A stretch of DNA of 64,000 nucleotides from Bacteroidetes bacterium 43-93. GTDB taxonomy: Bacteria > Bacteroidota > Bacteroidia > Chitinophagales > Chitinophagaceae. Shown piece by piece: positions 1 to 64,000 of the stretch. Location of the stretch: assembly GCA_001897855.1 (NCBI GenBank), contig MKUO01000004.1, positions 1-64,000 on the forward strand, written 5' to 3'. Below the pieces are notes generated by a model. The model saw only the letters and a list, made by a program, of their open reading frames with translations, ran no database searches and was not told the DNA's origin. Numbering within the stretch: the stretch's first letter is position 1; every line of letters begins with the position of its first letter. A program made the position numbers and the translations under genes.

Positions 1-2838
1 TACTTCTATATACGCATCTATCGTATCATAGCAGAACACTTCATCACCTACCATGATCTTATAGTGGGTGCTCTTCAGCGGTTTGGCTACCGGATTAGCA
101 CAATAATCGCAGCTCAGCGATTTGAAAGATGGCTTGTACTGCCCTTCTTCATATTCAAACCACTGGTAGTCGTTACCATTGCGTACTTCCAGCGGCACTG
201 TCTGGCCATAGCATATAGACGTATCTGCAGGCCATACAGAGAAGTTGTGCACAGGTATGTACACTTGCATCGTATCAGCTATTTTGCAACCGTTTTTGCC
301 ATAGGCAGATACCTGGTACGTAGTGGTACGCGGCACATAAGTAAGTGGCTGGCGAATTGTGGAATCAGACAGCAAAGTGCCGGGGTACCACGTGAAATTA
401 AACGGATTACCCGGTGCATCGCAGAAGGTTATGCCAAATACAGGGCGTGTCTGCAATTCTTTAATACTTCCTATTGTGTTAGCACCGCAAACGTCCAGTG
501 TTGATGCATCCGGCGCAGGCAAATATATAGTAGCCGGGTAGGTAGTAGGCATGTATTTTAGCAGGCCGGGAAAACCGTTACCTCCTGGGCCGCAAGGGCC
601 GAGTACTGTCGGATTATTGGCATAACAGATCCCGATTACCAGGTTTTTAGTTGTATCCCAGTTGTAAGAGTGGTCCAGTACAAAATTATGTACGCCATTT
701 TCCAAAGTGATGCCATTTGTTGCATAAACCTGAACAAGGCCACTGATGAATCCCTTTGTTTTATCTAATTTGGTTACGGTAGATGGATCTACGCAACCCA
801 TAAATATCTTAAAGTCTCCATATTGGAAAGTAGGATTCGTTTTATTCTCGGCTACTTCAAACGACAGGCTCTTAATACTACCGGCTCGTAGTCCGGCTTC
901 TTTAAGCTCATCTTTTCTTACCAGGAATTGGAAACGATAACTGGGAACATCACCGGCAAATATAGGTGACGAAGTACCTATTGTATCATAAGAAATACCC
1001 GTTCCGAATACGGTAGAACCGTATAGAGTTATAGAATCAGGTACATCACAGGTAAACTTAGGAAGTGTATCGCACTTTGCATTATTTACAGGACCACCTC
1101 CTTTGGTTACAACATCTAGCTGCAAATAACCGGGTCGGCACATCACAAATTTATCTGTTTGCGGAAAGATGTCTATTGAATTGCTGGTATCGTTGATCAA
1201 ACCTACAGTATCGCGTACTTTACATTGTCCACTCAACTCTGGAGAATAAACGACATATTGAGTGCCTCCGGGAGCCTGAACCGTAGGGGTAGGTATCGTA
1301 TCATTGTCAATGCCAATTGCAGGGCCGCCACCCACATCTGTCCATTTTACCTTCAGGTCCAGGTTGCCATAGCCTTTCACAAACAGCCTGCGGCGTGGTG
1401 GGTTCAGGTTACATGTTGGCAGGTCTTTACCGGCATCCAGGCCTGCAATGATCTTAAGATATACGGAAGTATAGCTGTACAGAACAATTGGCTGTCCTGC
1501 TTTACATGTAGAGTCAGCCGATGTGATAACAAGGTTTCTTTCTCCTACATCGGCTAAAGTCGGTGTCCACGAGAAGGTACCAACGATGCTGTCAGATCCG
1601 GCGTTAGTTACTGTGAAGGTAGAGCCTGTAAGCAGGTCATTATTAGCATACATGTACAGGTTATGGCCTTTGGTGCCTTTCGATGTCAGTGAGAATGTCA
1701 TGTTATTACCGGGGCAGGTAACAATAGCATTACCTGATCTTAGGCCCTGGTCGTCTAACACAGAAACAACGGCTCCGTCTGTAACATTCAATGACGGCTT
1801 CAATGAATCTATGTTCGGTGCAGGAGAGTTACAACCAAGCACTGCAACCTGCACATCGCGGAATGTTTTACTTAACAACACACCCGAACCTCGCTCATAA
1901 TCCTCTGCCCTGAATGCAAGTATATAAGCCCCTATAGTACCTACAGGGGTAAATGTAGCGGCACCGGTATTAGGGTTTAGCGTATAAGGATTTGATGCTG
2001 CAGAAAAAATGGGATCTGATAACGTTGCTGGTTGTGTTGCAGGTGCTGCCGGGGGATTGCCGGGGAAAATGCACTGGGTGGTTGGATATGGCGGAGTATT
2101 GTATGTGATGTTATTATACGGCGCTTGCTGATAAACCTGCATAGAGTCACCATCCGGATCGAATGGATTGTTCAGGTAAGTTGTTGGTTGATTCAAACAA
2201 ATATATGGTAGTGGATTACTGGTAAAACGTGGAGAACTGTTATTGTACCTTGTTACATTATTCAATACTACTTCTACCCACAATAGTCCACTGCAAAATG
2301 TTGGAGGTAAGTTTTGATATAGACTGCGACCAGCGCCGCTGATGGCATATGCAAACGTCCAGTCATATTGAGGGCTTGGCAGATTACAGGTACCTTTAAG
2401 GACACGTTTTCGATATGCCGGGTAGTTGTTGGCATAGAAGGTCAGGTTAGGATCATTTAAGTGTCGGCAACTATTAGAGTCGATAGCAAAAGGACATAAG
2501 CTTGATACTGTGTCCGGTTCAGATCCTGGACCGTTTACGTCCACTACTGTAATGGTTTGTTGAGAGCCCGCGCCCAACGTGGGTGAAAATATGTACACAT
2601 TGTCGGAGCCATTAATAAGATCAAGTCCGCACGTCTGGCAGCCCAAATACACATTTACAGTGATCTCATAATCATAAGAGGTAGTACCCGTGCACCCATC
2701 AATACCCGGGCCTATGTATGTAACGTACATATCTGCAGACGCAGCATGGCAGGCTTTGGCCTCGTGATTAGATAAAAGGCTAAACACAAAAAACAGCGCA
2801 GCAACTATAAAGCGGTACGATAGTAATTTTGAGCGCAT
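1..2838 (-). CDS. large secreted adhesin-like surface protein, 5' part (3' end beyond window)
   Basis: The frame is open from the ATG at 2838 to base 1 (946 codons) with no stop, so the gene continues past the window edge. Residues 1-30 are a basic, hydrophobic signal peptide followed by a Cys-His-Ala start to the mature protein. The body is Cys-, Thr- and Pro-rich with repeated PKD/Ig-like features, including an FDPDGDS segment and a VAVLGCNSPAP strand also seen, slightly changed, in the CHU_C protein at 42236-43948. Bacteroidota proteins of this build normally end in a gliding-motility-associated C-terminal (T9SS type B) domain, which would lie outside the window. Role in adhesion or cell-surface structure is inferred. 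A TATTTTTG -7 element lies at 2887-2880, about 40 nt before the start. Confidence 0.85.
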   Translation of the reverse strand, partial: MRSKLLSYRFIVAALFFVFSLLSNHEAKACHAASADMYVTYIGPGIDGCTGTTSYDYEITVNVYLGCQTCGLDLINGSDNVYIFSPTLGAGSQQTITVVDVNGPGSEPDTVSSLCPFAIDSNSCRHLNDPNLTFYANNYPAYRKRVLKGTCNLPSPQYDWTFAYAISGAGRSLYQNLPPTFCSGLLWVEVVLNNVTRYNNSSPRFTSNPLPYICLNQPTTYLNNPFDPDGDSMQVYQQAPYNNITYNTPPYPTTQCIFPGNPPAAPATQPATLSDPIFSAASNPYTLNPNTGAATFTPVGTIGAYILAFRAEDYERGSGVLLSKTFRDVQVAVLGCNSPAPNIDSLKPSLNVTDGAVVSVLDDQGLRSGNAIVTCPGNNMTFSLTSKGTKGHNLYMYANNDLLTGSTFTVTNAGSDSIVGTFSWTPTLADVGERNLVITSADSTCKAGQPIVLYSYTSVYLKIIAGLDAGKDLPTCNLNPPRRRLFVKGYGNLDLKVKWTDVGGGPAIGIDNDTIPTPTVQAPGGTQYVVYSPELSGQCKVRDTVGLINDTSNSIDIFPQTDKFVMCRPGYLQLDVVTKGGGPVNNAKCDTLPKFTCDVPDSITLYGSTVFGTGISYDTIGTSSPIFAGDVPSYRFQFLVRKDELKEAGLRAGSIKSLSFEVAENKTNPTFQYGDFKIFMGCVDPSTVTKLDKTKGFISGLVQVYATNGITLENGVHNFVLDHSYNWDTTKNLVIGICYANNPTVLGPCGPGGNGFPGLLKYMPTTYPATIYLPAPDASTLDVCGANTIGSIKELQTRPVFGITFCDAPGNPFNFTWYPGTLLSDSTIRQPLTYVPRTTTYQVSAYGKNGCKIADTMQVYIPVHNFSVWPADTSICYGQTVPLEVRNGNDYQWFEYEEGQYKPSFKSLSCDYCANPVAKPLKSTHYKIMVGDEVFCYDTIDAYIEV

Positions 2839-3085
2839 AAACTTTATTTATTATAAATAATTAGGTTATAAATTTATTCCAAAAATATTTTAATACCAAG
2901 AGCTTAAGTATATTAAAAAATATATATTGTGTATTGGTAGTAGACAGGTTTTTATCCGGAATAGTTGGGGTATAAATGTGAAATATGCATGATTTTACTC
3001 ATCTTTTTGATAGAAGATTTGAAAATCAAGCGTTTTTTGCTCAAGTAATTCGTTTAATACTTAGTTTTCCGTAAAATCGATTGTT
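2839..3085. promoter_or_regulatory. AT-rich divergent intergenic region
   Basis: This 247-bp stretch separates the divergent surface-protein and reductase genes. On the minus strand, bases 2887-2880 read TATTTTTG, a full match to the Bacteroidota -7 consensus TAnnTTTG; I see no good TTTG at the expected distance upstream. On the plus strand, TTTG-like sequence near 3030 and TAGTTTTC near 3060 are a weak promoter candidate for the gene at 3086. Nothing else is recognisable. Confidence 0.4.
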
Positions 3086-3733
3086 ATGCAAAAAATAGGA
3101 ATAATAGGTTCCGGGGCTGTAGCCCGTGCTTTAGGCATTGGTTTTATCAATAAGGGGCATAAGGTTATGTTGAGCAGCCGCGATGTTCAAAAATTAGCCG
3201 ATTGGCAGGAACACGCCGGAGATCATGCCTATACTGGTAGCTTCGAAGAAGCAGCAAGATTTGGCGATTTAATTGTTCTTGCAGTTTCGGGAAGGGGAGC
3301 CGCCGAAGCAATTGAATTGGCAGGGCCGCAAAATTTCAAGGGTAAAACAGTTATTGATACTACAAATCCCATTTCTGAAAATCCTCCGCAAGATGGTGTG
3401 CTCAGATTTTTTACAACGCTCGAAGAGTCACTTATAGAAATTTTGCAGGAGCGTTTTCCTGAAATCCATTTTGTGAAGGCTTTCAATAGTGTAGGTAATG
3501 CATTAATGGTCGACCCTCAACTCAAGGGTGGCAAGCCTACCATGTTCATTTGTGGTAACAACCAGGAGGCTAAGAAAGAAGTTTCTGCTGTACTGGATAG
3601 TTTCGGCTGGGACGTAGAAGACATGGGAAAAGCCACAGCGGGCCGCGCTATTGAGCCTTTATGCATATTATGGTGTATTCCGGGATTCCTGCAAAATCAA
3701 TGGTCGCATGCTTTTAAATTGCTAAAACATTGA
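3086..3733 (+). CDS. NADP-binding reductase of the F420_oxidored-like family
   Basis: The 215-residue protein opens with a Rossmann dinucleotide-binding motif, IIGSGAVARALG at residues 5-16, followed by a serine/arginine pair (SSRD) where NADP-preferring enzymes hold the 2'-phosphate. Further family features are VIDTTNP and a KAFNSVGNA loop. This matches the NADPH:F420-reductase-like domain (COG2085) found in many bacteria that do not make F420, where the substrate is unknown. It is monocistronic: divergent from the adhesin gene and closed by a strong hairpin at 3765-3785. The family is clear; the reaction is not. Confidence 0.8.
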   Translation: MQKIGIIGSGAVARALGIGFINKGHKVMLSSRDVQKLADWQEHAGDHAYTGSFEEAARFGDLIVLAVSGRGAAEAIELAGPQNFKGKTVIDTTNPISENPPQDGVLRFFTTLEESLIEILQERFPEIHFVKAFNSVGNALMVDPQLKGGKPTMFICGNNQEAKKEVSAVLDSFGWDVEDMGKATAGRAIEPLCILWCIPGFLQNQWSHAFKLLKH

Positions 3734-3764
3734 TTACCATCTGATTAATCTTTCTTTTTTATCG

Positions 3765-3785
3765 TCCTGCCTGAAACAGGCAGGA
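3765..3785 (+). terminator. rho-independent terminator, possibly also a leader hairpin
   Basis: A perfect 9-bp stem (TCCTGCCTG / CAGGCAGGA) with a 3-nt loop is followed by a T-rich tail to 3796. It sits 31 nt after the reductase stop and only 16 nt before the ABC ATPase start, so the ABC operon promoter must overlap it, or the hairpin attenuates read-through. Confidence 0.75.
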
Positions 3786-3801
3786 TTATTATTTTTACAC
3801 C

Positions 3802-4581
3802 ATGCAACCGATTATTACGATCACCAATCTCGTTAAATCTTACGGAGAAAAACAGGTATTAAATAACATCAACCTTACAGCTTATCCCGGGCAGGTGATA
3901 GGCTACATCGGGCCCAACGGCGCGGGTAAATCCACAACGGTAAAGATACTTACGGGTATTATCCAGGACTATACCGGGGAGGTAGTAGTGGCGGGCATGA
4001 ACCTGCGCGATCACTTGCTCGAGATAAAAAGCAAAATAGGATATGTACCGGAACTGGCGGAGATATACGACCTGCTTACCCCCCGTGAGTACCTGCGTTT
4101 TATCGGTACATTATATCACATGTCGCCGGAGCTGATTGAGGAGCGCACCACCAGGATGCTGGATTCATTCCAGTTACTGGAAAACATAGATCAGCGTATG
4201 GATAGCTTTTCAAAAGGTATGCGCCAGAAGGTATTACTTGCTTCGGGGTTGCTGCATAATCCGTCAATAGTGATATTAGATGAGCCATTATCGGGCCTCG
4301 ACGCAAATGCTGTGATATTGGTAAAGCAATTACTGCAGAGGCTAAAACAGGAAGGCAAGACTATTTTTTACTGCTCGCACATGATGGACGTGGTCGAGAA
4401 AGTGTCTGACCTGATAGTGCTGATAGATAAAGGGACGATCGTAGCCAATGGCACAATAGAACAATTGAGAGGGGATTCCGGGCAATCGCTGGAGCAAATA
4501 TTCTCTAAACTTACATCCGGCGAAGATCTTGGTTTACGTGCCGATAATATCGCAGCGGCGATGAATGATAACAACCAATAA
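3802..4581 (+). CDS. ABC transporter ATP-binding protein
   Basis: A 259-residue single-domain ABC ATPase. Walker A GPNGAGKST is at 37-45, the signature is the variant FSKGMRQ at 136-142, Walker B IVILDEP at 156-162, D-loop SGLDA follows, and the switch His is H193. The FSKGMRQ signature and overall layout fit the ABC-2/CcmA-type exporters. The permease starts 12 nt downstream (4594), and an aminopeptidase gene follows, making a three-gene operon. It should energise export by the 4594-6288 permease; the substrate is not predictable from sequence. Confidence 0.93.
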   Translation: MQPIITITNLVKSYGEKQVLNNINLTAYPGQVIGYIGPNGAGKSTTVKILTGIIQDYTGEVVVAGMNLRDHLLEIKSKIGYVPELAEIYDLLTPREYLRFIGTLYHMSPELIEERTTRMLDSFQLLENIDQRMDSFSKGMRQKVLLASGLLHNPSIVILDEPLSGLDANAVILVKQLLQRLKQEGKTIFYCSHMMDVVEKVSDLIVLIDKGTIVANGTIEQLRGDSGQSLEQIFSKLTSGEDLGLRADNIAAAMNDNNQ

Positions 4582-4593
4582 CCTCACCCTGCT

Positions 4594-6288
4594 ATGAATA
4601 AAATACTTAGATTTTTGGTGATGTTACCCAAGGGGCTGTGGCGTGCTTTGGGGGCAGATGTAGATCAGTTAAATGCGATACTAACCGTAAAGCTGAAGAT
4701 GGATGATCGTAAGCCGCTCTCTTTTGGCAGGCAGCAGCGCAGTCAGAAGCCTTCGAAATATACATCTACCATTAGCTTTATATTTACGCTGGCTATTGGC
4801 CTGGTGTACATGCTGCCATTCATCATATTTGATAATGTGGTGCTTGCATCCACCATGTTTCTCACCATGATGATGGTATTCCTGACTTTTGGATTGATCA
4901 TTGATTTCTCAAATGTATTAGTAGATACGCGCGATAAGCTGATCATTTTTCCTAAACCGGTTAATGACCGCACTATCTTCTTGTCGCGGTTGTTGCATAT
5001 TGGCATTTACTTTTTCAGGATTGTGCTCCCTATGTCGCTTGCATCGTGGATAGCAGTTGGCTTTGCTCATGGCTGGAAGGCTGTTTTATGGTTTCCTGTC
5101 CCTTTGCTGCTCATGTCTTTCTTTTGCCTCTTTTTTGTGATGGGATGTTACTTGTTGTTATTACGCCTTTCTTCCCCACAACGATTTAAGGAAACAATAA
5201 GTTATTTCCAGGTAGCATTTTCCATACTCATATTTGGTTCTTATTTCCTGCCACGTGCTATACAAAGCAGTGCTGTTATAGGTATGACAATTAATACTGT
5301 CCCCTGGTTCAAATACTTTCCTTCGTATTGGATAGCTACTTGCTGGTCATGGATAGACAGCAAGGCAGAATTGATGCCTCATACACAATGGCTTAGTTTT
5401 CTTGCATTAGTACTTCCATTTTTTTTATTGTGGTTCACGGTTCGCTTTCTTGCGCCACAGTTTATAGCCCGTTTAAGTGGTATTGATAGTATAGATGTGC
5501 CTAAGGCTAAAACGCAAAAAATGAAGGCGACCGGTGGCGGCAAATTCTACATCAGGTTGGCAAACCTGCTTAATAGGAGCGATGAAGCACGCGCCGGTTT
5601 TATGATCACATGGCTGCAAAGCAATCGTAGCCGCACTTTCCGTATGCGGGTATATCCCATGTTTGCATTCGTGCCCATTTACTTTGTTTATCTGCTTACT
5701 ATGAATAAGGAAACCTCGTTTGCAGAAACATGGGAACACTTACCGCAAACCAAAACATACCTCCTTTTACTGTACATGACAGGTACGGTAATAATGAATG
5801 CCATCAATTATATAACAATGAGTGAGCAGTACAAGGCTGCATGGCCTTATTATTCCTCACCGGTAAAGGTACCCGGTAATATCCTTGCCGGATCTTTCAA
5901 GGCTATATGGCTTAAATATTTCTTTCCTTTTATTGCGGTTATAGGTGTTTTTGTTATGTATGTATGGGGCTTGCATACCATAATAGATGTATTGCTGGCG
6001 ATGGCCAATGTTACGCTCTATGTGGTTTGTGTAATGAGGGTGGGGCATCGCAGTCTTCCTTTTTCTATGCCGGAGCAGATAAAAAATAGCGGCGGAAAGG
6101 TGATTGTGAGGATGTTTTTTGTATTTATACTGATGGGTGTACTTGGGTTTGGTCATTGGATAGCATCTATGTTCTGGTGGCTCGAAATATTGTTCCTGGT
6201 ACTGACGTTAATATTTACATGGCTGGTATGGGATGGCTATAACAACACAGACTGGAAGGGTATTAAGGCGGCGGAAGATGCTTATTAG
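4594..6288 (+). CDS. ABC transporter permease, multi-spanning
   Basis: A 564-residue integral membrane protein with roughly 12 hydrophobic segments, the first around residues 52-75 and 82-105, and a soluble loop near 300-340 (KAKTQKMKATGGGKFYI). The N-terminus (residues 1-50) is cytoplasmic and polar. It has no recognisable ATPase or peptidase domain. Position 12 nt after the ATPase gene makes it the membrane half of that exporter; the length is about twice that of a minimal ABC-2 permease, suggesting two fused halves. It is followed after 27 nt by the M1 aminopeptidase. Confidence 0.85.
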   Translation: MNKILRFLVMLPKGLWRALGADVDQLNAILTVKLKMDDRKPLSFGRQQRSQKPSKYTSTISFIFTLAIGLVYMLPFIIFDNVVLASTMFLTMMMVFLTFGLIIDFSNVLVDTRDKLIIFPKPVNDRTIFLSRLLHIGIYFFRIVLPMSLASWIAVGFAHGWKAVLWFPVPLLLMSFFCLFFVMGCYLLLLRLSSPQRFKETISYFQVAFSILIFGSYFLPRAIQSSAVIGMTINTVPWFKYFPSYWIATCWSWIDSKAELMPHTQWLSFLALVLPFFLLWFTVRFLAPQFIARLSGIDSIDVPKAKTQKMKATGGGKFYIRLANLLNRSDEARAGFMITWLQSNRSRTFRMRVYPMFAFVPIYFVYLLTMNKETSFAETWEHLPQTKTYLLLLYMTGTVIMNAINYITMSEQYKAAWPYYSSPVKVPGNILAGSFKAIWLKYFFPFIAVIGVFVMYVWGLHTIIDVLLAMANVTLYVVCVMRVGHRSLPFSMPEQIKNSGGKVIVRMFFVFILMGVLGFGHWIASMFWWLEILFLVLTLIFTWLVWDGYNNTDWKGIKAAEDAY

Positions 6289-6315
6289 ACTTTTAAAAAT
6301 GATTACTACTATATA

Positions 6316-8193
6316 ATGAAGAAAATTATGGTACTGGCCCTGGGGGCGCTGTCGCTATCGGCTTGCAATGAACATGCTAAAACAACTAATGATAATGCCC
6401 GTACAATCGATACGGTTGCTATGGTAAAAGACGAGCATACACAAAGCAATGCAGATGAGGTTACCTTGAAGCATTTAAACCTGGATATAGCTGTCGATTT
6501 CGACAAAAAACAAATTGCAGGCTGCGCAACATGGGCTATCGATAATCACAAAAAAGTGAACACATTAAAGCTGGATACCTATGATCTTACTATTGATAGC
6601 GTACAAGTAGATGGGCGCAATAGTTCTTTCTTAATGAAGGGTGCAGTACCTCACCTGGGTGAGGAATTGGATATCCCGATCGAACCGGCTACCGGCAAAG
6701 TGTCCATATATTACAAGACCGGTAAAAATGCACGGGCACTACAATGGCTTGACCCTGCACAGACAAATGGTAAAAAGTTTCCGTTTTTGTACACTCAATC
6801 GGAATCTATCTATGCACGCTCGTGGATACCATGCGCCGATGGCCCGGGTATTCGTTACACTTATGACGCCCGTGTAAAGGTGCCTAAAGGCTTATTAGCC
6901 CTGATGAGTGCCGATAATCCGCAACAGGCCAATGACAGTGGTATCTATCATTTTAAAATGGATATACCGATACCTGCATACCTGATGGCATTGGCAGTAG
7001 GGGATATTAAATTCCGACCTATAGATGCGCGTACAGGCGTATACGCAGAATCTTCTATGATAGACAAAGCACGCTATGAGTTTGAAGATGTAGGTAAAAT
7101 GGTTACCACTGCAGAACAACTATACGGCCCATACAGATGGGGTAGGTATGATGCTATTGTATTACCTCCCGGCTTCCCGATTGGTGGCATGGAAAATCCT
7201 AAACTTACTTTCTGCACGCCTACTATTATTGCTGGCGACCGCTCGCTGATGAACCTGATTGCGCATGAGTTGGCGCACAATTGGAGCGGCAATCTGGTAA
7301 CAAATGCCACATGGAACGATTTTTGGCTCAACGAAGGTTTCACTGTTTACTTCGAACGCCGCATCACCGAGGCTATGACGGATAAAAGTTATGCAGATAT
7401 GCTTTGGGAACTGGGCTACCAGGACTTCGAAAAAGCGGTGGAAGACCTCGGCAAGGATAGCAAGGACACCTGGCTGAAATTAGACCTCAAAGGCCGTGAC
7501 CCCGATGATGGCCTTACTGATATACCGTACGAAAAAGGTGCTGCTTTCTTAAAATTAATTGAAAATACAGTCGGCAGGCCACGCATGGATAGCTTCCTGA
7601 AACAGTATTTTGATGAGCACGCATTTAAAACAATTACAACAGAACAGTTCCTTGCTTATCTCAATGAGCACTTAATAAAAGGGGATAGTGGTATTGCACG
7701 TAAGCTGGATATTAATGCGTGGGTCTATGGCCCCGGCATTCCTGCAAACTGCCCGCGTGTACAACCCGCACGCTTCAAAAAAGTAGATGAGGCACGAACT
7801 GCTTTTTTGAATGGTACATCTCCGGAAACTTTACAAACAAAAGAATGGAGCACGAATGAATGGCTACATTTCCTCCGCAAGATGCCATCTCCGCTGAGCC
7901 GGGAACAAATGCAGGCTCTGGATAAAGCATTCCACTTTACCAATAGTGGTAATAGCGAACTAGCTGATCTATGGTACACAATGGCCATTCCGGCAGATTA
8001 TAAACCTGCGTTCCCTGCTATGGATAAATTTCTGAGCAGGGTAGGTCGTCGCAAATTCCTGGAGCCACTATATGAGGGTATGATGAAATACGGCAAGCAG
8101 GATATGGCAAAATCCATATATACCAAATACAAACAAAACTATCATCCGCTGGCCCAGGAAGATGTTGATGCGATCCTTGCCGGTAAAAATTAA
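6316..8193 (+). CDS. M1 family metallo-aminopeptidase lipoprotein (leukotriene A4 hydrolase-like)
   Basis: A 625-residue lipoprotein; the lipobox LSAC puts the lipidated Cys at 17. The gluzincin signature is complete: GGMEN at 290-294, zinc motif HELAH at 317-321 and third ligand E340 in WLNEGF. The segments YARSWIPCADGPGIRYTYDA, FWLNEGFTVYFERR and VYGPGIPANCPR are characteristic of the LTA4 hydrolase branch, which also has a C-terminal helical domain, here about residues 480-625. Expected role: removal of N-terminal residues from peptides in the periplasm. Being last in an ABC exporter operon suggests a link between export and peptide handling; that link is inference. Confidence 0.93.
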   Translation: MKKIMVLALGALSLSACNEHAKTTNDNARTIDTVAMVKDEHTQSNADEVTLKHLNLDIAVDFDKKQIAGCATWAIDNHKKVNTLKLDTYDLTIDSVQVDGRNSSFLMKGAVPHLGEELDIPIEPATGKVSIYYKTGKNARALQWLDPAQTNGKKFPFLYTQSESIYARSWIPCADGPGIRYTYDARVKVPKGLLALMSADNPQQANDSGIYHFKMDIPIPAYLMALAVGDIKFRPIDARTGVYAESSMIDKARYEFEDVGKMVTTAEQLYGPYRWGRYDAIVLPPGFPIGGMENPKLTFCTPTIIAGDRSLMNLIAHELAHNWSGNLVTNATWNDFWLNEGFTVYFERRITEAMTDKSYADMLWELGYQDFEKAVEDLGKDSKDTWLKLDLKGRDPDDGLTDIPYEKGAAFLKLIENTVGRPRMDSFLKQYFDEHAFKTITTEQFLAYLNEHLIKGDSGIARKLDINAWVYGPGIPANCPRVQPARFKKVDEARTAFLNGTSPETLQTKEWSTNEWLHFLRKMPSPLSREQMQALDKAFHFTNSGNSELADLWYTMAIPADYKPAFPAMDKFLSRVGRRKFLEPLYEGMMKYGKQDMAKSIYTKYKQNYHPLAQEDVDAILAGKN

Positions 8194-8206
8194 AAAGTAT
8201 AGTTAT

Positions 8207-8250
8207 AGATAATAATAAATGCCACCGATCGGTGGCATTTATTATTATCT
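8207..8250. terminator. bidirectional terminator: 44-bp perfect palindrome
   Basis: Two 22-base arms meet at 8228/8229 with no spacer (core GCCACCGATCGGTGGC, AT-rich flanks giving a T-run on either strand). It lies between the convergent aminopeptidase and E1 genes and would terminate both. Confidence 0.9.
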
Positions 8251-8262
8251 GAATCTTTGTTT

Positions 8263-10317
8263 TTAGTATCTCAGCAACTCACCTATCCTTGTAGCTACCT
8301 TATCTGCATTAGGCAACATCGCGGCTTCCAATATCATATTCATAGGTACAGCAGGCAGATCCAGCGCGCCAATCGTTTGCACCGGTGCATCCAGGCTTTG
8401 GAAGCAGGTCTGCGCTATTCGCCCGGCTAATGCTTCGCAGAAGGAGTTGCGCAATTGTTCTTCTGTCAGCACAATACATTTACCGTGCTTCTTCACCGTT
8501 GTATAGATCAGTTCTTCATCAAGTGGATAGATGGTGCGTATATCTATTACTTCCACCTGGCCGGGATACTGTTTGGCGGCGTTCTTAGCCCAGTGTACTC
8601 CCATGCCATAAGTAATGATGCAAATACTTTCACCATTATCTATTGCCTCCTGCGAGGCCTCCAGTGCCACTGTGCCTTTGCCGAGCGGTAATATATAGTC
8701 TTTGTCAGGTTCTACAGTCTTGGCATCTTCGGTGCCGGGTACTTTGCTCCAGTATAGGCCTTTATGCTCCAGCATCACTACCGGGTTAGGGTCGTAAAAT
8801 GCCGCTTTCATTAGGCCCTTTATGTCTGCCGCATTACTTGGGTAAGCAATCTTAATGCCTTTAATAGTTGCCAGTGTACTTTCCACACTGCCGCTATGAT
8901 AAGGGCCACCACCGCCGTATGCACCGATTGGCACCCTGATGATGTTACTAACCGGGTATTTTCCGCAGCTCAGGTAACAGGATTTACTGATCTCGGTTAC
9001 CAGCTGATTGATGCCTGGGTATATATAATCAGCAAACTGTACTTCTACTATTGGTTTCAGTCCCAGTGCACTCATACCCACTGTAGAGCCAATGATATAT
9101 GCCTCCTGTATGGCGGTGTTAAATACCCTGGTATCGCCAAATTTATCAGCCAGTGTAGCTGCTTCACGAAATACACCTCCCAGCCTGCGGCCTACATCCT
9201 GTCCGTAGAACAGGGCTTCGGGATGCGCTTGCAATATTTCTTCTACCGCGTGCAGCGCCGCATCCACCATTACCACTTTGTCTCTGCCTGCTGGCGTCCT
9301 GTTTCCTTTTTCCTCTGTTATTTTGGTCGGAGCAAATACATGGTCTTCAACAGTTGCAGGGTCGGGCTCAGGTGCGGCAACTGCTGCTTCAAATTCTTTT
9401 TGCACATAAGCCAGCTCTTCAGCAGCTATCTGGTCGAGATATTCTTCTGTAATTCCTTTCTGTTGCAACAGCGCTTTCCGCAGCTTCGGGCCCGGATCAT
9501 CCAGCGAATGTTTAAAGAGGTCTTCTTCCGTACGATACCATTCTTTACGCACGCCCGAGGTATGGTGTCCCAGCAGCGGTACTTTAGCATGCACCAGTAT
9601 CGGGCGTCTTTCTTTACGTACCCAATCTATGGTGTACTCCATTGTCTTGTAGGCATCCACAAAATCACTGCCATTTACACGCACTCTTTCAAGGCCTTTA
9701 AAGCCCGCGGCATATTCATAGGCATCCATCGTGCGGGCCTCATCACTGCTTACAGATATACCCCAGTCATTATCCTGTATTAAATATATGATCGGTAACT
9801 GATGCAGGCACGCAAATGAAAAGGCTTCACTTACTTCGCCTTCGGTTACGCTGCCATCGCCAAGCGAACATACTACCACCGGTGGTACCGGGTAATCGAT
9901 CAGTTTTTGCTCTTCTATATATTGTATGCCCTGCGCTACACCTGTTGTGGGTATTACCTGCATACCTGTTGCACTGCTCTGATGAATGATTTTCGGAAAA
10001 TGATCGCGCCTGATATTTGGGTGATTATAATATTCCCTGCCACCTGTGAAGGGATCATCACCCTTTGCCAGCAATTGCAGCATGAGCTCGTATGGGCGGT
10101 AACCCATGCCCAGCATCAGGCTTTCGTCGCGGTAGTAAGGGCTCACGAAGTCACATGGTTTTAAAAGAAAACCTGTTGCCAGTTGTATTGCCTCATGCCC
10201 GCGCGATGTACTATGAACGTATTTACATATTTGCCTGTTGGCATCATAAGTGTCTGCCATAGCCTTTGCCGTCATCATCAGGCGGTAGGCCTTAAGCATT
10301 TGATCTTTTGATAACAT
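8263..10317 (-). CDS. 2-oxoacid dehydrogenase E1, fused alpha and beta subunits
   Basis: A 684-residue thiamine-diphosphate enzyme joining the two E1 subunits. The alpha half (about 1-330) has the ThDP motif GDG at 153-155 and the closing N183 in LIQDNDWGIS. The beta half starts near 345 (VVMVDAALHAVEEIL) and contains the transketolase pyrimidine fold and C-terminal domain. The HSTSRGHEAIQLATG segment and fused build match the branched-chain/2-oxoisovalerate type common in Bacteroidota rather than pyruvate AceE. It decarboxylates a 2-oxoacid and acylates a lipoyl E2, which is not encoded nearby. Substrate choice is uncertain. Confidence 0.92.
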   Translation of the reverse strand: MLSKDQMLKAYRLMMTAKAMADTYDANRQICKYVHSTSRGHEAIQLATGFLLKPCDFVSPYYRDESLMLGMGYRPYELMLQLLAKGDDPFTGGREYYNHPNIRRDHFPKIIHQSSATGMQVIPTTGVAQGIQYIEEQKLIDYPVPPVVVCSLGDGSVTEGEVSEAFSFACLHQLPIIYLIQDNDWGISVSSDEARTMDAYEYAAGFKGLERVRVNGSDFVDAYKTMEYTIDWVRKERRPILVHAKVPLLGHHTSGVRKEWYRTEEDLFKHSLDDPGPKLRKALLQQKGITEEYLDQIAAEELAYVQKEFEAAVAAPEPDPATVEDHVFAPTKITEEKGNRTPAGRDKVVMVDAALHAVEEILQAHPEALFYGQDVGRRLGGVFREAATLADKFGDTRVFNTAIQEAYIIGSTVGMSALGLKPIVEVQFADYIYPGINQLVTEISKSCYLSCGKYPVSNIIRVPIGAYGGGGPYHSGSVESTLATIKGIKIAYPSNAADIKGLMKAAFYDPNPVVMLEHKGLYWSKVPGTEDAKTVEPDKDYILPLGKGTVALEASQEAIDNGESICIITYGMGVHWAKNAAKQYPGQVEVIDIRTIYPLDEELIYTTVKKHGKCIVLTEEQLRNSFCEALAGRIAQTCFQSLDAPVQTIGALDLPAVPMNMILEAAMLPNADKVATRIGELLRY

Positions 10318-10452
10318 GTCTTACGAAATGCCATGTTGAAAAATGGCAGGCGCAAATGTACCCCTAAATAGTAGATTTTTGAACACATGCCCCAAACCTG
10401 TTATGTCTCAGTTAATAATATATTTCTTTATGTGATTTTTTAACAATAACCA

Positions 10453-10483
10453 TTTCCATAAGTGAATAGAAGCCCTATTTTTG
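10453..10483 (+). promoter_or_regulatory. promoter of the YfhO-like operon
   Basis: A perfect -7 element TATTTTTG at 10476-10483 follows TTTC at 10453-10456 after a 19-bp spacer, close to the TTTG-N19-TAnnTTTG consensus, and lies 20 nt before the start codon at 10504. Confidence 0.6.
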
Positions 10484-10503
10484 TTTGATAAACAAAGCAC
10501 TGA

Positions 10504-12960
10504 ATGCAATTCGATCGCAAAAAGTTCATGCCGCAGTTATTGATCATACTCGGCCTTGCTGCTATAGCCATTTTTTACAGTTACCCAGAACTACAGGGTA
10601 AGGCCTTATATCAAGGTGATTCCGTTCAATGGCAGGGAATGGCCAAGGAGGGTATTGACTATCACGAAAAGACTGGTGAGAACGTTTTTTGGAGCAATAG
10701 CCAGTTTGGTGGCATGCCTACTTTCACTTTTTATGTTCCGGAAAGTAATAATTACATCGCGAATATACATACTGCCATATTAGGGATATTTGGTTTACCT
10801 GCCGCGTTCTTCTTTATAGGTATGGTTTGCTTTTATATGATGATGCGCGCGTTTAAGATCAACCAGTGGCTGGCTATAGCCGGTGCCATTGCTTACGCTT
10901 TCACATCATTTAATATAGATTCAATTGTGGCAGGGCATAATACCAAGGTGTTTGCCATTTGTTATTTCCCCGGAGTGATTGCAGGGTTGGTGTATTTATA
11001 CCGTAGCGAATGGTGGAAGGGCATCCCGATAATGGGCATCACTCTGGCTTTGATGATCTCTACTGCGCATTACCAGATCATGTACTATGCGCTCATCGCA
11101 ATTGTTTTCCTGGTGATCACGATGCTGGTTATAGCTGCCCGCTCAGGTAGAATAAAAGAGTTCGTTGTTTCATCAGCAGTAGCAGCTGGCGTTGCAGTGT
11201 TGTGTGCCGGCTTATGTATGCAGTCGATTATGTCGGTGTCAGAGTATAACAAGGCTACCATGCGTGGCGGCCAGAGCGAATTGACGATCGTTAATCATGA
11301 TACGGGTAAAAAAGGTGGTGGGCTTGATAAGGAATATGCCTTCCGCTGGAGTAACAGCATCGGCGAAACTTTTTGCCTGATGATACCTTATCTGTATGGT
11401 GGTGGTAGTAATGTATCTGCGGAGGATGCTCCGAAATTTTCTGAAGTAACAGGCGGCCAGGCAACAAATGCGCCTCTATATTGGGGTGATCAGCCATTCC
11501 TGGGGGCGTCTACTTATTTCGGGGCTATTATCTGTTTCCTCTTTGTTTTCGGGGTTATGGTGGTGCGCAGTCCGTATAAGTGGTGGATCGTTGCAGCCAG
11601 CGCCCTTTCTATTATGATGTCCTGGGGACGTCATTTTGCGGGCCTCAATTATTTCTTGTTTGATACACTGCCAATGCTCAATAAATTCCGTACACCATCT
11701 ATGGCTATTGCAATTGCACAGCTTTTATTTCCTTTGATGGCAGCATGGGGGCTTAACGAGGTGATAACCGGTAGGGTGTCTAAGGAGGATGCGCTGAAAA
11801 AATTAAAGATAGCATTAGGTATTACAGCCGGCATATGTGTAGTGATCGCGTTTGCAGGCACGGCGTTTTTTGATTTTACCGGGGCAGGCGATAAACAGTT
11901 CCCCGAACAATACAGGCAACAGCTTATTGCTGCATTGAGGGAAGACAGGCAGGCGCTTGCTATGAAGAGTGCATTGACAAGTGCGGTTTATATTCTTTTG
12001 GCAGGAGGACTTATTTGGGCGTTTCTGAAAGATAAGATCAAAAATGTAAACCTTGTGGTAGGTGGTATCGCAGCACTTATTGCGATAGATATATTTTCCG
12101 TTGCTCATAAATACCTTAATGATGAGAATTATGTTGAAAAGGACCAGGTAGCAACCATTCAGCCGCGTGAAGTGGACTTGCAGATAATGCAGGATAAGGA
12201 TCCATATTACCGTGTGCTCGATATATCTAAGGATGTGTACAATGATGCTACGCAATCATACTTCCATAAATGTATTGGTGGATATAGCCCCACCAAGATG
12301 GAACAATACCAGGACTTGATAGATGTACACATGAGCGGTTCGTTTAATTCACAAGTGCTGAACATGCTCAATACAAAGTACATCATCTATAATGCAGGCC
12401 AGGATCATCCCGTTGTATCGGCTAACCCGGATGCTTGCGGCAATGCCTGGTTTGTAAATGATGTGAAATGGGCAAAATCCGCTGATGATGAGATATTATC
12501 ATTGAATGCACCAAAGCTGGGCGATACTGCGCAGGTTACTAATGAGTTCAAACCTTTGCAGACTGCTGTAATGCGCAATACATTCGAAAAGGATATGCAG
12601 GGCTATGCATTTGGTAAAGACAGCACAGCCAAGATAAGACTATCCCAATACGGTTTGAATGATATCAGCTTTACGTCCTCCAATAGTCAGAACGGACTGG
12701 CTGTGTTCTCCGATATCTATTATCCTTATGGCTGGCATGCTTATATAGATGGGAAAGAGACGCCTATAATGAAGGCTGATTATGTATTACGTGCAATCAA
12801 AATACCTGCAGGTAATCATAAAATAGATTTCAAATTCCATCCGGATAGCTTCTACAAAGGGGATAGGATTGCGTTAATATGTTGCATCTTGTTGATCGTG
12901 CTCTTTGGATGGTCATTTGTTCAATTGTTCAGACAAACCAGTCTCAAAACAGCCTCATAA
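10504..12960 (+). CDS. YfhO family polytopic membrane protein
   Basis: An 818-residue protein with about 12 transmembrane helices in residues 1-540, an extracytoplasmic beta-rich C-terminal region (about 545-785) and a last helix near 792-812 (IALICCILLIVLFGWSF). Features such as GMPTFTFYVPE, a YPYGWHAYIDG segment and KIDFKFHPDSFYKG close to the end are typical of the YfhO family, related to GT-C glycosyltransferases and implicated in Firmicutes in modification of teichoic acids or glycolipids. It opens a run of six closely packed genes including an acyltransferase and flippase, which fits envelope glycan or lipid modification. The exact substrate is unknown. Confidence 0.85.
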   Translation: MQFDRKKFMPQLLIILGLAAIAIFYSYPELQGKALYQGDSVQWQGMAKEGIDYHEKTGENVFWSNSQFGGMPTFTFYVPESNNYIANIHTAILGIFGLPAAFFFIGMVCFYMMMRAFKINQWLAIAGAIAYAFTSFNIDSIVAGHNTKVFAICYFPGVIAGLVYLYRSEWWKGIPIMGITLALMISTAHYQIMYYALIAIVFLVITMLVIAARSGRIKEFVVSSAVAAGVAVLCAGLCMQSIMSVSEYNKATMRGGQSELTIVNHDTGKKGGGLDKEYAFRWSNSIGETFCLMIPYLYGGGSNVSAEDAPKFSEVTGGQATNAPLYWGDQPFLGASTYFGAIICFLFVFGVMVVRSPYKWWIVAASALSIMMSWGRHFAGLNYFLFDTLPMLNKFRTPSMAIAIAQLLFPLMAAWGLNEVITGRVSKEDALKKLKIALGITAGICVVIAFAGTAFFDFTGAGDKQFPEQYRQQLIAALREDRQALAMKSALTSAVYILLAGGLIWAFLKDKIKNVNLVVGGIAALIAIDIFSVAHKYLNDENYVEKDQVATIQPREVDLQIMQDKDPYYRVLDISKDVYNDATQSYFHKCIGGYSPTKMEQYQDLIDVHMSGSFNSQVLNMLNTKYIIYNAGQDHPVVSANPDACGNAWFVNDVKWAKSADDEILSLNAPKLGDTAQVTNEFKPLQTAVMRNTFEKDMQGYAFGKDSTAKIRLSQYGLNDISFTSSNSQNGLAVFSDIYYPYGWHAYIDGKETPIMKADYVLRAIKIPAGNHKIDFKFHPDSFYKGDRIALICCILLIVLFGWSFVQLFRQTSLKTAS

Positions 12961-12963
12961 TGC

Positions 12964-13500
12964 ATGGGTAAAAGCGCATCCGGTGGTTTCAGAAAAATGC
13001 TTGGGTTACGGCCCGGGATGAGCATGGGCTTTTACCTTACTGATTTTCTGTTTAGAAAAATATTGAGGCAAAATTCCGGAGTATCCTGGGCAATACATCA
13101 TACCAGTACCATACATTGTCCCGAAAGGGTAAAACGTGGTAGGGATGTCTTTCCGGGAGATTCACCTGGTGTGTATATAGATGCCAATAACGGGGTAGAG
13201 ATTGGTGATTATACCAATCTTGGCCCCAGCGTAGGGTTGATCTCCTCTAATCACGACTTTGTAAACAACGACGTCTATACCAGTCATCCGCCAATAGTTA
13301 TCGGGAAACATTGCTGGTTTGGGAAGGGGGCTACAGTACTGCCGGGTGTCAGGTTAGGGGATTTTACTATTGTGGGTGCGGGTGCTATTGTCACCAAAAG
13401 TTTTGAGCACGGATATTGTGTTATTGCAGGTAATCCTGCCGTTATAATAAAGCAACTAAACAAAGCCGAGTGTGAAGCTTTTGCCCAAAGCAAATCATAA
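12964..13500 (+). CDS. hexapeptide-repeat acyltransferase (left-handed beta-helix)
   Basis: A 178-residue protein with the imperfect hexapeptide repeats of LbH acyltransferases in residues 75-160, for example VEIGDYTNLGPSVGLISS and VIGKHCWFGKGATVLPGV, ending in the usual IVGAGAIVTKSF and GNPAVIIK cap. The SNHDF segment supplies the catalytic His region. It resembles colanic-acid or capsule O-acetyltransferases. It starts 3 nt after the YfhO-like gene and overlaps the flippase gene by 29 nt, so the three are probably co-translated and act on the same surface glycan. Confidence 0.88.
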   Translation: MGKSASGGFRKMLGLRPGMSMGFYLTDFLFRKILRQNSGVSWAIHHTSTIHCPERVKRGRDVFPGDSPGVYIDANNGVEIGDYTNLGPSVGLISSNHDFVNNDVYTSHPPIVIGKHCWFGKGATVLPGVRLGDFTIVGAGAIVTKSFEHGYCVIAGNPAVIIKQLNKAECEAFAQSKS

Positions 13501-14899
13501 TTCTTTTGTGGGCAATTCCGCCCTCATCTTTCTTTCCAGGTTTTTTCCAACCCTGGCAAGTGCGGGCGTAGCTATTTATTTTTCCCACAGGCTTGATACC
13601 TCAGTTTATGGAACGTATGTGAATTTCTGGACCAGGCTGTTCCTCGTAAGCACTTTTGCCGGTTTAGGTCTGCAGGGCTTTTTGATCACGTACACTCCAT
13701 CAACGATTGCCGGCCTGTTAAAAACGCTTCGGTCAAAGCATTATGCGATACTGCTGGCATGGCTACTGGCAACGTCTGCAGTGTTTGCTTTTATGGAAAA
13801 TCATGTGCTGGGATGCGTTCTGTCAGCAATGTTTTTGGCTGTCTATGTAAGCTCCATAGTAATAGATGCATTGCTGATGGCTTTCAGGAGTTTAAGAGTA
13901 TTGATTATGCTCAACCTGTTGTATGCGGTATTATTTGCTTACGTACATGTTTTGTTCGTAAATGGTACGCTGGATTTTGTGCAGTTATTTTATTGCCTGT
14001 TGGTTGTCTCCTTGCTCAAATTAATAGTGTCTCTGTTCATACTACTGAACGATATAAGACAACAAGTTGTTGATGTTGACTCTATGCCGCCCGGTGCAGA
14101 TATCCGTTCTTTATGGGTGCACATGGGCGTTTACGATGTATCGCAGGTTGTATTTAAATGGATAGACAAGTTTATCATCGGCTGGCTTTTTACAGAATCT
14201 GTTTCGGCTATCTATTTTAATGGTTCCAACGATGTCCCTTTTTTGCCTTTGCTAATGGGTGCCGTAGGTAGTGCCGCTCTCATGCAATTGTCGGCAGATA
14301 AATCAGAAGAAGCCCCCGTAGTAGTGATGAATAAATCCGGCAGGATACTCTCCTCGGTGGTATTTCCTTTATTTTTCTTCCTTGTATTCTTTCGGTACGA
14401 ATTATTCCATATCGTATTCTCTAAACAGTACGACCAGTCCATTCCCATATTCCTTGCTTCCATTATGGTGTTGCCACTCCGTGCATATAATTTTACAGTG
14501 GTGCTTCAAAACAGGCACAAAGGCCGCATTATCAATATCGGTGCTGTCATCGACCTCGCTATCGCCTGCATCCTGATGTATCCTTTGTATTTATTGATGG
14601 GGTTACCCGGTGTGGCTATCAGTTTTGTAATTAGTACATATCTGCAGGCAGGGTATTACTTGTACCATACTTCCAGGATCCTGAATGTTTCCTGGGGTAA
14701 ATTATTGCCAATGGTTAACTGGGTAATAAAACTGATTGTTTTTTGCTTGCTCTTTATAGTTATTCATTATCTGCTGGCAGCTTATTATACACCACAGATT
14801 GTTTTAATTTGTGGTATGATATTGGCTGCTTTAATTTCCGGTGTATCTTTTTTACTTGAAATAAGAGCCACAAAAGCAAAGTATGGCGCAGTTAGGTAA
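13472..14899 (+). CDS. polysaccharide/oligosaccharide flippase-like membrane protein
   Basis: A 475-residue protein with about 12-14 hydrophobic helices and the N-terminal pattern NSALIFLSRFFPTLASAGVA seen in MATE/MOP-type Wzx flippases. No in-frame ATG lies near the beginning; the best start is GTG at 13472, inside the end of the acyltransferase gene (29-nt overlap), with GTG at 13508 as an alternative. It should move lipid-linked sugar units across the inner membrane. No polymerase or glycosyltransferase locus is adjacent, so the cargo is unknown. It overlaps the Kir-like channel gene by 17 nt. Confidence 0.82.
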   Translation: MKLLPKANHNSFVGNSALIFLSRFFPTLASAGVAIYFSHRLDTSVYGTYVNFWTRLFLVSTFAGLGLQGFLITYTPSTIAGLLKTLRSKHYAILLAWLLATSAVFAFMENHVLGCVLSAMFLAVYVSSIVIDALLMAFRSLRVLIMLNLLYAVLFAYVHVLFVNGTLDFVQLFYCLLVVSLLKLIVSLFILLNDIRQQVVDVDSMPPGADIRSLWVHMGVYDVSQVVFKWIDKFIIGWLFTESVSAIYFNGSNDVPFLPLLMGAVGSAALMQLSADKSEEAPVVVMNKSGRILSSVVFPLFFFLVFFRYELFHIVFSKQYDQSIPIFLASIMVLPLRAYNFTVVLQNRHKGRIINIGAVIDLAIACILMYPLYLLMGLPGVAISFVISTYLQAGYYLYHTSRILNVSWGKLLPMVNWVIKLIVFCLLFIVIHYLLAAYYTPQIVLICGMILAALISGVSFLLEIRATKAKYGAVR

Positions 14900-15869
14900 A
14901 CGTAAATTTGAAGCAATAGGTAATACTGGTTTCAGTACCAGTAATAATACAGAAGGAGGGCGGCTCACCCGAAAGGATGGCAGCATGAACATGGTTAAAA
15001 CCGGCTTGCCTTTTTGGGAGCGCATCAGCCTGTACCATTCTCTTTTAAGAATGTCGAGGGGTAAGTTCCTTATCACCGTGCTGGCTTTCTATACGGCTGT
15101 GAATGTTGTTTTTGCGATCTTGTACCTGGCAGCGGGTGTAGAAAATCTGAAAGGAATTATCCCGGCCAATGATACACTAACCAATTTCGAGCAGGCTTTT
15201 TTCTTTAGCTCACAGACGCTTACCACGGTAGGTTATGGGCATATTAGCCCATCAGGACTGGTGACAAACATGATCGCTTCGGCAGAATCTTTCGTTGGTA
15301 TATTAGCTTTCGCGTTGGTTACGGGTCTGCTATACGGGCGTTTTACGCGTCCACGCGCTTATCTATTGTTCAGCGACAACCTGTTGTATGCTCCTTACAA
15401 AGACGGTAGCGCACTAATGTCGAGGGTAGTGACTTATAAGAATAACCACCTTACAGATGTCGAAGCACAGGTAACCATCGCCATGCATATTACCGACGAC
15501 AATGGCAATAAAGTAAGGAAATTCTATCCTTTGCCGTTAGAGATCAAAAAAGTCAATTCACTTGCCCTGTCATGGACGATCGTCCATCCGCTTAACGAGG
15601 AAAGCCCTTTATACGGAATGAGCATTGAGGAAATTAGGGATGCAGATGTAGAAATATTATTTTTTCTTAAGGGGTTTGACGACCATTTCTCCAACATCGT
15701 ACAGCAACGCTTTTCTTATATATATCCCGAAATGGTGTTCGGCGCTAAATTCCTGCCTATGTTCCATCGGTCGGCTGATAATACTACTACCATATTGGAA
15801 CTCGATAAGATCAACGCCTACGAGCCTGCGTATGTGCCTGAACTAAGCAAATCGGCGGTAATTGTGTAA
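14883..15869 (+). CDS. inward-rectifier-type potassium channel (KirBac-like)
   Basis: A 328-residue protein with two transmembrane helices (about 63-84 and 128-152) flanking a pore helix and the K+ selectivity filter TTVGYGH at 114-120. The rest (about 155-310) is the cytoplasmic beta-sandwich of Kir channels, recognised from RPRAYLLFSDNLLYAPYKDG and LALSWTIVHPL. Bacterial homologues are lipid- and pH-gated K+ channels. The start ATG lies in the end of the flippase gene, indicating co-transcription, and ornithine aminotransferase begins 9 nt after the stop. A Kir channel inside a surface-glycan and amino-acid run is unusual company. Confidence 0.9.
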   Translation: MAQLGKRKFEAIGNTGFSTSNNTEGGRLTRKDGSMNMVKTGLPFWERISLYHSLLRMSRGKFLITVLAFYTAVNVVFAILYLAAGVENLKGIIPANDTLTNFEQAFFFSSQTLTTVGYGHISPSGLVTNMIASAESFVGILAFALVTGLLYGRFTRPRAYLLFSDNLLYAPYKDGSALMSRVVTYKNNHLTDVEAQVTIAMHITDDNGNKVRKFYPLPLEIKKVNSLALSWTIVHPLNEESPLYGMSIEEIRDADVEILFFLKGFDDHFSNIVQQRFSYIYPEMVFGAKFLPMFHRSADNTTTILELDKINAYEPAYVPELSKSAVIV

Positions 15870-15878
15870 ATTTGCCAT

Positions 15879-17114
15879 ATGCTGGCAACAACTAACAATT
15901 CCCCGCTTACACAACAATTGCTCGATCGCGAAGACATTTATAGCGCGCATAACTACAAACCGCTACCTGTAATGCTTACCCGTGGAGAAGGTGTGTTTGT
16001 TTGGGATGTTGACGGTAAGCGATATTATGATTTTCTCTCTGGCTATTCTGCGGTTAACCAGGGGCATTGCCATCCACGCATTATCAATGCATTAATAGAG
16101 CAGGCTCAGAAGCTAACGCTAACTTCCCGCGCATTTCATAGCGACTTACTGGGCGAATATTCAGAACTGATAACACGCTATTTCGGCTACGATAAGGTGC
16201 TCCCTATGAATACAGGTGTAGAGGCGGTGGAGACAGCCTTGAAGCTGGCGCGTAAATGGGCATACCAGGTGAAAGGCGTTGAAGAGAACAAAGCTAAGAT
16301 CATAGTTTGTGAAAATAACTTCCATGGCCGTACGTTAAACGTAATTTCATTTAGCACCGATCCTTCTGCCCGTAAAGATTTTGGGCCGTTTATGCCGGGT
16401 TATGAGATCATACCGTACAACGATATTCCCGCCCTGGAACGTGCATTGAATGATAAAAATGTTGCCGGCTTCCTGGTAGAGCCTATACAGGGTGAGGCCG
16501 GTGTTATGGTACCGGATGAGGGTTATTTATCCAAAGCGTACGAATTGTGCAAGCAGGCAAATGCTCTTTTTATTGCCGATGAAATACAAACGGGCCTTGC
16601 GCGGACAGGCAAAATGCTTGCCTGCGATCACGAAAACGTACGCCCCGATATATTAATACTGGGTAAGGCCCTTTCAGGCGGCACATTACCTGTTTCTGCG
16701 GTACTGGCTGATGATGAGATCATGCTCACTATCAAACCGGGGGAGCATGGCTCTACTTATGGCGGCAATCCGCTCGCGTGCAAGGTGGCCATTACTGCGC
16801 TCGAAGTACTTACCGATGAGCACATGGCACAAAATGCAGCGGAACAGGGCGAATACCTAAGGCAACAACTCCGGGCTTTGAATAGTCCACATATCCAACT
16901 GGTAAGAGGCAAAGGCCTGTTGAATGCCATCGTCATTAAACATGCAGATAAGAATGCCGCATGGGATCTTTGTGTAGAGATGATGAAGCACGGCTTGCTG
17001 GCTAAGCCTACTCATGGCGACAAAATACGTTTTGCCCCGCCGCTACTCATTACCCGCGAGCAGTTGGATGATTGCATTGATATTATCAGCAATAGCCTCA
17101 AAATATTGGATTAA
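15879..17114 (+). CDS. rocD: ornithine--oxo-acid aminotransferase
   Basis: A 411-residue class III PLP aminotransferase. The PLP lysine is K263 in ILGKALSGG, with the cofactor Asp in [15 protein letters not shown] (about 231-245) and the phosphate-binding [15 protein letters not shown] near 111-125. [16 protein letters not shown] and the substrate-side [13 protein letters not shown] segment are diagnostic of ornithine delta-aminotransferase rather than acetylornithine or GABA enzymes. It converts ornithine and 2-oxoglutarate to glutamate semialdehyde and glutamate. It starts 9 nt after the Kir channel gene and its stop overlaps the next ATG by one base. Confidence 0.93.
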
Positions 17115-17821
17115 TGGACGGTCATCACGATCATGCCCATGAAGAGAAACATTTCAGAAGTTCTGATCTGATTACGGATATCGTTATCGGTATGTCAGAT
17201 GGTCTTACTGTTCCCTTCGCACTGGCTGCTGGCCTTAGCGGCACGGTAGATAGTACTGCGATCGTGGTAACTGCCGGTATTGCTGAAATTGCCGCCGGTT
17301 CTATTGCAATGGGCTTAGGTGGATATTTGGCTGGCCGCACAGAAATAGATCACTATAATTCTGAACTAAAGCGCGAATGGGAAGAGGTAGATATAGTGCC
17401 GGAGAAAGAAAAGCAGGAGGTGCGCGATGTCTTTGCCGAAATGGGATTGAGTAAACACTCCCAGGATATGATTGCCGATGAACTGGCTAAAGACAAACAA
17501 AAATGGGTGGACTTTATGATGAAGTATGAACTTGGTTTAGACAAACCGGATCCCAAACGTGCCCGCAATAGTGCTTTTAACATCGGCGTCTCTTATATCG
17601 TTGGCGGGTTGGTGCCCTTGAGCCCATACTTTTTCGTAGAGCATCCGATAGACGGACTTAAATGGTCTGCAGCGATTACCGTCGTTTGCTTACTTATCTT
17701 CGGATGGTTCAAGGCGAAGTTCACCGGCCAAAAGCCTTTGCAGGGTGCATTAAAGGTTGCTGCTATTGGCTCTGTGGCTGCTGCAGCTGCATTTTTTATT
17801 GCCAGGCTATTTGGTGGGTAG
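17114..17821 (+). CDS. VIT1/CCC1 family iron/manganese transporter
   Basis: A 235-residue membrane protein with the family signature SDLITDIVIGMSDGLTVPFA (residues 16-35), a second helix with GIAEIAAGSIAMGLGGYLAG, a charged metal-binding helical insert (about 80-145, rich in Glu and Lys) and three C-terminal helices. The N-terminus is His-rich (HHDHAHEEKH). Homologues move Fe2+ or Mn2+ out of the cytoplasm in exchange for protons. Its ATG overlaps the rocD stop by one base, and its 3' end overlaps truA by 15 bases in convergent orientation. Confidence 0.9.
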   Translation: MDGHHDHAHEEKHFRSSDLITDIVIGMSDGLTVPFALAAGLSGTVDSTAIVVTAGIAEIAAGSIAMGLGGYLAGRTEIDHYNSELKREWEEVDIVPEKEKQEVRDVFAEMGLSKHSQDMIADELAKDKQKWVDFMMKYELGLDKPDPKRARNSAFNIGVSYIVGGLVPLSPYFFVEHPIDGLKWSAAITVVCLLIFGWFKAKFTGQKPLQGALKVAAIGSVAAAAAFFIARLFGG

Positions 17822-18580
17822 GCTGTCTGTTATCTCCGTAAGTGCTCCTTCAGGATAATTTATCTTTTCCAGGTACAGGCCATTTCCGGTCACATTAAAA
17901 TAAGCTTTCGTGCAATCTTTAGCTTCCAGGATTGCTCTAAGATCATTGCCATCTTTATGCGCGCCTGACAAATGTAATTGTGTGGCTACCAAACCACGCA
18001 CCATTCCACGCAAAAAGCGGTTGGCTTCTACCACATAATGCAATTCTTCACCATGCTCTTCCCAGCGCGATTGCATAATATTGCATTTGAAAGTATGCGT
18101 TTGGGTATTGCGTTTCGAAAAACTTTCAAAATCATGATACTCTTTCAGTATTGCTGCCATCTCATGCAGTAGTCCATGGTTTACTTTGTAAGGGTAGTAC
18201 AATGCCCGTTTTTGCAGAAATGGATTTTTCTTGTTGTAGATGCGATATCGGTATTGCCTGCTGGTAGCGTCAAATCGTGCATTCAGTTCAGGATTATTTG
18301 CTCTATACAATGCTTTTGCAGTCAGCGCACCAGGCAGTATGGCATTTAGTTTATATAAAAGGTTAGGGTAGGGTTCCAATTCTGTGTCGAAGTGATAGAA
18401 AGAGGACAGCGCATGTACACCTTCGTCTGTCCTGCTGGCGCCAAATGTTTCCATTTCCGTGCGGAAGAGTGTAGAGAGCCCTTCGTTCACTGCAAGTTGT
18501 ACTGTAGGTAGCGATCCCTGCAGTTGAGAGCCGTGGAACGCTGTGCCATCATACATTACTTCCAGGAAATATCTTGCCAT
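17807..18580 (-). CDS. truA: tRNA pseudouridine(38-40) synthase TruA
   Basis: A 257-residue protein with catalytic Asp52 in the motif ASRTDEGVHA, plus RQYRYRIYNKKNPF and the C-terminal NRFLRGMVRGLV segment of the TruA family. It isomerises uridines 38-40 in tRNA anticodon stems. I choose the ATG at 18580 (MARYFLEVMYDG), which matches the usual TruA N-terminus and has AAGAAGAG just upstream; a further upstream TTG at 18601 would add seven residues. The 3' end overlaps the VIT-family gene by 15 nt. Confidence 0.95.
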   Translation of the reverse strand: MARYFLEVMYDGTAFHGSQLQGSLPTVQLAVNEGLSTLFRTEMETFGASRTDEGVHALSSFYHFDTELEPYPNLLYKLNAILPGALTAKALYRANNPELNARFDATSRQYRYRIYNKKNPFLQKRALYYPYKVNHGLLHEMAAILKEYHDFESFSKRNTQTHTFKCNIMQSRWEEHGEELHYVVEANRFLRGMVRGLVATQLHLSGAHKDGNDLRAILEAKDCTKAYFNVTGNGLYLEKINYPEGALTEITDSLPTK

Positions 18581-18661
18581 CTCTTCTTTTTCAGAACGCA
18601 ATATTAGCTTTTTTGAGGCAATAGTTTTTTGGCTAGGGTTTTATACCTAAATTTCCGCTCC

Positions 18662-20572
18662 ATGTGTGGTATCTGCGGTATTATCAGGTTCGATGAAAAG
18701 GTAGCTCCCGTTGCTATTCAGCGTATGACTGCAGCTATACGCCATCGTGGCCCCGATGATGAAGGATATATCAGCATCGGTGACGAAGGCAATATCAAGT
18801 CTTTTGCCGGCGATGATACGGTAGCTTCCTTGAGAAATAGTATGTTCTCTGTTGAGGGAGCATCATTCAGCAATGTATGGTTTGGTTTTCGCAGGCTTTC
18901 AATTATAGACCTTTCTGCGCACGGACACCAGCCAATGGTAACGAGTGATCGGGAATTGGCGCTCATTTTTAATGGCGAAATATATAATTACAAAGAACTA
19001 AGGCAGCAGCTTCAATCGCTGGGGCAGGTATTTCAAAGTAATACAGATACAGAAGTCATCCTCTTAGGCTACCGACAGTGGGGCAGAGGTGTGCTGGAGA
19101 AATTGAACGGAATGTTTGCTTTTGCAATTTTCGATAAAGTTGCAGGAGAAGTATTCATCGCCAGGGACCGTCTTGGTATCAAACCGTTATTTTACAGCCT
19201 TTCGGAGCAAGGAATTGTTTGGGCTTCTGAGATTAAAGCAGTCTTACAATCCGGTCTTATCAAATCGCAGATCAACTGGCAGGGGCTCTTCGCTAATTAT
19301 CAATTGCAAACAACACCTTCTCCGTTTACTTGTTTCGAAAATATTCATTCGCTGGAACCGGCCACCTTCATGGTGGTAAATATTTATAACAAAAAAGTTG
19401 TAAGAGACTGCTATTGGCATATCCCGATCAATCAGCCTTCTATAACTATTGCTGCTGAAGACGCGGTTGCAGAACTTGACTATCGATTGCAAAATATCGT
19501 TGCAAGACAGTTGCGCTCAGATGTTCCGGTCACTTCTTTAATGAGTGGCGGCATTGATTCTACTACATTAACAGCTATTTGTAGTCGGCAATATAAAGGC
19601 TTCGATTGCTATTCCCTTGGTTTCGATGGTTCGGGGCTTGGTGCAGATGAACTGCCGCAGGCAATAGCAATGGCTAAAATGTTGGGTATTAAACAGCATG
19701 TGCATGAAATAAAACCGGGTGATGTCATTGATACTTTAGATGCCGATCTGCGTCATTTTGAAGAACCTTATGTAAACCTCGAACCTGCTATTGCATCGTC
19801 TGCATATTTGCATCGCGAAGGGTACAAGGTGGTGATGAATGGACTGGGCGCCGATGAGGTATTTGGTGGCTATGCACATTATCTTGACTATCGCAACTGG
19901 CAGGATCGTCGGAAATTGACTTTCCTGAAAGGGTGTATCCCTCCCATCAATGACTTCGCGCGAAAAGTGCGCAGCTATCTGTCTATCGATAGTAGTTTCA
20001 AATATTTTATCAATAGCCGCATGGGCATTCGCCCTTTCGAGATCAGGCAATTAACGGATCGTTCGTTCCGGCCGGCGGATATGTTTTTAAGGGATGATGT
20101 AGATGCACGTACAATACCCGAAGAACTCTCTTATTACGATCTTAAATATTACATCGGCTCGCATCACGTATATCGCGACGACTTGAGTTCCATGCGTTAT
20201 AGTCTCGAGGTACGTTATCCTTACCTGGATCACGAATTGATCGATTGGGTTGCCACCTTACCGCTTACCATCCGCTATGATGGCATTACTACTAAGCCAT
20301 TGATGCGTAGAGTAGCGGAACGGTATATTACGGCCGAGAATATGTCCATGCCCAAAAAAGGATTTAACCTTCCTTTAGATCATTGGATGAAAACTTCAAC
20401 CGCTATACAAGACTATGCGCGTCAGCATCTTGATGCGCTGGAACGGCGGGATGTTTTTGACAAAAAAGCGATCGAAAAATGGTGGCGCAGGCGAGATCAG
20501 GGTGTTTATTTTTCTAAGATATGGCAACTAGTTACCACCGAAGTATGGATGGATGAATACATAGATGCTTAA
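18662..20572 (+). CDS. asnB: asparagine synthase (glutamine-hydrolysing)
   Basis: The start is fixed by chemistry: the ATG at 18662 gives Met-Cys-Gly-Ile-Cys, so Cys2 becomes the N-terminal nucleophile of the glutaminase domain (residues 2-190, with RHRGPDDEG and FNGEIYNY). The synthetase domain carries the PP-loop SGGIDS at 295-300 and the MNGLGADEVFGGY segment. At 636 residues it is a full-length AsnB; this subgroup also occurs in capsule and lipopolysaccharide loci where the acceptor may not be aspartate. It overlaps the convergent DUF2157 gene by 4 nt. Confidence 0.93.
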   Translation: MCGICGIIRFDEKVAPVAIQRMTAAIRHRGPDDEGYISIGDEGNIKSFAGDDTVASLRNSMFSVEGASFSNVWFGFRRLSIIDLSAHGHQPMVTSDRELALIFNGEIYNYKELRQQLQSLGQVFQSNTDTEVILLGYRQWGRGVLEKLNGMFAFAIFDKVAGEVFIARDRLGIKPLFYSLSEQGIVWASEIKAVLQSGLIKSQINWQGLFANYQLQTTPSPFTCFENIHSLEPATFMVVNIYNKKVVRDCYWHIPINQPSITIAAEDAVAELDYRLQNIVARQLRSDVPVTSLMSGGIDSTTLTAICSRQYKGFDCYSLGFDGSGLGADELPQAIAMAKMLGIKQHVHEIKPGDVIDTLDADLRHFEEPYVNLEPAIASSAYLHREGYKVVMNGLGADEVFGGYAHYLDYRNWQDRRKLTFLKGCIPPINDFARKVRSYLSIDSSFKYFINSRMGIRPFEIRQLTDRSFRPADMFLRDDVDARTIPEELSYYDLKYYIGSHHVYRDDLSSMRYSLEVRYPYLDHELIDWVATLPLTIRYDGITTKPLMRRVAERYITAENMSMPKKGFNLPLDHWMKTSTAIQDYARQHLDALERRDVFDKKAIEKWWRRRDQGVYFSKIWQLVTTEVWMDEYIDA

Positions 20573-21597
20573 GCGCTTAAATGTTTATTAACGCGTTTGC
20601 TTTTTTGTACCCTGTTGCCAATAAACCAAAATGATACACCCAGTATCAGGAAGAACAATCCTTTATTGGTATTGTCCCAGAAATATTCAAAATACCGTGT
20701 GTATAAATTGATGAGTAAAGCAAATAGCCCTATATCACGTACCGCTTCATCTCGTTTTTTAATGCCGTATAAGAAAATCGCTGCTCCTGCCACTGCAAAC
20801 ACAAGCGCATACCATATCACTTGCACTTGTCTTACTTTAGACCATTCTTCCAGGCTATTGTAGTTCCCGAAAATAGATATACCCCATAGGCCGGTCAGCA
20901 ATATGATGAGCCCGGCAATGTAGGTAAATCTTTGGGTGTCTTGTAATTGCCTCACGTGGTTCTGTATATACGCAAAAGCCAACACAACGATGCCAAATAC
21001 AGAAAACCGCATGGGGTAGTTCATCCCCAGGAATAGATCATTGCTGCTCTGCCATGCAGAAAAAGCTCCGTACCATCCCATCAATGCCAGTATGCCTTCT
21101 ATCCATAATGCTTTAGAACGCAGCCATGCGGACAACGCAAATAATAAAACGGTAGCTATCGCCAGGAAACCCGAATACTTAGGCCCGCTGCCAATGTCTT
21201 TACAATAGTAAATGAGTGCAGTAAGTGCTAATAGAGAGGTGATAACACTATAGGCTTCAAATAAGGTATTGCTATAACTGGCTTTCTTCCTTTTAATGAA
21301 CAGGAAGGCGGCTGCAGATAATACGGTAAACAAAACCGCGATCATGATATTGCTCAAAGAGAAATAAACTTTGAATTTCTCCAGCATTTTATCATCAATG
21401 AAAATAGCGCCAAATGCCAGTATCACACACGATAGTGCGATGAAGAAAAAGTAACGGGCTATTTGCTGTGCAGGGTCATCTTTTACGGTGATAGTATTTT
21501 TTAACTCCTCCGCCTGCTCCTTTGATAGCTTACCTTCTTGTAACCATTCTTCTATAGCGTTGGTAAGCAGTTCTTTTTCTTTTTTATCGGCTTGCAT
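20569..21597 (-). CDS. DUF2157-like membrane protein
   Basis: A 342-residue protein: a soluble N-terminal helical segment (LTNAIEEWLQEGKLSKEQAE near 10-30) followed by about ten transmembrane helices. This is the arrangement of DUF2157 proteins, whose function is unknown. ATG at 21597 is preferred; a TTG at 21621 would add eight residues. The 5' leader is long and structured, with a hairpin at 21631-21652 and a promoter-like sequence near 21753-21723. The stop overlaps the asnB stop by 4 nt. Confidence 0.8.
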   Translation of the reverse strand: MQADKKEKELLTNAIEEWLQEGKLSKEQAEELKNTITVKDDPAQQIARYFFFIALSCVILAFGAIFIDDKMLEKFKVYFSLSNIMIAVLFTVLSAAAFLFIKRKKASYSNTLFEAYSVITSLLALTALIYYCKDIGSGPKYSGFLAIATVLLFALSAWLRSKALWIEGILALMGWYGAFSAWQSSNDLFLGMNYPMRFSVFGIVVLAFAYIQNHVRQLQDTQRFTYIAGLIILLTGLWGISIFGNYNSLEEWSKVRQVQVIWYALVFAVAGAAIFLYGIKKRDEAVRDIGLFALLINLYTRYFEYFWDNTNKGLFFLILGVSFWFIGNRVQKSKRVNKHLSA

Positions 21598-21630
21598 AGT
21601 TGGGTTGATAAAGTTAGCCAATAAAACAAC

Positions 21631-21652
21631 AAGTCCCGTATAAACGGGACTT
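21631..21652 (-). terminator. terminator-like hairpin in the leader of the DUF2157 gene
   Basis: A perfect 9-bp stem (AAGTCCCGT / ACGGGACTT) with a 4-nt loop is followed on the minus strand by GTTGTTTTATT. It lies 34 nt upstream of the DUF2157 start and 3 nt after a short ORF, so it is either an attenuator or the end of a small RNA of about 90 nt. Confidence 0.55.
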
Positions 21653-21655
21653 CTG

Positions 21656-21688
21656 TTACATATAGAGGATAAGAGAGAACGATTTCAT
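21656..21688 (-). CDS. possible 10-codon leader ORF
   Basis: ATG at 21688 to TAA at 21658-21656 encodes MKSFSLILYM. It lies between a promoter-like site (21753-21724) and a terminator-like hairpin beginning 3 nt after the stop. No obvious run of one regulatory amino acid is present, and chance is a fair alternative; the arrangement is what makes it notable. Confidence 0.25.
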   Translation of the reverse strand: MKSFSLILYM

Positions 21689-21722
21689 ATACACCACCGT
21701 CCTAAGTGGTATATTTCAATGC

Positions 21723-21753
21723 TGTAAATATAATAATTTTTTTATACAGCAAA
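21723..21753 (-). promoter_or_regulatory. promoter candidate for the DUF2157 leader
   Basis: Minus strand TTTG at 21753-21750, 19-bp spacer, then TATTTACA at 21730-21723. The -33 box and spacing match the Bacteroidota consensus; the -7 box has TA but lacks the final TTTG. Confidence 0.45.
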
Positions 21754-21927
21754 AGTCATCATCGGCACACAATCATTATTTGCAAAGGTTTATGCTTTTT
21801 ACATCCTTTACTTTTTAATGTTTTTTTGTTTTCATCATGTTCATTTTTTATGCTGTGTCTTGTATTGCAAGTTATTTCACTTGGTTGTTAATACCCCAAA
21901 TCGTTGCTAACTAACTGGTTAGATAAA

Positions 21928-21967
21928 AACAAGGGCATTTACCGGTAAAATGGTAAATGCCCTTGTT
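21928..21967 (-). terminator. terminator of the TonB-receptor operon
   Basis: A 16-bp perfect stem (21928-21943 with 21952-21967) and 8-nt loop begin 21 nt after the receptor stop; on the minus strand the stem is followed by TTTTTATCT. Confidence 0.85.
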
Positions 21968-21988
21968 AAGATATTATTATCTGCAGAT

Positions 21989-24355
21989 TTAGAACTTGAA
22001 ATTATAGGTAATACTAGGTAATACAGGGAATATAGACACCTGCATTACTTTGGCCTGCACACCCTGGCTCACGCTGCCTTTTGTATCTACATACAGGAAA
22101 TAAGGGTTTTGCCTGTTATACACGTTGTATATCGAAAAAGCCCAGCTGCTCTTCCATCTGTGCTGCTTCTTTGGTTTAGGATTATATATAGCCGATAAGT
22201 CCAGCCTGTGGTAGGAAAACAAGCGATAAGCATTCAGGTTGCTGTACTGTGGTACTATGTTATTGTCAATGATGTAATAAGCTGTTGGCAGGGTGATGGC
22301 ATTGCCCGATCCGTAAACAAACACAGTGGACAATGTCCATTTTTTGGATAGCTCATAAGTGCCCACAACAGATATATCATGCCTGCGGTCATATTTCGCT
22401 GGGAACGGATCGCCATTATTCAGGTCTTTGAACTGCCTGTACGTCCACGATAGGGTATAGCCTATCCAGCCGGTAAACTTACCTTTTGTCTTGTTAACGA
22501 AAAACTCAGCGCCATAAGCCCAGCCTTTACCAAATACAAAATCCAGTTCAGGATCCTGCAGGGTAGATGGTATATAGCCCTGGCGGTATTCTATCTGGTT
22601 TTTCATGTCTTTATAATACAGCTCTACCGATGTTTCTATTTTGTTTTCCAGCAGGTTCTTAAAATAGCCTACAGAATATTGCCACGATTGCTGTGGCTGC
22701 ACATAATAGGTGCTGGGCACCCAAAGGTCTGTTGGCAGCGTGCTGCCATTATTAGATACCAGGTGTATGTATTGATAAGCTTTAGTTACACTGGCTTTGA
22801 TAGAGGAGCTGCTGTTCAGTTCAAAACGGGCATTGAAGCGTGGTTCCAGGCCACCATAGCTTTTTACAAGCTGGCCTTTGCCATACACGGTACTATCTAT
22901 CCTTTTGTTATTAAAGTCGGTTTGGTAGCGGGTGTATGCGCCAACCTGGCCAAACATAGAATAACGTAGTCCTGCATTGATACGCAGCCATTTGGTGGGT
23001 TCAAAATCATCCATCACATATACTGCGCCTTCATGGGCATATTTTATCAGGGCATTGTTCGGTTTTAGTTCCGTTGATTCTGTCTGCCCCGATAACTGGT
23101 TAGGTATAAAGGTGTGATAAGTATAAGCAAAGCCGGTCTTTATTTTATGGTTGAATGCCGTGTAATAATCAAGATCTACTTTACCGTTATAGTCTTTTAC
23201 ACCCGATGAAAGTTTGATGTTAAAACCATTTTGACCTGCGCCAAATGAAAAATTATAATCGTTATATACGGCGGTTGTATTCAGGAACAGCTTATTAGAG
23301 AACAAGTGGTTCCAGCGCAGGGTTGCGGTACTGTTGCCCCATGGTATGGTGGCGTTAAAGCTGCCGCTCGAATTTTTAAATGTGAATTTATCCCGTCCGA
23401 AATAGCCACTGGCATACAGGCGGTCTTTTTCTGATATTTTATAGTTCGCTTTAATGTTCGCGTCATAGAAGTAATATCCTGATCCTGCAAAGGAACCCGA
23501 CGCAAACGGCTTGATCAAAGCATCTATATAAGTGCGCCTGCCAGATATGATAAAAGAACCTTTATCTTTTTTAATGGGGCCTTCCAGCAATAGCCTTGAC
23601 GCGATCAGCCCGATACCACCTTCTGCATGGTATTCTTTCATATTACCTTCTTTCATAGATACATCTACTACAGAAGACAGCCGGCCACCATAGTTAGCGG
23701 GCATACCGCCTTTTATAAGTGTTACATTTTTAATGGCGTCTGTGTTGAATACCGAGAAGAAACCAAAAAGGTGTCCTGTATTATATACTACCGCGTCATC
23801 CAGCAATATCAGGTTCTGGTCAGGGCCGCCGCCTCGCACGTAAAAGCCCGAATTGCCTTCCCCCGCAGATTGCACACCGGGCATCAGTTGTAATGCTTTT
23901 AATATGTCTGTTTCCCCGAATATGACAGGTAGTGTTTTTACCTTTTCTGCTGATAGAGAGATAGTACCCATTTCCGTACTCTTTACATGCTCATCCTGCC
24001 TGATGCTGGTTATTTCCACTTCCTTCATGGTAGTGGTGTTCTGCATATCGGCATTAAAGCTTACGTTATCCACCATATTAATGGTTTCTGTGCGCGTGCC
24101 AAAACCTACATAGGAGAATATAACAGTGTAATTACCTGCAGGGGCAGATAAGGAATAGAAGCCATAAGTATTGGTTTGCGTACCCAGCGCCAGTTCTTTA
24201 ATAAATACGGTGGCTCCGATAATGGCTTCACCGCTGCCTCCGTCACGCACATAACCACTCAGGGTTACTTTTTTTTGCGCAAAAAGCTGTGCCGGCAATA
24301 CCATAAGCAAAGCCAGTACAGATACTATAATGTATAAATGTCGCGTTGTGCGCAT
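21989..24355 (-). CDS. TonB-dependent outer-membrane receptor
   Basis: A 788-residue protein with a signal peptide (cleaved near residue 26, LPAQLFAQ), a CarboxypepD_reg-like domain at about 29-115 (GYVRDGGSGEAIIGATVFIK), a plug domain at about 135-235 (LQLMPGVQSAGEGNSGFYVR, LLDDAVVYNTGHLFG) and a 22-strand barrel ending in an aromatic Phe (ITYNFKF). It takes up a ligand using TonB energy. No SusD partner is adjacent; instead a DUF3347 lipoprotein gene lies 16 nt upstream in the same operon, which favours a metal or small cofactor over a glycan. The ligand is inferred, not shown. Confidence 0.92.
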   Translation of the reverse strand: MRTTRHLYIIVSVLALLMVLPAQLFAQKKVTLSGYVRDGGSGEAIIGATVFIKELALGTQTNTYGFYSLSAPAGNYTVIFSYVGFGTRTETINMVDNVSFNADMQNTTTMKEVEITSIRQDEHVKSTEMGTISLSAEKVKTLPVIFGETDILKALQLMPGVQSAGEGNSGFYVRGGGPDQNLILLDDAVVYNTGHLFGFFSVFNTDAIKNVTLIKGGMPANYGGRLSSVVDVSMKEGNMKEYHAEGGIGLIASRLLLEGPIKKDKGSFIISGRRTYIDALIKPFASGSFAGSGYYFYDANIKANYKISEKDRLYASGYFGRDKFTFKNSSGSFNATIPWGNSTATLRWNHLFSNKLFLNTTAVYNDYNFSFGAGQNGFNIKLSSGVKDYNGKVDLDYYTAFNHKIKTGFAYTYHTFIPNQLSGQTESTELKPNNALIKYAHEGAVYVMDDFEPTKWLRINAGLRYSMFGQVGAYTRYQTDFNNKRIDSTVYGKGQLVKSYGGLEPRFNARFELNSSSSIKASVTKAYQYIHLVSNNGSTLPTDLWVPSTYYVQPQQSWQYSVGYFKNLLENKIETSVELYYKDMKNQIEYRQGYIPSTLQDPELDFVFGKGWAYGAEFFVNKTKGKFTGWIGYTLSWTYRQFKDLNNGDPFPAKYDRRHDISVVGTYELSKKWTLSTVFVYGSGNAITLPTAYYIIDNNIVPQYSNLNAYRLFSYHRLDLSAIYNPKPKKQHRWKSSWAFSIYNVYNRQNPYFLYVDTKGSVSQGVQAKVMQVSIFPVLPSITYNFKF

Positions 24356-24371
24356 AGAGTTTGGGTTGATT

Positions 24372-24965
24372 TTATTTTAATGAATCGGTCACTTCTCCGC
24401 ATTCCAGCATCTTTTTGCCGAAGTATGGATTTTTTATTTCAGGATCGTTGCTTAGCCAGTAGGCGCCTTTGTCGTTAAATGCCATAGGGCAATATTCCCT
24501 GTATATACCGGCATTTTTCAGGTCAGCAACCTTCACGATCCCATACACACCGTTCGATACTTTTTCAAAATGTACCCGTTTTACTTCGCAGGTTTCATCC
24601 TTTACTGCCGGTATTTGCTTACTGCTATTAACAATCGTATCAAAATAAGGTTGCATGGATGCATACACTGCCGTATCATTTTTTACCGCAGTCATCAGGT
24701 CGGTTGCGGATGCCTGTAGTTTCTGCGCTGCGGAATCGGCCATAGCGGCGTTAGCGGCTACCATAGCATCTTTTAATGCATAGTAATCATTTACCATAGC
24801 TACCAGCTTTTGGGTATTAGCTTCACCTAATTTGCTGGCCGGCGGCATAGAAGACGCGGCTGGTGCTGTTGCTTCTGTAGTGGTGGTCTCTTCTTTTTTC
24901 TCTCCGTTATTACAGGCGGTAAAGATCAGCACAGCTGCAAATGCTGTATAATAAAGCTTACGCAT
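24372..24965 (-). CDS. DUF3347 domain lipoprotein
   Basis: A 197-residue lipoprotein (lipobox FTAC, Cys18) with a Thr/Glu/Ala-rich linker (20-45) and a DUF3347 helical domain from about 50. The C-terminal part carries REYCPMAF, KGAYWLS and GKKMLECGEV, the Cys-containing motif otherwise found at the C-terminus of Cu/Ag-type CusB-like efflux adaptors in Bacteroidota. It therefore probably binds a soft metal in the periplasm or at the outer membrane. It is the first gene of a two-gene operon with the TonB receptor; divergent from the ABC-F gene. Confidence 0.85.
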   Translation of the reverse strand: MRKLYYTAFAAVLIFTACNNGEKKEETTTTEATAPAASSMPPASKLGEANTQKLVAMVNDYYALKDAMVAANAAMADSAAQKLQASATDLMTAVKNDTAVYASMQPYFDTIVNSSKQIPAVKDETCEVKRVHFEKVSNGVYGIVKVADLKNAGIYREYCPMAFNDKGAYWLSNDPEIKNPYFGKKMLECGEVTDSLK

Positions 24966-25022
24966 AGTTTAAAAATTTCCATGCAAAAATAAAGCTTGCA
25001 CCGATGCTAAACGTATGTGTTG

Positions 25023-25030
25023 TAAATTTG
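25023..25030 (+). promoter_or_regulatory. -7 element of the ABC-F gene
   Basis: TAAATTTG is a full match to TAnnTTTG and lies 7 nt before the ATG at 25038, implying a nearly leaderless mRNA. No clear -33 TTTG is seen at 19-20 bp. Confidence 0.45.
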
Positions 25031-25037
25031 TTGCCTT

Positions 25038-26981
25038 ATGTTACTTGCATTACAAAATATTTCATTTCACTTCGGCTCCAGGACCATTTTAGAAGATGCC
25101 AGCTGGCAGATCAATACAGGCGAGCGTATTGGGCTGGTTGGTAGCAATGGGGTGGGCAAATCTACCTTGCTCAGGCTCATTATGCGCGAATACACGCCCG
25201 ATGCCGGGGTGATCAATAAACCCAAAGATGTAACGCTTGGTTTTTTCAACCAGGATCTGTTGAGTTTTTCTACCAGTAATTCCATTCTCAGCGTAGCGAT
25301 GACGGCTTTCGAAAGGGCGCACGAGGTGGAAAAAGTGATGGATCGCCTGATAAAGGAATTGGAGACCAAGCCCGATGATGCGCAATTACTCGATGAATAC
25401 AGTCATGCCCTGCATGATTTTGAGGTAGCCGGTGGTTACGAAATGGAACATCGTTCCGCAGAGGTGTTGGAAGGCCTGGGCTTCTCTACTGCAGACCTGC
25501 AACGCCCTTACGATCAGTTTAGCGGGGGATGGCGTATGCGGGTACTGCTGGCCAAAATGATGCTGCAGGCGCCTGATGTATTGTTGCTCGATGAACCTAC
25601 CAACCACCTCGATCTTCCGTCTATAGAATGGCTCGAGCGCTATCTTATAGGCTATCCCGGCAGCGTGGTCATTGTATCGCATGACCGTTACTTCCTTGAT
25701 CGTATGGTGAATAAGATAGTAGAAGTATGGCAATACGATCTGCATCAATATTCCGGTAATTATACTTTCTATCAGAAGGAAAAGGCGGAACGTATGGAGT
25801 TGCAGCAGCGGGCTTTTGAGAACCAGCAGGAATACATTCGCCAGCAGGAGCGTTTTATCGAACGCTTCCGTGCAAAAGCCACGAAGGCTGCCCAGGCACA
25901 GAGTGCACTGAAAAGGTTAGATAAACTGGATCGTATAGAAGCTCCGGATGGTACTATGCCGGTCATGAATATCAACTTCGATGTAGCGGTACAGCCGGGC
26001 AAGATCATTAATACGCTGAAGAATATTACCAAGCGTTTTGGGGATCTTACGATTGTTGAAAATGCAAATGCCGAGATATATCGTGGCGATAAAATAGCGC
26101 TCATTGGCGCCAATGGTAAAGGTAAGTCCACATTGCTGCGTATCATAGCAGGCAGGGAAACCTTTGACGGTGAGCGTAAGGAAGGCCATAATGTAGAAGA
26201 AAGTTTTTACGCTCAGCACCAGTTAGAGGCGCTGACAGTGGAAAACGAGATACTCGAGGAACTGAAACGTGCCGGTACTGGTAAAACGGAATTGGAACTG
26301 CGCCAGTTATTAGGTTGCTTCTTGTTTAGCGGCGATGACGTGTTCAAGAAGATTAAAGTATTATCTGGTGGCGAAAAGGCGAGGGTAGCATTGGCGAAAA
26401 CTATCGCCATGAAGGGCAATTTCCTGATGCTAGATGAACCTACCAACCACCTCGATATGCAGTCTGTTGAGATGCTTATTGAAGCACTGAACAAATATGA
26501 GGGTACTTTGATACTGGTATCGCACGATCGTTACTTCATCAGCCAGATAGCAAATAAAATATGGTGGATAGAAGATCGACAGATCAAGGAATTCATTGGT
26601 TCTTATGATGAATGGAATGTGTTTTTGGCAGAACGTGAAAAGAGGTTGAAACAATCTGCACCTGTGCCCGAAAAGAAAGAAGAAAAGCCAAAGCCACAGG
26701 AAAAGGCACCCGTGAATGTAAATGAACAGCGGGAATGGCAGCGCGAACTACAAAAGCAGCAGAAACAATTCCAGAAGCTGGAAGAGCAGATCAATAAATT
26801 GAAGGAAGAAAAAGCACAGCACGAATTGCAATTGGCTGATCCTGCTTTCTATTCTGATAAGGACAAATTTCAAAAGCTCGACGAAGCTTATAAGGCGCTG
26901 ACTGCTAAGCTCGATTTGTTAACGGGCGATGCAGATAAAGTGTTTGAGCAAATGATGGAATTGGAAGAAAAGCTGGCATAA
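25038..26981 (+). CDS. ABC-F family ribosome-associated ATPase
   Basis: A 647-residue soluble protein with two ABC domains and no membrane segments. Walker A motifs are GSNGVGKST (35-43) and GANGKGKST (357-365); signatures are FSGGWRMR (161-168) and LSGGEKAR (442-449); both Walker B segments read LDEPTNHLD. Between the domains is the P-site tRNA-interaction helical linker (about 240-300, rich in Glu, Arg and Gln), and residues 545-647 form a charged coiled coil as in Uup/YheS-type members. It most likely resolves stalled or rotated ribosomes. There is no adjacent antibiotic-resistance context. Confidence 0.93.
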   Translation: MLLALQNISFHFGSRTILEDASWQINTGERIGLVGSNGVGKSTLLRLIMREYTPDAGVINKPKDVTLGFFNQDLLSFSTSNSILSVAMTAFERAHEVEKVMDRLIKELETKPDDAQLLDEYSHALHDFEVAGGYEMEHRSAEVLEGLGFSTADLQRPYDQFSGGWRMRVLLAKMMLQAPDVLLLDEPTNHLDLPSIEWLERYLIGYPGSVVIVSHDRYFLDRMVNKIVEVWQYDLHQYSGNYTFYQKEKAERMELQQRAFENQQEYIRQQERFIERFRAKATKAAQAQSALKRLDKLDRIEAPDGTMPVMNINFDVAVQPGKIINTLKNITKRFGDLTIVENANAEIYRGDKIALIGANGKGKSTLLRIIAGRETFDGERKEGHNVEESFYAQHQLEALTVENEILEELKRAGTGKTELELRQLLGCFLFSGDDVFKKIKVLSGGEKARVALAKTIAMKGNFLMLDEPTNHLDMQSVEMLIEALNKYEGTLILVSHDRYFISQIANKIWWIEDRQIKEFIGSYDEWNVFLAEREKRLKQSAPVPEKKEEKPKPQEKAPVNVNEQREWQRELQKQQKQFQKLEEQINKLKEEKAQHELQLADPAFYSDKDKFQKLDEAYKALTAKLDLLTGDADKVFEQMMELEEKLA

Positions 26982-26991
26982 GATTAACCGC

Positions 26992-27022
26992 TTGCTTTCT
27001 GTGAGATCAGATTTTATCTTTG
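26992..27022 (+). promoter_or_regulatory. promoter of the YajQ gene
   Basis: A perfect -7 TATCTTTG lies at 27015-27022, with TTG at 26992-26994 and a 20-bp spacer, 23 nt before the ATG at 27046. Confidence 0.6.
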
Positions 27023-27045
27023 AATTAATTTAAACTTATATACGA

Positions 27046-27537
27046 ATGCCGTCATTTGATATAGCCAGCAAAGTAGACCTGCAGACATTAGACAATGCAG
27101 TGAATATTGCGAAAAAAGAAGTGGAAAACCGCTACGATTTTAAGGGCGCTCACGTTTCCATCGAGCTGAATAAAAAAGACATGGTCATCAACCTGGAGGT
27201 AGACAGCGAAATGCAGCTCAGGCAGTTGGAAGACATCCTCGTTACAAAATCTATGCGCCAGGGCCTGGAAGCGAATGCGTTTGACCTTACCAAACAGTTT
27301 GCCGCTTCAGGTAAATATATCCGTAAAGCGATCCCTGTTAAGAATGGTATTGACAAGGATATGTCTAAAAAAATAGTAAAGCTTATTAAAGACAGCGGCC
27401 TAAAAGTACAGGCTGCTATTATGGATGATATTATCCGTGTTACAGGTAAGAAGATAGATGACCTGCAGGATGTGATACAACTTTGCCGCAGCTCTAATCT
27501 CGATCTTCCATTGCAATTCGTTAATATGAAGTCATAG
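27046..27537 (+). CDS. YajQ family nucleotide-binding protein
   Basis: A 163-residue protein matching the YajQ family end to end: MPSFDIASKVDLQTLDNAVN at the start, NRYDFKG near 28-34, and IRVTGKKIDDLQDVIQLCRS near the C-terminus. The family has two ferredoxin-like domains; some members bind cyclic di-GMP, others RNA or nucleotides. Bacteroidota homologues are broadly conserved and usually monocistronic, as here, with its own promoter and a strong terminator at 27556-27583. Ligand in this organism is unknown. Confidence 0.95.
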   Translation: MPSFDIASKVDLQTLDNAVNIAKKEVENRYDFKGAHVSIELNKKDMVINLEVDSEMQLRQLEDILVTKSMRQGLEANAFDLTKQFAASGKYIRKAIPVKNGIDKDMSKKIVKLIKDSGLKVQAAIMDDIIRVTGKKIDDLQDVIQLCRSSNLDLPLQFVNMKS

Positions 27538-27555
27538 TGCTTCACAGCTATAGCA

Positions 27556-27583
27556 AAAGAGCAGCTCTATCGGGCTGCTCTTT
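27556..27583 (+). terminator. terminator of the YajQ gene
   Basis: A 10-bp stem (AAAGAGCAGC / GCTGCTCTTT) with an 8-nt loop and T-rich tail, 18 nt after the stop and abutting the convergent gene's end. Confidence 0.88.
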
Positions 27584-28528
27584 TTATTGGAAGGTTATTT
27601 CTCTTTTGCGGGTTTTGATCTTCACTTTGCTAAAGTCAATGATAGATGATACCATGATAGATGCATAATCCCAGTCGCGCAGCCCGTATTGATACAATAC
27701 CTTAAAGTTTACGATGGTTTTCATCTTGCTGGTAACAGATAGCTTGTTAACGATGGGTTGATCTCCTGTTTTGAAATAGCCCGTGTAGCCCGATATATTA
27801 TCGTCCAGGATCAGATGCTTGCCTGATAGTTCCAGGCCTGCGCCATAAAGTGGCGCGTCGTCTTGCCTGTAATCCTCGCGATAGGTCTGCCAGGAATAGA
27901 ATCCGGCAAGCGCATAGAAACGCACATTCTTGAAATAGAAATGAGGGAACTGCACCGTTTTGCCGGTGGACAGCGAAAAATAATAGCCCGGCGCATCCAT
28001 ATAGCGTGCCGCCTCCAGGTTGTCGCCCGATGCTGTTTTGGTTCCTGCGCAAAGCATTAAACTAGGGCGATGCTTTTTCTCTTTAATGATCTCGAAGTAG
28101 GCATTCACATATACATCACCCACCGCATGTCCTTTACCATCAAAATCTCGAGTATTCCTCACGTATCGCGATGTGATGGTATCCATATCATAATGCTCCC
28201 ACGGCACGAAGTACATATTAATAGCAGCCCTGTTACCTACCTTGATGGTCCCGTTCATGAACGCATTTTGCGTATGGTCGCCGGTACTGTAGTGAGATGC
28301 ATATCCCGCTTCAAAAAAAGAGTATTGGGGAATCATACCCTTATTCATCTCAGGTACCGGTGCGCCGTTAGGGCCCATATATTTAGCCGTCAGCTGCATA
28401 TATTCTGCCCATGGGGTATAGCCATTCCAGTTATGTAGCACTTCCCACCATTTATCTTTACTCACTGCCTGCGAATGGCCCTGGAATGCGCAGATGAGTA
28501 AGGCTGCTAACAGCAAACGTTTATGCAT
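27584..28528 (-). CDS. outer-membrane beta-barrel protein of unknown function
   Basis: A 314-residue protein with a signal peptide ending near QGHSQA (about 20) and alternating aromatic/polar strands throughout, for example YYFSLSTGK, NVRFYALAGFYSW, YGAGLELSG and FKVLYQYG. The last residue of the barrel region is aromatic (ITFQ end). I do not recognise the family. It is followed upstream, after 51 nt, by the PagL-like barrel gene on the same strand, so the two may be co-transcribed and act on the outer membrane together. Confidence 0.7.
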   Translation of the reverse strand: MHKRLLLAALLICAFQGHSQAVSKDKWWEVLHNWNGYTPWAEYMQLTAKYMGPNGAPVPEMNKGMIPQYSFFEAGYASHYSTGDHTQNAFMNGTIKVGNRAAINMYFVPWEHYDMDTITSRYVRNTRDFDGKGHAVGDVYVNAYFEIIKEKKHRPSLMLCAGTKTASGDNLEAARYMDAPGYYFSLSTGKTVQFPHFYFKNVRFYALAGFYSWQTYREDYRQDDAPLYGAGLELSGKHLILDDNISGYTGYFKTGDQPIVNKLSVTSKMKTIVNFKVLYQYGLRDWDYASIMVSSIIDFSKVKIKTRKREITFQ

Positions 28529-28579
28529 GAAATGAGTTTCCTCTAATTTAATTTGTTTTCAATACAGTTTCTCATCCCG

Positions 28580-29779
28580 TTAAAATGCGTAGCCAAGGTT
28601 AAAGCACATAGGTATCAATATGCCCGGGTTATCATAGAAGATGTTGCCATTAGAATAATGCGCAATTCTGAATTCGAAGTTCAGGTTACGTTGTGCTCCC
28701 ATAAGAAAACCCATACCAAGGTAGTCGTAGAATGTAAAATGCTCACCTGTTATCCTGTTATCCAGCAATTTTTCTGAAAAATAGGTCGGCCCCGCTACTG
28801 CCGCATTAAAGTATAGGTCAAATGGTTTGGTACGCAATGGCCAAAAACGCATGGCCGGGTATAAGGATACGGTAAAGAAATCCTGTTTATTAAGTTCCGT
28901 CTGGAAGTAAGATACATTTGCTCCCCAGTCTATCTGGAAGAACCTGCGGCCGTGGAAGCTATTGCGCTGGTATTGAAGGGTGATACCATGAGTAGCGCGA
29001 ATATTACCGTCCCAGAAAACAGGTATAGGCGCTTTAGAGAACCAGTAATTGATGCCGTAGCCAATGGCATTGGTAGAGTAGCCGATCTGTATCACGTTAT
29101 GCGGAAATACATAGTGCCCTGACGAGTTCTTAGCAACTGCTTCTTTCGATAAAGGACGCATATAATAGTTTACGCCAAGTCCGTAAAACATAGTGCGCGG
29201 TTGTTTCTCGTTAGTATTACCTGCTGCGTAGGTCACGCTACCTACCAGGTCGGCACGCTTATTCATTTTATAATGCAGCCCCGCTCCCAATTCATAGGTA
29301 AGGTAGTTTGTACTACCTGCTATCTGTACATTATTGGTATTAAACCCTGCCCTTGTTACAATAGCGCCTCCTGCTTCCGCATACGCTGTTAATTTCTTAC
29401 TCAAAGGCAACATTCCTTTTCCGGTTACCCCAAACACATTCATAAATATGGCATGTTCGCCGTTGTCGCCATTCACGTTGCGGTATTCCACCCACAGTAC
29501 GGGGCGCAAATAGCTTATCTGTGCCGAAAAATATTTATTGAATTCATGCCCCAATATCACTTTCACAGCAGGGAAAGGTTTCACGATCTTTTCTGCACTA
29601 TAACCCGGCGCTAATAATGCATTCGTAAAAGGATAGTCGATATAACCGGCATGTACCCCGATATAGCTATTGGCTAACATGTTGGGAAACTGCGCGCGGG
29701 TGCTGTCCTGGGCAAAAGTTCTGCTGCCGGCAAATATTAAGGACAAGCCCAGGCAGGCGGCTAAGTAAAATTTAGTCAT
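28580..29779 (-). CDS. acyloxyacyl hydrolase / lipid A 3-O-deacylase-like outer-membrane protein
   Basis: A 399-residue protein with a signal peptide (AGSRTFAQD, cleavage near 23). The first half is a beta-barrel with its own repeats; the C-terminal 150 residues resemble PagL: LNFEFRIAHYSNGNIFYDNP with the His-x-Ser pair needed for catalysis, followed by NPGI and an aromatic end (LGYAF). PagL removes the 3-O acyl chain of lipid A from the outer leaflet. At 399 residues it is more than twice the size of Proteobacterial PagL; the extra N-terminal barrel part is unexplained. Activity is inferred from the motif only. Confidence 0.72.
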   Translation of the reverse strand: MTKFYLAACLGLSLIFAGSRTFAQDSTRAQFPNMLANSYIGVHAGYIDYPFTNALLAPGYSAEKIVKPFPAVKVILGHEFNKYFSAQISYLRPVLWVEYRNVNGDNGEHAIFMNVFGVTGKGMLPLSKKLTAYAEAGGAIVTRAGFNTNNVQIAGSTNYLTYELGAGLHYKMNKRADLVGSVTYAAGNTNEKQPRTMFYGLGVNYYMRPLSKEAVAKNSSGHYVFPHNVIQIGYSTNAIGYGINYWFSKAPIPVFWDGNIRATHGITLQYQRNSFHGRRFFQIDWGANVSYFQTELNKQDFFTVSLYPAMRFWPLRTKPFDLYFNAAVAGPTYFSEKLLDNRITGEHFTFYDYLGMGFLMGAQRNLNFEFRIAHYSNGNIFYDNPGILIPMCFNLGYAF

Positions 29780-29964
29780 TTATTAAAGGAAACGTGTATA
29801 GGGCTGCGAAATTACAATATACAAGGCATAATTGCCTTATATGACAAAGGTATTAATGATGAATATTAAGTATCACAATGACTGCCGTCATATTAGCGGC
29901 CCCTCCGCCAATATACTTTTGGTTCGAAAACACTTTAAAACATATCATCCATAAAATAACATTT

Positions 29965-30735
29965 ATGAAAAAATCAACGCAACTCCTGCTCGCCGCCGCA
30001 CTTTTGTTTGCGGGCCTGCAGGCAAACGCTCAAAGCTTCACAATAGGCGCTAAAGGAGGTCTTAGTATCCCTAATCTTACAGCGGGCACCACAGATAAAA
30101 CACCTATGAATACCGGTTATAAATCGAGGCTCGGCCCCGAAGCAGCTTTATTTGCAGAGTATAAGGTTTCCAAATTGTTCTCACTGGAGGGCATCGTGCA
30201 GTATTCATCTCAGGGCGGTAAAAAAGATGGTGTGCAGGCTCTTAAAACACCGGCAGAAATAAAGTCAATGTACTCCAACGGCGATGCACCGCAATATTTA
30301 TATGCCAATTACAAAAGTGAAGCGAAGCTAAACTATATGATGGTGGCTGCATTGGCTAAGGCAGGTTGGGATCTTGGTAAATCCCCGCTAAGGATATATA
30401 TAGGCGTGGGCCCATTTGTTGGATTCCTGGTGAGCGCAAAGCAGGTAACATCCGGACGTAGTGCTTTTTACCTGGATGAAAACGGTCAGCAGGCACTTCC
30501 GGGAGAAGCCCAGTCTTTTGACAATACGGAAGATATTAAAAGCGATCTTCATGCCGTCAATTTTGGAATAGAAGGTACCCTTGGCCTTAGCTACAAGATC
30601 GGAAGGAACAACATATTTGTAGAAGGTGGTGGCAATTATGGTTTTCTTAATATTCAGAAATATTCAGAAAATGGCAATAATACCATCGGCGCTGCTACGG
30701 CTGTAATAGGTTACAGTTATCGGTTAGGTAAATAA
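29965..30735 (+). CDS. PorT-like outer-membrane beta-barrel protein
   Basis: A 256-residue protein beginning MKKSTQLLLAAALLFAGLQA with cleavage near ANAQ; an upstream in-frame ATG at 29878 would place a non-secretory segment before this signal peptide and is rejected. The mature part has about eight beta-strands: FTIGAKGGLSIPNL, LFAEYKVSKLFSLEGIVQYS, YIGVGPFVGFLVS, VEGGGNYGFL and a final IGYSYRLGK. The pattern is that of PorT/outer-membrane beta-barrel (OMP_b-brl_2) proteins. Function is unknown. A GC-rich hairpin follows at 30756-30782. Confidence 0.8.
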   Translation: MKKSTQLLLAAALLFAGLQANAQSFTIGAKGGLSIPNLTAGTTDKTPMNTGYKSRLGPEAALFAEYKVSKLFSLEGIVQYSSQGGKKDGVQALKTPAEIKSMYSNGDAPQYLYANYKSEAKLNYMMVAALAKAGWDLGKSPLRIYIGVGPFVGFLVSAKQVTSGRSAFYLDENGQQALPGEAQSFDNTEDIKSDLHAVNFGIEGTLGLSYKIGRNNIFVEGGGNYGFLNIQKYSENGNNTIGAATAVIGYSYRLGK

Positions 30736-30755
30736 TTAGCACATAGTTCAGAGTG

Positions 30756-30782
30756 CCGGGCCCATGTTCTGCAGGGGCCCGG
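30756..30782 (+). terminator. GC-rich hairpin after the PorT-like gene
   Basis: CCGGGCCC and GGGCCCGG form an 8-bp stem with an 11-nt loop, 21 nt after the stop. There is no T-run, so termination is likely but not certain. Confidence 0.5.
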
Positions 30783-30798
30783 TCAATTCAGGAAAAGT

Positions 30799-30806
30799 TA
30801 TCTTTG
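30799..30806 (+). promoter_or_regulatory. -7 element of the WYL regulator gene
   Basis: TATCTTTG matches the TAnnTTTG consensus and lies 24 nt before the ATG at 30831; no TTTG is present at the right distance because the GC-rich hairpin occupies it. Confidence 0.45.
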
Positions 30807-30830
30807 ACCTCAATTTAATGCTACAGTGTT

Positions 30831-31508
30831 ATGAATCGCGTTGACAGATTAGTTGCTATATTAACCACCATACAGTCAAAGAGGTTTGTAACATTAGAAT
30901 ATATTGCTGATAAATATCAAATCAGCGAACGTACAGTTTACAGGGATATCAAAGCATTGGGAGAGATTGGCGTTCCCGTCAATTTCGAGAACAATAAGGG
31001 TTATTCTATCCCGAAAGAATACTTTCTCCCACCTGTTACGCTTACAAGCGAAGAGGCAAACGCTTTAATATTAGTAGCAAAGCTGTCAGAAAGATATACT
31101 GATAGAACCATTCAAAAGAACGTGACCAATGCGCTGGATAAGATCAAATCGGTGCTGCGTACGGTTGAAAAAGATAAAGCGGATCAACTACAAGATCTGA
31201 TAGGTGTTTTTACGTCTGCTAATGTTGAGAACAAGGATTATCTGACAGAAATACAGAATTCAATACTTAACAGGCAGGTACTGGATATAGAATATGTAAA
31301 CAACAATGAAGAGAAAAGCTGCAGGCAGGTAGAGCCCATCGGCCTAAAATTTTACTCTAACCAGTGGCACTTGATAGCCTGGTGCTGGTTACGAAATGAG
31401 TACCGCGATTTCAAAGTGTTGCAGATACAGAGTTTAAAAAATACTATGCAGCCTTTTAAGAAAACTGAGCATATCAGCCTCGAAGCATACGTTCAGTCAC
31501 TGGTATGA
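30831..31508 (+). CDS. WYL domain transcriptional regulator (YafY/DeoR-like HTH)
   Basis: A 225-residue protein with an N-terminal HTH_11 domain (RVDRLVAILTTIQSKRFVT..ISERTVYRDIKAL, residues 3-48) followed by the wing YSIPKEYFLPP and a WYL domain (about 135-205: LDIEYVNNNEEKSCRQVEP, FYSNQWHLIAWCWLRNEYRDF). The tryptophan-tyrosine part of the motif reads HLIAWC. WYL regulators sense small molecules or nucleic acid ends. The zinc-ribbon and HEAT genes follow 70 nt later on the same strand and are the best candidates for its targets. Confidence 0.9.
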   Translation: MNRVDRLVAILTTIQSKRFVTLEYIADKYQISERTVYRDIKALGEIGVPVNFENNKGYSIPKEYFLPPVTLTSEEANALILVAKLSERYTDRTIQKNVTNALDKIKSVLRTVEKDKADQLQDLIGVFTSANVENKDYLTEIQNSILNRQVLDIEYVNNNEEKSCRQVEPIGLKFYSNQWHLIAWCWLRNEYRDFKVLQIQSLKNTMQPFKKTEHISLEAYVQSLV

Positions 31509-31554
31509 CAAATATTTTTAAATGCACTGACATAGGGCTGACAGTGTGCGGATT

Positions 31555-31562
31555 TACTTTTG
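31555..31562 (+). promoter_or_regulatory. -7 element upstream of the zinc-ribbon gene
   Basis: TACTTTTG matches TAnnTTTG, 16 nt before the ATG at 31579; no convincing -33 box. Confidence 0.4.
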
Positions 31563-31578
31563 TAAAAAAAGATATTAA

Positions 31579-31848
31579 ATGAGCAAGACTTATAAGAACT
31601 GCCAAAGCTGCGGTATGCCTCTGGCAAAATCTCCAAATGGTGGCGGCACAAATGAAGATGGATCAATAAGTACCATGTATTGCGCATACTGCTATGAAAA
31701 TGGTAAATTCAAACAGCCCGATATTACCGCGGCAGAAATGCAGGTCTTTGTAAAAGGAAAAATGAAAGAAATGGGTTTCCCCGGTTTCCTGGCAGGCCTG
31801 TATGCTAAGGGTATTCCCAAATTAGAGCGTTGGAAAAATATAGCATAA
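31579..31848 (+). CDS. small zinc-ribbon protein
   Basis: An 89-residue protein with two Cys pairs, CQSCGMPL (residues 8-15) and YCAYCYENG (about 34-42), the signature of the putative zinc-ribbon family PF12674. The remaining helical half (EMQVFVKGKMKEMGFPGFL) is typical of that family; function is unknown. The next gene begins one base after its stop, so the pair is translationally coupled. Confidence 0.85.
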   Translation: MSKTYKNCQSCGMPLAKSPNGGGTNEDGSISTMYCAYCYENGKFKQPDITAAEMQVFVKGKMKEMGFPGFLAGLYAKGIPKLERWKNIA

Positions 31849-31849
31849 T

Positions 31850-32368
31850 ATGAATATAGAAGAACTGCTGAAAGACAAGGCCATCAAGCCAAAGGAAAAG
31901 ACGGAAATGATCAGCGAAGCTTTGCTCGATAAAACTTTGAGTATAGATAAGCTCTTAGATTTTGCCGCTAAAGCCAAAGATCCCGCTAAAGCTACCTGCA
32001 TAGAAGCAGTAGAATTTGCAACGAAACAGCAACCTGCCATTGCAGATCAAAAAGTATTATCATTCGTTACGCAATCCCTCACTGCGAAGGCCCCACGTGT
32101 CAAATGGGAATCTGCAAAAGTGATCGGCAATATCGCTCACTTGTTTCCTGCAAAGCTGGATGATGCCATTGCCAATCTTCTTACTAATACAGAGCATGAA
32201 GGCACGGTCGTTCGCTGGAGTGCTGCTTTTGCGCTGGGAGAAATTTTAAAGCTGAAGACAAAACATAATACGGATTTATTGCCTGCTGCGGAAGCTGTTT
32301 GCGAACGTGAAGAGAAGAATAGTATAAAGAAAATATACAACGCGGCGTTTAAAGCATTAAAAAAATAA
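31850..32368 (+). CDS. HEAT-repeat protein
   Basis: A 172-residue all-helical protein with HEAT-like helical pairs, for example APRVKWESAKVIGNIAHLFP and EGTVVRWSAAFALGEILKLK. There are no membrane segments or catalytic motifs. It probably acts as a protein-binding scaffold. It is coupled to the zinc-ribbon gene with a one-base gap and ended by a hairpin at 32383-32409. Confidence 0.8.
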   Translation: MNIEELLKDKAIKPKEKTEMISEALLDKTLSIDKLLDFAAKAKDPAKATCIEAVEFATKQQPAIADQKVLSFVTQSLTAKAPRVKWESAKVIGNIAHLFPAKLDDAIANLLTNTEHEGTVVRWSAAFALGEILKLKTKHNTDLLPAAEAVCEREEKNSIKKIYNAAFKALKK

Positions 32369-32382
32369 ACTCTATCGATAGA

Positions 32383-32409
32383 CAAGGGCTGCTTTATGAG
32401 CGGCCCTTG
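32383..32409. terminator. terminator between convergent genes
   Basis: CAAGGGCTGC and GCGGCCCTTG form a 10-bp stem (one G-U) with a 7-nt loop and a TTTAT tail on the plus strand; it also lies just past the stop of the AraC gene on the minus strand. Confidence 0.7.
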
Positions 32410-32418
32410 GTTTATATA

Positions 32419-33336
32419 TCAATTAAATGATTGCCGGAAGGCGAGGGGAGATAACAATGTCTTTGCTTTAAATAATTTGCTGAACGATTGCGGGTGTTCA
32501 AAGCCCAGTTCATATGCTATCTCGCTCACTGTTAGGGTTGTAGTTGATAGTTTTTCTTTGGCCTTTTCTATCAGCTTATCATGTATATGTTGTTGCGTGC
32601 TTTGTCCGGTCAGTACCTTTAGCAGGTTGCTCAGGTATCCCGGCGACATATTTAAGGACGCTGCTACGTATTGTACACTAGGAATGCCATTCTGCATCAA
32701 CTGCTCATCATCAAAATACCTGTTTAATATATCCTCCATCCGTTCCAGTATCTGGTGGTTACTTATCTTCCGTGTAATAAACTGCCTGTTATAGAATCGC
32801 TCCGCATAGGTAAGCAACAACTCTATCTGAGCTATTATGATGCCCTGGCTGTATTTGTCAATATTAGAATGATATTCCTGTTGTATATTCTGTATGATCT
32901 CTGTCAGTACATTTTCTTCTTTCTCTGAAAGGAACAATGCCTCGTTTACCGCATAATCAAAATATTCATATTTACGGATATTCCTTGCAAGGCTCGTATG
33001 CCAAAGAAAATCAGGATGGATCAATAATATCCATCCTGAATGCGCTGCTGGTTTAGAATGATCTATTTCTACTCCGAATACCTGTCCCGGCGCCATAAAG
33101 AACATAACGCCTTCATCAAAATCATATTGCTGCTGCCCATACCTGATCTTGGCGGCCGAGTTTCGCTTCAGCGAGATTGAATAAAAATCGAGCATTACAG
33201 TTCGGGGATCGTTTGCCGAATGGTCGATCATGCTATAATCTACAACACTTATCAGCGGATGCTCCGGTTTTGGTAAGCCCCTTAACTGGTGAAACTCACT
33301 GATGGTTCTTATCCGGTATGGTTGCTTATTGGCCAC
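32419..33336 (-). CDS. AraC family transcriptional regulator
   Basis: A 305-residue protein. The C-terminal 100 residues hold the two AraC helix-turn-helix units: VQYVAASLNMSPGYLSNLLK and TVSEIAYELGFEHPQSFSKL. The N-terminal part (FDEGVMFFMAPGQVFGV near 90-110) is the cupin-type sensor seen in Bacteroidota AraC regulators that begin with FHQLRGLPKPEHPLIS. The start is GTG at 33336, 13 nt after the upstream NmrA-like gene, and no nearby ATG is in frame. It most likely controls that NmrA-like oxidoreductase. Confidence 0.9.
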   Translation of the reverse strand: MANKQPYRIRTISEFHQLRGLPKPEHPLISVVDYSMIDHSANDPRTVMLDFYSISLKRNSAAKIRYGQQQYDFDEGVMFFMAPGQVFGVEIDHSKPAAHSGWILLIHPDFLWHTSLARNIRKYEYFDYAVNEALFLSEKEENVLTEIIQNIQQEYHSNIDKYSQGIIIAQIELLLTYAERFYNRQFITRKISNHQILERMEDILNRYFDDEQLMQNGIPSVQYVAASLNMSPGYLSNLLKVLTGQSTQQHIHDKLIEKAKEKLSTTTLTVSEIAYELGFEHPQSFSKLFKAKTLLSPLAFRQSFN

Positions 33337-33349
33337 GTTACAATGCTAC

Positions 33350-34252
33350 TTAATTTTGATGAAACGCTTTCGCAAATTCTTTTGCATAGTCTGTCAGTTT
33401 CACTTTTCCCAATACAGGTCGATTGCGGTAATAGTCTTCGTACAGCACACCACTACGTCTGCTCGCGTTCATTGCTACATATCCTTTTGCCGTATCAGGG
33501 TTCATACCGGCTGCAAGTAGTCCATTCAGCAATTGTTCATCGGTTATAACCGTCCATTTCAGGTCTGGTTTGCCAATTGCATTACCCAGTATTTGTGCTA
33601 CTTCATTGGGCGATGCTTCATCACTGGCTATGTACCTGGTATTCCTTCCCGTAAAAGGTTTTACAAGTTCTTCTGCCGCTACTGCTGCTATGTCTAGTGG
33701 AGACACCCAAGGTTCTTTATCATCACCGCCATAGTTGGCAATGATCGTTCCCTGTGTTTTTATGGTTGGTATGAATGCAAGCATGTTGTAATAAAATCCC
33801 ACAGGTCTTAATGTTGTCAGCGATACATCCGCTGGTAATGCGTTCAGTATTTGTTCTACTTCGTAATGAAATTTCAGAATGCCGTTACCTTCGCTCATAT
33901 GGGCGCCAATACTGCTCAGGTGCACTACACGTTTCACGCCTGATTGTTCAATGGCTTGCTTGTAAGCATTTCCTATTTCAGCAATAGCGTCCATCACATT
34001 TATGCTATGATCGAAGAAGGCATTTTGGCCTAATGCTTCCATAATATATACAGCGTCAGCACCTTTAAATGTTCTTGCCAGGAAGGCTGCGTCTGTCATC
34101 GTGCCGATGGCTGCGATGCCTCCAATTGCTTCTATTTCTTTTTGCCTTTCGGGCTTGCTACTTACTATCGTTACTTCATGGCCTTTTTGTATCAGTTCTG
34201 TTGCCAGCGGCTTGCTTATATTTCCCAGCGAGCCCGTTACTGCTATTTTCAT
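33350..34252 (-). CDS. NmrA-like NAD(P)-binding protein
   Basis: A 300-residue atypical short-chain dehydrogenase beginning at the ATG of MKIAVTGSLGNISKPLA; a start seven codons upstream would place residues before the Rossmann strand. The nucleotide motif is TGSLGNISKPLA (residues 5-16), with VVHLSSIGAH (about 108) and LRPVGFYYNML (about 145), as in NmrA/HSCARG and quinone-reductase-2-like proteins. These usually bind NADP and act as reductases or redox sensors. It is followed by the AraC gene after 13 nt. Confidence 0.87.
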   Translation of the reverse strand: MKIAVTGSLGNISKPLATELIQKGHEVTIVSSKPERQKEIEAIGGIAAIGTMTDAAFLARTFKGADAVYIMEALGQNAFFDHSINVMDAIAEIGNAYKQAIEQSGVKRVVHLSSIGAHMSEGNGILKFHYEVEQILNALPADVSLTTLRPVGFYYNMLAFIPTIKTQGTIIANYGGDDKEPWVSPLDIAAVAAEELVKPFTGRNTRYIASDEASPNEVAQILGNAIGKPDLKWTVITDEQLLNGLLAAGMNPDTAKGYVAMNASRRSGVLYEDYYRNRPVLGKVKLTDYAKEFAKAFHQN

Positions 34253-34348
34253 TGTATTGATTTTATAGTGCAAAGCTCCTTTCCATTCTAAAAACTGGTG
34301 TAGCCATTTCTGCCCTTATCGTATCCAAATCCCATTTTTAAAATAAAA

Positions 34349-34395
34349 TTTGCGCAAGTAGATACTTGCATATATATTTGCAAGCAAATACTTGC
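34349..34395 (+). promoter_or_regulatory. promoter with tandem ArsR operators
   Basis: TTTG at 34349-34352, a 20-bp spacer and TATATTTG at 34373-34380 form a near-perfect Bacteroidota promoter. Two 16-bp inverted-repeat sites are superimposed: GCAAGTAGATACTTGC at 34354-34369, in the spacer, and GCAAGCAAATACTTGC at 34380-34395, over the expected transcription start. They differ at two positions and start 26 bp apart. The likely ligand is the ArsR-family product of the gene that begins 5 bp later. The same layout occurs at 40979-41025. Confidence 0.8.
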
Positions 34396-34400
34396 GTATT

Positions 34401-34751
34401 ATGGAAATGAGAAGAGATGTATTCCAGGCAATAGCAGATCCAACGCGCAGGCAGATCATCGGCCTGCTGGCAGCAGAACCATTGAATGTAAACACCGTTG
34501 CCGAAAAATTCGATATGACAAGACAGGCTGTGTCGTTGCATGTGAAGATACTGGAAGAGTGTGGCCTTATCATGATCAAAAAGCAGGGTAGGGAACGTTA
34601 TTGCGAAGCGAAACTGGACGGATTAAGTGAAGTGTCTAAATGGGTAGAGCAATACAAGAAATATTGGGAAAGCCATCTTGATTCGTTGGAAGATTACCTG
34701 GCAAAAATTCAGAACACAAAAACTAAGAAATATGCAAAACGAAAAAGCTAA
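34401..34751 (+). CDS. ArsR family transcriptional regulator
   Basis: A 116-residue winged-helix repressor: [20 protein letters not shown] at residues 4-23, recognition helix in TRQAVSLHVKIL and wing KKQGRERYCEA. It lacks the metal-binding CxC of true metalloregulators, so it belongs to the SdpR-like group. The ATG at 34401 is used; an upstream TTG lies inside the second operator. It is first in an operon with an SRPBCC gene (20-nt overlap) and an alpha/beta hydrolase, and has a paralogue at 40652-40975. It should repress its own promoter. Confidence 0.92.
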   Translation: MEMRRDVFQAIADPTRRQIIGLLAAEPLNVNTVAEKFDMTRQAVSLHVKILEECGLIMIKKQGRERYCEAKLDGLSEVSKWVEQYKKYWESHLDSLEDYLAKIQNTKTKKYAKRKS

Positions 34752-35199
34752 TGTGGCAGACAGGGAGATCAGTATGGTTCGCTTACTGGATGCGCCTGTT
34801 AAATTGGTATGGAAAGTATGGACCGATCCAGACCATATTAAAAACTGGTGGGGGCCAACCGGCTTTACTAACACCATTGCAAAAATGGACGTCAGCAAAG
34901 ATGGTGAATGGAATTTTGTAATGCACGGTCCGGACGGTACAGACTATGAGAACAGGGTTGTATTCAGGGATATAATAAAATATAAGAAGATCGTTTATGA
35001 GCATATCAATTTCCCAAGATTCACGGGTACTATAGAATTTGAAGAGCGGGGAAATAAGACGATGCTGAATTGGAGAATGATTTTCGAGAACAAAGACGAA
35101 TTTATGAAAGTAGTGAAGGAATATGGTGCTGTAGAAGGTATGGAACAAAATATTGTTAAGCTCGATCATTATCTTTTGCAGGTTGCTGCTGCTGAATAA
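34732..35199 (+). CDS. SRPBCC (AHSA1-like) ligand-binding protein
   Basis: A 155-residue START/Bet v1-like protein. VRLLDAPVKLVWKVWTDPDH (about 15-34), NWWGPTGFTN and the final NIVKLDHYLL are typical of the AHSA1 C-terminal-like family. The ATG at 34732 lies inside the regulator gene (20-nt overlap). Such proteins bind hydrophobic ligands in a helix-grip cavity; the ligand is not known. Pairing with an ArsR regulator is a recurrent arrangement and occurs again at 40181-40975. Confidence 0.88.
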   Translation: MQNEKANVADREISMVRLLDAPVKLVWKVWTDPDHIKNWWGPTGFTNTIAKMDVSKDGEWNFVMHGPDGTDYENRVVFRDIIKYKKIVYEHINFPRFTGTIEFEERGNKTMLNWRMIFENKDEFMKVVKEYGAVEGMEQNIVKLDHYLLQVAAAE

Positions 35200-35232
35200 T
35201 TAACTTTATCAAACCTTTTTTAATAAACCATT

Positions 35233-36108
35233 ATGCATAAAATAACACTTGCCTTACTGGCAACATTTCTTTTAGTTAGCAATACCACAGAAGCAAAGGG
35301 ACCCGACAGCACGAAACGCCAACCGTTAAACACACCGCATAACAGCGCTTATGCAACAGTCAACGGACTGAAAATGTATTACGAAGTGTATGGTGCCGGT
35401 GAACCGCTTATATTGATACATGGTGGAGGTTCTACTATCCAGACTTCATTCGAAAAGATCATTCCCCGCCTGGCCAGGCATCACGAAGTAATTGCTATGG
35501 AGCTGCAGGCGCACGGCCGCACAGCAGATAGAAAGGCAGACCTGTCATTTAAACAAGATGCAGAAGATGTTGTAGCCCTGATGAAAAAGCTGAATATTAA
35601 AAAGGCCGATATACTTGGCTTCAGCAACGGTGGACAAACTGCTATAGAAATTGCTATCAATTACCCTCAGGTTGTAAATAAGCTGGTGCTTGCATCTACG
35701 TTTTATGAAAGGAGTGCAGCCTCAGAGCAATTCTGGAAGGGCTTTGATAATGCTAAATTCAGCGATATGCCGCAAAGCCTGAAAGATGGCTTCCTGGCCG
35801 TGAATAACAGTCCCGCGGCATTAACAAATATGTTCAACAAAGATGTAAAGCGCATGAAGAATTTTGCAGGTTGGACAGACGAACAAATGAAATCTATAAA
35901 AGCGCCGACACTGGTAATTAATAGTATAATGGATGTAGGCACACCTGAAAGCGCTTTGAAAATGTACAGGACTATTCCCGATTGCCAGCTGGTGATACTG
36001 CCGGGTGGGCACGGTGAATACCTGGGTGAAAAAGCAGCAACACAGAAAGACGGATGGCACCAGGCTTATATTACCGACATCGTCGAAAATTTCTTAATAA
36101 CGCAATAA
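35233..36108 (+). CDS. secreted alpha/beta hydrolase
   Basis: A 291-residue hydrolase with an N-terminal signal peptide (ALLATFLLVSNTTEA, cleavage near 21). The oxyanion region is LILIHGGGST (about 57-66), the nucleophile elbow is LGFSNGGQT with the serine near residue 138, the acid lies in NSIMDVGTPES and the catalytic His in LPGGHGEYL. It is the third gene of the ArsR operon, 33 nt after the SRPBCC gene, and is followed by a strong terminator. Substrate, probably a lipophilic ester or lactone, is not predictable. Confidence 0.9.
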   Translation: MHKITLALLATFLLVSNTTEAKGPDSTKRQPLNTPHNSAYATVNGLKMYYEVYGAGEPLILIHGGGSTIQTSFEKIIPRLARHHEVIAMELQAHGRTADRKADLSFKQDAEDVVALMKKLNIKKADILGFSNGGQTAIEIAINYPQVVNKLVLASTFYERSAASEQFWKGFDNAKFSDMPQSLKDGFLAVNNSPAALTNMFNKDVKRMKNFAGWTDEQMKSIKAPTLVINSIMDVGTPESALKMYRTIPDCQLVILPGGHGEYLGEKAATQKDGWHQAYITDIVENFLITQ

Positions 36109-36110
36109 TC

Positions 36111-36136
36111 AACAGCACCGTACAAACGGTGCTGTT
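36111..36136 (+). terminator. terminator of the ArsR-SRPBCC-hydrolase operon
   Basis: A perfect 11-bp stem (AACAGCACCGT / ACGGTGCTGTT), 4-nt loop and T-rich tail, placed between convergent genes; it can also serve the minus strand. Confidence 0.9.
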
Positions 36137-36148
36137 TTACTTTTATCT

Positions 36149-36811
36149 TTAATTATTGGGCATACCTGCATCTACCCATTTCTCAATTTGCCTCACTTCG
36201 CAGCCCGATAAATGTAGCCCTTGAGGCATACCATTATAACCGGGAGCATAGTTAATGCTTTTGATAAGGTTTTTGTTAAGAACAGCATCTTTTACCGCAT
36301 TGTAGCTGGTAAGCGTAACGCTTCCCTGCGCTGTAGCACCGCTGTGGCAGCCGGTGCAGTATTTTTCTACCAGTGGTTTTACCCCGCTATTGTAGGCAAA
36401 ATTATTAGAATCACATACACCTACACAATTGCTGTCTCTTACCGCTCCGGCGTCTATCCATTCTTTTATAAGGGCTATTTTACCAGCACTTAATGCAGCG
36501 GCATCCCTGGGCATCTTTTCCTCTGCGGTGCCTGTAATGGACTGGTATATTTTGCTCGCAGCGGCGTTGCCTGCAACAATTCCTTTTCTTACTATATGTT
36601 CATAACTATCCAGCATGTAGCCTTCTTCATGGCTTTGTGCATCGTGGCAACCAGATTTTGCACATTCAGATACAAAGATGGGTAATATATCCCGCTCAAA
36701 GCAGAGGCTGGCATCACCGGTTGGGTGAGGGTTAACATAAGGTTTGTGTGTACATGCTGTAAAGATGCCGGCTATAAGAATAAAGCAGGCAAGGAAAAAC
36801 CTTTTTGTCAT
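36149..36811 (-). CDS. di-heme c-type cytochrome lipoprotein
   Basis: A 220-residue lipoprotein (lipobox FTAC, Cys20). Two haem-attachment candidates are present: a non-standard CX4CH (Cys50-AKSG-Cys55-His56) and a standard CXXCH (Cys152-Cys155-His156). Each is followed by a Met-Pro pair (MPRD near 100, MPQG near 198) that can supply the distal ligand. The arrangement resembles the PSC1/PSD1-associated cytochromes of Bacteroidota, which carry electrons in the periplasm. An extra Cys pair (Cys129, Cys133) may form a disulfide. Role is inferred. Confidence 0.78.
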   Translation of the reverse strand: MTKRFFLACFILIAGIFTACTHKPYVNPHPTGDASLCFERDILPIFVSECAKSGCHDAQSHEEGYMLDSYEHIVRKGIVAGNAAASKIYQSITGTAEEKMPRDAAALSAGKIALIKEWIDAGAVRDSNCVGVCDSNNFAYNSGVKPLVEKYCTGCHSGATAQGSVTLTSYNAVKDAVLNKNLIKSINYAPGYNGMPQGLHLSGCEVRQIEKWVDAGMPNN

Positions 36812-36879
36812 TTGTTTGAATCGATCTAAGCGATATTAGATCAATAACGTCGCCTGTTTTATGACTATTGTCATAAAAC

Positions 36880-37611
36880 TTATTCTTTGCTAAATTTTAA
36901 CAGGCGCGTTTTTCCATCATTGACCAGTTGAACAAAGTATAGCCCCGGTGTTAATAATCCCGTATCAAATGACCATTGGCCACTCTTTACTTCCGTAGGT
37001 TGCCCCATGTGTGCCCCGTAAATATTTAATATCGAAATCTTTGCGGTGGGTGGGTTGGTTTTAATATTCAGCCTATCTGTTACAGGGTTGGGGTAGATGT
37101 CTACCACCTGTTCTTCTATATTTACGCTTGTTACAGATGTAGGTATCATATTGATGTTAATACAGGCTGCGTTATTATTTACCGCTGTATCCATATTGGT
37201 ATTCCAAAGGTTGATGCTATCAATGCAGGGATATGCATCAATACATATTTTCCCATTCAGGAAATTTTGTATCGGCAGTGTCGTTGTTGTTATCAGTGTA
37301 TCAATATGCATCGTATCTCCGGTAAATAGTGTCTTTGCTTTAAACCCCATATGGTCGGTATAAGAATTGCCGTTTTTTAGCGTCATGGCCTGCCCGGCAT
37401 TGTCTATAAAGCGAACGGCGATCGAGTCATTGATCGACAATGTGTCTTGCCCCACATTTTTAATGATCAGGCTTATCGGCACATTGCCTCCTTGTACATA
37501 GGCGAAATTATTTGTTGGCGATGCGATCGTAACCTGGATATCTACATATCGTTTGGCTTTTGCGGATGTAAGAAAAGACAGGATGACGATTACTGTGAAA
37601 ATGTACTTCAT
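36880..37611 (-). CDS. T9SS type A sorting-domain protein
   Basis: A 243-residue secreted protein: signal peptide (MKYIFTVIVILSFLTSAKA), an Ig-like beta-domain (about 25-165, with paired Cys in CIDAYPCID) and a C-terminal type A sorting domain from about 168 (VDIYPNPVTDRLNIKT, ending GLYFVQLV and LLKFSKE). It is exported by the type IX system and attached to the surface or released. Function of the Ig-like part is unknown. Confidence 0.85.
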   Translation of the reverse strand: MKYIFTVIVILSFLTSAKAKRYVDIQVTIASPTNNFAYVQGGNVPISLIIKNVGQDTLSINDSIAVRFIDNAGQAMTLKNGNSYTDHMGFKAKTLFTGDTMHIDTLITTTTLPIQNFLNGKICIDAYPCIDSINLWNTNMDTAVNNNAACININMIPTSVTSVNIEEQVVDIYPNPVTDRLNIKTNPPTAKISILNIYGAHMGQPTEVKSGQWSFDTGLLTPGLYFVQLVNDGKTRLLKFSKE

Positions 37612-37797
37612 GTTAATAGTTTTAGTAAATGGTAAATAATGTGCTAAGCTAATCTCTGGTAATATTTATAATGCCACATATATGTAAAATGCATAAAACA
37701 TAAACTTTTAATTAAACAATTATTTTTACGGTGTAAATATAAATCTCGCCACCTCTGGTATGATATTGTTATACCATGTGTACTAAAGCAACAGGTT

Positions 37798-38610
37798 ATG
37801 AAAAAGTATTATTCTCTCTTGATGGTTTTGTGTGCGCTCGTTATTTTTACGGCGTTTTATTCCTGTAAAAAAAATGCGGAAGGACGGACAGTATTGAATC
37901 TTGTAGATGACGGTACAATGCTCAGTTTATCGCAGCAGGAGTATAACGATTTTATTTCCCAAAACCCGCCGGTTACCGGTACCCCGGAAGCAGAGATGGT
38001 ACAGCGTGTAGGCGCCCGCGTAACAGCCGGTGTCAGCAAATATCTCTCAGACATTGGCAGGTCAGACCTGATCTCGAATTATAGTTGGGAGTTTAACCTT
38101 GTGAATAGTGCAGAGGTAAATGCCTGGTGCCTGCCCGGTGGTAAGATCGTTGTGTACACCGGTATCCTTTCGTTGGCAAATTCAGATGAGCAACTGGCTG
38201 TTGTATTGGGGCACGAAATAGCACATGCGGTATTAAAACACGGTAACGAACGTATGAGTGAGCAATTACTGGCACAATATGGAGGTGTGGCGTTATCCGC
38301 ACTCTTATCTTCAAAGCCCCAGGAAACACGCAATCTTTTTAATACGGTATATGGTATAGGCAGCACGTTGGGTACACTTGCGTTCTCCCGCAAGCAGGAA
38401 TCAGAAGCGGATGAGGCTGGCTTGTACTATATGGCTTATGCAAAATATGATCCCAACGTGGCAGTTAGCTTCTGGCAAAAAATGCAGCAATATGGTGGTG
38501 GCTCTAATGGCCCTGTATTCCTAAGCACGCACCCAAGCGATCAGCAACGTATTGATGATATCAAAAGCCATCTGCCTAAAGCGCTGGAATATTATAACAA
38601 ACAACAGTAA
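37798..38610 (+). CDS. M48 family zinc metalloprotease lipoprotein
   Basis: A 270-residue lipoprotein (lipobox FYSC, Cys23) with zinc motif HEIAH at 139-143 and third-ligand segment ESEADEAGLYYM near 200. NAWCLPGGKIVVYTGI and STHPSDQQRI are typical of the Ste24/BepA-like M48B group. Such proteins degrade or help assemble outer-membrane proteins from the periplasmic side. It is monocistronic; the convergent DUF4256 gene ends 10 nt away. Confidence 0.93.
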   Translation: MKKYYSLLMVLCALVIFTAFYSCKKNAEGRTVLNLVDDGTMLSLSQQEYNDFISQNPPVTGTPEAEMVQRVGARVTAGVSKYLSDIGRSDLISNYSWEFNLVNSAEVNAWCLPGGKIVVYTGILSLANSDEQLAVVLGHEIAHAVLKHGNERMSEQLLAQYGGVALSALLSSKPQETRNLFNTVYGIGSTLGTLAFSRKQESEADEAGLYYMAYAKYDPNVAVSFWQKMQQYGGGSNGPVFLSTHPSDQQRIDDIKSHLPKALEYYNKQQ

Positions 38611-38620
38611 TCGGGTATAG

Positions 38621-39181
38621 TTACACTCTTAATGAACCACGGAAACCTCTCGCGGCATAATAAGATTCTGCACCGTTGTGGTAAAGGAATACCGTATTAT
38701 ACCTGCGGTCGCAAAACACAGCGCCGCCATGTTTCCTGATCTCGGCAGGGGTGTCTACCCAGCTCGACGTTTTGGTGTCAAATGCGCCTAGTTCCTGCAG
38801 CTGGCGGTATTCTTGTTCCGTTAATATTTCTATACCCATTTCAGCAGCTATATTTGCGGCGCTGTCTTTGGGTTTATTCTCTTTGCGTGCTTCCAGGGCT
38901 TCATGGTCGTAGCAAAGGCTTCGGCGCCCCTTTGGGCTTTCAGCTGCGCAGTCGTAAAAAATATACTCACCGGAATTTTTATCGTAACCAACAACATCCG
39001 GTTCGCCACCGCTTAGTTCCATTTCGTTGAGCGACCATAGTTTGGCCGGATGTGCTTCAAGCTTTGCCGCTACTTTATCCCAGTCTATACCTTTATGGCG
39101 ATTGCTGTTTTTATCAAAGCGTGCTTTTAGTATAGCAAGTAATTCTGTTGCTTCTGTGGTGGATAGTTTCTTTTTACTCAT
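38621..39181 (-). CDS. DUF4256 domain protein
   Basis: A 186-residue soluble protein that matches the DUF4256 family along its length, including LWSLNEMELSGGEPDVVGYD, FYDCAAESPKGRRSLCYD and GGAVFCDRRYNTVFLYHNGA. Function is unknown. It is the last gene of a five-gene operon headed by an ArsR regulator, 12 nt after the YdeI-like gene. Confidence 0.85.
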   Translation of the reverse strand: MSKKKLSTTEATELLAILKARFDKNSNRHKGIDWDKVAAKLEAHPAKLWSLNEMELSGGEPDVVGYDKNSGEYIFYDCAAESPKGRRSLCYDHEALEARKENKPKDSAANIAAEMGIEILTEQEYRQLQELGAFDTKTSSWVDTPAEIRKHGGAVFCDRRYNTVFLYHNGAESYYAARGFRGSLRV

Positions 39182-39193
39182 GACTTAATGTGT

Positions 39194-39781
39194 TTAATCG
39201 TTCAGCCCTTTCCCATTCATTATTTGTGGTATTGCTTTCTCTATCCTTGCTTCACGTGTTTTCGATTGCTTGGGTGTTGAAAAATGCAGCAGGTAAGCTC
39301 TTTGCCTTCCGGGCGTTAATGCTTCAAACGCTTTTTTCAATGCAGCGCTTTTCTTTAATTTCTGTACAAATTCCTCAGCCATGGTAAACTCTGCCGGTTG
39401 CTTCAGTTTTACCTTTAGGCCGGCTCTTTCTACTTCTATCGCCTGGTATATATAGGATTTTGTAGCGGGCGCCAGCTTCACTATTTCTTTCACACCGGTA
39501 AAGCGTATTTGCCTTGCAGACTGTACATTTTCTGTTTGCTGTATCAGTATGCCATTAGGGTCATCGAGCAAAGCGCCTTTCATAAACAGCAATGCGCAGT
39601 ATTCTTTAAAGCCATGTATCAGCACTATATTCTTACCTTCAAATGTGTAGCACGGCTGTCCCCATTTCAGTTCTTCATCCAGTCCGCAATCCAGTACGAT
39701 GGTTCTTAGTTTTTCATATTCTTTTTGCCAGGCCGACTCTTTTTCAAAAAAGAAATCCACCTTCGGATTCATTCTGTTCAT
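39194..39781 (-). CDS. YdeI/OmpD-associated, DUF1801-like protein
   Basis: A 195-residue protein with an N-terminal DUF1801-like fold (ELKWGQPCYTFEGKNIVLI, YCALLFMKGALLDDPNG) and the C-terminal YdeI/OmpD-associated helical tail (ALKKAFEALTPGRQRAYLLH, SKTREARIEKAIPQI). Activity is unknown. Its ATG overlaps the DoxX stop in an ATGA arrangement, so the two are translationally coupled. Confidence 0.88.
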   Translation of the reverse strand: MNRMNPKVDFFFEKESAWQKEYEKLRTIVLDCGLDEELKWGQPCYTFEGKNIVLIHGFKEYCALLFMKGALLDDPNGILIQQTENVQSARQIRFTGVKEIVKLAPATKSYIYQAIEVERAGLKVKLKQPAEFTMAEEFVQKLKKSAALKKAFEALTPGRQRAYLLHFSTPKQSKTREARIEKAIPQIMNGKGLND

Positions 39782-40176
39782 TTACTAAAGTTAGCTAAAA
39801 CAGGCTTTCTATTCTCCGGCCTCATGTACCACGATAGCAAGGTTAATGCCAGTAATAATAAAGCAGGTAGGGTAGATGTAAATGGTTGCCCCACCGCCAC
39901 GTGCGAAAATATAGCGCCTGTAGTTACAAAGAAAAATCCTGCATAGGCCCATTCCTTCAGTATAGAAAATCTTGGAATAAGTATTGCTGCAACACCTAGT
40001 ATTTTCCAAACACCCAATATCGTCATCAGGTAATCCGGGTAGCCAAGGTGGGCCATATCATCAGCTGCACCTGTACCTTCTTTTGCTTGCATCAGTTGCA
40101 CAATACCTGTCGCTGTCATACCCAGTCCCAGCCAAAGCGTAGCCACCCAGTAAATGATCTTTTTTCCTTTGTTCAT
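39778..40176 (-). CDS. DoxX family membrane protein
   Basis: A 132-residue protein with four transmembrane helices: YWVATLWLGLGMTATGIVQL, an amphipathic loop, WKILGVAAILIP, AGFFFVTTGAIFSHVAVG and LPALLLLALTLLSWYM. DoxX family members are associated with thiol or quinone redox and membrane stress. It lies 4 nt downstream of the SRPBCC gene in the second ArsR operon. Confidence 0.87.
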   Translation of the reverse strand: MNKGKKIIYWVATLWLGLGMTATGIVQLMQAKEGTGAADDMAHLGYPDYLMTILGVWKILGVAAILIPRFSILKEWAYAGFFFVTTGAIFSHVAVGQPFTSTLPALLLLALTLLSWYMRPENRKPVLANFSK

Positions 40177-40180
40177 AATG

Positions 40181-40645
40181 CTATTTCATTTTGGTTAACA
40201 CTTCTTCCAGGCGCTTATGTGCCATATTAATGCCTTGTTTGAATGGTAATTGCATCACCTGGTCGCGCTGGGCTATCGATTCATAAATAACATGCATGGT
40301 AAGTTTACTGGTATCTTCGGTCAGGGGTTCAAAGTAGTAGAATTCCAGTTGCACGCCCATCGGGGTTCCTTCCATTTCAAAAGTCCTTACTATTTTCTGT
40401 TCCGGTACCAGTTCGTGTATGGCACCTGCAAAGCCATGTTTATTGCCCTTGGGGTCTGTTGTCTCAAACCGGTAGCTACCATGCTTTTGAGCATCGAGTT
40501 TCAGTACTTTGGTTCCCATCCATTGTTCTACAAGTTCGGGCTCCACATAAGCTCTAAAGAGTAGATCTACAGGCAGGTCAAACTCACGGGTGATCTTTAA
40601 TTCCTGTTGGCCGTCTTCGGCTTGGATTTGTGTCTTCATTTCCAT
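40181..40645 (-). CDS. SRPBCC (AHSA1-like) ligand-binding protein
   Basis: A 154-residue helix-grip protein: LKITREFDLPVDLLFRAYVE (about 16-35), VEQWMGTKVL and a C-terminal helix with GINMAHKRLEEVLTK. It is a divergent relative of the SRPBCC genes at 34732 and 46850. It follows its ArsR regulator by 6 nt and precedes DoxX by 4 nt. Ligand unknown. Confidence 0.88.
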   Translation of the reverse strand: MEMKTQIQAEDGQQELKITREFDLPVDLLFRAYVEPELVEQWMGTKVLKLDAQKHGSYRFETTDPKGNKHGFAGAIHELVPEQKIVRTFEMEGTPMGVQLEFYYFEPLTEDTSKLTMHVIYESIAQRDQVMQLPFKQGINMAHKRLEEVLTKMK

Positions 40646-40651
40646 ATTGTG

Positions 40652-40975
40652 CTATTTTTTTGATTTGTATTGTTTCATTACGCTTTCCAGTTTGTTAAAC
40701 CTGTCATCCCACATTTTGCGGAAGGGTTCTATAAAGTCTGCTACTTCTTTCATTTTCTTTGGATTTAAATGATAATATATTTCCCTGCCGTTTTGTTCCT
40801 GTTTCAGCAGTTCGCATTCTGTTAGTATGGCCAGGTGTTTAGATACCGTCGGCCTTGCGGTATCAAAGTTTGCCGCGATTGCGCCGGCTGTCATAGCCTG
40901 GCTGGCTACCAGCATCAGTATCGTGCGCCTGGTTGGGTCTGCTATCGCCTGGAACACATCTCTTCTTAGGTTCAT
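40652..40975 (-). CDS. ArsR family transcriptional regulator (paralogue)
   Basis: A 107-residue winged-helix repressor with [20 protein letters not shown] at residues 3-22, nearly the same as in the 34401 gene, but a different recognition helix ([12 protein letters not shown] versus TRQAVSLHVKIL) and wing ([11 protein letters not shown]). No metal-ligand Cys pair. It heads an operon arsR-SRPBCC-DoxX-YdeI/DUF1801-DUF4256. Two 16-bp palindromes at 40979-40994 and 41005-41020 overlap its promoter and are the likely operators. Confidence 0.92.
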
Positions 40976-40978
40976 TAT

Positions 40979-41025
40979 GTAGCTATTTGACTACAAATAT
41001 ATGCGTAGTTATTTGACTACGCAAA
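40979..41025 (-). promoter_or_regulatory. promoter with tandem ArsR operators
   Basis: On the minus strand TTTG at 41025-41022, a 20-bp spacer and TATATTTG at 41001-40994 form the promoter. Two 16-bp sites overlie it: GTAGTTATTTGACTAC at 41005-41020 and GTAGCTATTTGACTAC at 40979-40994 (plus-strand reading), 26 bp apart, the second 3 bp from the start codon. Spacing and register equal those at 34349-34395 but the half-site is GTAG/CTAC instead of GCAAG/CTTGC. Confidence 0.82.
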
Positions 41026-41031
41026 TTTTTA

Positions 41032-41060
41032 TTAAAAAAGCTTCAATTTTTCTGAAGCTT
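41032..41060 (-). terminator. terminator of the Reg_prop gene
   Basis: AAGCTTCA (41038-41045) and TGAAGCTT (41053-41060) form an 8-bp stem with a 7-nt loop; the minus strand continues into a run of six T (41037-41032). It ends just upstream of the ArsR promoter. Confidence 0.82.
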
Positions 41061-41082
41061 AAGGTGGTAATTGTAATTATGG

Positions 41083-42150
41083 TTACTCAGAGAAACTCGA
41101 AAAGTTCTTTCCATCATATTTATACAAGCCATTGTTCCTGGTGCCAAACCATATGTTTCCATCCCTGTCTTGCAGCATAGACCATACACTATAACCACCT
41201 AAGGTATTGGATGAAAAACGTTTTATAGAGTCGCCCTTATATATCCATAGACCACCATTGCTCGAATATCCATCGTCCTTTTCTCCACCGCTAAACCATA
41301 CATTACCTTGTTTGTCAGCCAGCGCCGATAGGCCAATGTCATCTCCTTTCATAAACATGTTAAAGCCCTTCTTGTCATAACGCCATATACCTACATGTCT
41401 TGTTCCTATCCATACAATGCCGTTTTTGTCTTGCAGCATATAACGTATCCAGCCATCACCTCCCGGCTTTATCCTTGTCAGTTTTTTACTATATGGATCA
41501 TATCTGCATATCCCTTCATCACCAGGTATCATTCCGGAACCTAACCATATGGTTCCGTCATAGGCTTCAAACATGCAGTCCACCATTTTCAATTGTACAG
41601 TGTCTTCGTTTTTCAACTCCGGACGATTTACGAAACGGGTAAATGCTTTTCCGTCGTAGCAATACAGGCCACTTCTTGCGCCAAACCACAGCAGCCCGTC
41701 CCTGGTCTGCATCATACTCCATATCTCATTTTCCCGCGAAGAAGGGTCTTCAACCGGCACACCAACTGACAAATAACTATTATTGTTCAGCAGTATAGGA
41801 ATATGTTGAATGCGTTTACCATCGTACTTACTAAGTCCGTTCTTTGTACCTATCCATATATTGCCCGATGTATCTTCCAGCAAGGAGTAAACAGTATTAT
41901 CACTCAATCCATCTTTATTGGTAAACTGGGTGAACGTTTTTCCATCATAGCGATATACACCTTCCTTTATAGTACCCACCCATATATTTCCCCCTTTGTC
42001 TTGTAACAGCGCATGAATGTTGGCATATTGATCTGACCCTTGTGTTTTTATGAGTTTCGCTGTAGTATGCGTAAAGTTTTTATCGGTTTTGGTTTGCCCA
42101 TTGCATGAGCTAGTCGACAATAATATTGGTATTATGTACAATAGTTTCAT
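41083..42150 (-). CDS. two-component regulator propeller (Reg_prop) lipoprotein without a kinase
   Basis: A 355-residue lipoprotein (lipobox TSSC, Cys16) made of about seven Reg_prop blades, each with GNIWIGT-like and YDGKxF-like strands (for example GGNIWVGTIKEGVYRYDG, GTIWLGSG, GNIWFGTRNNGLYKYDG). In hybrid two-component systems this propeller is the periplasmic sensor followed by a transmembrane helix and histidine kinase; here the protein stops after the last blade and no kinase is nearby. It may be a free sensor subunit or binding protein. Monocistronic with its own terminator. Confidence 0.85.
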   Translation of the reverse strand: MKLLYIIPILLSTSSCNGQTKTDKNFTHTTAKLIKTQGSDQYANIHALLQDKGGNIWVGTIKEGVYRYDGKTFTQFTNKDGLSDNTVYSLLEDTSGNIWIGTKNGLSKYDGKRIQHIPILLNNNSYLSVGVPVEDPSSRENEIWSMMQTRDGLLWFGARSGLYCYDGKAFTRFVNRPELKNEDTVQLKMVDCMFEAYDGTIWLGSGMIPGDEGICRYDPYSKKLTRIKPGGDGWIRYMLQDKNGIVWIGTRHVGIWRYDKKGFNMFMKGDDIGLSALADKQGNVWFSGGEKDDGYSSNGGLWIYKGDSIKRFSSNTLGGYSVWSMLQDRDGNIWFGTRNNGLYKYDGKNFSSFSE

Positions 42151-42235
42151 AAAAGATATGTAATCAGTGCATCAATGGTGAGACGCAAAGTAGTACGTGA
42201 TAGTTGGAACAAAATTGTTAATTTCTAATTAGAAG

Positions 42236-43948
42236 CTACCTCAGCAGTGTTACATTTCCCTTCTTATCTATCGCTTCTCCATTTTCAAACACTACGGATA
42301 GCAGGTAGGCGTATGCTTCTACCGGGGCAGTGTTTCCTGCAAATTTGCCATCCCATCCTGTTTTTAGATCAGTGCTTTCAAACACCATCTGCCCCCATCG
42401 GTTATATATCCTTAGGTGCACATCGCGTATGCCTTTACCCATTACATACAATATGTCATTGTTGCCATCTCCGTTGGGACTAAAGGCATTAGGCAGGTCT
42501 GCTATATTGCAATTGGTAGTTACAATAGCGTCTCCTTCAGCAATACATCCCAGGCTGTTGGTAGCTGTGACTCTATATCTGCCTGATGCCAGGCTATCTC
42601 CTGTTGTATTGTTCTTAATATTATCTACGTTATATACTTCGGTCATATTGCTGTACACTTTGTAGCCCCATGGTTGCCAGCCTTCCGGCGTGCTCACCTG
42701 CAGGTAGCCCTGGTTAAGGCAGCCTGCGGGTATTGCGTCAAGGTGCAGGTCTGTTGGTATTACGCTTATAGTATAGGCCTGCGTTTGCCGGCTGGCTATC
42801 GGGCAGCCATTATCAGTATAGGTCACAAAAAATGTATAGTCACCTGCCGGTACGCTATGCATATCCCAAGAAAAGCGGCTCGTTGGAGCAGTGGTATTAT
42901 TAGCAGTAATGTCCAGTTTCGAATCTTTTGGTAACCCATTAGCTACCATAGTGATGGTGTTACCGCTATCTGCATCCTTAGGGTTAATGTCAAAAGATAC
43001 ATTATGGTCACTGGCGCAGGTCTTTACGGTTACACTGTCTTTAATGGTCGCGCCTTCTGCGTTGGTTATATATCCCGCAGGGGCATTATTGTCGCAATTC
43101 ATTACTACTACCGTCATCTCGCGCATACTACTGCCTATCAATGCTCCTTTACGATATTCAGACACTTTATATACCACCAGCGATCGTTGTATGGTAGCAG
43201 GCGTAAAGCTCAATTGCCCGTTTGTGCTGTTGAAGACAAACTTTCCCGGTACCACGTCTAATGGATTTTTACCGCTAAAGCCCGTTGCATAAATTAATTG
43301 CTGCTGGGCATCCAGGCCGGGTACCAGTTCATAAACAAGACTGTCGCCATTCGCATCCACAGCGCCGGGGTTAAAGTTGGTCGCCCTGTTAACACAGTAG
43401 AAGGGTGTTGCTATTGTAGTATATACGGGCGATGAATTATTATCCTTTGTATTGTCAAGAGTAGCCACCAGTTCTATGATGCCGGCAGATGTTACATTCG
43501 TAAGAGCAATACTGCGCCCTGCAATGATGGGCCCGTTTGTTTCTCCGAGGAATACAAACTTCCATTTGTCAGATGTTCCTGTTAAGGTGAAGTTTCTGGA
43601 GTACACGAATTTCTTCACTCCGGGCACCGTACCGGCAGGGTTTACACAAGTAGTGTTGTTTAGCTCTGCCGGGCAAACAGGGGTTACTTCCGTTCCGTTT
43701 TGCGGGGGCTCCCATTCAAGGTAGCCCGATGTGATCTCTAAGCTATCTTTTCTTATATGTATGAGTGGTTTGGAATTGGAAAACGAAGGGAATTGCGCCC
43801 CGCTGCAGTCGCCGTATGCTACCATGGTTACTTTATAGGTATCGCCCGAAACATAGGTATAAAACAGGTCAACACCATAAAAGTGTGTGGCGTAACTCTT
43901 GTCCGCGAAGCACAATAAAAACAATAGTATTACTACTGTGTGGCGCAT
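42236..43948 (-). CDS. CHU_C (T9SS type B sorting) surface protein
   Basis: A 570-residue secreted protein. Signal peptide 1-20; beta-sandwich region to about 300 with VDANGDSLVYEL and TVVVMNCDNNAPAG; two further Ig/SprB-like modules; and a gliding-motility C-terminal domain from about 478 (LPNAFSPNGDGNNDILYV, YNRWGQMVFES, GWDGK). The first 300 residues are related to those of the partial gene at 1-2838. Probably an adhesin or motility-related surface protein; role inferred. A promoter (TTTG-N20-TAAATTGA) lies at 44025-43994. Confidence 0.88.
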   Translation of the reverse strand: MRHTVVILLFLLCFADKSYATHFYGVDLFYTYVSGDTYKVTMVAYGDCSGAQFPSFSNSKPLIHIRKDSLEITSGYLEWEPPQNGTEVTPVCPAELNNTTCVNPAGTVPGVKKFVYSRNFTLTGTSDKWKFVFLGETNGPIIAGRSIALTNVTSAGIIELVATLDNTKDNNSSPVYTTIATPFYCVNRATNFNPGAVDANGDSLVYELVPGLDAQQQLIYATGFSGKNPLDVVPGKFVFNSTNGQLSFTPATIQRSLVVYKVSEYRKGALIGSSMREMTVVVMNCDNNAPAGYITNAEGATIKDSVTVKTCASDHNVSFDINPKDADSGNTITMVANGLPKDSKLDITANNTTAPTSRFSWDMHSVPAGDYTFFVTYTDNGCPIASRQTQAYTISVIPTDLHLDAIPAGCLNQGYLQVSTPEGWQPWGYKVYSNMTEVYNVDNIKNNTTGDSLASGRYRVTATNSLGCIAEGDAIVTTNCNIADLPNAFSPNGDGNNDILYVMGKGIRDVHLRIYNRWGQMVFESTDLKTGWDGKFAGNTAPVEAYAYLLSVVFENGEAIDKKGNVTLLR

Positions 43949-44307
43949 GTCAAGATCTTTATTGGGGTAATGATAGCGATGTGTTTCATGTAATCAATTT
44001 ATGAAAAAATGTAAATCATTCCAAACAGGGCGATGGCAACTGACGTAGGAAAGACAATTAGAAGCAGCTATGAGGTTGGATAGGTAATGTCCTTGTCTGT
44101 CGGATAGCCCAACATGTAGATATGTTTTTCCCTTTTAATAAACAGTTCCTCCCACTTATTGCTTTTTATATGCCGGATATAGGATAGGGTTTTATATCTC
44201 TTGTTATCCTGGTGATATTAGCATTGTATGCTCGTTTAAAAACTTGTATTCCGGAGTATGCTGAAAATCCGGTAAAGAGTAGGCGCAAATGAAAAAATAT
44301 CATCAAT
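43949..44307. promoter_or_regulatory. divergent promoter region between two surface-protein genes
   Basis: This 359-bp gap separates the CHU_C gene (minus) and the S74/T9SS gene (plus). On the minus strand TTTG at 44025-44022 and TAAATTGA at 44001-43994 are 20 bp apart and form a good promoter. On the plus strand no strong promoter is evident. A 10-codon ORF (44289-44321) overlaps the S74 gene's start in another frame. The rest holds only weak inverted repeats. Confidence 0.5.
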
Positions 44308-46680
44308 ATGGGAACATTTAAAAACAAAATCACTCTTGCACTATGTGCCTGCCTTGCAACCTTATCGGTAAATGCACAATTATATACTCCTGGTGGACTT
44401 ATTGGGAGCGGTGGGCCAGGTGTTGGTGTCGGTACTTCCTCAACCAGAGCATTGCTACATGTTTTTAACGGATGCGTGTTATTTGATATCCCAACAGGTG
44501 GGACACCTCCTCCCAATACAGTATCTGGTGCTGGTACACGTATGATGTGGATACCGGATAAAGCTGCTTTTAGAAGTGGTATGGTCACAAGTACGCAATG
44601 GGACAATGCAAATATTGGTATGTACTCTGCTGCAATAGGTAATAGTACTACTGCATCTGGTGACGGTTCATTTGCAGCTAATGTACGTACAGAAGCAACT
44701 GCACCTGGTGCCTTCGCGGCCAATTACCTAACGCATGCAACAAATTCAAATGCAGCAGCTTTTGGTGAGTCCACTAATGCGAGCGGTTTAGCGGCTTTTG
44801 CAACAGGTAATACCACTACCGCATCTGGTACATATTCTATCGCCGGAGGAATAAATTCTGTGGCTTCAGGCGATGCATCTGCTGCGTTTAACAATGGTGC
44901 GCAGGCTACGCAGTATGGTGCTTTTGCTGTTAACAATGCTACAGCTTCCGGCGATAATTCTTTTGCTGCGGGTCAAGGCATAGCATCAGGGTCTAAGTCT
45001 TTTGCGGCTGGTGAACATGCAGAGGCGAGTGGTACAGATGCCGCCGCTTTTGGATATTATTCTCTGGCTTCAGGACATTCTTCGTTCGCTGCCCTGTCAG
45101 GTCAGGCAACAGGTAACAACTCTGTTGCAATAGGCGAAGACTGTAGTACTAATGGATTTGACGGATCTATTGTCTTTTCTGATTTTCAGACTTCCCCTAC
45201 AGTTAAAAACCTGGCAGCAAATGAATTTAGAGCAAGGGCAGCTGGTGGTTTTGTATTTCACAACGATCAGTATATGACAGATCCCTATACAATGACCTTC
45301 ACAAATGGTAACCTTGGTGTAGGTACGATCACCCCCGCAGAAAAAGTAGATATCAATGGTAAACTAAAAATTCAAAATATTCCCAACGACAATGCTCAGA
45401 CGAAAGTATTAGTTAGCAATGGTGGTGTAGTCAACTATAGGGATGTTAGTACTATTATGGATCAGGATTGGCTTACTTTATCAAATACTATCCCTACATC
45501 TATAAATGATAATATTTATACTATGGGTGAGGTCGGTATTGGTACCAATAGCCCCAATGCACTCTTGCATATTAAAGATGCTACTTGTAGTGGTGTTGCT
45601 AATCTGCGTCTTACACCCAATTCATCATGCGGAAGTCCCGGCGACTTGCTGGTTGCAGAAAATCAATCAGGAGCTACTAAAGTCGTGATCAAACCAACAG
45701 GTAATGTTGGTATCGGGGGCACAACAAATCCTTTAATGCTATTAGATCTTTACCAGGGCGATGCCATTTTTACAGGTAGTCCAACCAATTCTTTCCGCTT
45801 TCACTATCAGTACTGGATACCTAATGGCCAAATGTATTTAGCGCCTGCTGATGCTGCCGGTAATCTCACCGCTACAGGTATTGCAATAGGAACAGATGGC
45901 CACGTGGGTATCGGTACCAATAGCGATGCTACTACAGGAAACCTGTTACAGGTTGCCGGCAATGTTGTGCCTGATGGCAGTTGTACGCGCGATCTTGGTA
46001 CAAGTATTAAAAGCTGGAATAATATATTTTTGTGTAATGCCCCGATTATCAAATCCGATGCCAGGCTGAAAAGTAATGTACGCGATCTTGAATATGGTTT
46101 AGATGCTATCAGGCATTTGAGGCCTGTAAGCTATAATCTGAACGATAATCCTGTCTCTCAACGTAGCCTCGGTTTGATCGCACAGGAAACTAAAGAAGTG
46201 ATCAGGGAGATCGTGTATGTTGGGGATGATTCTATGCATACACATGGTATTCAGTATACAGAATTGATACCTGTAATTATTAAAGCAATACAGGAACAAG
46301 ACAAAGTGATCACTCAAAAAGACGCTAAGATCGCGGAGCTCGAAGACCGTATTAACCGCCTTGAAGCCTTTATGACTAAAAACACCGGCGTTGAAAACGT
46401 AGGTAGCAGTACTTCTGCTTCAGATGATATGCTGTTCCAGAACACGCCTAATCCATTCAATGGTAGCACAGAAATAGGTTATCGTTTAACACGCGACTAC
46501 ACCAATGCCGATATCATGATATTTGATATGAATGGCAGAAAACTTAAAAGCCTGCCAATACAAGGCCGCGAAGGAAAGGTCACTGTTTCGGGCACAGAAC
46601 TTGCTCCCGGTATGTATATCTATAGCCTTATCCTTGATGGACAGGAAGCTGCCACAAAACGCATGGTAGTAGCCAAATAA
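44308..46680 (+). CDS. tail-fibre-like surface protein: YadA-head-type repeats, S74 chaperone and T9SS sorting domain
   Basis: A 790-residue secreted protein. Signal peptide 1-24; about residues 110-290 are 14-residue head-type repeats (ASGxxSxAxG), as in trimeric adhesins; a linker; then an S74 intramolecular chaperone starting at K582-S583-DARLK with the Ser583/Lys588 dyad of self-cleaving phage tailspike chaperones, a HGIQYTELIPVIIKAIQEQ helix and a coiled coil (about 665-690). Residues 709-790 are a T9SS type A sorting domain (NTPNPFNGSTEIGY, APGMYIYSLI). It is probably a trimeric fibre on the cell surface. Confidence 0.9.
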   Translation: MGTFKNKITLALCACLATLSVNAQLYTPGGLIGSGGPGVGVGTSSTRALLHVFNGCVLFDIPTGGTPPPNTVSGAGTRMMWIPDKAAFRSGMVTSTQWDNANIGMYSAAIGNSTTASGDGSFAANVRTEATAPGAFAANYLTHATNSNAAAFGESTNASGLAAFATGNTTTASGTYSIAGGINSVASGDASAAFNNGAQATQYGAFAVNNATASGDNSFAAGQGIASGSKSFAAGEHAEASGTDAAAFGYYSLASGHSSFAALSGQATGNNSVAIGEDCSTNGFDGSIVFSDFQTSPTVKNLAANEFRARAAGGFVFHNDQYMTDPYTMTFTNGNLGVGTITPAEKVDINGKLKIQNIPNDNAQTKVLVSNGGVVNYRDVSTIMDQDWLTLSNTIPTSINDNIYTMGEVGIGTNSPNALLHIKDATCSGVANLRLTPNSSCGSPGDLLVAENQSGATKVVIKPTGNVGIGGTTNPLMLLDLYQGDAIFTGSPTNSFRFHYQYWIPNGQMYLAPADAAGNLTATGIAIGTDGHVGIGTNSDATTGNLLQVAGNVVPDGSCTRDLGTSIKSWNNIFLCNAPIIKSDARLKSNVRDLEYGLDAIRHLRPVSYNLNDNPVSQRSLGLIAQETKEVIREIVYVGDDSMHTHGIQYTELIPVIIKAIQEQDKVITQKDAKIAELEDRINRLEAFMTKNTGVENVGSSTSASDDMLFQNTPNPFNGSTEIGYRLTRDYTNADIMIFDMNGRKLKSLPIQGREGKVTVSGTELAPGMYIYSLILDGQEAATKRMVVAK

Positions 46681-46708
46681 GTTTTTGTATTATTTAAGGT
46701 GAGATCTG

Positions 46709-46738
46709 AATAGGGCGCAACACTAGTTGTGCCCTATT
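46709..46738 (+). terminator. terminator of the S74/T9SS gene
   Basis: A 13-bp stem with one G-U pair (AATAGGGCGCAAC / GTTGTGCCCTATT) and a 4-nt loop, 28 nt after the stop, with a TGTTTG tail. Confidence 0.8.
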
Positions 46739-46849
46739 TGTTTGCGACTAATCTGCTGTTTGCGCTTGTCGTTATCTGCCCGCAGATTGTCGCATCCGCC
46801 AACCCTTATTTAATTATATCCGCCTCATCTTTGTAAAAAAATATTAGTT

Positions 46850-47299
46850 ATGGCAAACAATAGCGTTTCTCTCCACAGAGTTATCAAAGCAACACCCGAA
46901 AAAGTATATCGTGCATTTACAGAGCCTTTGGCTATTGCATCCTGGCTGCCGCCTTATGGCTTCCTTTGCACCGTACACGAAATGAATCCACAGGTAGGCG
47001 GCACTTTCCGCATGTCGTTTCACAATTTCTCTACCGGCAATGGTCATTCTTTCGGCGGAAAATATATCGACCTCAGGCCAAATGAATTTTTACAGTACAC
47101 AGATACGTTCGAGGACCCAAACATGCCCGGCGAAATGCGTACTACAATATGGCTGGAGAAAACTTCTGTAGGTACGGAAATGAAAGTGCTGCAGGAAGGG
47201 ATTCCATCAGTTATACCGGTAGAGATGTGTTATCTCGGCTGGCAGGAGTCCCTGGAAAAGCTCATCAAACTGGTAGAGCCTAATATACCGGACGCTTAA
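46850..47299 (+). CDS. SRPBCC (AHSA1-like) protein
   Basis: A 149-residue helix-grip protein: VSLHRVIKATPEKVYRAFTE (4-23), ASWLPPYGFLCTVHEMNPQ, GGTFRMSFHNFSTGNGHSFG and a C-terminal CYLGWQESLEKLIKLVEP helix. It belongs to the same broad family as the genes at 34732 and 40181 but stands alone, without an ArsR partner. Ligand unknown. A CATCTTTG -7-like element lies about 20 nt upstream, and a 13-bp hairpin ends the transcript at 47335-47368. Confidence 0.88.
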   Translation: MANNSVSLHRVIKATPEKVYRAFTEPLAIASWLPPYGFLCTVHEMNPQVGGTFRMSFHNFSTGNGHSFGGKYIDLRPNEFLQYTDTFEDPNMPGEMRTTIWLEKTSVGTEMKVLQEGIPSVIPVEMCYLGWQESLEKLIKLVEPNIPDA

Positions 47300-47334
47300 T
47301 CTTTTTTGCGGCTACCGTAATCATTTAATCCATC

Positions 47335-47368
47335 AATAATCGGGCAGGTATGTATCTGCCCGATTATT
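47335..47368. terminator. bidirectional terminator
   Basis: A perfect 13-bp stem (AATAATCGGGCAG / CTGCCCGATTATT) with an 8-nt loop and T-rich continuation lies between the convergent SRPBCC and Lon-like genes. Confidence 0.85.
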
Positions 47369-47390
47369 TTTGGGGTTTTTCAAAACAGCT

Positions 47391-49814
47391 TTAAGAACTC
47401 AGGCCATTTTCCAATAAGCCTTCACTGGCAGCAAAAGCTTTCATCTTATCTGCGTATAAATTCAATGCATTGTTCACATACCCAAACACGGTACCGTCTT
47501 CCCAAATGCTGCCTGCTTTTACGCCCGTTAATATCTCTATCCCGTCTTCTATTTTATCTACCGCCCATATTTTGAATTGCTTGTTTTTGATCGCATCGGC
47601 AATTTCTTCTTTCAGCATCAAGTTTCTTACGTTCGCTGCCGGTATCATTACACCTTGTTCGCCATTCAATCCTATATGCTTGCAGATCTCAAAATAGCCT
47701 TCTATTTTTTCATTAACTCCGCCTATAGGCTGTATCATTCCTTTTTGGTTTACAGAGCCTGTTACTGCTATGCCTTGTTTTATAGGCAGGCTTGCAAGGG
47801 AAGACAGTATGGCATATAGCTCCGTGCTCGATGCGCTGTCTCCTTCTACTTCCGAATAGCTCTGTTCAAATACAAGCCTCGCGGCAAGGCTTATGGGTTT
47901 GTCTTGCAGAAATTTGGATGTCAGGTAGCCTGTTAGTATCAGCACACCCTTGGTATGTATAGGGCCGCTTAGTTCCGCCTCGCGTTCTATGGTGATCACC
48001 CCTTCCTTGCCCATACCTGTAGTGCAGGTAATGCGGGTAGGGATGCCAAAAGAAATATCACCAATGCCGAGAACAGACAGGCCGTTTATCTGACCAATAA
48101 TTTCACCGCTGGTATCAATGAATATTTCATGCGTGGTGATCATCTCGTTTATCTTTTCCTGTATCAGGCTCGATCTGTATATTTTTTCTTCTATTGCATT
48201 GGCAATGTGTTTGGCAGTAAGCTTTGATGATTGTTCCTGTGCTGCATAAAAACTGGCTTCTCTTATTATGTCAGCAATAGCGCCAAAGCAGGTGCTTAAC
48301 TTATTTTGTTCGTCGGCCAACCTCGATCCGTATTCAACGATCTTGGCTACCGCCGTGCTATCTGCCTGCGGCAGGCTTTCTTTATTGCATAATGATTGAA
48401 TAAACTCATTGTAGTCCTTCATGCTGTCTGCTGTGCGGGGCATCTGGCTGTCAAAATCTGCCTTTACTTTAAATAGCTCCCGGAAATCATTATCGTATTG
48501 ATAGAGCAATTGGTAGAATAGGGCATTGCCTATCAATATCACCTTAAGGTTCAATGGTATAGGCTCGGGTTTCAAAGATCGGGTAGTAAGATAACCAAGC
48601 TGATCCGTAGCTTCTTCTATGGCTATCTCTCTGTTTTTCAATGCTCGCTTCAGGCAATCCCACGCAAAGTAGTTGTTTAGTATCTCTTCTATCCTGATGA
48701 TGAGATAACCCCCGTTTGCCGTGTGTAGCGCACCATTTCTTATCATCGTGAAGTCCGAGATAAGTGTACCCATGTAGGATTCCTTTTCAACTCTTCCCAG
48801 CAGGTTATTATAAGTCGAGTTTCGTTCGATGATAACCGGTGCGCCTTTCGTGTCGGTATTGTCTACCAGCACGGTCACTTCATATCTTTTTAATAGCTGG
48901 TTATCGTTGTTCAGGCTGGGTTTTATCTCTTGCTTTATAAACTCCGGCAGGTTGTTCATAATGTCTTCTTTCAGCAACTGCAGGTATTTGATCACAGAAG
49001 ATATCGTCTTGTATTTCTCCGTTAGCTCGCCTATCAGGTTGCCAATGGCATACTCTGCTACTTCCTTTGCAAGATTGTCAAGGCGCTCTGCCATCGCTTT
49101 TTCCAGCTTCCGTACTTCCCTCAGGCTGGCGTTGATGAGCTCTTGTAAATGATCCTGTTTTTTATTTAGTTCGTCTATCTCCGTTTCAGACATACTGTTG
49201 ATCTCTTCATCTGTCAGGGGCTTATTATCTTTCGCGGGTATAGTAATAATGGTTGTCGGTGTTTGCTTTACCAGGAATGAATTTTTTGTTGCTTCTTCAT
49301 TTATTTTTCCCAATATCTCGGTTTGCTGCTCATCTAAAGAGCCCACCAATTGTTGTCGTTTATTGGCATACTCCTCACTTTCAAATGCTTTGATCAGCGC
49401 ATGGTACATATCCTGTATCAGGCTTTTCATCTCTTTTTTAAACTGCAGCGCCGTACCTGCGGGAAGGCTTAATGTTTGTGGCCTGTAGGGATCTTTAAAA
49501 TTGTTTACATAACACCAGTCGGCGGGTACAGGTTCCTTCGCGGCTTGTTTTTCTACAAAGCTTTTAACGGCAGTCAGTTTGCCTGTTCCTTCCGGTCCGG
49601 ATACATATATGTTAAATCCCTGCGATTTAATGCTTAAGCCAAGGGTCAGTGCTTTGATGGCTCTTTTTTGTCCTATTAATACTTTTTCTGATAAAACTTG
49701 TGTGATATTATCAATGTCAACTGTCTGAGGGTCACATACATTTCTTACATTCTCTGCGGTCAATAGCTGTTGCATATAGTCGTTTGCGGATTTCGGTATA
49801 AAGAAATCATTCAT
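47391..49814 (-). CDS. Lon-related ATP-dependent protease (COG1067 type)
   Basis: An 807-residue protein. Walker A GPEGTGK is at 73-79, followed by a long helical insert (about 120-320, Glu/Lys/Leu-rich) instead of the usual Lon substrate domain; the AAA core continues near 330-560 (NGGYLIIRIEEILNNYFAWD, IPLNLKVILIGNALFYQLL). The C-terminal Lon protease domain holds the Ser-Lys dyad, Ser660 in EGDSAS and Lys703 in NEKIEGYF, 43 residues apart as in classical Lon. Start is ATG at 49814; TTG at 49823 is less likely. Cytoplasmic, substrate unknown. Confidence 0.92.
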   Translation of the reverse strand: MNDFFIPKSANDYMQQLLTAENVRNVCDPQTVDIDNITQVLSEKVLIGQKRAIKALTLGLSIKSQGFNIYVSGPEGTGKLTAVKSFVEKQAAKEPVPADWCYVNNFKDPYRPQTLSLPAGTALQFKKEMKSLIQDMYHALIKAFESEEYANKRQQLVGSLDEQQTEILGKINEEATKNSFLVKQTPTTIITIPAKDNKPLTDEEINSMSETEIDELNKKQDHLQELINASLREVRKLEKAMAERLDNLAKEVAEYAIGNLIGELTEKYKTISSVIKYLQLLKEDIMNNLPEFIKQEIKPSLNNDNQLLKRYEVTVLVDNTDTKGAPVIIERNSTYNNLLGRVEKESYMGTLISDFTMIRNGALHTANGGYLIIRIEEILNNYFAWDCLKRALKNREIAIEEATDQLGYLTTRSLKPEPIPLNLKVILIGNALFYQLLYQYDNDFRELFKVKADFDSQMPRTADSMKDYNEFIQSLCNKESLPQADSTAVAKIVEYGSRLADEQNKLSTCFGAIADIIREASFYAAQEQSSKLTAKHIANAIEEKIYRSSLIQEKINEMITTHEIFIDTSGEIIGQINGLSVLGIGDISFGIPTRITCTTGMGKEGVITIEREAELSGPIHTKGVLILTGYLTSKFLQDKPISLAARLVFEQSYSEVEGDSASSTELYAILSSLASLPIKQGIAVTGSVNQKGMIQPIGGVNEKIEGYFEICKHIGLNGEQGVMIPAANVRNLMLKEEIADAIKNKQFKIWAVDKIEDGIEILTGVKAGSIWEDGTVFGYVNNALNLYADKMKAFAASEGLLENGLSS

Positions 49815-49943
49815 TCTGCTCAAATATGCTGACCATCATTATACCAAAAGCTGATATCTGTCAATTAAACTCAAAGCAAGATTTCACGGCTGCTGGAATA
49901 ACATTTAATCCCATCTTCTTATTTCACATTGTAAACACTGTTT

Positions 49944-50297
49944 ATGATTTCAATACAAACAGAAGGAAATATTGCTTATACGGTAGCGCAGGGCAAATTG
50001 ACAAAGGAAGATTATGATCAGCTTATCCCCGTTTTAGAGAACATAATAAAGCAGTTCAAAACAATTAGCTGGTATTTCGAGATGCAGAATTTTGAGGGTT
50101 GGGAAGCGGGTGCGTTCACGAAGGATCTCGCTTTTGATTTCAAACACTGGAACGATTTTCAAAAAATTGCGATGGTAGGGGTAGAGCAATGGGAGCGGAT
50201 GCTTACCCAGGCAATGACGCCCTTTACCACTGCAACCATCAGGTTTTTTACTTTGGCAGATGCAGCCGAAGCCAGGGAATGGGTAAAAACGCCATAA
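49944..50297 (+). CDS. SpoIIAA-like (STAS/SEC14) protein
   Basis: A 117-residue soluble protein with the SpoIIAA-like fold: YTVAQGKLTKEDYDQLIPVL (13-32), WYFEMQNFEGWE and DLAFDFKHWNDFQKIAMVG, then MLTQAMTPFTTATIRFF. The family (PF11964) is thought to bind small molecules or lipids; function here is unknown. It is divergent from the Lon-like gene and 52 nt upstream of a GNAT gene on the same strand. Confidence 0.88.
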   Translation: MISIQTEGNIAYTVAQGKLTKEDYDQLIPVLENIIKQFKTISWYFEMQNFEGWEAGAFTKDLAFDFKHWNDFQKIAMVGVEQWERMLTQAMTPFTTATIRFFTLADAAEAREWVKTP

Positions 50298-50349
50298 ACT
50301 GTATGCAGGGCGACAATATTTGCATTGATGCTGTCTGATATTTGTCTGT

Positions 50350-50862
50350 ATGATACTTATCAGGGCGGCGACTGTAGAAGATATGCCGGCATTGCAGCAG
50401 CTTGCTGTGCTATGCTATACAGATACATTTGGCGAATACTACGCGCCGGATGAATTAAATAAATATCTTGATGATACCTACGGATCAGTAAAGCTTCACG
50501 AAGAATTTGCCGAACCCTTTTCCAAAATGTTGCTTGCATTTGACGATAATAAACTGGTAGGCTTCATGCGGTTACGCAAAAATTTAATTGCAAATAAACT
50601 CTTAGGGCCTAACAACCTCGAGATACATCAGTTATATGTTCATCGCTACTATCATGGTGCCGGGGTTTCAACGCTGCTGATGGAAGAAGCCTTTAAATAC
50701 GCACTTGCGCAAGGTTACAGCTCAATATGGCTAAGTGTCTGGGAGCACAATACCCGTGCGCAGCGGTTCTACACCAAAGGCGGCTTTAAAGTTTTCGACA
50801 GGCATAATTATATGGCTGGCAATGAGCCGCAGGTAGACTTACTGATGAGCAGGAAATTGTAA
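50350..50862 (+). CDS. GNAT family N-acetyltransferase
   Basis: A 170-residue acetyltransferase: N-terminal ILIRAATVEDMPALQQLA, acetyl-CoA loop at YYHGAGVSTLLMEEA (about 98-112) and the conserved WLSVWEHNTRAQRFYTKGGF segment near 125-145. Cytoplasmic. Acceptor cannot be predicted. Plus-strand neighbours (SpoIIAA-like before, DUF2200 after, 27-nt gap) may form a loose operon. Confidence 0.9.
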   Translation: MILIRAATVEDMPALQQLAVLCYTDTFGEYYAPDELNKYLDDTYGSVKLHEEFAEPFSKMLLAFDDNKLVGFMRLRKNLIANKLLGPNNLEIHQLYVHRYYHGAGVSTLLMEEAFKYALAQGYSSIWLSVWEHNTRAQRFYTKGGFKVFDRHNYMAGNEPQVDLLMSRKL

Positions 50863-50889
50863 ATTCATGCAACGAAAACTATTGCCCGC

Positions 50890-51240
50890 ATGGATAATAC
50901 AAGAGTATTCCGGATGGCCTTTGCAAACGTCTATCCATTACTGGTAAAAAAAGCAGAGAAAAAGGGCCGCACAAAGGAAGAGGTGGATACCGTTATCTGC
51001 TGGCTTACTGGCTACAATCAGCAGTCTTTGCAACAACAACTCGATGATAAAGTAGATTATAAAACCTTCTTTGATAGTGCACCTCGGCTTCATCCAAATG
51101 CTGCAAAGATCACTGGAGTCATCTGCGGGCATAGGATAGAGGATATCGAAGATCCGCTCATGCAAAAGATTCGCTACCTTGATAAGCTGGTGGACGAGCT
51201 GGCTAAGGGCAAGGTTATGGAGACGATTTTGAGAAAATAA
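50890..51240 (+). CDS. DUF2200 family protein
   Basis: A 116-residue small soluble protein matching DUF2200: FRMAFANVYPLLVKKAEKKG at residues 7-26, VICWLTGYNQ and ITGVICGHRIEDIEDPLMQK near 78-97. Function unknown; related structures are all-helical. It follows the GNAT gene by 27 nt and is ended by a hairpin at 51246-51271. Confidence 0.88.
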   Translation: MDNTRVFRMAFANVYPLLVKKAEKKGRTKEEVDTVICWLTGYNQQSLQQQLDDKVDYKTFFDSAPRLHPNAAKITGVICGHRIEDIEDPLMQKIRYLDKLVDELAKGKVMETILRK

Positions 51241-51245
51241 ATAAA

Positions 51246-51271
51246 AGGGCCGTTACTATTGTAACGACCCT
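51246..51271. terminator. terminator between convergent genes
   Basis: AGGGCCGTTAC and GTAACGACCCT pair with one C-A mismatch (10 bp) and a 4-nt loop. On the minus strand it runs into TTTTATTTATTTT, on the plus strand no T-run follows, so it mainly serves the SDR gene on the minus strand. Confidence 0.65.
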
Positions 51272-51283
51272 AGAAGGCAAAGA

Positions 51284-51880
51284 TTAATACGGCTTGATCA
51301 CGTGCCCCGTACCTGCACCGAAAACACTTTTCCTGAATCCATACTCCAGCTGATGCATGGTCACGGGAATATCCCCCGGGAAGAATGGAAAATACTGAGG
51401 GGAATTCTCTATTACGGTAGGACTAACAGCATTGATACGGATCCCGTTTTCCAGTTCAATGGCAGCGGCGCGTACAAAGCCCTCCACAGCAGCATTGGCA
51501 GCAGAAGCGTTGGCAAAGTTGCGTTGCGGATCGTGCGTTAATGCGCCTGTAATAAGTGTGAACGAGCCTTTAGGATTAATGTAGTGCTGTCCGATAAGCA
51601 CCAGGTTGATCTGTCCCATCATCTTGCCCTCTACGCCGTTGCGAAACTGCGTATCGGTCAGGGTTTTCCATGGGCCTACATAAGTAGGGCCTGCTGTGCA
51701 TATCAGCGCATCAAATGCGCCGATCTTTTTGTACATGTTTTCGATCGATTCGGTAGAAGTAATATCTACCTGTACATCAACTCCCTTTCTGTCGGCCCTG
51801 ATCACTTCGTGTTCTTTTTCAAAAGCCTGTGACAAATAGGTGCCCATCGTGCCCGAGGCACCTACGATTACAATTTTCAT
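51284..51880 (-). CDS. small short-chain dehydrogenase/reductase lacking the YxxxK motif
   Basis: A 198-residue Rossmann protein: nucleotide motif VGASGTMGTYL (residues 6-16), INLVLIGQHYINPKGSFTLI (about 94-113) and ELENGIRINAVSPTVIENSP (142-161). Where classical SDRs have Tyr-x3-Lys, this one has FANASAANAAVEGF, so the usual catalytic Tyr and Lys are absent. A recognised subgroup of about 200-residue SDR-like proteins shares this. The reaction is unknown. It is transcribed after the beta-barrel gene, across a hairpin region at 51912-51949. Confidence 0.82.
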   Translation of the reverse strand: MKIVIVGASGTMGTYLSQAFEKEHEVIRADRKGVDVQVDITSTESIENMYKKIGAFDALICTAGPTYVGPWKTLTDTQFRNGVEGKMMGQINLVLIGQHYINPKGSFTLITGALTHDPQRNFANASAANAAVEGFVRAAAIELENGIRINAVSPTVIENSPQYFPFFPGDIPVTMHQLEYGFRKSVFGAGTGHVIKPY

Positions 51881-51911
51881 GCTTGTTATTATTTATTTTT
51901 AAATGAAGAAA

Positions 51912-51949
51912 AATCTTCGCTGAAGATTGCTCCTTATGGGAGCAATCTT
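51912..51949 (-). terminator. overlapping alternative hairpins between the porin-like and SDR genes
   Basis: One hairpin pairs 51923-51933 with 51939-51949 (11 bp, 5-nt loop); a second pairs 51912-51918 with 51922-51928 (7 bp, 3-nt loop). They share 51923-51928 and cannot form together. On the minus strand the second is followed by TTTCTTCATTT. This could be a plain terminator or an attenuator. Confidence 0.5.
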
Positions 51950-52630
51950 TTATCCTTTTTTCTCAGCTTGTTTTTTTACACTGATCCTCGATAGCACCAG
52001 GCTGATGTTCAGCATCCTGTTATAGCGCTCCACGTTGTTAGATATATTCACAAGGCCATAACCATAGCGTGCATCCAATGTCAGGCTGGTCTTTTTCATA
52101 TTAAACGTATAGCCCGCACCTGCCTGTAAGCCCGCATCCCAGCGCTTCAGGCTGCCCATATCACTGCCAAAGGTTACTTTGGTTTTGGTCTCCGCTAAGT
52201 TCTTCGACGCTTCTGTCTTTAATCGGCCTGATAATATATAACCAACATAAGGGCCTGCGTTGATGTAGAAATTGTTGAAGTGTACCCGGGCAAGTACCGG
52301 CAACTCCAGTGAGCCCATACGCAATGTAGATTTACCACCTGTCAACGGGTTGTTTTCTTTTAGAGTGCCGCCTTTCATTGCAAAGTATAATTCCGGAACA
52401 AGGGAGAACATAGGTGTGATGCCTGCCTGGTAAGAGAAGCCTGCCTGCAAGCCCTTATAGTTCTGTTTGTACTGTTGTAGCATACTATTTGATGCTCCAT
52501 AGTTAAAGTTGGTGGTCAGCGAATTAAGCGAAATGCCGAATTTGCTTGTTTGCGAAAAAGAACTGAACGATAAAGTTGCCAGTGCCAGTGTTACTACTGC
52601 AAGTTTTGCAGATTTAATTGTTTGGTACAT
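51950..52630 (-). CDS. porin-family outer-membrane beta-barrel protein
   Basis: A 226-residue protein with a signal peptide (cleavage near SFSQTS, about 28) and an eight-strand barrel pattern: FGISLNSLTTNFNYGA, GFSYQAGITPMFSL, LPVLARVHFNNFYINAGPYVGYIL and LDARYGYGLVNIS. It fits the PorT/outer-membrane beta-barrel class. Function unknown. The upstream 254-bp region is long and AT-rich. Confidence 0.82.
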   Translation of the reverse strand: MYQTIKSAKLAVVTLALATLSFSSFSQTSKFGISLNSLTTNFNYGASNSMLQQYKQNYKGLQAGFSYQAGITPMFSLVPELYFAMKGGTLKENNPLTGGKSTLRMGSLELPVLARVHFNNFYINAGPYVGYILSGRLKTEASKNLAETKTKVTFGSDMGSLKRWDAGLQAGAGYTFNMKKTSLTLDARYGYGLVNISNNVERYNRMLNISLVLSRISVKKQAEKKG

Positions 52631-52884
52631 TTTGATTTAATTTTTAGTGGTTATTAATTATTGTTGTTATTATTATTGTTGGTTCATTTAAGGCAATAAG
52701 ATCCCACCCTTCCTTTTGAGAAGTTTTTTTAATTACATCTTGTAGAGTAGGGAAGTCTTACGTCAGTATGCTATATCTCCGAATCATGCTACAAAATTAG
52801 CTTCTGTATTACCCCTTCCGGTAGGACGATCTTGTAGTTATATAGCACTTATGCAAAATTGTTGTGGCGCAGTTTGTCCTTTTC
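52631..52884. promoter_or_regulatory. upstream region of the porin-like gene
   Basis: A 254-bp gene-free stretch with AT-rich leader near the start codon. The 9-mer ATCTTGTAG occurs twice, at 52737-52745 and 52829-52837, 92 bp apart and each beside a GTAG(A)G-like sequence; it may be a direct-repeat regulator site or chance. No clear TTTG/TAnnTTTG promoter is recognisable. Confidence 0.3.
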
Positions 52885-53835
52885 TTATCGCAGCCAGCGG
52901 ATAGCTATTTTACCCTTGGTACGCATCTTTTCTATATAGCTGAGTGCTTCAGGAATATCATGTTGCGAGTACGTTTGTGTCAAATGCACCTTTAGTTTAT
53001 TTTTATAAATGAGCGTGCCTAATACATCCAGGTCCATAGCATCAGCCTCTGCTGTAAATTGTGCTAAAGGGAACCTGCTAAAAGCTTTTCTCAATGATAC
53101 AGACATCATATGCCCCATAGTAGTAAATCCTACCATCACACCTCTTTTACCCATACGCTTATAATCTGCATGAGATAGGTTGCCATTCGTATCGATCACA
53201 AGGTCATATTGTCCCTCGTGTTGATGGATATTTTCTTTGTCGTATGCTATTACCCGATCTGCTCCCAGCCCGGTAACAAAATCTGCGTTTTTAGAAGAGC
53301 AGACCGCGGTCACCTTTGCGCCGCATGCTTTTGCTATTTGTACGGCAAAGTGTCCAACGCCACCTGAACCGCCATTGATAAGCACCGTTTCATTTTTACG
53401 CAATTGCCCATGTATTACCAATGCCTGGTATGCTGTAGATCCCGCCAGCGGCACGCATGCCATTTCTGTATAGTCTGTGCCGGTGGGCATTAAGGCACAG
53501 CTGTTAGCGGGCACGGATATATACTCCGCAAAAGCGCCTCCTTTCAAATGATGGCCAAACACTTTGTCGCCTGCTTTCAGATGGGTAACATTAGTACCCG
53601 CTTTCACAACCACCCCGGCGAAATCAGTTCCTGGTATCTTATGTTTTGGTTTCAATAACCCGTACGATAATCGCGCAAAGTATGGCTTGCCGCGTAGTAT
53701 ATGCCAGTCTGCCGGGTTTACAGAATTCGCCATCACTTCAACGAGCACTTCGTCTGCTTTTACAGAAGGCCTTTCTACTTCTTCAAACCTGAGTATTTCA
53801 GGGCCCCCATACCTTGTTTTAATAAATGCTTTCAT
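52885..53835 (-). CDS. NADP-dependent zinc-free alcohol dehydrogenase / quinone oxidoreductase (MDR)
   Basis: A 316-residue medium-chain dehydrogenase. Signatures: VMANSVNPADWHILRGKPYF (35-54), GTDFAGVVVKAGTNV (about 70-84), and the Rossmann motif INGGSGGVGHFAVQIAKACG (about 150-169). The structural and catalytic zinc cysteines are missing, so it belongs to the quinone-oxidoreductase branch. It should reduce quinones or enones with NADPH. It is last of a three-gene operon, 10 nt after the FAD oxidoreductase. Confidence 0.9.
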   Translation of the reverse strand: MKAFIKTRYGGPEILRFEEVERPSVKADEVLVEVMANSVNPADWHILRGKPYFARLSYGLLKPKHKIPGTDFAGVVVKAGTNVTHLKAGDKVFGHHLKGGAFAEYISVPANSCALMPTGTDYTEMACVPLAGSTAYQALVIHGQLRKNETVLINGGSGGVGHFAVQIAKACGAKVTAVCSSKNADFVTGLGADRVIAYDKENIHQHEGQYDLVIDTNGNLSHADYKRMGKRGVMVGFTTMGHMMSVSLRKAFSRFPLAQFTAEADAMDLDVLGTLIYKNKLKVHLTQTYSQHDIPEALSYIEKMRTKGKIAIRWLR

Positions 53836-53845
53836 TCTTTTTGCA

Positions 53846-54850
53846 TTAAAAATTTTCTTCGATCAGCTCTTTGTTTACCATGATGCCCGTTGTAGTTCCC
53901 ATAGATACAGCATTTGCTACCGTGCGCATCCTCGATGCATTGTCTCCACAGGCATACAATCCATGAACTGTGGTCTTGTTTGCAGCATCAATTTTTATAT
54001 AGCCTTCCGGTGTTATTTCGCAACTCAGCATATGGGCAATAGCGGAGTGTTGCTTAAATGGCAGGCGCGCATACAGTGTTTTTACCGCAACGCTGGTTTT
54101 ATTTTTAAAGATGATACGTTCTACATAGCCCATTTTATGCTCCAATCGTTCTATCTCTGTGTCCACTATATCTATACCGTGGTGCTCCAGCTTTGTTCTT
54201 TGCTGTTCGTTGAGCGTAGATGGCCCGTTTGTATAAACGGTCAGGTCATTCGTCCAGTTACTTATTAGCGATGCCATCTCATAGGCAAGGTCTCCATTGG
54301 CAAAAATGCCTGTTTTCTGTTGCCGTACTTCGTATCCATGGCAGTACGGGCAGTGCAGTACACTAATGCCCCAGCAGTCGGCAAAGCCCGGTATGCCCGG
54401 CATGATATCGTTTATTCCGGTGGCCAAAACCAGCTTTCTTGCAGAAAATGCCCCGCCATCCTGCATTTGTACGGTAAATCCATCTTCTGTCTTAGAGGCT
54501 GTTATAGCCCAGCCTGTCACTAATTCTACAGTATGGTAGCGGCTTAGCTCTTTTTTCGCAAAAGCTGCTATCTCACCGGGTGCGTTGCCATCATTGGTTA
54601 AAAAGTTATGGGAATGTGGTGTCTGCTTATTGCAAGGGTCGCCGCTGTCTATGATCAGCACCTTGCGCAATGCCCTTCCTAGTGCCATACCTGCGGCAAG
54701 GCCACTGTAGCTGCCACCCACTATTATTACATCGTATTGATTTTCTTTTCTCATATTGCTGTTGATTGATTTTCCTTTTGTCCATTCAGGCAATAACATC
54801 CCCGCTGTCAGAACCCCGGCCAACTTTATAAACCCGCGTCGCGACCCCAT
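53846..54850 (-). CDS. thioredoxin-reductase-like FAD oxidoreductase with a Tat-like N-terminus
   Basis: A 334-residue flavoprotein of the class II pyridine nucleotide-disulphide family. FAD motif GGSYSGLAAG at 45-54, redox pair Cys167-Pro-Tyr-Cys170 in LHCPYCHGYE, NADPH-binding GIFANGD near 181-187 and the C-terminal GLYACGDNA. Unusually it begins MGSRRGFIKLAGVLTAGMLL: a twin-arginine motif and hydrophobic stretch. The family's usual start would be near MRKENQYDVI (residue 33), so export in folded form is possible. It lies between the small membrane protein (2-nt gap) and the MDR gene. Confidence 0.87.
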   Translation of the reverse strand: MGSRRGFIKLAGVLTAGMLLPEWTKGKSINSNMRKENQYDVIIVGGSYSGLAAGMALGRALRKVLIIDSGDPCNKQTPHSHNFLTNDGNAPGEIAAFAKKELSRYHTVELVTGWAITASKTEDGFTVQMQDGGAFSARKLVLATGINDIMPGIPGFADCWGISVLHCPYCHGYEVRQQKTGIFANGDLAYEMASLISNWTNDLTVYTNGPSTLNEQQRTKLEHHGIDIVDTEIERLEHKMGYVERIIFKNKTSVAVKTLYARLPFKQHSAIAHMLSCEITPEGYIKIDAANKTTVHGLYACGDNASRMRTVANAVSMGTTTGIMVNKELIEENF

Positions 54851-54852
54851 AC

Positions 54853-55077
54853 TTATTTCAGTGTTTTCTTCGCTGATATCCTCTTAATGATGGCGTCCAA
54901 CATAGGAACTCCTGCAAACATCATCCATGGCACCAGTGAAATGGTAAGGATAAATGTCCTCAGGTACAGCGGTAGGTCGGCAAGTGCTTGCCCGAAGAAG
55001 AATAAGAAAGCGGTAATAGATGGGTAAATAACTGCCCAGATCTTTAAAGACATCAATAGCCTTGTTTTTGCGTTCAT
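54853..55077 (-). CDS. small two-helix membrane protein
   Basis: A 74-residue protein with two transmembrane helices, about 11-33 (IWAVIYPSITAFLFFFGQAL) and 41-62 (FILTISLVPWMMFAGVPML), and a basic C-terminus. It resembles the small DUF2798-type membrane proteins found beside oxidoreductases, but the match is not certain. It is first in the operon with the FAD oxidoreductase and MDR genes. Confidence 0.65.
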   Translation of the reverse strand: MNAKTRLLMSLKIWAVIYPSITAFLFFFGQALADLPLYLRTFILTISLVPWMMFAGVPMLDAIIKRISAKKTLK

Positions 55078-55168
55078 ATCGTTTAGTTTTTGTGATGATT
55101 AATTTCTTTCACAAAAGTAGAACGCGTAAAGAGGGCTATGATAGGACGCTTATCAAGTTGAATGGTAC

Positions 55169-56032
55169 TTATTTAAAGTTATTGCGAAATGCCTCCGGCG
55201 AATATCCTGTATGCTTCTTAAAGAACCGGATAAAATAAGAGACATCTTCATAACCAAGGTGATCGGCTACTTCCTTTACCTGGCTGGTAGTGGCAAACAG
55301 GTACCTTCTTGCCTCCAGGATCACTTGTTCATTGATCAGGTCCGACATGGTTTTGCCAACAGCAGCCTTTGTAATGGCATTCAGTTGGTAGGCCGACATA
55401 TTCATCAGGTCTGCATACTGGGCTACATTCTTCATACTTCCAATATTGGCTTCCAGCAGGCGTTGTAGCTCTTCAAATCGATCTTGTGTATAAGCTTTCT
55501 CGGTCGATGCAATGCTTTTCGGATTCTGGCTTTGCCGTATGTATTCAATAAAGAAAAGGTCCTGGTGCGCTTTGATCGCTTCCGCGAATCCTTCCTGCTT
55601 GTTGGCAAATTCGTTAAATATATTTTCAAGGTTAGTATGCAACCTCATAAATCGTGCGGTCTCTACTTCGCAATAGTTCTTGCTTGATGCCTTGCGCCAC
55701 CGGTGTTCTGTGATGGTGTTTTTCGGTTGGTAAAATGCCAGGTCAAACTCCATTAAGTAGCCTTCGCTGCCTGCGCTCAATTCCAGCCTGTGTACCTGCC
55801 CGGGCCTGAGGATAAATACGGAATGATCATGCACCTCGTACTGCACAAAATCGATCTCATGGATACCACTTCCTTTTTGTATAGCAAGTACAAAGTAGAA
55901 ATCATGTTTGTGAAGATCATGCACAAGGTTGCGCCCATCTAACAACTGTTGAATGCTGCGGATACTGAATCGTCCGGCATTGCGCTGATCTTCAGTCTTA
56001 CTGGCAAGATGTCTGACGGGTATCGCTTTCAT
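55169..56032 (-). CDS. AraC family transcriptional regulator
   Basis: A 287-residue regulator. The C-terminal HTH pair reads VAQYADLMNMSAYQLNAITK (about 207) and QVKEVADHLGYEDVSYFIRF (about 254), with KKHTGYSPEAFRNNF at the end. The N-terminal cupin-like sensor (FVLAIQKGSGIHEIDFVQYE) is of the Bacteroidota type. ATG at 56032 is used; a TTG at 56038 would add two residues. It lies 91 nt upstream of the redox operon (55077-52885) on the same strand and probably regulates it. Confidence 0.9.
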   Translation of the reverse strand: MKAIPVRHLASKTEDQRNAGRFSIRSIQQLLDGRNLVHDLHKHDFYFVLAIQKGSGIHEIDFVQYEVHDHSVFILRPGQVHRLELSAGSEGYLMEFDLAFYQPKNTITEHRWRKASSKNYCEVETARFMRLHTNLENIFNEFANKQEGFAEAIKAHQDLFFIEYIRQSQNPKSIASTEKAYTQDRFEELQRLLEANIGSMKNVAQYADLMNMSAYQLNAITKAAVGKTMSDLINEQVILEARRYLFATTSQVKEVADHLGYEDVSYFIRFFKKHTGYSPEAFRNNFK

Positions 56033-56113
56033 TTTCAATAACTTATCCTGAATGTAATATTAACTATTTTTATTAGGTTATATTAAAGATAATAGTCATT
56101 ATAATGAGAATGC

Positions 56114-56150
56114 ATAAAAACAAATGCGGGAGTACCGCATTTGTTTTTAT
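56114..56150. terminator. bidirectional terminator
   Basis: A perfect 16-bp stem (56114-56129 with 56135-56150) with a 5-nt loop and A/T-rich outer ends that give a T-run on both strands. It lies after the DUF305 gene and before the AraC gene on the minus strand. Confidence 0.85.
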
Positions 56151-56281
56151 CTGTTATGGTGGGGTAGGATGCATTAGTTTCCAAGTCCGCTTGTCTGCAC
56201 ACGTTTGCTTTCTTCTTCCGCTCCGCTTTGAATTTGTTTCGGGCCTTTTGCCTGGTGGTTACCAACCATTAAATACCGGCA
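56151..56281. other. gene-free stretch downstream of DUF305 with a possible tiny basic ORF
   Basis: Between the terminator and the DUF305 stop, the minus strand has a 31-codon ORF from ATG at 56269 (MVGNHQAKGPKQIQSG...) and an alternative frame from TTG at 56265 rich in Lys/Arg (KARNKFKAERKKKANVCRQ). The second reading resembles a basic nucleic-acid-binding tail but no family is recognised. Most likely untranslated. Confidence 0.25.
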
Positions 56282-56731
56282 CTATTTCATCCTTTGCAGC
56301 ATTTGCTTCATTTCTGCTATCTCCCGTTCCTGCGATGCTATAATGCCTTCAGACAATTTCTTCACCTCCGGGTCGGTTATCGTCGCATGTTTACTGGTCA
56401 TGATGGCGGAGGAGTGGTGGGGTATCATCGCCTGCATATACTCTCTGTCCGAAACAAAGGTTTGATTACGTAAAAACACAAGTGCCAGCACAAAAACTAT
56501 TGCGCTCAATAACCCGATAACCTTGTTAAGTTTTTTGTTCGGGTACATATTGCCCATCAGCCAGAGCATCAGTAAGGCCATAGGGGTTACCATCAGCAGG
56601 CTCATATACGTTCTTGTCAGGCTCAGGTAAATATGATCTACGCTATCCACATTCATAAACATTACGCTATACATGATCACAAACGATATGGTTAGCATCA
56701 ATGCCATTTTCTTATAACTGCTCTGTTTCAT
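56282..56731 (-). CDS. DUF305 membrane-anchored protein
   Basis: A 149-residue protein starting at the ATG of MKQSSYKKMALM (56731); an earlier in-frame start would add 43 residues with no family match. Three transmembrane helices occupy about 8-80 (LMLTISFVIMYSVMFM, LLMVTPMALLMLWLMG, IVFVLALVFL), followed by the DUF305 domain with MIPHHSSAIMTSKHA (about 99-113) and ERE-rich helix. DUF305 proteins are ferritin-like helical bundles often near copper genes; the paired His here (IPHHSSA) may bind metal. Confidence 0.85.
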   Translation of the reverse strand: MKQSSYKKMALMLTISFVIMYSVMFMNVDSVDHIYLSLTRTYMSLLMVTPMALLMLWLMGNMYPNKKLNKVIGLLSAIVFVLALVFLRNQTFVSDREYMQAMIPHHSSAIMTSKHATITDPEVKKLSEGIIASQEREIAEMKQMLQRMK

Positions 56732-56850
56732 GACTGTCTTGTTTTGTGGATAGCTACCAAATTGATGCCCGCAACAATATTTTATATATAATTGGCCGGT
56801 TAAACAGGTATTGGAGCGATATTTATAAGTATATACCAATACGTTAGCAT

Positions 56851-57276
56851 ATGCCAACATCCCACAACCTCGATCGTTTTATCAAAGCGCAGCAGGGCGT
56901 TTACAAAACCGCCCTTTCCGAAATACGGAATGGCAGGAAGGCCAGCCATTGGATGTGGTTCATCTTCCCGCAAATACAAGGCCTTGGTCATAGTGATATG
57001 GCAAGGTTCTATGCTATTAAAGACAAGGAAGAAGCACAGGGATATCTGCAACATCCCATCCTCGGGCAGCGGCTAATAGAGATCAGCGAAGTGCTAATGC
57101 AATTAAACAGCAGCAACGCCGTGCAGATATTCGGAGGCATCGACAGCGTGAAGCTAAAATCATCCATGACACTCTTCTCCTCACTTCCAAACGCCAACCC
57201 CATATTTCAAAAAGTGCTGGATAAATTCTTTGGCGGGGAAAAAGACGGTCGAACGGTAGAGATACTTGCATCTTGA
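56851..57276 (+). CDS. DUF1810 family protein
   Basis: A 141-residue soluble protein matching DUF1810: NLDRFIKAQQGVYKTALSEI (6-25), SHWMWFIFPQIQGLGHSDMA (32-51) and QIFGGIDSVKLKSSMTLFS (about 92-110). The structure of the family is all-helical and its function unknown. It is adjacent to a DUF1801 gene on the same strand. Confidence 0.9.
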   Translation: MPTSHNLDRFIKAQQGVYKTALSEIRNGRKASHWMWFIFPQIQGLGHSDMARFYAIKDKEEAQGYLQHPILGQRLIEISEVLMQLNSSNAVQIFGGIDSVKLKSSMTLFSSLPNANPIFQKVLDKFFGGEKDGRTVEILAS

Positions 57277-57329
57277 GGGTATCAATAAAATTGGCGAGAT
57301 TTGAAAAGACCGCCATAAATGATATGCAC

Positions 57330-57755
57330 ATGAATGTACAGGAACAGATACAAAATTTTATCGCCACACAGCCCGAACCCAAACGCATCGAGTTGCAGGA
57401 CTTGCACAAGCGCATACTCCACATATCACCGAAAACCAAACTTTGGTTCTTCGATGGCACAGACGAACAGGGTAAAACCGTTGCCAACCCCACAATAGGC
57501 TATGGCAACTATACCATTAAATATACCAACGGCACTACTAAAGACTCCTTTCGTATTGGCATCAGCGCCAACAAAACAGGCATCTCTGTGTATATCCTCG
57601 GCATCAAAGACAAGGCCTACTTAGCCCAAACCTTTGGTAAAGACCTCGGTAAGGCCAGCGTCACCGGCTATTGCATCAAATTCAAAACCCTTGCAGATAT
57701 AAACCTCGAAGTACTCGAAGCAGCTATAAGGTTTGGGTTGGAGATGGAGGATTAG
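57330..57755 (+). CDS. DUF1801 domain protein
   Basis: A 141-residue soluble protein with the DUF1801 alpha/beta fold: IELQDLHKRILHISPKTKLW (about 19-38), YTIKYTNGTTKDSFRIGISA and CIKFKTLADINLEVLEAAI near the end. I prefer the ATG at 57330 (MNVQEQIQNF); ATG at 57324 or a TTG at 57273 would add 2 or 19 residues. It follows DUF1810 closely and is probably co-transcribed. Function unknown. Confidence 0.82.
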   Translation: MNVQEQIQNFIATQPEPKRIELQDLHKRILHISPKTKLWFFDGTDEQGKTVANPTIGYGNYTIKYTNGTTKDSFRIGISANKTGISVYILGIKDKAYLAQTFGKDLGKASVTGYCIKFKTLADINLEVLEAAIRFGLEMED

Positions 57756-57962
57756 AGAGAGTGGTTTTTCTCCTCACGGTACTTTTTATTGCTCCTTAGG
57801 CAAAATATATAGTAAGTTGATTTTCAAAATAATTTCTATTCTGTGGCATCGGTCATATGGCTTTTGTATGTTTGCCTGGTGATCAATAGTTTTTCGCGTA
57901 AGATAGATCTATCTTTTTCTGCGATGCGGCGATATTCAGGTTACCTTAATAAGATTATATAA

Positions 57963-59021
57963 ATGGGACAACATATTTTGTCTTTTCTGAAATATTGCAT
58001 TTTAACCTTCCTCTTTACTTACGGTATATTTTACACGAGCTACAAATATGGCCGGCCAGACCTTGGCAATTGGGATTTCTTAAAGTATAGCAAGATGGTG
58101 GATGCGCCTTTGAACCTTTCTGCCACCGTAGCTCCCCATGCGTTACGGCAATTGCCAACATTGCTTGCGTATGCGGCAAAGCAATCCCGGCTATATTATC
58201 CCAATGACATCTCATTTGCCCGGTCAGTCACCTACAAGGGACTGAATATGCAGAAAAACTTCTTTGCTTTATTGCTGGTTAATTATGCTGCTTTTATCGC
58301 AGCTGTGGCGCTGATAATATGGTTTGTCGTTACCTATGGCCATCTGCAAAAAAGCAATTTTATCTATTTTTCATGCATTGCCCTCTGTAGCGGATACTTC
58401 ATGGTGCCTGTCAATATCATTGCGCCAATGTCACAGGGGTTCGGATGGCTGGCATCGGTGTTGTTATCTATTGGTATCTTCAGTGCTCGCTATCGATATA
58501 TAATAATCGGAGGATTGATAGGCATCTTCTCGAGAGAAACAACCGTCCTTTTTTTCATGGTATTAAGCATAATATCGGGTGTTGTTCTTTATATGACGAA
58601 AAGAAAACCGTCATTTTTCTTCAATACTTCATTTATACTACTCGGGCTATTTGTAACGCTCCTTTTGTTTCGCATCAATCTTACAACCGGTCAGGAAAAA
58701 CAATTTTCGATTTTGTACCTGATCGGGAAGACATTTGATAGTGCTACTAAAGCAGATTATTTATTCCAGGCTTTTCTTACGCAGGGCTTGTTATTTTTTC
58801 TTTTTACACTTTGTTATAAAAAAGACAAACGTCGAACAATAAATTATATAGCTGCGGCAATATTTATTTTACTTATTGGCGGGTTTGGGGCCGGGCGTTT
58901 ACTTGGCGAAACCTATCCTTACCTGGTATTGCTTTATCTGCTTCCGTCAGCCGCCGATCAAAAACCGGGCGGCCAGTTTGCAGATCGGCACACTGCAAAA
59001 GCTGCAGTTCTGCAAGGCTAA
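57963..59021 (+). CDS. polytopic membrane protein, unrecognised
   Basis: A 352-residue protein with about nine hydrophobic helices, including YCILTFLFTYGIFYTSY (11-27), LLLVNYAAFIAAVALIIWFV (about 103-122), YFMVPVNIIAPMSQGFGWL and YIAAAIFILLIGGFGAG (about 299-315). The N-terminal periplasmic loop (about 28-85) and the motif FSRETTVLF near 190 are distinctive, and recall membrane proteins acting on polyprenyl or exopolysaccharide substrates. I do not recognise the family. It precedes an acyltransferase gene by 74 nt. Confidence 0.75.
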   Translation: MGQHILSFLKYCILTFLFTYGIFYTSYKYGRPDLGNWDFLKYSKMVDAPLNLSATVAPHALRQLPTLLAYAAKQSRLYYPNDISFARSVTYKGLNMQKNFFALLLVNYAAFIAAVALIIWFVVTYGHLQKSNFIYFSCIALCSGYFMVPVNIIAPMSQGFGWLASVLLSIGIFSARYRYIIIGGLIGIFSRETTVLFFMVLSIISGVVLYMTKRKPSFFFNTSFILLGLFVTLLLFRINLTTGQEKQFSILYLIGKTFDSATKADYLFQAFLTQGLLFFLFTLCYKKDKRRTINYIAAAIFILLIGGFGAGRLLGETYPYLVLLYLLPSAADQKPGGQFADRHTAKAAVLQG

Positions 59022-59095
59022 AAATCCATTCAGTTCAGATATGTTCTGAATTTCCAATACAACAACGAACGTATATCTTTAGCTGCGAAATCGTA

Positions 59096-60151
59096 ATGGC
59101 AACTGGCAAAATGAAATATTATACCGAGCTGGATGGGATCAGGGGATTTGCCGCGCTTACCATTTTCTTTTTTCATTTCCTGCACGGGCAAACGTTTAGC
59201 GGTCTGCTCCCCGGTGTTTTTATGAAGCTGGTTTCCATTGGCCCTACCATGGCCAATCTGTTTTTCGTGCTATCGGGCTTCCTCATTACACAGATATTGC
59301 TAAATGCGAAAGGCACGCACAATTACTTCTCCTATTATTATGCCCGCCGCATATTGCGCATATTCCCGCTATATTATCTGGTGTTACTGATATATTTCTT
59401 TGGCTTACCCATATTGTATGGCAGGGCAATCCCCTCATTTTCGCTGCAATGGTATAATTGGGTGCATTTGCAAAACCTGCCGATCACGTTCAGGTGGCCA
59501 CATGCGGGGCCAAAATACCTGTGGTCGCTGGCGGTAGAAGAGCATTTTTACCTCCTGTGGCCTATGCTGGTATTGTGGCTCAATAAGCGGCAGCTAATAG
59601 GCGTTTGCATTGGTATTATTGGTATTGCATTGGTAATGCGCATTATGCTGGCGGTTAATGGCTACCCGGTATTCTTCTTTACATTTACTACTATCGATGC
59701 ACTCGCTGTGGGCGCTATTGCAGGCATACTCAGTTACTATGGCGGGCTTATGGTATACAGGGCATGCATACGGCAATGGATGTATATTACCGGCATACCG
59801 GCTATTATCCTGTGGTTTATTTTCTTTGGTACAACAAACAGTGTATTTAATATAGCAATGCCGCTTTTATTCAACCTGTTTTATGCATCTGCGCTTTCTT
59901 ACCTCGTAACGGCTGATCAGAGGCATTTCTTAAAAAGATGCCTACAAAAGAGAATACCCGTGTTCACAGGCACCATCAGTTATGGTTTTTTCATATTTCA
60001 TCCTTTATGTATCTCTTTTACGCACAGGATATTTAAAAACCAGGATATTGTATTGCAAATAGTTATTGCCCTCTTTGCTTCTTTAATAGTGGCCACTGCC
60101 AGCTACTATCTCTTTGAGAAGAGGTTCATGCGTTTTAAGAGGTATTTTTGA
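59096..60151 (+). CDS. acyltransferase 3 family membrane protein (OafA/YrhL-like)
   Basis: A 351-residue protein with about ten transmembrane helices. The conserved features of acyltransferase family 3 are present: YYTELDGIRGFAALTIFFFH (8-27, with the catalytic His and Asp-Gly-Arg-like DGIRG), YYARRILRIFPLYYLVLL (about 81-98) and WSLAVEEHFYLLWP (about 142-155). It transfers acyl groups, probably acetyl or succinyl, onto surface glycans. Start could also be ATG at 59111. No sugar-biosynthesis genes adjoin, so its acceptor is unknown. Confidence 0.9.
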   Translation: MATGKMKYYTELDGIRGFAALTIFFFHFLHGQTFSGLLPGVFMKLVSIGPTMANLFFVLSGFLITQILLNAKGTHNYFSYYYARRILRIFPLYYLVLLIYFFGLPILYGRAIPSFSLQWYNWVHLQNLPITFRWPHAGPKYLWSLAVEEHFYLLWPMLVLWLNKRQLIGVCIGIIGIALVMRIMLAVNGYPVFFFTFTTIDALAVGAIAGILSYYGGLMVYRACIRQWMYITGIPAIILWFIFFGTTNSVFNIAMPLLFNLFYASALSYLVTADQRHFLKRCLQKRIPVFTGTISYGFFIFHPLCISFTHRIFKNQDIVLQIVIALFASLIVATASYYLFEKRFMRFKRYF

Positions 60152-60222
60152 GATGTTTTTTCAAGTCAACCTCATAGTGCCCATCTCCACAATTAAATGA
60201 TAGTGTTTTATTATTTTTATTA

Positions 60223-60717
60223 ATGGCTCATCACCGTATGCAAAATTTACAAGTACAACTTAGACGATCAGATAAATCAGATCTTGAGATCCTTTTTCAA
60301 TTTCAACTGGATGAAGAGGCTAATTACCTGGCAGCATTTACGCCTAAAGATCCTGCCAACAAAAAGGCGTATATCGAAAAATATACCAAACACCTGGACG
60401 ACCCTACGATAAATCAGCAAACTATACTTGTAGATGGAATTATTGCAGGCAGTGTGGCTAAGTTTATGATCGATGGCGATACAGAGATCACATATTGGAT
60501 CGACAAAAGATTTTGGGGAAAGGGAATTGCTACAACTGCGCTTAAAAACTTCTTAACCATCGTAGATATAAGGCCTGTTTTTGCACGGGTAGCATTTGAC
60601 AATATCGGTTCGCAAAGGGTATTGGAGAAATGTGGGTTTACCAGGATAGGCGAAGACAAAGGATTTGCAAACGCACGGCAGGCCCAGATCGAAGAGTTTA
60701 TCTATAAATTAATATAG
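60223..60717 (+). CDS. GNAT family N-acetyltransferase (RimJ/RimL-like)
   Basis: A 164-residue acetyltransferase: LRRSDKSDLEILFQFQLDE (12-30), acetyl-CoA loop YWIDKRFWGKGIATTALK (about 90-107) and DNIGSQRVLEKCGFTRIGED (about 126-145). These are RimJ/RimL-type signatures. Acceptor unknown. It stands 71 nt after the acyltransferase 3 gene. Confidence 0.9.
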   Translation: MAHHRMQNLQVQLRRSDKSDLEILFQFQLDEEANYLAAFTPKDPANKKAYIEKYTKHLDDPTINQQTILVDGIIAGSVAKFMIDGDTEITYWIDKRFWGKGIATTALKNFLTIVDIRPVFARVAFDNIGSQRVLEKCGFTRIGEDKGFANARQAQIEEFIYKLI

Positions 60718-60796
60718 AAAGCCACCTTGTGTTCATTTGCAGTGAGCGCTCAGCAAACAACTATTCCCTTTAATTTGCACAGCAATAGCATACACG

Positions 60797-61342
60797 ATGA
60801 AAAGAATAATTTTAAACCTGGCAGTTAGCTTAGACTGTTTTATTGAAGGGCCAAATGGGGAGGTCGATTGGTGCATTATGGACGATGATATGAATTTCGA
60901 TGGCTTCCTCGATAGTATCGACACTATATTTTATGGTAGAGTGAGCTATGATGCCTGGGGAAATTTCCAGCCCGCGGAAAATGCGGATGCTGCCGAAAAA
61001 TTGATGTGGGACAATATACATGCTAAGAAGAAGTTCGTTTTCTCAAGCCGCGATAGGTCAGATGATAAGGCTACCTTCCTTACTGCTGATATAGAAAACA
61101 AAATAGCAGAAATAAAAAAACAGGGGGGTAAAGATATATGGCTTTACGGAGGAGCAAACCTGATAAAGACATTCATAGCTTTAGGGTTTATTGATATCTA
61201 TAAAATATCCGTTCACCCGGTAGTTTTAGGCAGCGGAAAACCTTTGTTCGAAGATCTGAAAGAACGGATCGGGTTGAAACTAACCGAAACAAAAGTTTTT
61301 AGATCCGGAGTTGTTGAGCTTACCTACGAGCTACAAAGGTAA
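60797..61342 (+). CDS. RibD C-terminal / dihydrofolate reductase-like protein
   Basis: A 181-residue protein: IILNLAVSLDCFIEGPNGEV (4-23), DTIFYGRVSYDAWG (about 43-56), KDIWLYGGANLIKTFIALGF (about 113-132) and SVHPVVLGSGKPLFEDLK. This is the RibD_C/YwjB-like family with a DHFR fold that binds NADPH. Most members are uncharacterised reductases. Monocistronic. Confidence 0.9.
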   Translation: MKRIILNLAVSLDCFIEGPNGEVDWCIMDDDMNFDGFLDSIDTIFYGRVSYDAWGNFQPAENADAAEKLMWDNIHAKKKFVFSSRDRSDDKATFLTADIENKIAEIKKQGGKDIWLYGGANLIKTFIALGFIDIYKISVHPVVLGSGKPLFEDLKERIGLKLTETKVFRSGVVELTYELQR

Positions 61343-61507
61343 TGGTCGGGAGATTGATAGACCTGCCTATGAGCCTTTTCTTCCCTGCGCAAGAAAACTG
61401 ATTTTAGGTATCTAAGTCATTCCATATAAAATAAGCTCTTACCCTTAGTCGCACACACTTGCACCAACTACTGATGTTTCGCATTATGGAGCAATAGGAA
61501 ACTAGAA

Positions 61508-63037
61508 TTATTGTTTTACAATTTTCCGGATAAGTCTTTGTCCATCGTTATTTGTAATGACAATGATATAACTTCCGGTATTAAAGGCGTTCATACCTAT
61601 CGTTTCACTTCCTTTTTTAGCTACAGTAGCGTATATATATCTGCCAATAAAGTCTATCAATTGTATCTTATTACCTTTTGTCAGACCTTCTATAGTAATT
61701 CTATCATTAGCCGGATTCGGATATATTGTGATATTTCCCATACTGATCGATGTATTGACTTTCGTTGGTATGCAGCCAGGTATTTCGCAACCATTTGCAT
61801 CCACTTTCAGCATCCAAAGATCATATGCGTGCCATCGGGGAAGGGAATAATCAGCTGCATAACCAGTAAACACAATACTTCCATCTGACAGCTCTATAGC
61901 ATCTGTTAAACAGTTTGGCCCGGCACTGTCATGGTAATATTGCTGATCCCATAAAATAACACCATTTGTACTCACTTTAGCAGCCCAACCCCAATGTCCA
62001 TTATCATTAATAGTCGTACTAAATACTAAATAACTGTAGTCGCGCAATTGCTTAACAGTCCAGATATATTTATGTCCGGGGCTATCTTCAAATTTGGTAA
62101 CCCAATCAATTTTGAAACTATCATCAAGATGCATTAAGTAGTCTGGAAAGTTCTCAGCCCAATCAACATGTGAAGAATCATATATTTTTTCTAATTGACC
62201 GTAATGATAATACCCACCATTATTATCTTTAAAAATATTGCCATTTCCCATTTTTCCTATCCCGGCATAATCCTTAATAAAAGCAGTGTCTTTAAGTATA
62301 TTACCATTAATATCGAGTTTTAAAAAGCGTGGACGCCCCCAAAAAACGCGGTTAGATTTGATGACGCGTTGTTCATCCAAACTGCCACCAGCCAATATAG
62401 TATTTGCATCAATAAGCTGTAAACTACTAATATGGGTTTGAAAACCAAGATAGGGATAGCTTTTTTGCCAAAGCAGTTTGCCGGTGTCATCAGTTCTTAT
62501 TAGAATAGCTGTAGAAAAAAATGTTGATAGTTTCACCGATACCCCCCCGCAGAGATATCCCCCTTTCGGCAATAATACGCAATCAAATATTTCCGTTACG
62601 TAATTTGATGTATCATTATTGTATTCATGATGTTCAACAACCTTGCCATCAATATCTAATATAGCATATCCACCACTCTCAGCATTTACTAAGAGCCGAC
62701 GCCACACGACGGTAAACGGTGTCAAAAATCCGCCTGACGACAACTTTTTTTTCCGAGCTACATATCCTGTATATGGTGAAGCACTATCAATAGCAAATGA
62801 GTTCTCATTAATAATTGCATCTCCTGATGCATTGACTTTTATTGCGGAAAATGAATTAAATTCCTTCAGCTTATCGCCCAATATGATAAAGCTGCCATCC
62901 TGTTCCAGAAATATGTCGTTCCCAATATTGTTGCTGGAATCAATATCAAAAATATTGTTGAAATTTTGAGCGTAGGTATATACAGGTGCTAAACAAATCA
63001 GCACCCATATATATGCTATTTTAGAAAGCCTTATCAT
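61508..63037 (-). CDS. T9SS type A sorting-domain protein
   Basis: A 509-residue secreted protein: signal peptide (LAPVYTYAQ, cleavage near 24), a beta-propeller-like body of repeated WD/YVTN-style strands (for example LFQQDGSFIILGDKLKEF-like, KLLWQKSYPYLGF, GGSLDEQRVIKSNRVFWGRP, VILWDQQYYHDSAG) and a type A sorting domain from about 430 (NITIYPNPANDRITIEGL, ending SYIIVITNN and LIRKIVKQ). It is exported through the T9SS. Function unknown. Confidence 0.85.
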   Translation of the reverse strand: MIRLSKIAYIWVLICLAPVYTYAQNFNNIFDIDSSNNIGNDIFLEQDGSFIILGDKLKEFNSFSAIKVNASGDAIINENSFAIDSASPYTGYVARKKKLSSGGFLTPFTVVWRRLLVNAESGGYAILDIDGKVVEHHEYNNDTSNYVTEIFDCVLLPKGGYLCGGVSVKLSTFFSTAILIRTDDTGKLLWQKSYPYLGFQTHISSLQLIDANTILAGGSLDEQRVIKSNRVFWGRPRFLKLDINGNILKDTAFIKDYAGIGKMGNGNIFKDNNGGYYHYGQLEKIYDSSHVDWAENFPDYLMHLDDSFKIDWVTKFEDSPGHKYIWTVKQLRDYSYLVFSTTINDNGHWGWAAKVSTNGVILWDQQYYHDSAGPNCLTDAIELSDGSIVFTGYAADYSLPRWHAYDLWMLKVDANGCEIPGCIPTKVNTSISMGNITIYPNPANDRITIEGLTKGNKIQLIDFIGRYIYATVAKKGSETIGMNAFNTGSYIIVITNNDGQRLIRKIVKQ

Positions 63038-63056
63038 GGCCTGTATGTTAATTGTA

Positions 63057-63216
63057 ATACTGTTATCCGCTTATTATCTGTCATTTTACTGATATAAACT
63101 CGTTCGGCGTAGTCACTGACTACGCTGCATGGCAGCAAATCTCCAGATTTGCGAGTTCCTACTCTCGTCCTTTTTAGCGCAATCTTCTGCTCATACTTTA
63201 AAGATAATAACAGTAT
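63057..63216. repeat. 160-bp palindromic (MITE/REP-like) element
   Basis: The ends are a 10-bp inverted repeat, ATACTGTTAT (63057-63066) and ATAACAGTAT (63207-63216), with a second inverted pair TTATTATCT/AGATAATAA inside. Two perfect palindromes sit in the middle: GCGTAGTCACTGACTACGC (63107-63125) and GCAAATCTCCAGATTTGC (63135-63152). This looks like a small non-autonomous mobile element or REP unit; similar short palindromes built on GCAAATCT-type arms are known in Bacteroidota. No transposase or RAYT gene is in the window. Confidence 0.5.
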
Positions 63217-63312
63217 ACGCAGATGCAATATTACTAAACGGCTCTTTCATGATTTATGGCACAAGCACGCTACGTAAATATCTTAGCTGAATGCTTGCGC
63301 CAACTAAAAGCC

Positions 63313-63666
63313 TTACCTGCCCATTATTTTTTTTCTATGACTTTCCCCCCAATATTTCAATTCTCGCATAACGTTCCGTAGCGATTCTCCATGTTCTGTA
63401 ATAGAATATTCAATTGTTGGTGGGAACGTTTCAAGAATTTCTTTTTTTATAAGTAGATTCATTTCAAGTTCTTTTAATTCCCTGGCTAAAACTTTATCTG
63501 ATATCCCGATTACTTCTTTAGGAATTTGAGTGAAACGCTTCTTCCCGTATCCCAGGGACATTAATATAGGTAATCGCCATTTTCCATACAATGCATCCAA
63601 TGCGTCTCGCACTGGCCTGATATTGGCTTGAATAACTTCTACTGTGCAATTCTTTTTATGTGTCAT
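63313..63666 (-). CDS. HxlR family transcriptional regulator
   Basis: A 117-residue winged-helix protein: ALDALYGKWRLPILMSLGYG (18-37), RFTQIPKEVIGISDKVLARE and YSITEHGESLRNVMRELKYW. The N-terminal Cys7 may be a redox-sensing residue as in other HxlR proteins, though not in the usual CP context. It is divergent from the SDR gene at 63762, whose promoter it probably controls. Confidence 0.92.
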   Translation of the reverse strand: MTHKKNCTVEVIQANIRPVRDALDALYGKWRLPILMSLGYGKKRFTQIPKEVIGISDKVLARELKELEMNLLIKKEILETFPPTIEYSITEHGESLRNVMRELKYWGESHRKKIMGR

Positions 63667-63761
63667 TTGTATTCTTTAGAGTTCCCACTTTCTCATAGGT
63701 AAGTCGGCCATTATGCTACCACAAAGTAATTTAATATTGCACCTAACAAAAAAAATATGTT

Positions 63762-64000
63762 ATGTGGACTAAAGAAAATATACCTAACCTTCATGGAAAG
63801 GAAGCTATAGTTACAGGCAGTAATACAGGTTTAGGTTATGAAATTGCTTTGGCGTTGTATCAAGCTGGTGCAAATGTTATTGTAGCATGCAGAAGTAAGG
63901 ACAATGCAGAAAAAGCGATAAGCAAGATGATGGCTTTGGGGGGAGAGGGTACATTAATATTCAGCCAACTTGATCTGTCTAGCTTAAATAGTATAAAACA
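63762..64000 (+). CDS. short-chain dehydrogenase/reductase, 5' part (cut by window end)
   Basis: The first 79 codons (MWTKENIPNLHGKEAIVTGS...) include the Rossmann motif VTGSNTGLGYEIALAL (about 17-32) and QLDLSSLNS (about 70-78), typical of retinol-dehydrogenase-like or WW-domain-oxidoreductase-like SDRs. The catalytic YxxxK lies beyond the window. It is divergent from the HxlR gene with 95 bp between the starts, a common oxidoreductase-regulator pair. Confidence 0.85.
   Translation, partial: MWTKENIPNLHGKEAIVTGSNTGLGYEIALALYQAGANVIVACRSKDNAEKAISKMMALGGEGTLIFSQLDLSSLNSIK

What the first reader, a model, noticed from the sequence alone, without database searches (positions are those of the whole stretch)
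40976..41025. Same promoter-operator geometry in a paralogous ArsR operon, with changed half-sites
Six kb away on the other strand, the second ArsR gene has TTTG-N20-TATATTTG with palindromes GTAGTTATTTGACTAC and GTAGCTATTTGACTAC, again exactly 26 bp apart and in the same position relative to both promoter boxes. Half-site GTAG/CTAC replaces GCAAG/CTTGC, and the regulators differ in the recognition helix ([12 protein letters not shown] against TRQAVSLHVKIL) while the preceding [14 protein letters not shown] helix is the same. This looks like a duplicated regulatory module whose protein and DNA diverged together to avoid cross-talk.
Basis: partly seen in the sequence, partly recalled or inferred. 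Interest (0 to 1): 0.75.

Follow-up and report, generated by a model that had tools for sequence, protein, structure and literature searches.

The report
Repressor helix spells its DNA address
A small bacterial self-repressor and its distant twin 6 kb away each sit on their own pair of DNA landing sites, and comparing hundreds of relatives shows that three amino acids of the protein predict which DNA letters those sites carry, which may be how one cell keeps several look-alike switches apart.

Summary
Both ArsR-SRPBCC operons have the same promoter holding two palindromes 26 bp apart; this architecture occurs exactly twice in the window and in none of 20 shuffled windows.

Of 369 distinct ArsR genes, 305 had a callable double operator. 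Among 864 protein-column/operator-base pairs the three strongest are recognition-helix residues 42, 46 and 43 with half-site bases 2, 5 and 4. Pro42 goes with T2, Gln42 with C2; Ala43 with A4, Thr43 with G4; Lys46 with C5 (C or T beside Thr43), Gln/Leu46 with G5. In 125 representatives no determinate base contradicts this; independent switches on a helix-masked tree agree where determinate.

Rules from Bacteroidota fit plasmid relatives in other phyla in 9 of 15 loci (one doubtful) against 2.3 with swapped partners. Modules of one genome share an address rarely (7 of 194 pairs, 37 expected).

Correction: the duplication is ancient; the GTAG-type module is an orthologue group found across Bacteroidota. 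Binding itself is untested.

The parts
41022..41025 (-). -33 promoter box TTTG (Bacteroidota type; type recalled)
   Evidence: TTTG at this offset from site 1 in 214 of 305 called operators (the caller rewards the box)
41005..41020 (-). operator 1, GTAGT-CAAATA-ACTAC, inside the promoter spacer
   Evidence: conserved in orthologues
40994..41001 (-). -7 promoter box TATATTTG (type recalled)
   Evidence: TANNTTTG at this offset from site 2 in 241 of 305 (the caller rewards the box)
40979..40994 (-). operator 2, GTAGT-CAAATA-GCTAC, from the last G of the -7 box towards the start codon
40652..40975 (-). ArsR-type protein, inferred autorepressor (107 aa); recognition helix 41-53, coupled residues P42 T43 K46 (and probably R41)
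   Evidence: Pfam HTH_20 and HTH_5 above cut-off; NCBIfam NF033788 above cut-off; AlphaFold2 helix 41-53, mean pLDDT 90.5
40181..40645 (-). SRPBCC/AHSA1 protein, regulated partner (inferred)
   Evidence: Pfam AHSA1; an SRPBCC ORF directly downstream in 286 of 305 homologous loci
39778..40176 (-). DoxX_2 membrane protein, likely same operon
   Evidence: Pfam; 4-nt gap to the SRPBCC gene
39194..39781 (-). DUF1801 + OmdA protein, likely same operon
   Evidence: Pfam; overlaps the DoxX gene
38621..39181 (-). DUF4256 protein, likely same operon
   Evidence: Pfam; 12-nt gap
34349..34352 (+). -33 box TTTG of the paralogous module
34354..34369 (+). operator 1 of the paralogous module, GCAAG-TAGATA-CTTGC
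34373..34380 (+). -7 box TATATTTG of the paralogous module
34380..34395 (+). operator 2 of the paralogous module, GCAAG-CAAATA-CTTGC
34401..34751 (+). paralogous ArsR-type protein; residues R41 Q42 A43 L46
34735..35199 (+). SRPBCC/AHSA1 partner of the paralogous module
35233..36108 (+). alpha/beta hydrolase, possible third gene of the paralogous operon

Best explanation
Each module is an autorepressed ArsR-SRPBCC operon. A dimer of the winged-helix protein binds each 16-bp palindrome. One palindrome lies in the promoter spacer and one runs from the -7 box over the start of transcription, so both boxes are covered and the operon, the repressor's own gene included, stays off until an unknown signal releases it. 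Specificity is written by the first turns of the recognition helix in nearly one-to-one fashion: residue 42 (helix position 2) with base 2, residue 43 with base 4, residue 46 (position 6) with base 5, and probably residue 41 (position 1) with base 1. The window's two proteins (R-P-T..K and R-Q-A..L) therefore read GTAG[T/C] and GCAAG, and their operators differ at bases 2, 4 and 5 of the half-site. Shown by sequence: operator and promoter anatomy, helix/base coupling, its recurrence on the tree, its extension to other phyla, depletion of shared addresses within genomes. Inferred: binding, repression, dimers, direct contacts by the coupled residues, insulation as the selective cause, the inducer.
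For: (1) Own genome: five of nine ArsR matches (L001-L005) have the same promoter/double-palindrome layout and five different half-sites, GTAGT, GCAAC, GTAAG, GTAAC, GCAAG. The P/Q and K versus Q/L rule was written down on these five before other genomes were searched. (2) 391 hits, 369 distinct, 305 callable at score >=11.5 (30 of 1107 shuffled upstreams reach it); spacing 26 bp in 250 of 305. (3) Of 864 column-base pairs in 125 representatives (<80% identity) the top three are 42-2, 46-5, 43-4 (z 47, 33, 28). (4) Representatives: P42 with T 51 of 55, Q42 with C 54 of 62; A43 with A 100 of 103, T43 with G 16 of 17; K46 with C 79 and T 7 of 94; Q46 with G 13 of 14; L46 with G 11 of 12; the remaining cells of these rows are undetermined, none contrary. 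With K or R at 46, T5 occurs beside Thr43 in 8 of 8. (5) All 305 (agree/contrary/undetermined/no rule): residue 42 264/3/29/9; residue 43 289/6/8/2; residue 46 250/1/53/1. (6) Tree without columns 36-54: 10, 3 and 12 independent pairs differ in residue 42, 43 or 46; both bases are determinate in 9, 3 and 7 of them and differ as predicted in all of these. (7) Other phyla: 29 plasmid loci; 15 usable for rules from Bacteroidota alone; 9 perfect double half-sites (L431 asymmetric, doubtful), partner-swapped mean 2.34, largest 8 in 5000; shuffled mean 0.59, largest 3 in 200. Examples: Streptomyces and Sandaracinus RPAISRH with GTAAC, Shinella SQPAMSQH with ATAAG. (8) Published footprint: Rv2034 protects CCGTAAGT-N4-ACTTACGG, i.e. 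GTAAG-N6-CTTAC (PMC3338718, passages); its helix, recalled as RPAVSQH and confirmed by no call, would predict GTAAG. (9) NolR Gln56 contacts an A or T base, site (A/T)TTAG-N9-A(T/A) (PMC8960804, passages); by the equal match ranges it falls on column 41 (no residue-by-residue alignment seen). (10) AlphaFold2 puts 41, 42 and 46 at positions 1, 2 and 6 of the recognition helix, the positions named as base-reading in PMC5045206 (passage). (11) Within-genome same-address pairs 7 of 194, expected 37, z -5.5; 0 of 150 entropy-matched column sets as depleted.
Against: No binding or repression was measured. The caller rewards TTTG/TANNTTTG, so base 1 = G and part of the geometry are built in; without that reward only 88 of 362 proteins have a unique perfect double palindrome, 38 of them at 26 bp, and of the 88 only 46 have TTTG and 33 TANNTTTG in place. 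The rule did not cover the finding's own protein at base 5 (Lys46 with T); the Thr43 clause was added later. Ser43 is ambiguous: A 4, G 3, undetermined 2 of nine. Gln42 tolerates A2 (GAAAC is common). Of 362 rows at >=100 bits 58 have no called double operator, 30 of them RPA[V/I]SKH[I/V]; a predicted single site with <=1 mismatch is seen in 25 of the 58, some surely by chance. Six of 15 cross-phylum loci fail (L426, L427, L440, L443, L444, L445). Residue 43 rests on only three independent contrasts. Depletion of shared addresses partly reflects orthologue groups with one member per genome, covers fetched loci with Arg41 only, and single columns outside the helix are depleted too (column 95 z -4.2 against -4.0, -3.9 and -3.2 for 43, 46 and 42).
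Confidence: 0.86

Rival explanations
1. The coupling is only shared ancestry: each orthologue group inherited its own helix and its own operator, with no causal code.
For: Classes largely follow orthologue groups; other columns also correlate, e.g. 30 with base 2 and 31 with base 4.
Against: The three strongest of 864 pairs fall on the first turns of the recognition helix. On a tree built without the helix, 9 of 10, 3 of 3 and 7 of 12 independent switches are determinate and all of these agree. Rules taken from Bacteroidota fit operators in other phyla. Residues combine: RPT, RPA, RQT and RQA with K, and RPA with Q and RQA with L, each give the combined half-site.
Confidence: 0.08
2. The palindromes are RNA hairpins, terminators or attenuators rather than operators.
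For: A terminator-like hairpin with T tail is called over operator 1 on the plus strand (41002-41023).
Against: The number of such calls equals shuffles (3 found, 3.2 expected); operator 1 lies upstream of the -7 box and would not be transcribed in the operon; both copies carry the same arms, and the arms follow the regulator's helix.
Confidence: 0.02
3. The regulators read a different site and these palindromes serve another factor.
For: No binding data for this genome.
Against: Arm bases track the adjacent gene's helix across the called loci; in the own genome an exact GTAGNNAAATNNCTAC occurs only at the two sites plus once inside what reads as a transporter gene.
Confidence: 0.03
4. A recent local duplication of one module within this stretch.
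For: Two modules 6 kb apart with the same promoter and similar first helix.
Against: 39% identity to each other against 81-93% to loci across Bacteroidota genera; the five modules lie on four contigs of the genome.
Confidence: 0.02

Closest known systems
LacI-family recognition code (Camas, Alm and Poyatos 2010, PMC2978694; abstract and outline seen)
   Same: Autoregulation used to pair regulators with sites; a small set of residue-base correlations kept across distance; convergent switches on the tree.
   Different: Different fold family; the LacI code has two residues and two bases; here three residues and three bases, a fourth likely, in an ArsR winged helix, plus depletion of shared addresses within genomes.
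Rv2034 ArsR autorepressor (PMC3338718; passages seen)
   Same: ArsR co-expressed with a neighbouring polyketide_cyc2-domain gene (SRPBCC-like, clan recalled), autorepression, footprinted palindrome GTAAG-N6-CTTAC.
   Different: One palindrome in the passages read, half of which sufficed for weaker binding; actinobacterial; no residue-base rule in those passages.
NolR-DNA complex (reported through PMC8960804; passages seen)
   Same: 16-bp site; the residue that falls on column 41 contacts an A or T base (that it is base 1 is my inference).
   Different: Global regulator of another ArsR branch.
SdpR autorepressor family (NCBIfam NF033789)
   Same: Short ArsR autorepressor; own-genome member L007 has a palindrome TTAGA-TATTTG-TCTAA with helix KPSISHH.
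   Different: The window proteins score 84.9 and 60.5 bits, below the family cut-off of 100; L007 is followed by a membrane protein that reads as SdpI-like, not by an SRPBCC gene (by eye).
P. putida ArsR1/ArsR2 (PMC7994332; passages seen)
   Same: Paralogous ArsR repressors in one genome.
   Different: They cross-regulate each other's promoters; here addresses appear to be kept apart.
Prot-DNA-Korr studies of MerR and IclR families (PMC5045206, PMC8222616; passages seen)
   Same: Same kind of residue-base correlation analysis.
   Different: Other families; the IclR passages report strong and weak preferences rather than near one-to-one rules.

Membership tests
ArsR/SmtB winged-helix family | HTH_5/HTH_20 domain and NF033788 above curated cut-offs | tested here: met
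ArsR/SmtB winged-helix family | homodimer on a palindromic operator | not testable with these tools
   palindromes present; no binding data
ArsR/SmtB metal sensors | cysteine metal site in helix alpha-3 (feature recalled) | tested here: not met
   the window protein has one Cys, at 54; in 125 representatives Cys sits at columns 54 (117) and 68 (63) with four single cases elsewhere
SdpR autorepressor family (NF033789) | score above 100 bits | tested here: not met
   84.9 and 60.5 bits for the two window proteins; L007 138.4
ArsR-SRPBCC autorepressor modules | SRPBCC gene directly downstream | tested here: met
   for the window; 286 of 305 homologous loci, 2 cut by the locus end, 17 without
ArsR-SRPBCC autorepressor modules | operator-like palindromes in own promoter | tested here: met
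   for the window; 305 of 369 homologues
regulator family with a recognition code (LacI-like kind) | reading-helix residues predict operator bases with independent recurrence | tested here: met
regulator family with a recognition code (LacI-like kind) | residue swaps change specificity | not testable with these tools
   needs binding assay

The most novel reading that the evidence does not exclude
ArsR-SRPBCC regulators use a nearly additive four-residue/four-base address code (helix positions 1, 2, 3, 6 read bases 1, 2, 4, 5 of a 16-bp palindrome) that holds across bacterial phyla and into archaea, and genomes with several such autorepressor modules (up to eight seen) follow a rule of about one address per module, so that paralogues stay insulated.
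Probability: 0.55. Interest if true: 0.75.

Novelty: new variant of a known kind. Interest (0 to 1): 0.62.

Why it matters
Simple amino-acid-to-base rules are rare outside zinc fingers, TAL effectors and LacI (recalled, apart from LacI). A rule in one of the commonest bacterial regulator families would let operators be predicted from protein sequence alone, give a ready set of natural look-alike switches with separate addresses, and allow a clean test of how paralogous repressors change specificity while staying functional. In the listings of ten full-text searches of open-licence papers with varied terms I saw no such rule for ArsR; the listings are capped and subscription papers are not covered.

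Tried and rejected
Recent local duplication was rejected on identity. The terminator/hairpin reading was rejected. A wider regulon was looked for: with up to one mismatch the own genome has ten places for GTAGNNAAATNNCTAC (the reversed control pattern has 55), three of them exact, and the third exact one lies inside what reads by eye as an MFS transporter gene. An anchor-free operator caller was tried as a control for the caller's bias; it is weaker but still peaks at 26 bp. For genomes of other phyla a centre could not be set by a locus, and the four oddly named genomes behind L042, L059, L062 and L089 gave Bacteroidota-like matches, so plasmid records were used instead. Outside the SRPBCC branch the rule is not claimed: RexT is reported to bind ATTCG-N15-CGAAT, which does not fit this geometry. 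L408-L423 were fetched but not counted. The role of Cys54 and the inducer were not pursued.

Full report
What is there. The finding describes a promoter of the kind used in Bacteroidota (box types recalled: TTTG near -33, TANNTTTG near -7) into which two 16-bp palindromes are fitted. In the window the strict architecture occurs twice, at 34349-34395 (+) and 41025-40979 (-), and in none of 20 shuffled windows. Each precedes an ArsR-type gene followed by an SRPBCC/AHSA1 gene. The finding's operon probably continues with DoxX, DUF1801/OmdA and DUF4256 genes. Operator 1 occupies the spacer; operator 2 starts on the last base of the -7 box and ends three bases before the ATG, so that both boxes would be covered.

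The genome has more of them. A search of the window's own genome with the finding's ArsR gave nine matches. Five (L001-L005) have the double palindrome with the same layout (28 bp spacing in L003, 25 in L004, 26 in the others) and five different half-sites: GTAGT (helix RPTVSKH), GCAAC (RQAVSKH), GTAAG (RPAISQH), GTAAC (RPAISKH), GCAAG (RQAVSLH). From these five I wrote down a rule: P or Q at one helix position goes with T or C at base 2, K versus Q/L with C versus G at base 5. The finding's own protein (K with T at base 5) did not fit the second half of it. The rule for base 4 (Ala with A, Thr with G) was added after the first wider look, and later the clause that beside Thr43 base 5 may be C or T.

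Wider test. A caller that sees only DNA (two palindromes 23-30 bp apart, with a bonus for the promoter boxes) gave 305 operators at score 11.5 or more; 30 of 1107 shuffled upstream regions reached that score. Spacing was 26 bp in 250 of 305.

The code. In 125 representatives below 80% identity, mutual information between 108 protein columns and 8 half-site bases gave as its three strongest pairs 42-2, 46-5 and 43-4. Tables: P42: T 51, undetermined 4. Q42: C 54, undetermined 8. A43: A 100, undetermined 3. T43: G 16, undetermined 1. S43: G 3. K46: C 79, T 7, undetermined 8. Q46: G 13, undetermined 1. L46: G 11, undetermined 1. Rows without a rule: T42 (C 2, T 1, undetermined 1), A42 (A 1, undetermined 1), K42 and M42 (C 1 each), V43 and G43 (A 1 each), N46 and H46 (undetermined); R46 has C 1 and T 1. 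With Lys or Arg at 46, T at base 5 occurs beside Thr43 in 8 of 8 representatives and in 73 of 74 of all called loci. In all 305 (agree/contrary/undetermined/no rule): residue 42 264/3/29/9; residue 43 289/6/8/2; residue 46 250/1/53/1. Of the ten contrary cells, five come from three loci whose operators look mis-called (L077, L216, L335), four are Ser43 with A4, and one is a Gln42 protein with GAAAC. So Ser43 is ambiguous (A 4, G 3, undetermined 2) and Gln42 tolerates A at base 2; GAAAC is common in that class.

Is it only ancestry? A tree built without columns 36-54 has 10, 3 and 12 phylogenetically independent pairs (greedy count, midpoint root) that differ at residues 42, 43 and 46. Both bases are determinate in 9, 3 and 7 of them, and in all of these they differ as predicted. 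Residue combinations also act factor by factor: RPT gives GTAG, RPA GTAA, RQT GCAG, RQA GCAA, and K or Q/L sets base 5.

Other phyla. Twenty-nine plasmid loci were read (sites). With rules from Bacteroidota only, 15 loci had at least three predicted bases; 9 had a site in which both half-sites fit perfectly, against 2.34 on average (largest 8 in 5000) when proteins and upstream regions were swapped and 0.59 (largest 3 in 200) in shuffled DNA. One of the nine (L431) is asymmetric and probably chance. The six misses are L426, L427, L440, L443, L444, L445. Looking back, residue 41 seems to set base 1: Arg G, Gln A (L401, L404, L441), Leu T (L402, L429, L430, L432, L433, L434), Lys T (L007). This last rule was read off the same data and is not independently tested. 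L429 (SLAAVSKH, TCAAC) is from an archaeal plasmid; only its bases 4 and 5 were predicted by rule, so it is not among the 15.

Structure and literature. AlphaFold2 (mean pLDDT 90.5) places the recognition helix at 41-53, so residues 41, 42 and 46 are helix positions 1, 2 and 6, the positions that PMC5045206 names as base-reading in helix-turn-helix proteins (passage). NolR Gln56, which contacts an A or T base of its 16-bp site (PMC8960804, passages), falls on column 41 by the match ranges (profile 8-78 on chain 23-93; no residue-by-residue alignment seen). Rv2034 protects CCGTAAGT-N4-ACTTACGG (PMC3338718, passages), which is GTAAG-N6-CTTAC in this register; its helix, recalled and not verified by a call, is R-P-A-V-S-Q-H, for which the rule gives GTAAG. 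The same paper reports that half of the palindrome still binds, more weakly.

Geometry. In 152 of 305 the set is operator spacing 26 with promoter spacer 20. When the promoter spacer is 18 or 19 the operator spacing is 24 or 25 (11 and 5 loci), so the sites appear tied to the boxes; in 7 loci site 2 lies 2 bp further down at spacing 28. The caller rewards the boxes, so this is partly built in; without that reward 88 of 362 proteins had a unique perfect double palindrome, 38 at 26 bp, the next commonest being 15 at 21 bp; of the 88, 46 had TTTG and 33 TANNTTTG in the expected place and 31 neither. Twenty-six bp is about two and a half turns, so the two dimers would lie on opposite faces; the tolerance of 24-28 speaks for occlusion rather than fixed dimer-dimer contact (inference).

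Cross-talk. Among 279 proteins (Arg41, at least 100 bits, fetched loci only) of 126 genomes, same-address pairs within a genome were 20 of 309, expected 60.7; among proteins with their own called operator 7 of 194, expected 37. The latter depletion (z -5.5) exceeded that of every one of 150 entropy-matched sets of columns outside the helix (mean -1.6, lowest -4.9), though single columns outside the helix are depleted as well, column 95 (z -4.2) slightly more than columns 43, 46 and 42 alone (-4.0, -3.9, -3.2). One orthologue per group and genome explains part of this. A repeated exception is an RPA-type paralogue such as L006 that shares an address class but has no double operator of its own. 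In contrast P. putida ArsR1 and ArsR2 do cross-regulate (PMC7994332, passages).

Age. The finding's protein is 81-93% identical over the matched segment to 80 loci across Bacteroidota genera and 39% identical to its neighbour. All 80 have the RPT helix; 76 have a called operator and 73 have GTAG in at least three of the four half-sites. The duplication is therefore old.

Signal. The protein has no cysteine in helix 3. A single cysteine at column 54, just after the recognition helix, is kept in 117 of 125 representatives, and a second at 68 in 63. A thiol-based or ligand-based trigger is a guess.

Verdict. What stands out is not this pair but the rule behind it. The kind of thing (a recognition code in an autoregulated family) is known from LacI (PMC2978694, abstract); for ArsR I saw none in the listings of ten searches of open papers.

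Noticed in passing
L006 (G000:C18:297873-298169): A sixth ArsR of the same branch (helix SRPAVSKH), with a downstream ORF that reads by eye as SRPBCC (not tested), but no double operator. 30 of the 58 uncalled rows at >=100 bits are RPA[V/I]SKH[I/V].
   Followed up: partly
window 40652-40975, residue 54: A cysteine just after the recognition helix is kept in 117 of 125 representatives, a second at column 68 in 63; possible thiol sensor.
   Followed up: partly
window 41060-41038 (-): A terminator-like hairpin with T tail lies between the upstream gene (41083-42150, -) and this promoter; the number of such calls in the region is no more than in shuffles.
   Followed up: no
L007: An SdpR-family gene (138 bits, above cut-off) followed by what reads as an SdpI-like membrane protein has a single palindrome TTAGATATTTGTCTAA with the same core TATTTG.
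   Followed up: partly
L424 (Metabacillus plasmid): GACAC-N6-GTGTC twice, also exactly 26 bp apart, before an ArsR (helix GRTAVSKH) and an SRPBCC gene; the double-site layout exists outside Bacteroidota. A chloramphenicol acetyltransferase gene lies next to it.
   Followed up: no
L003, L091, L114: GTAAG-type operators with 28-bp spacing in which site 2 lies 2 bp further from the -7 box.
   Followed up: partly
window 46850-47299 (+): A further SRPBCC/AHSA1 gene without an ArsR partner beside it.
   Followed up: no
L042, L059, L062, L089: Records titled Acidobacteria, Glaciecola, Akkermansiaceae and Beijerinckiaceae carry the module at 84-87% identity; naming or binning may be wrong.
   Followed up: partly
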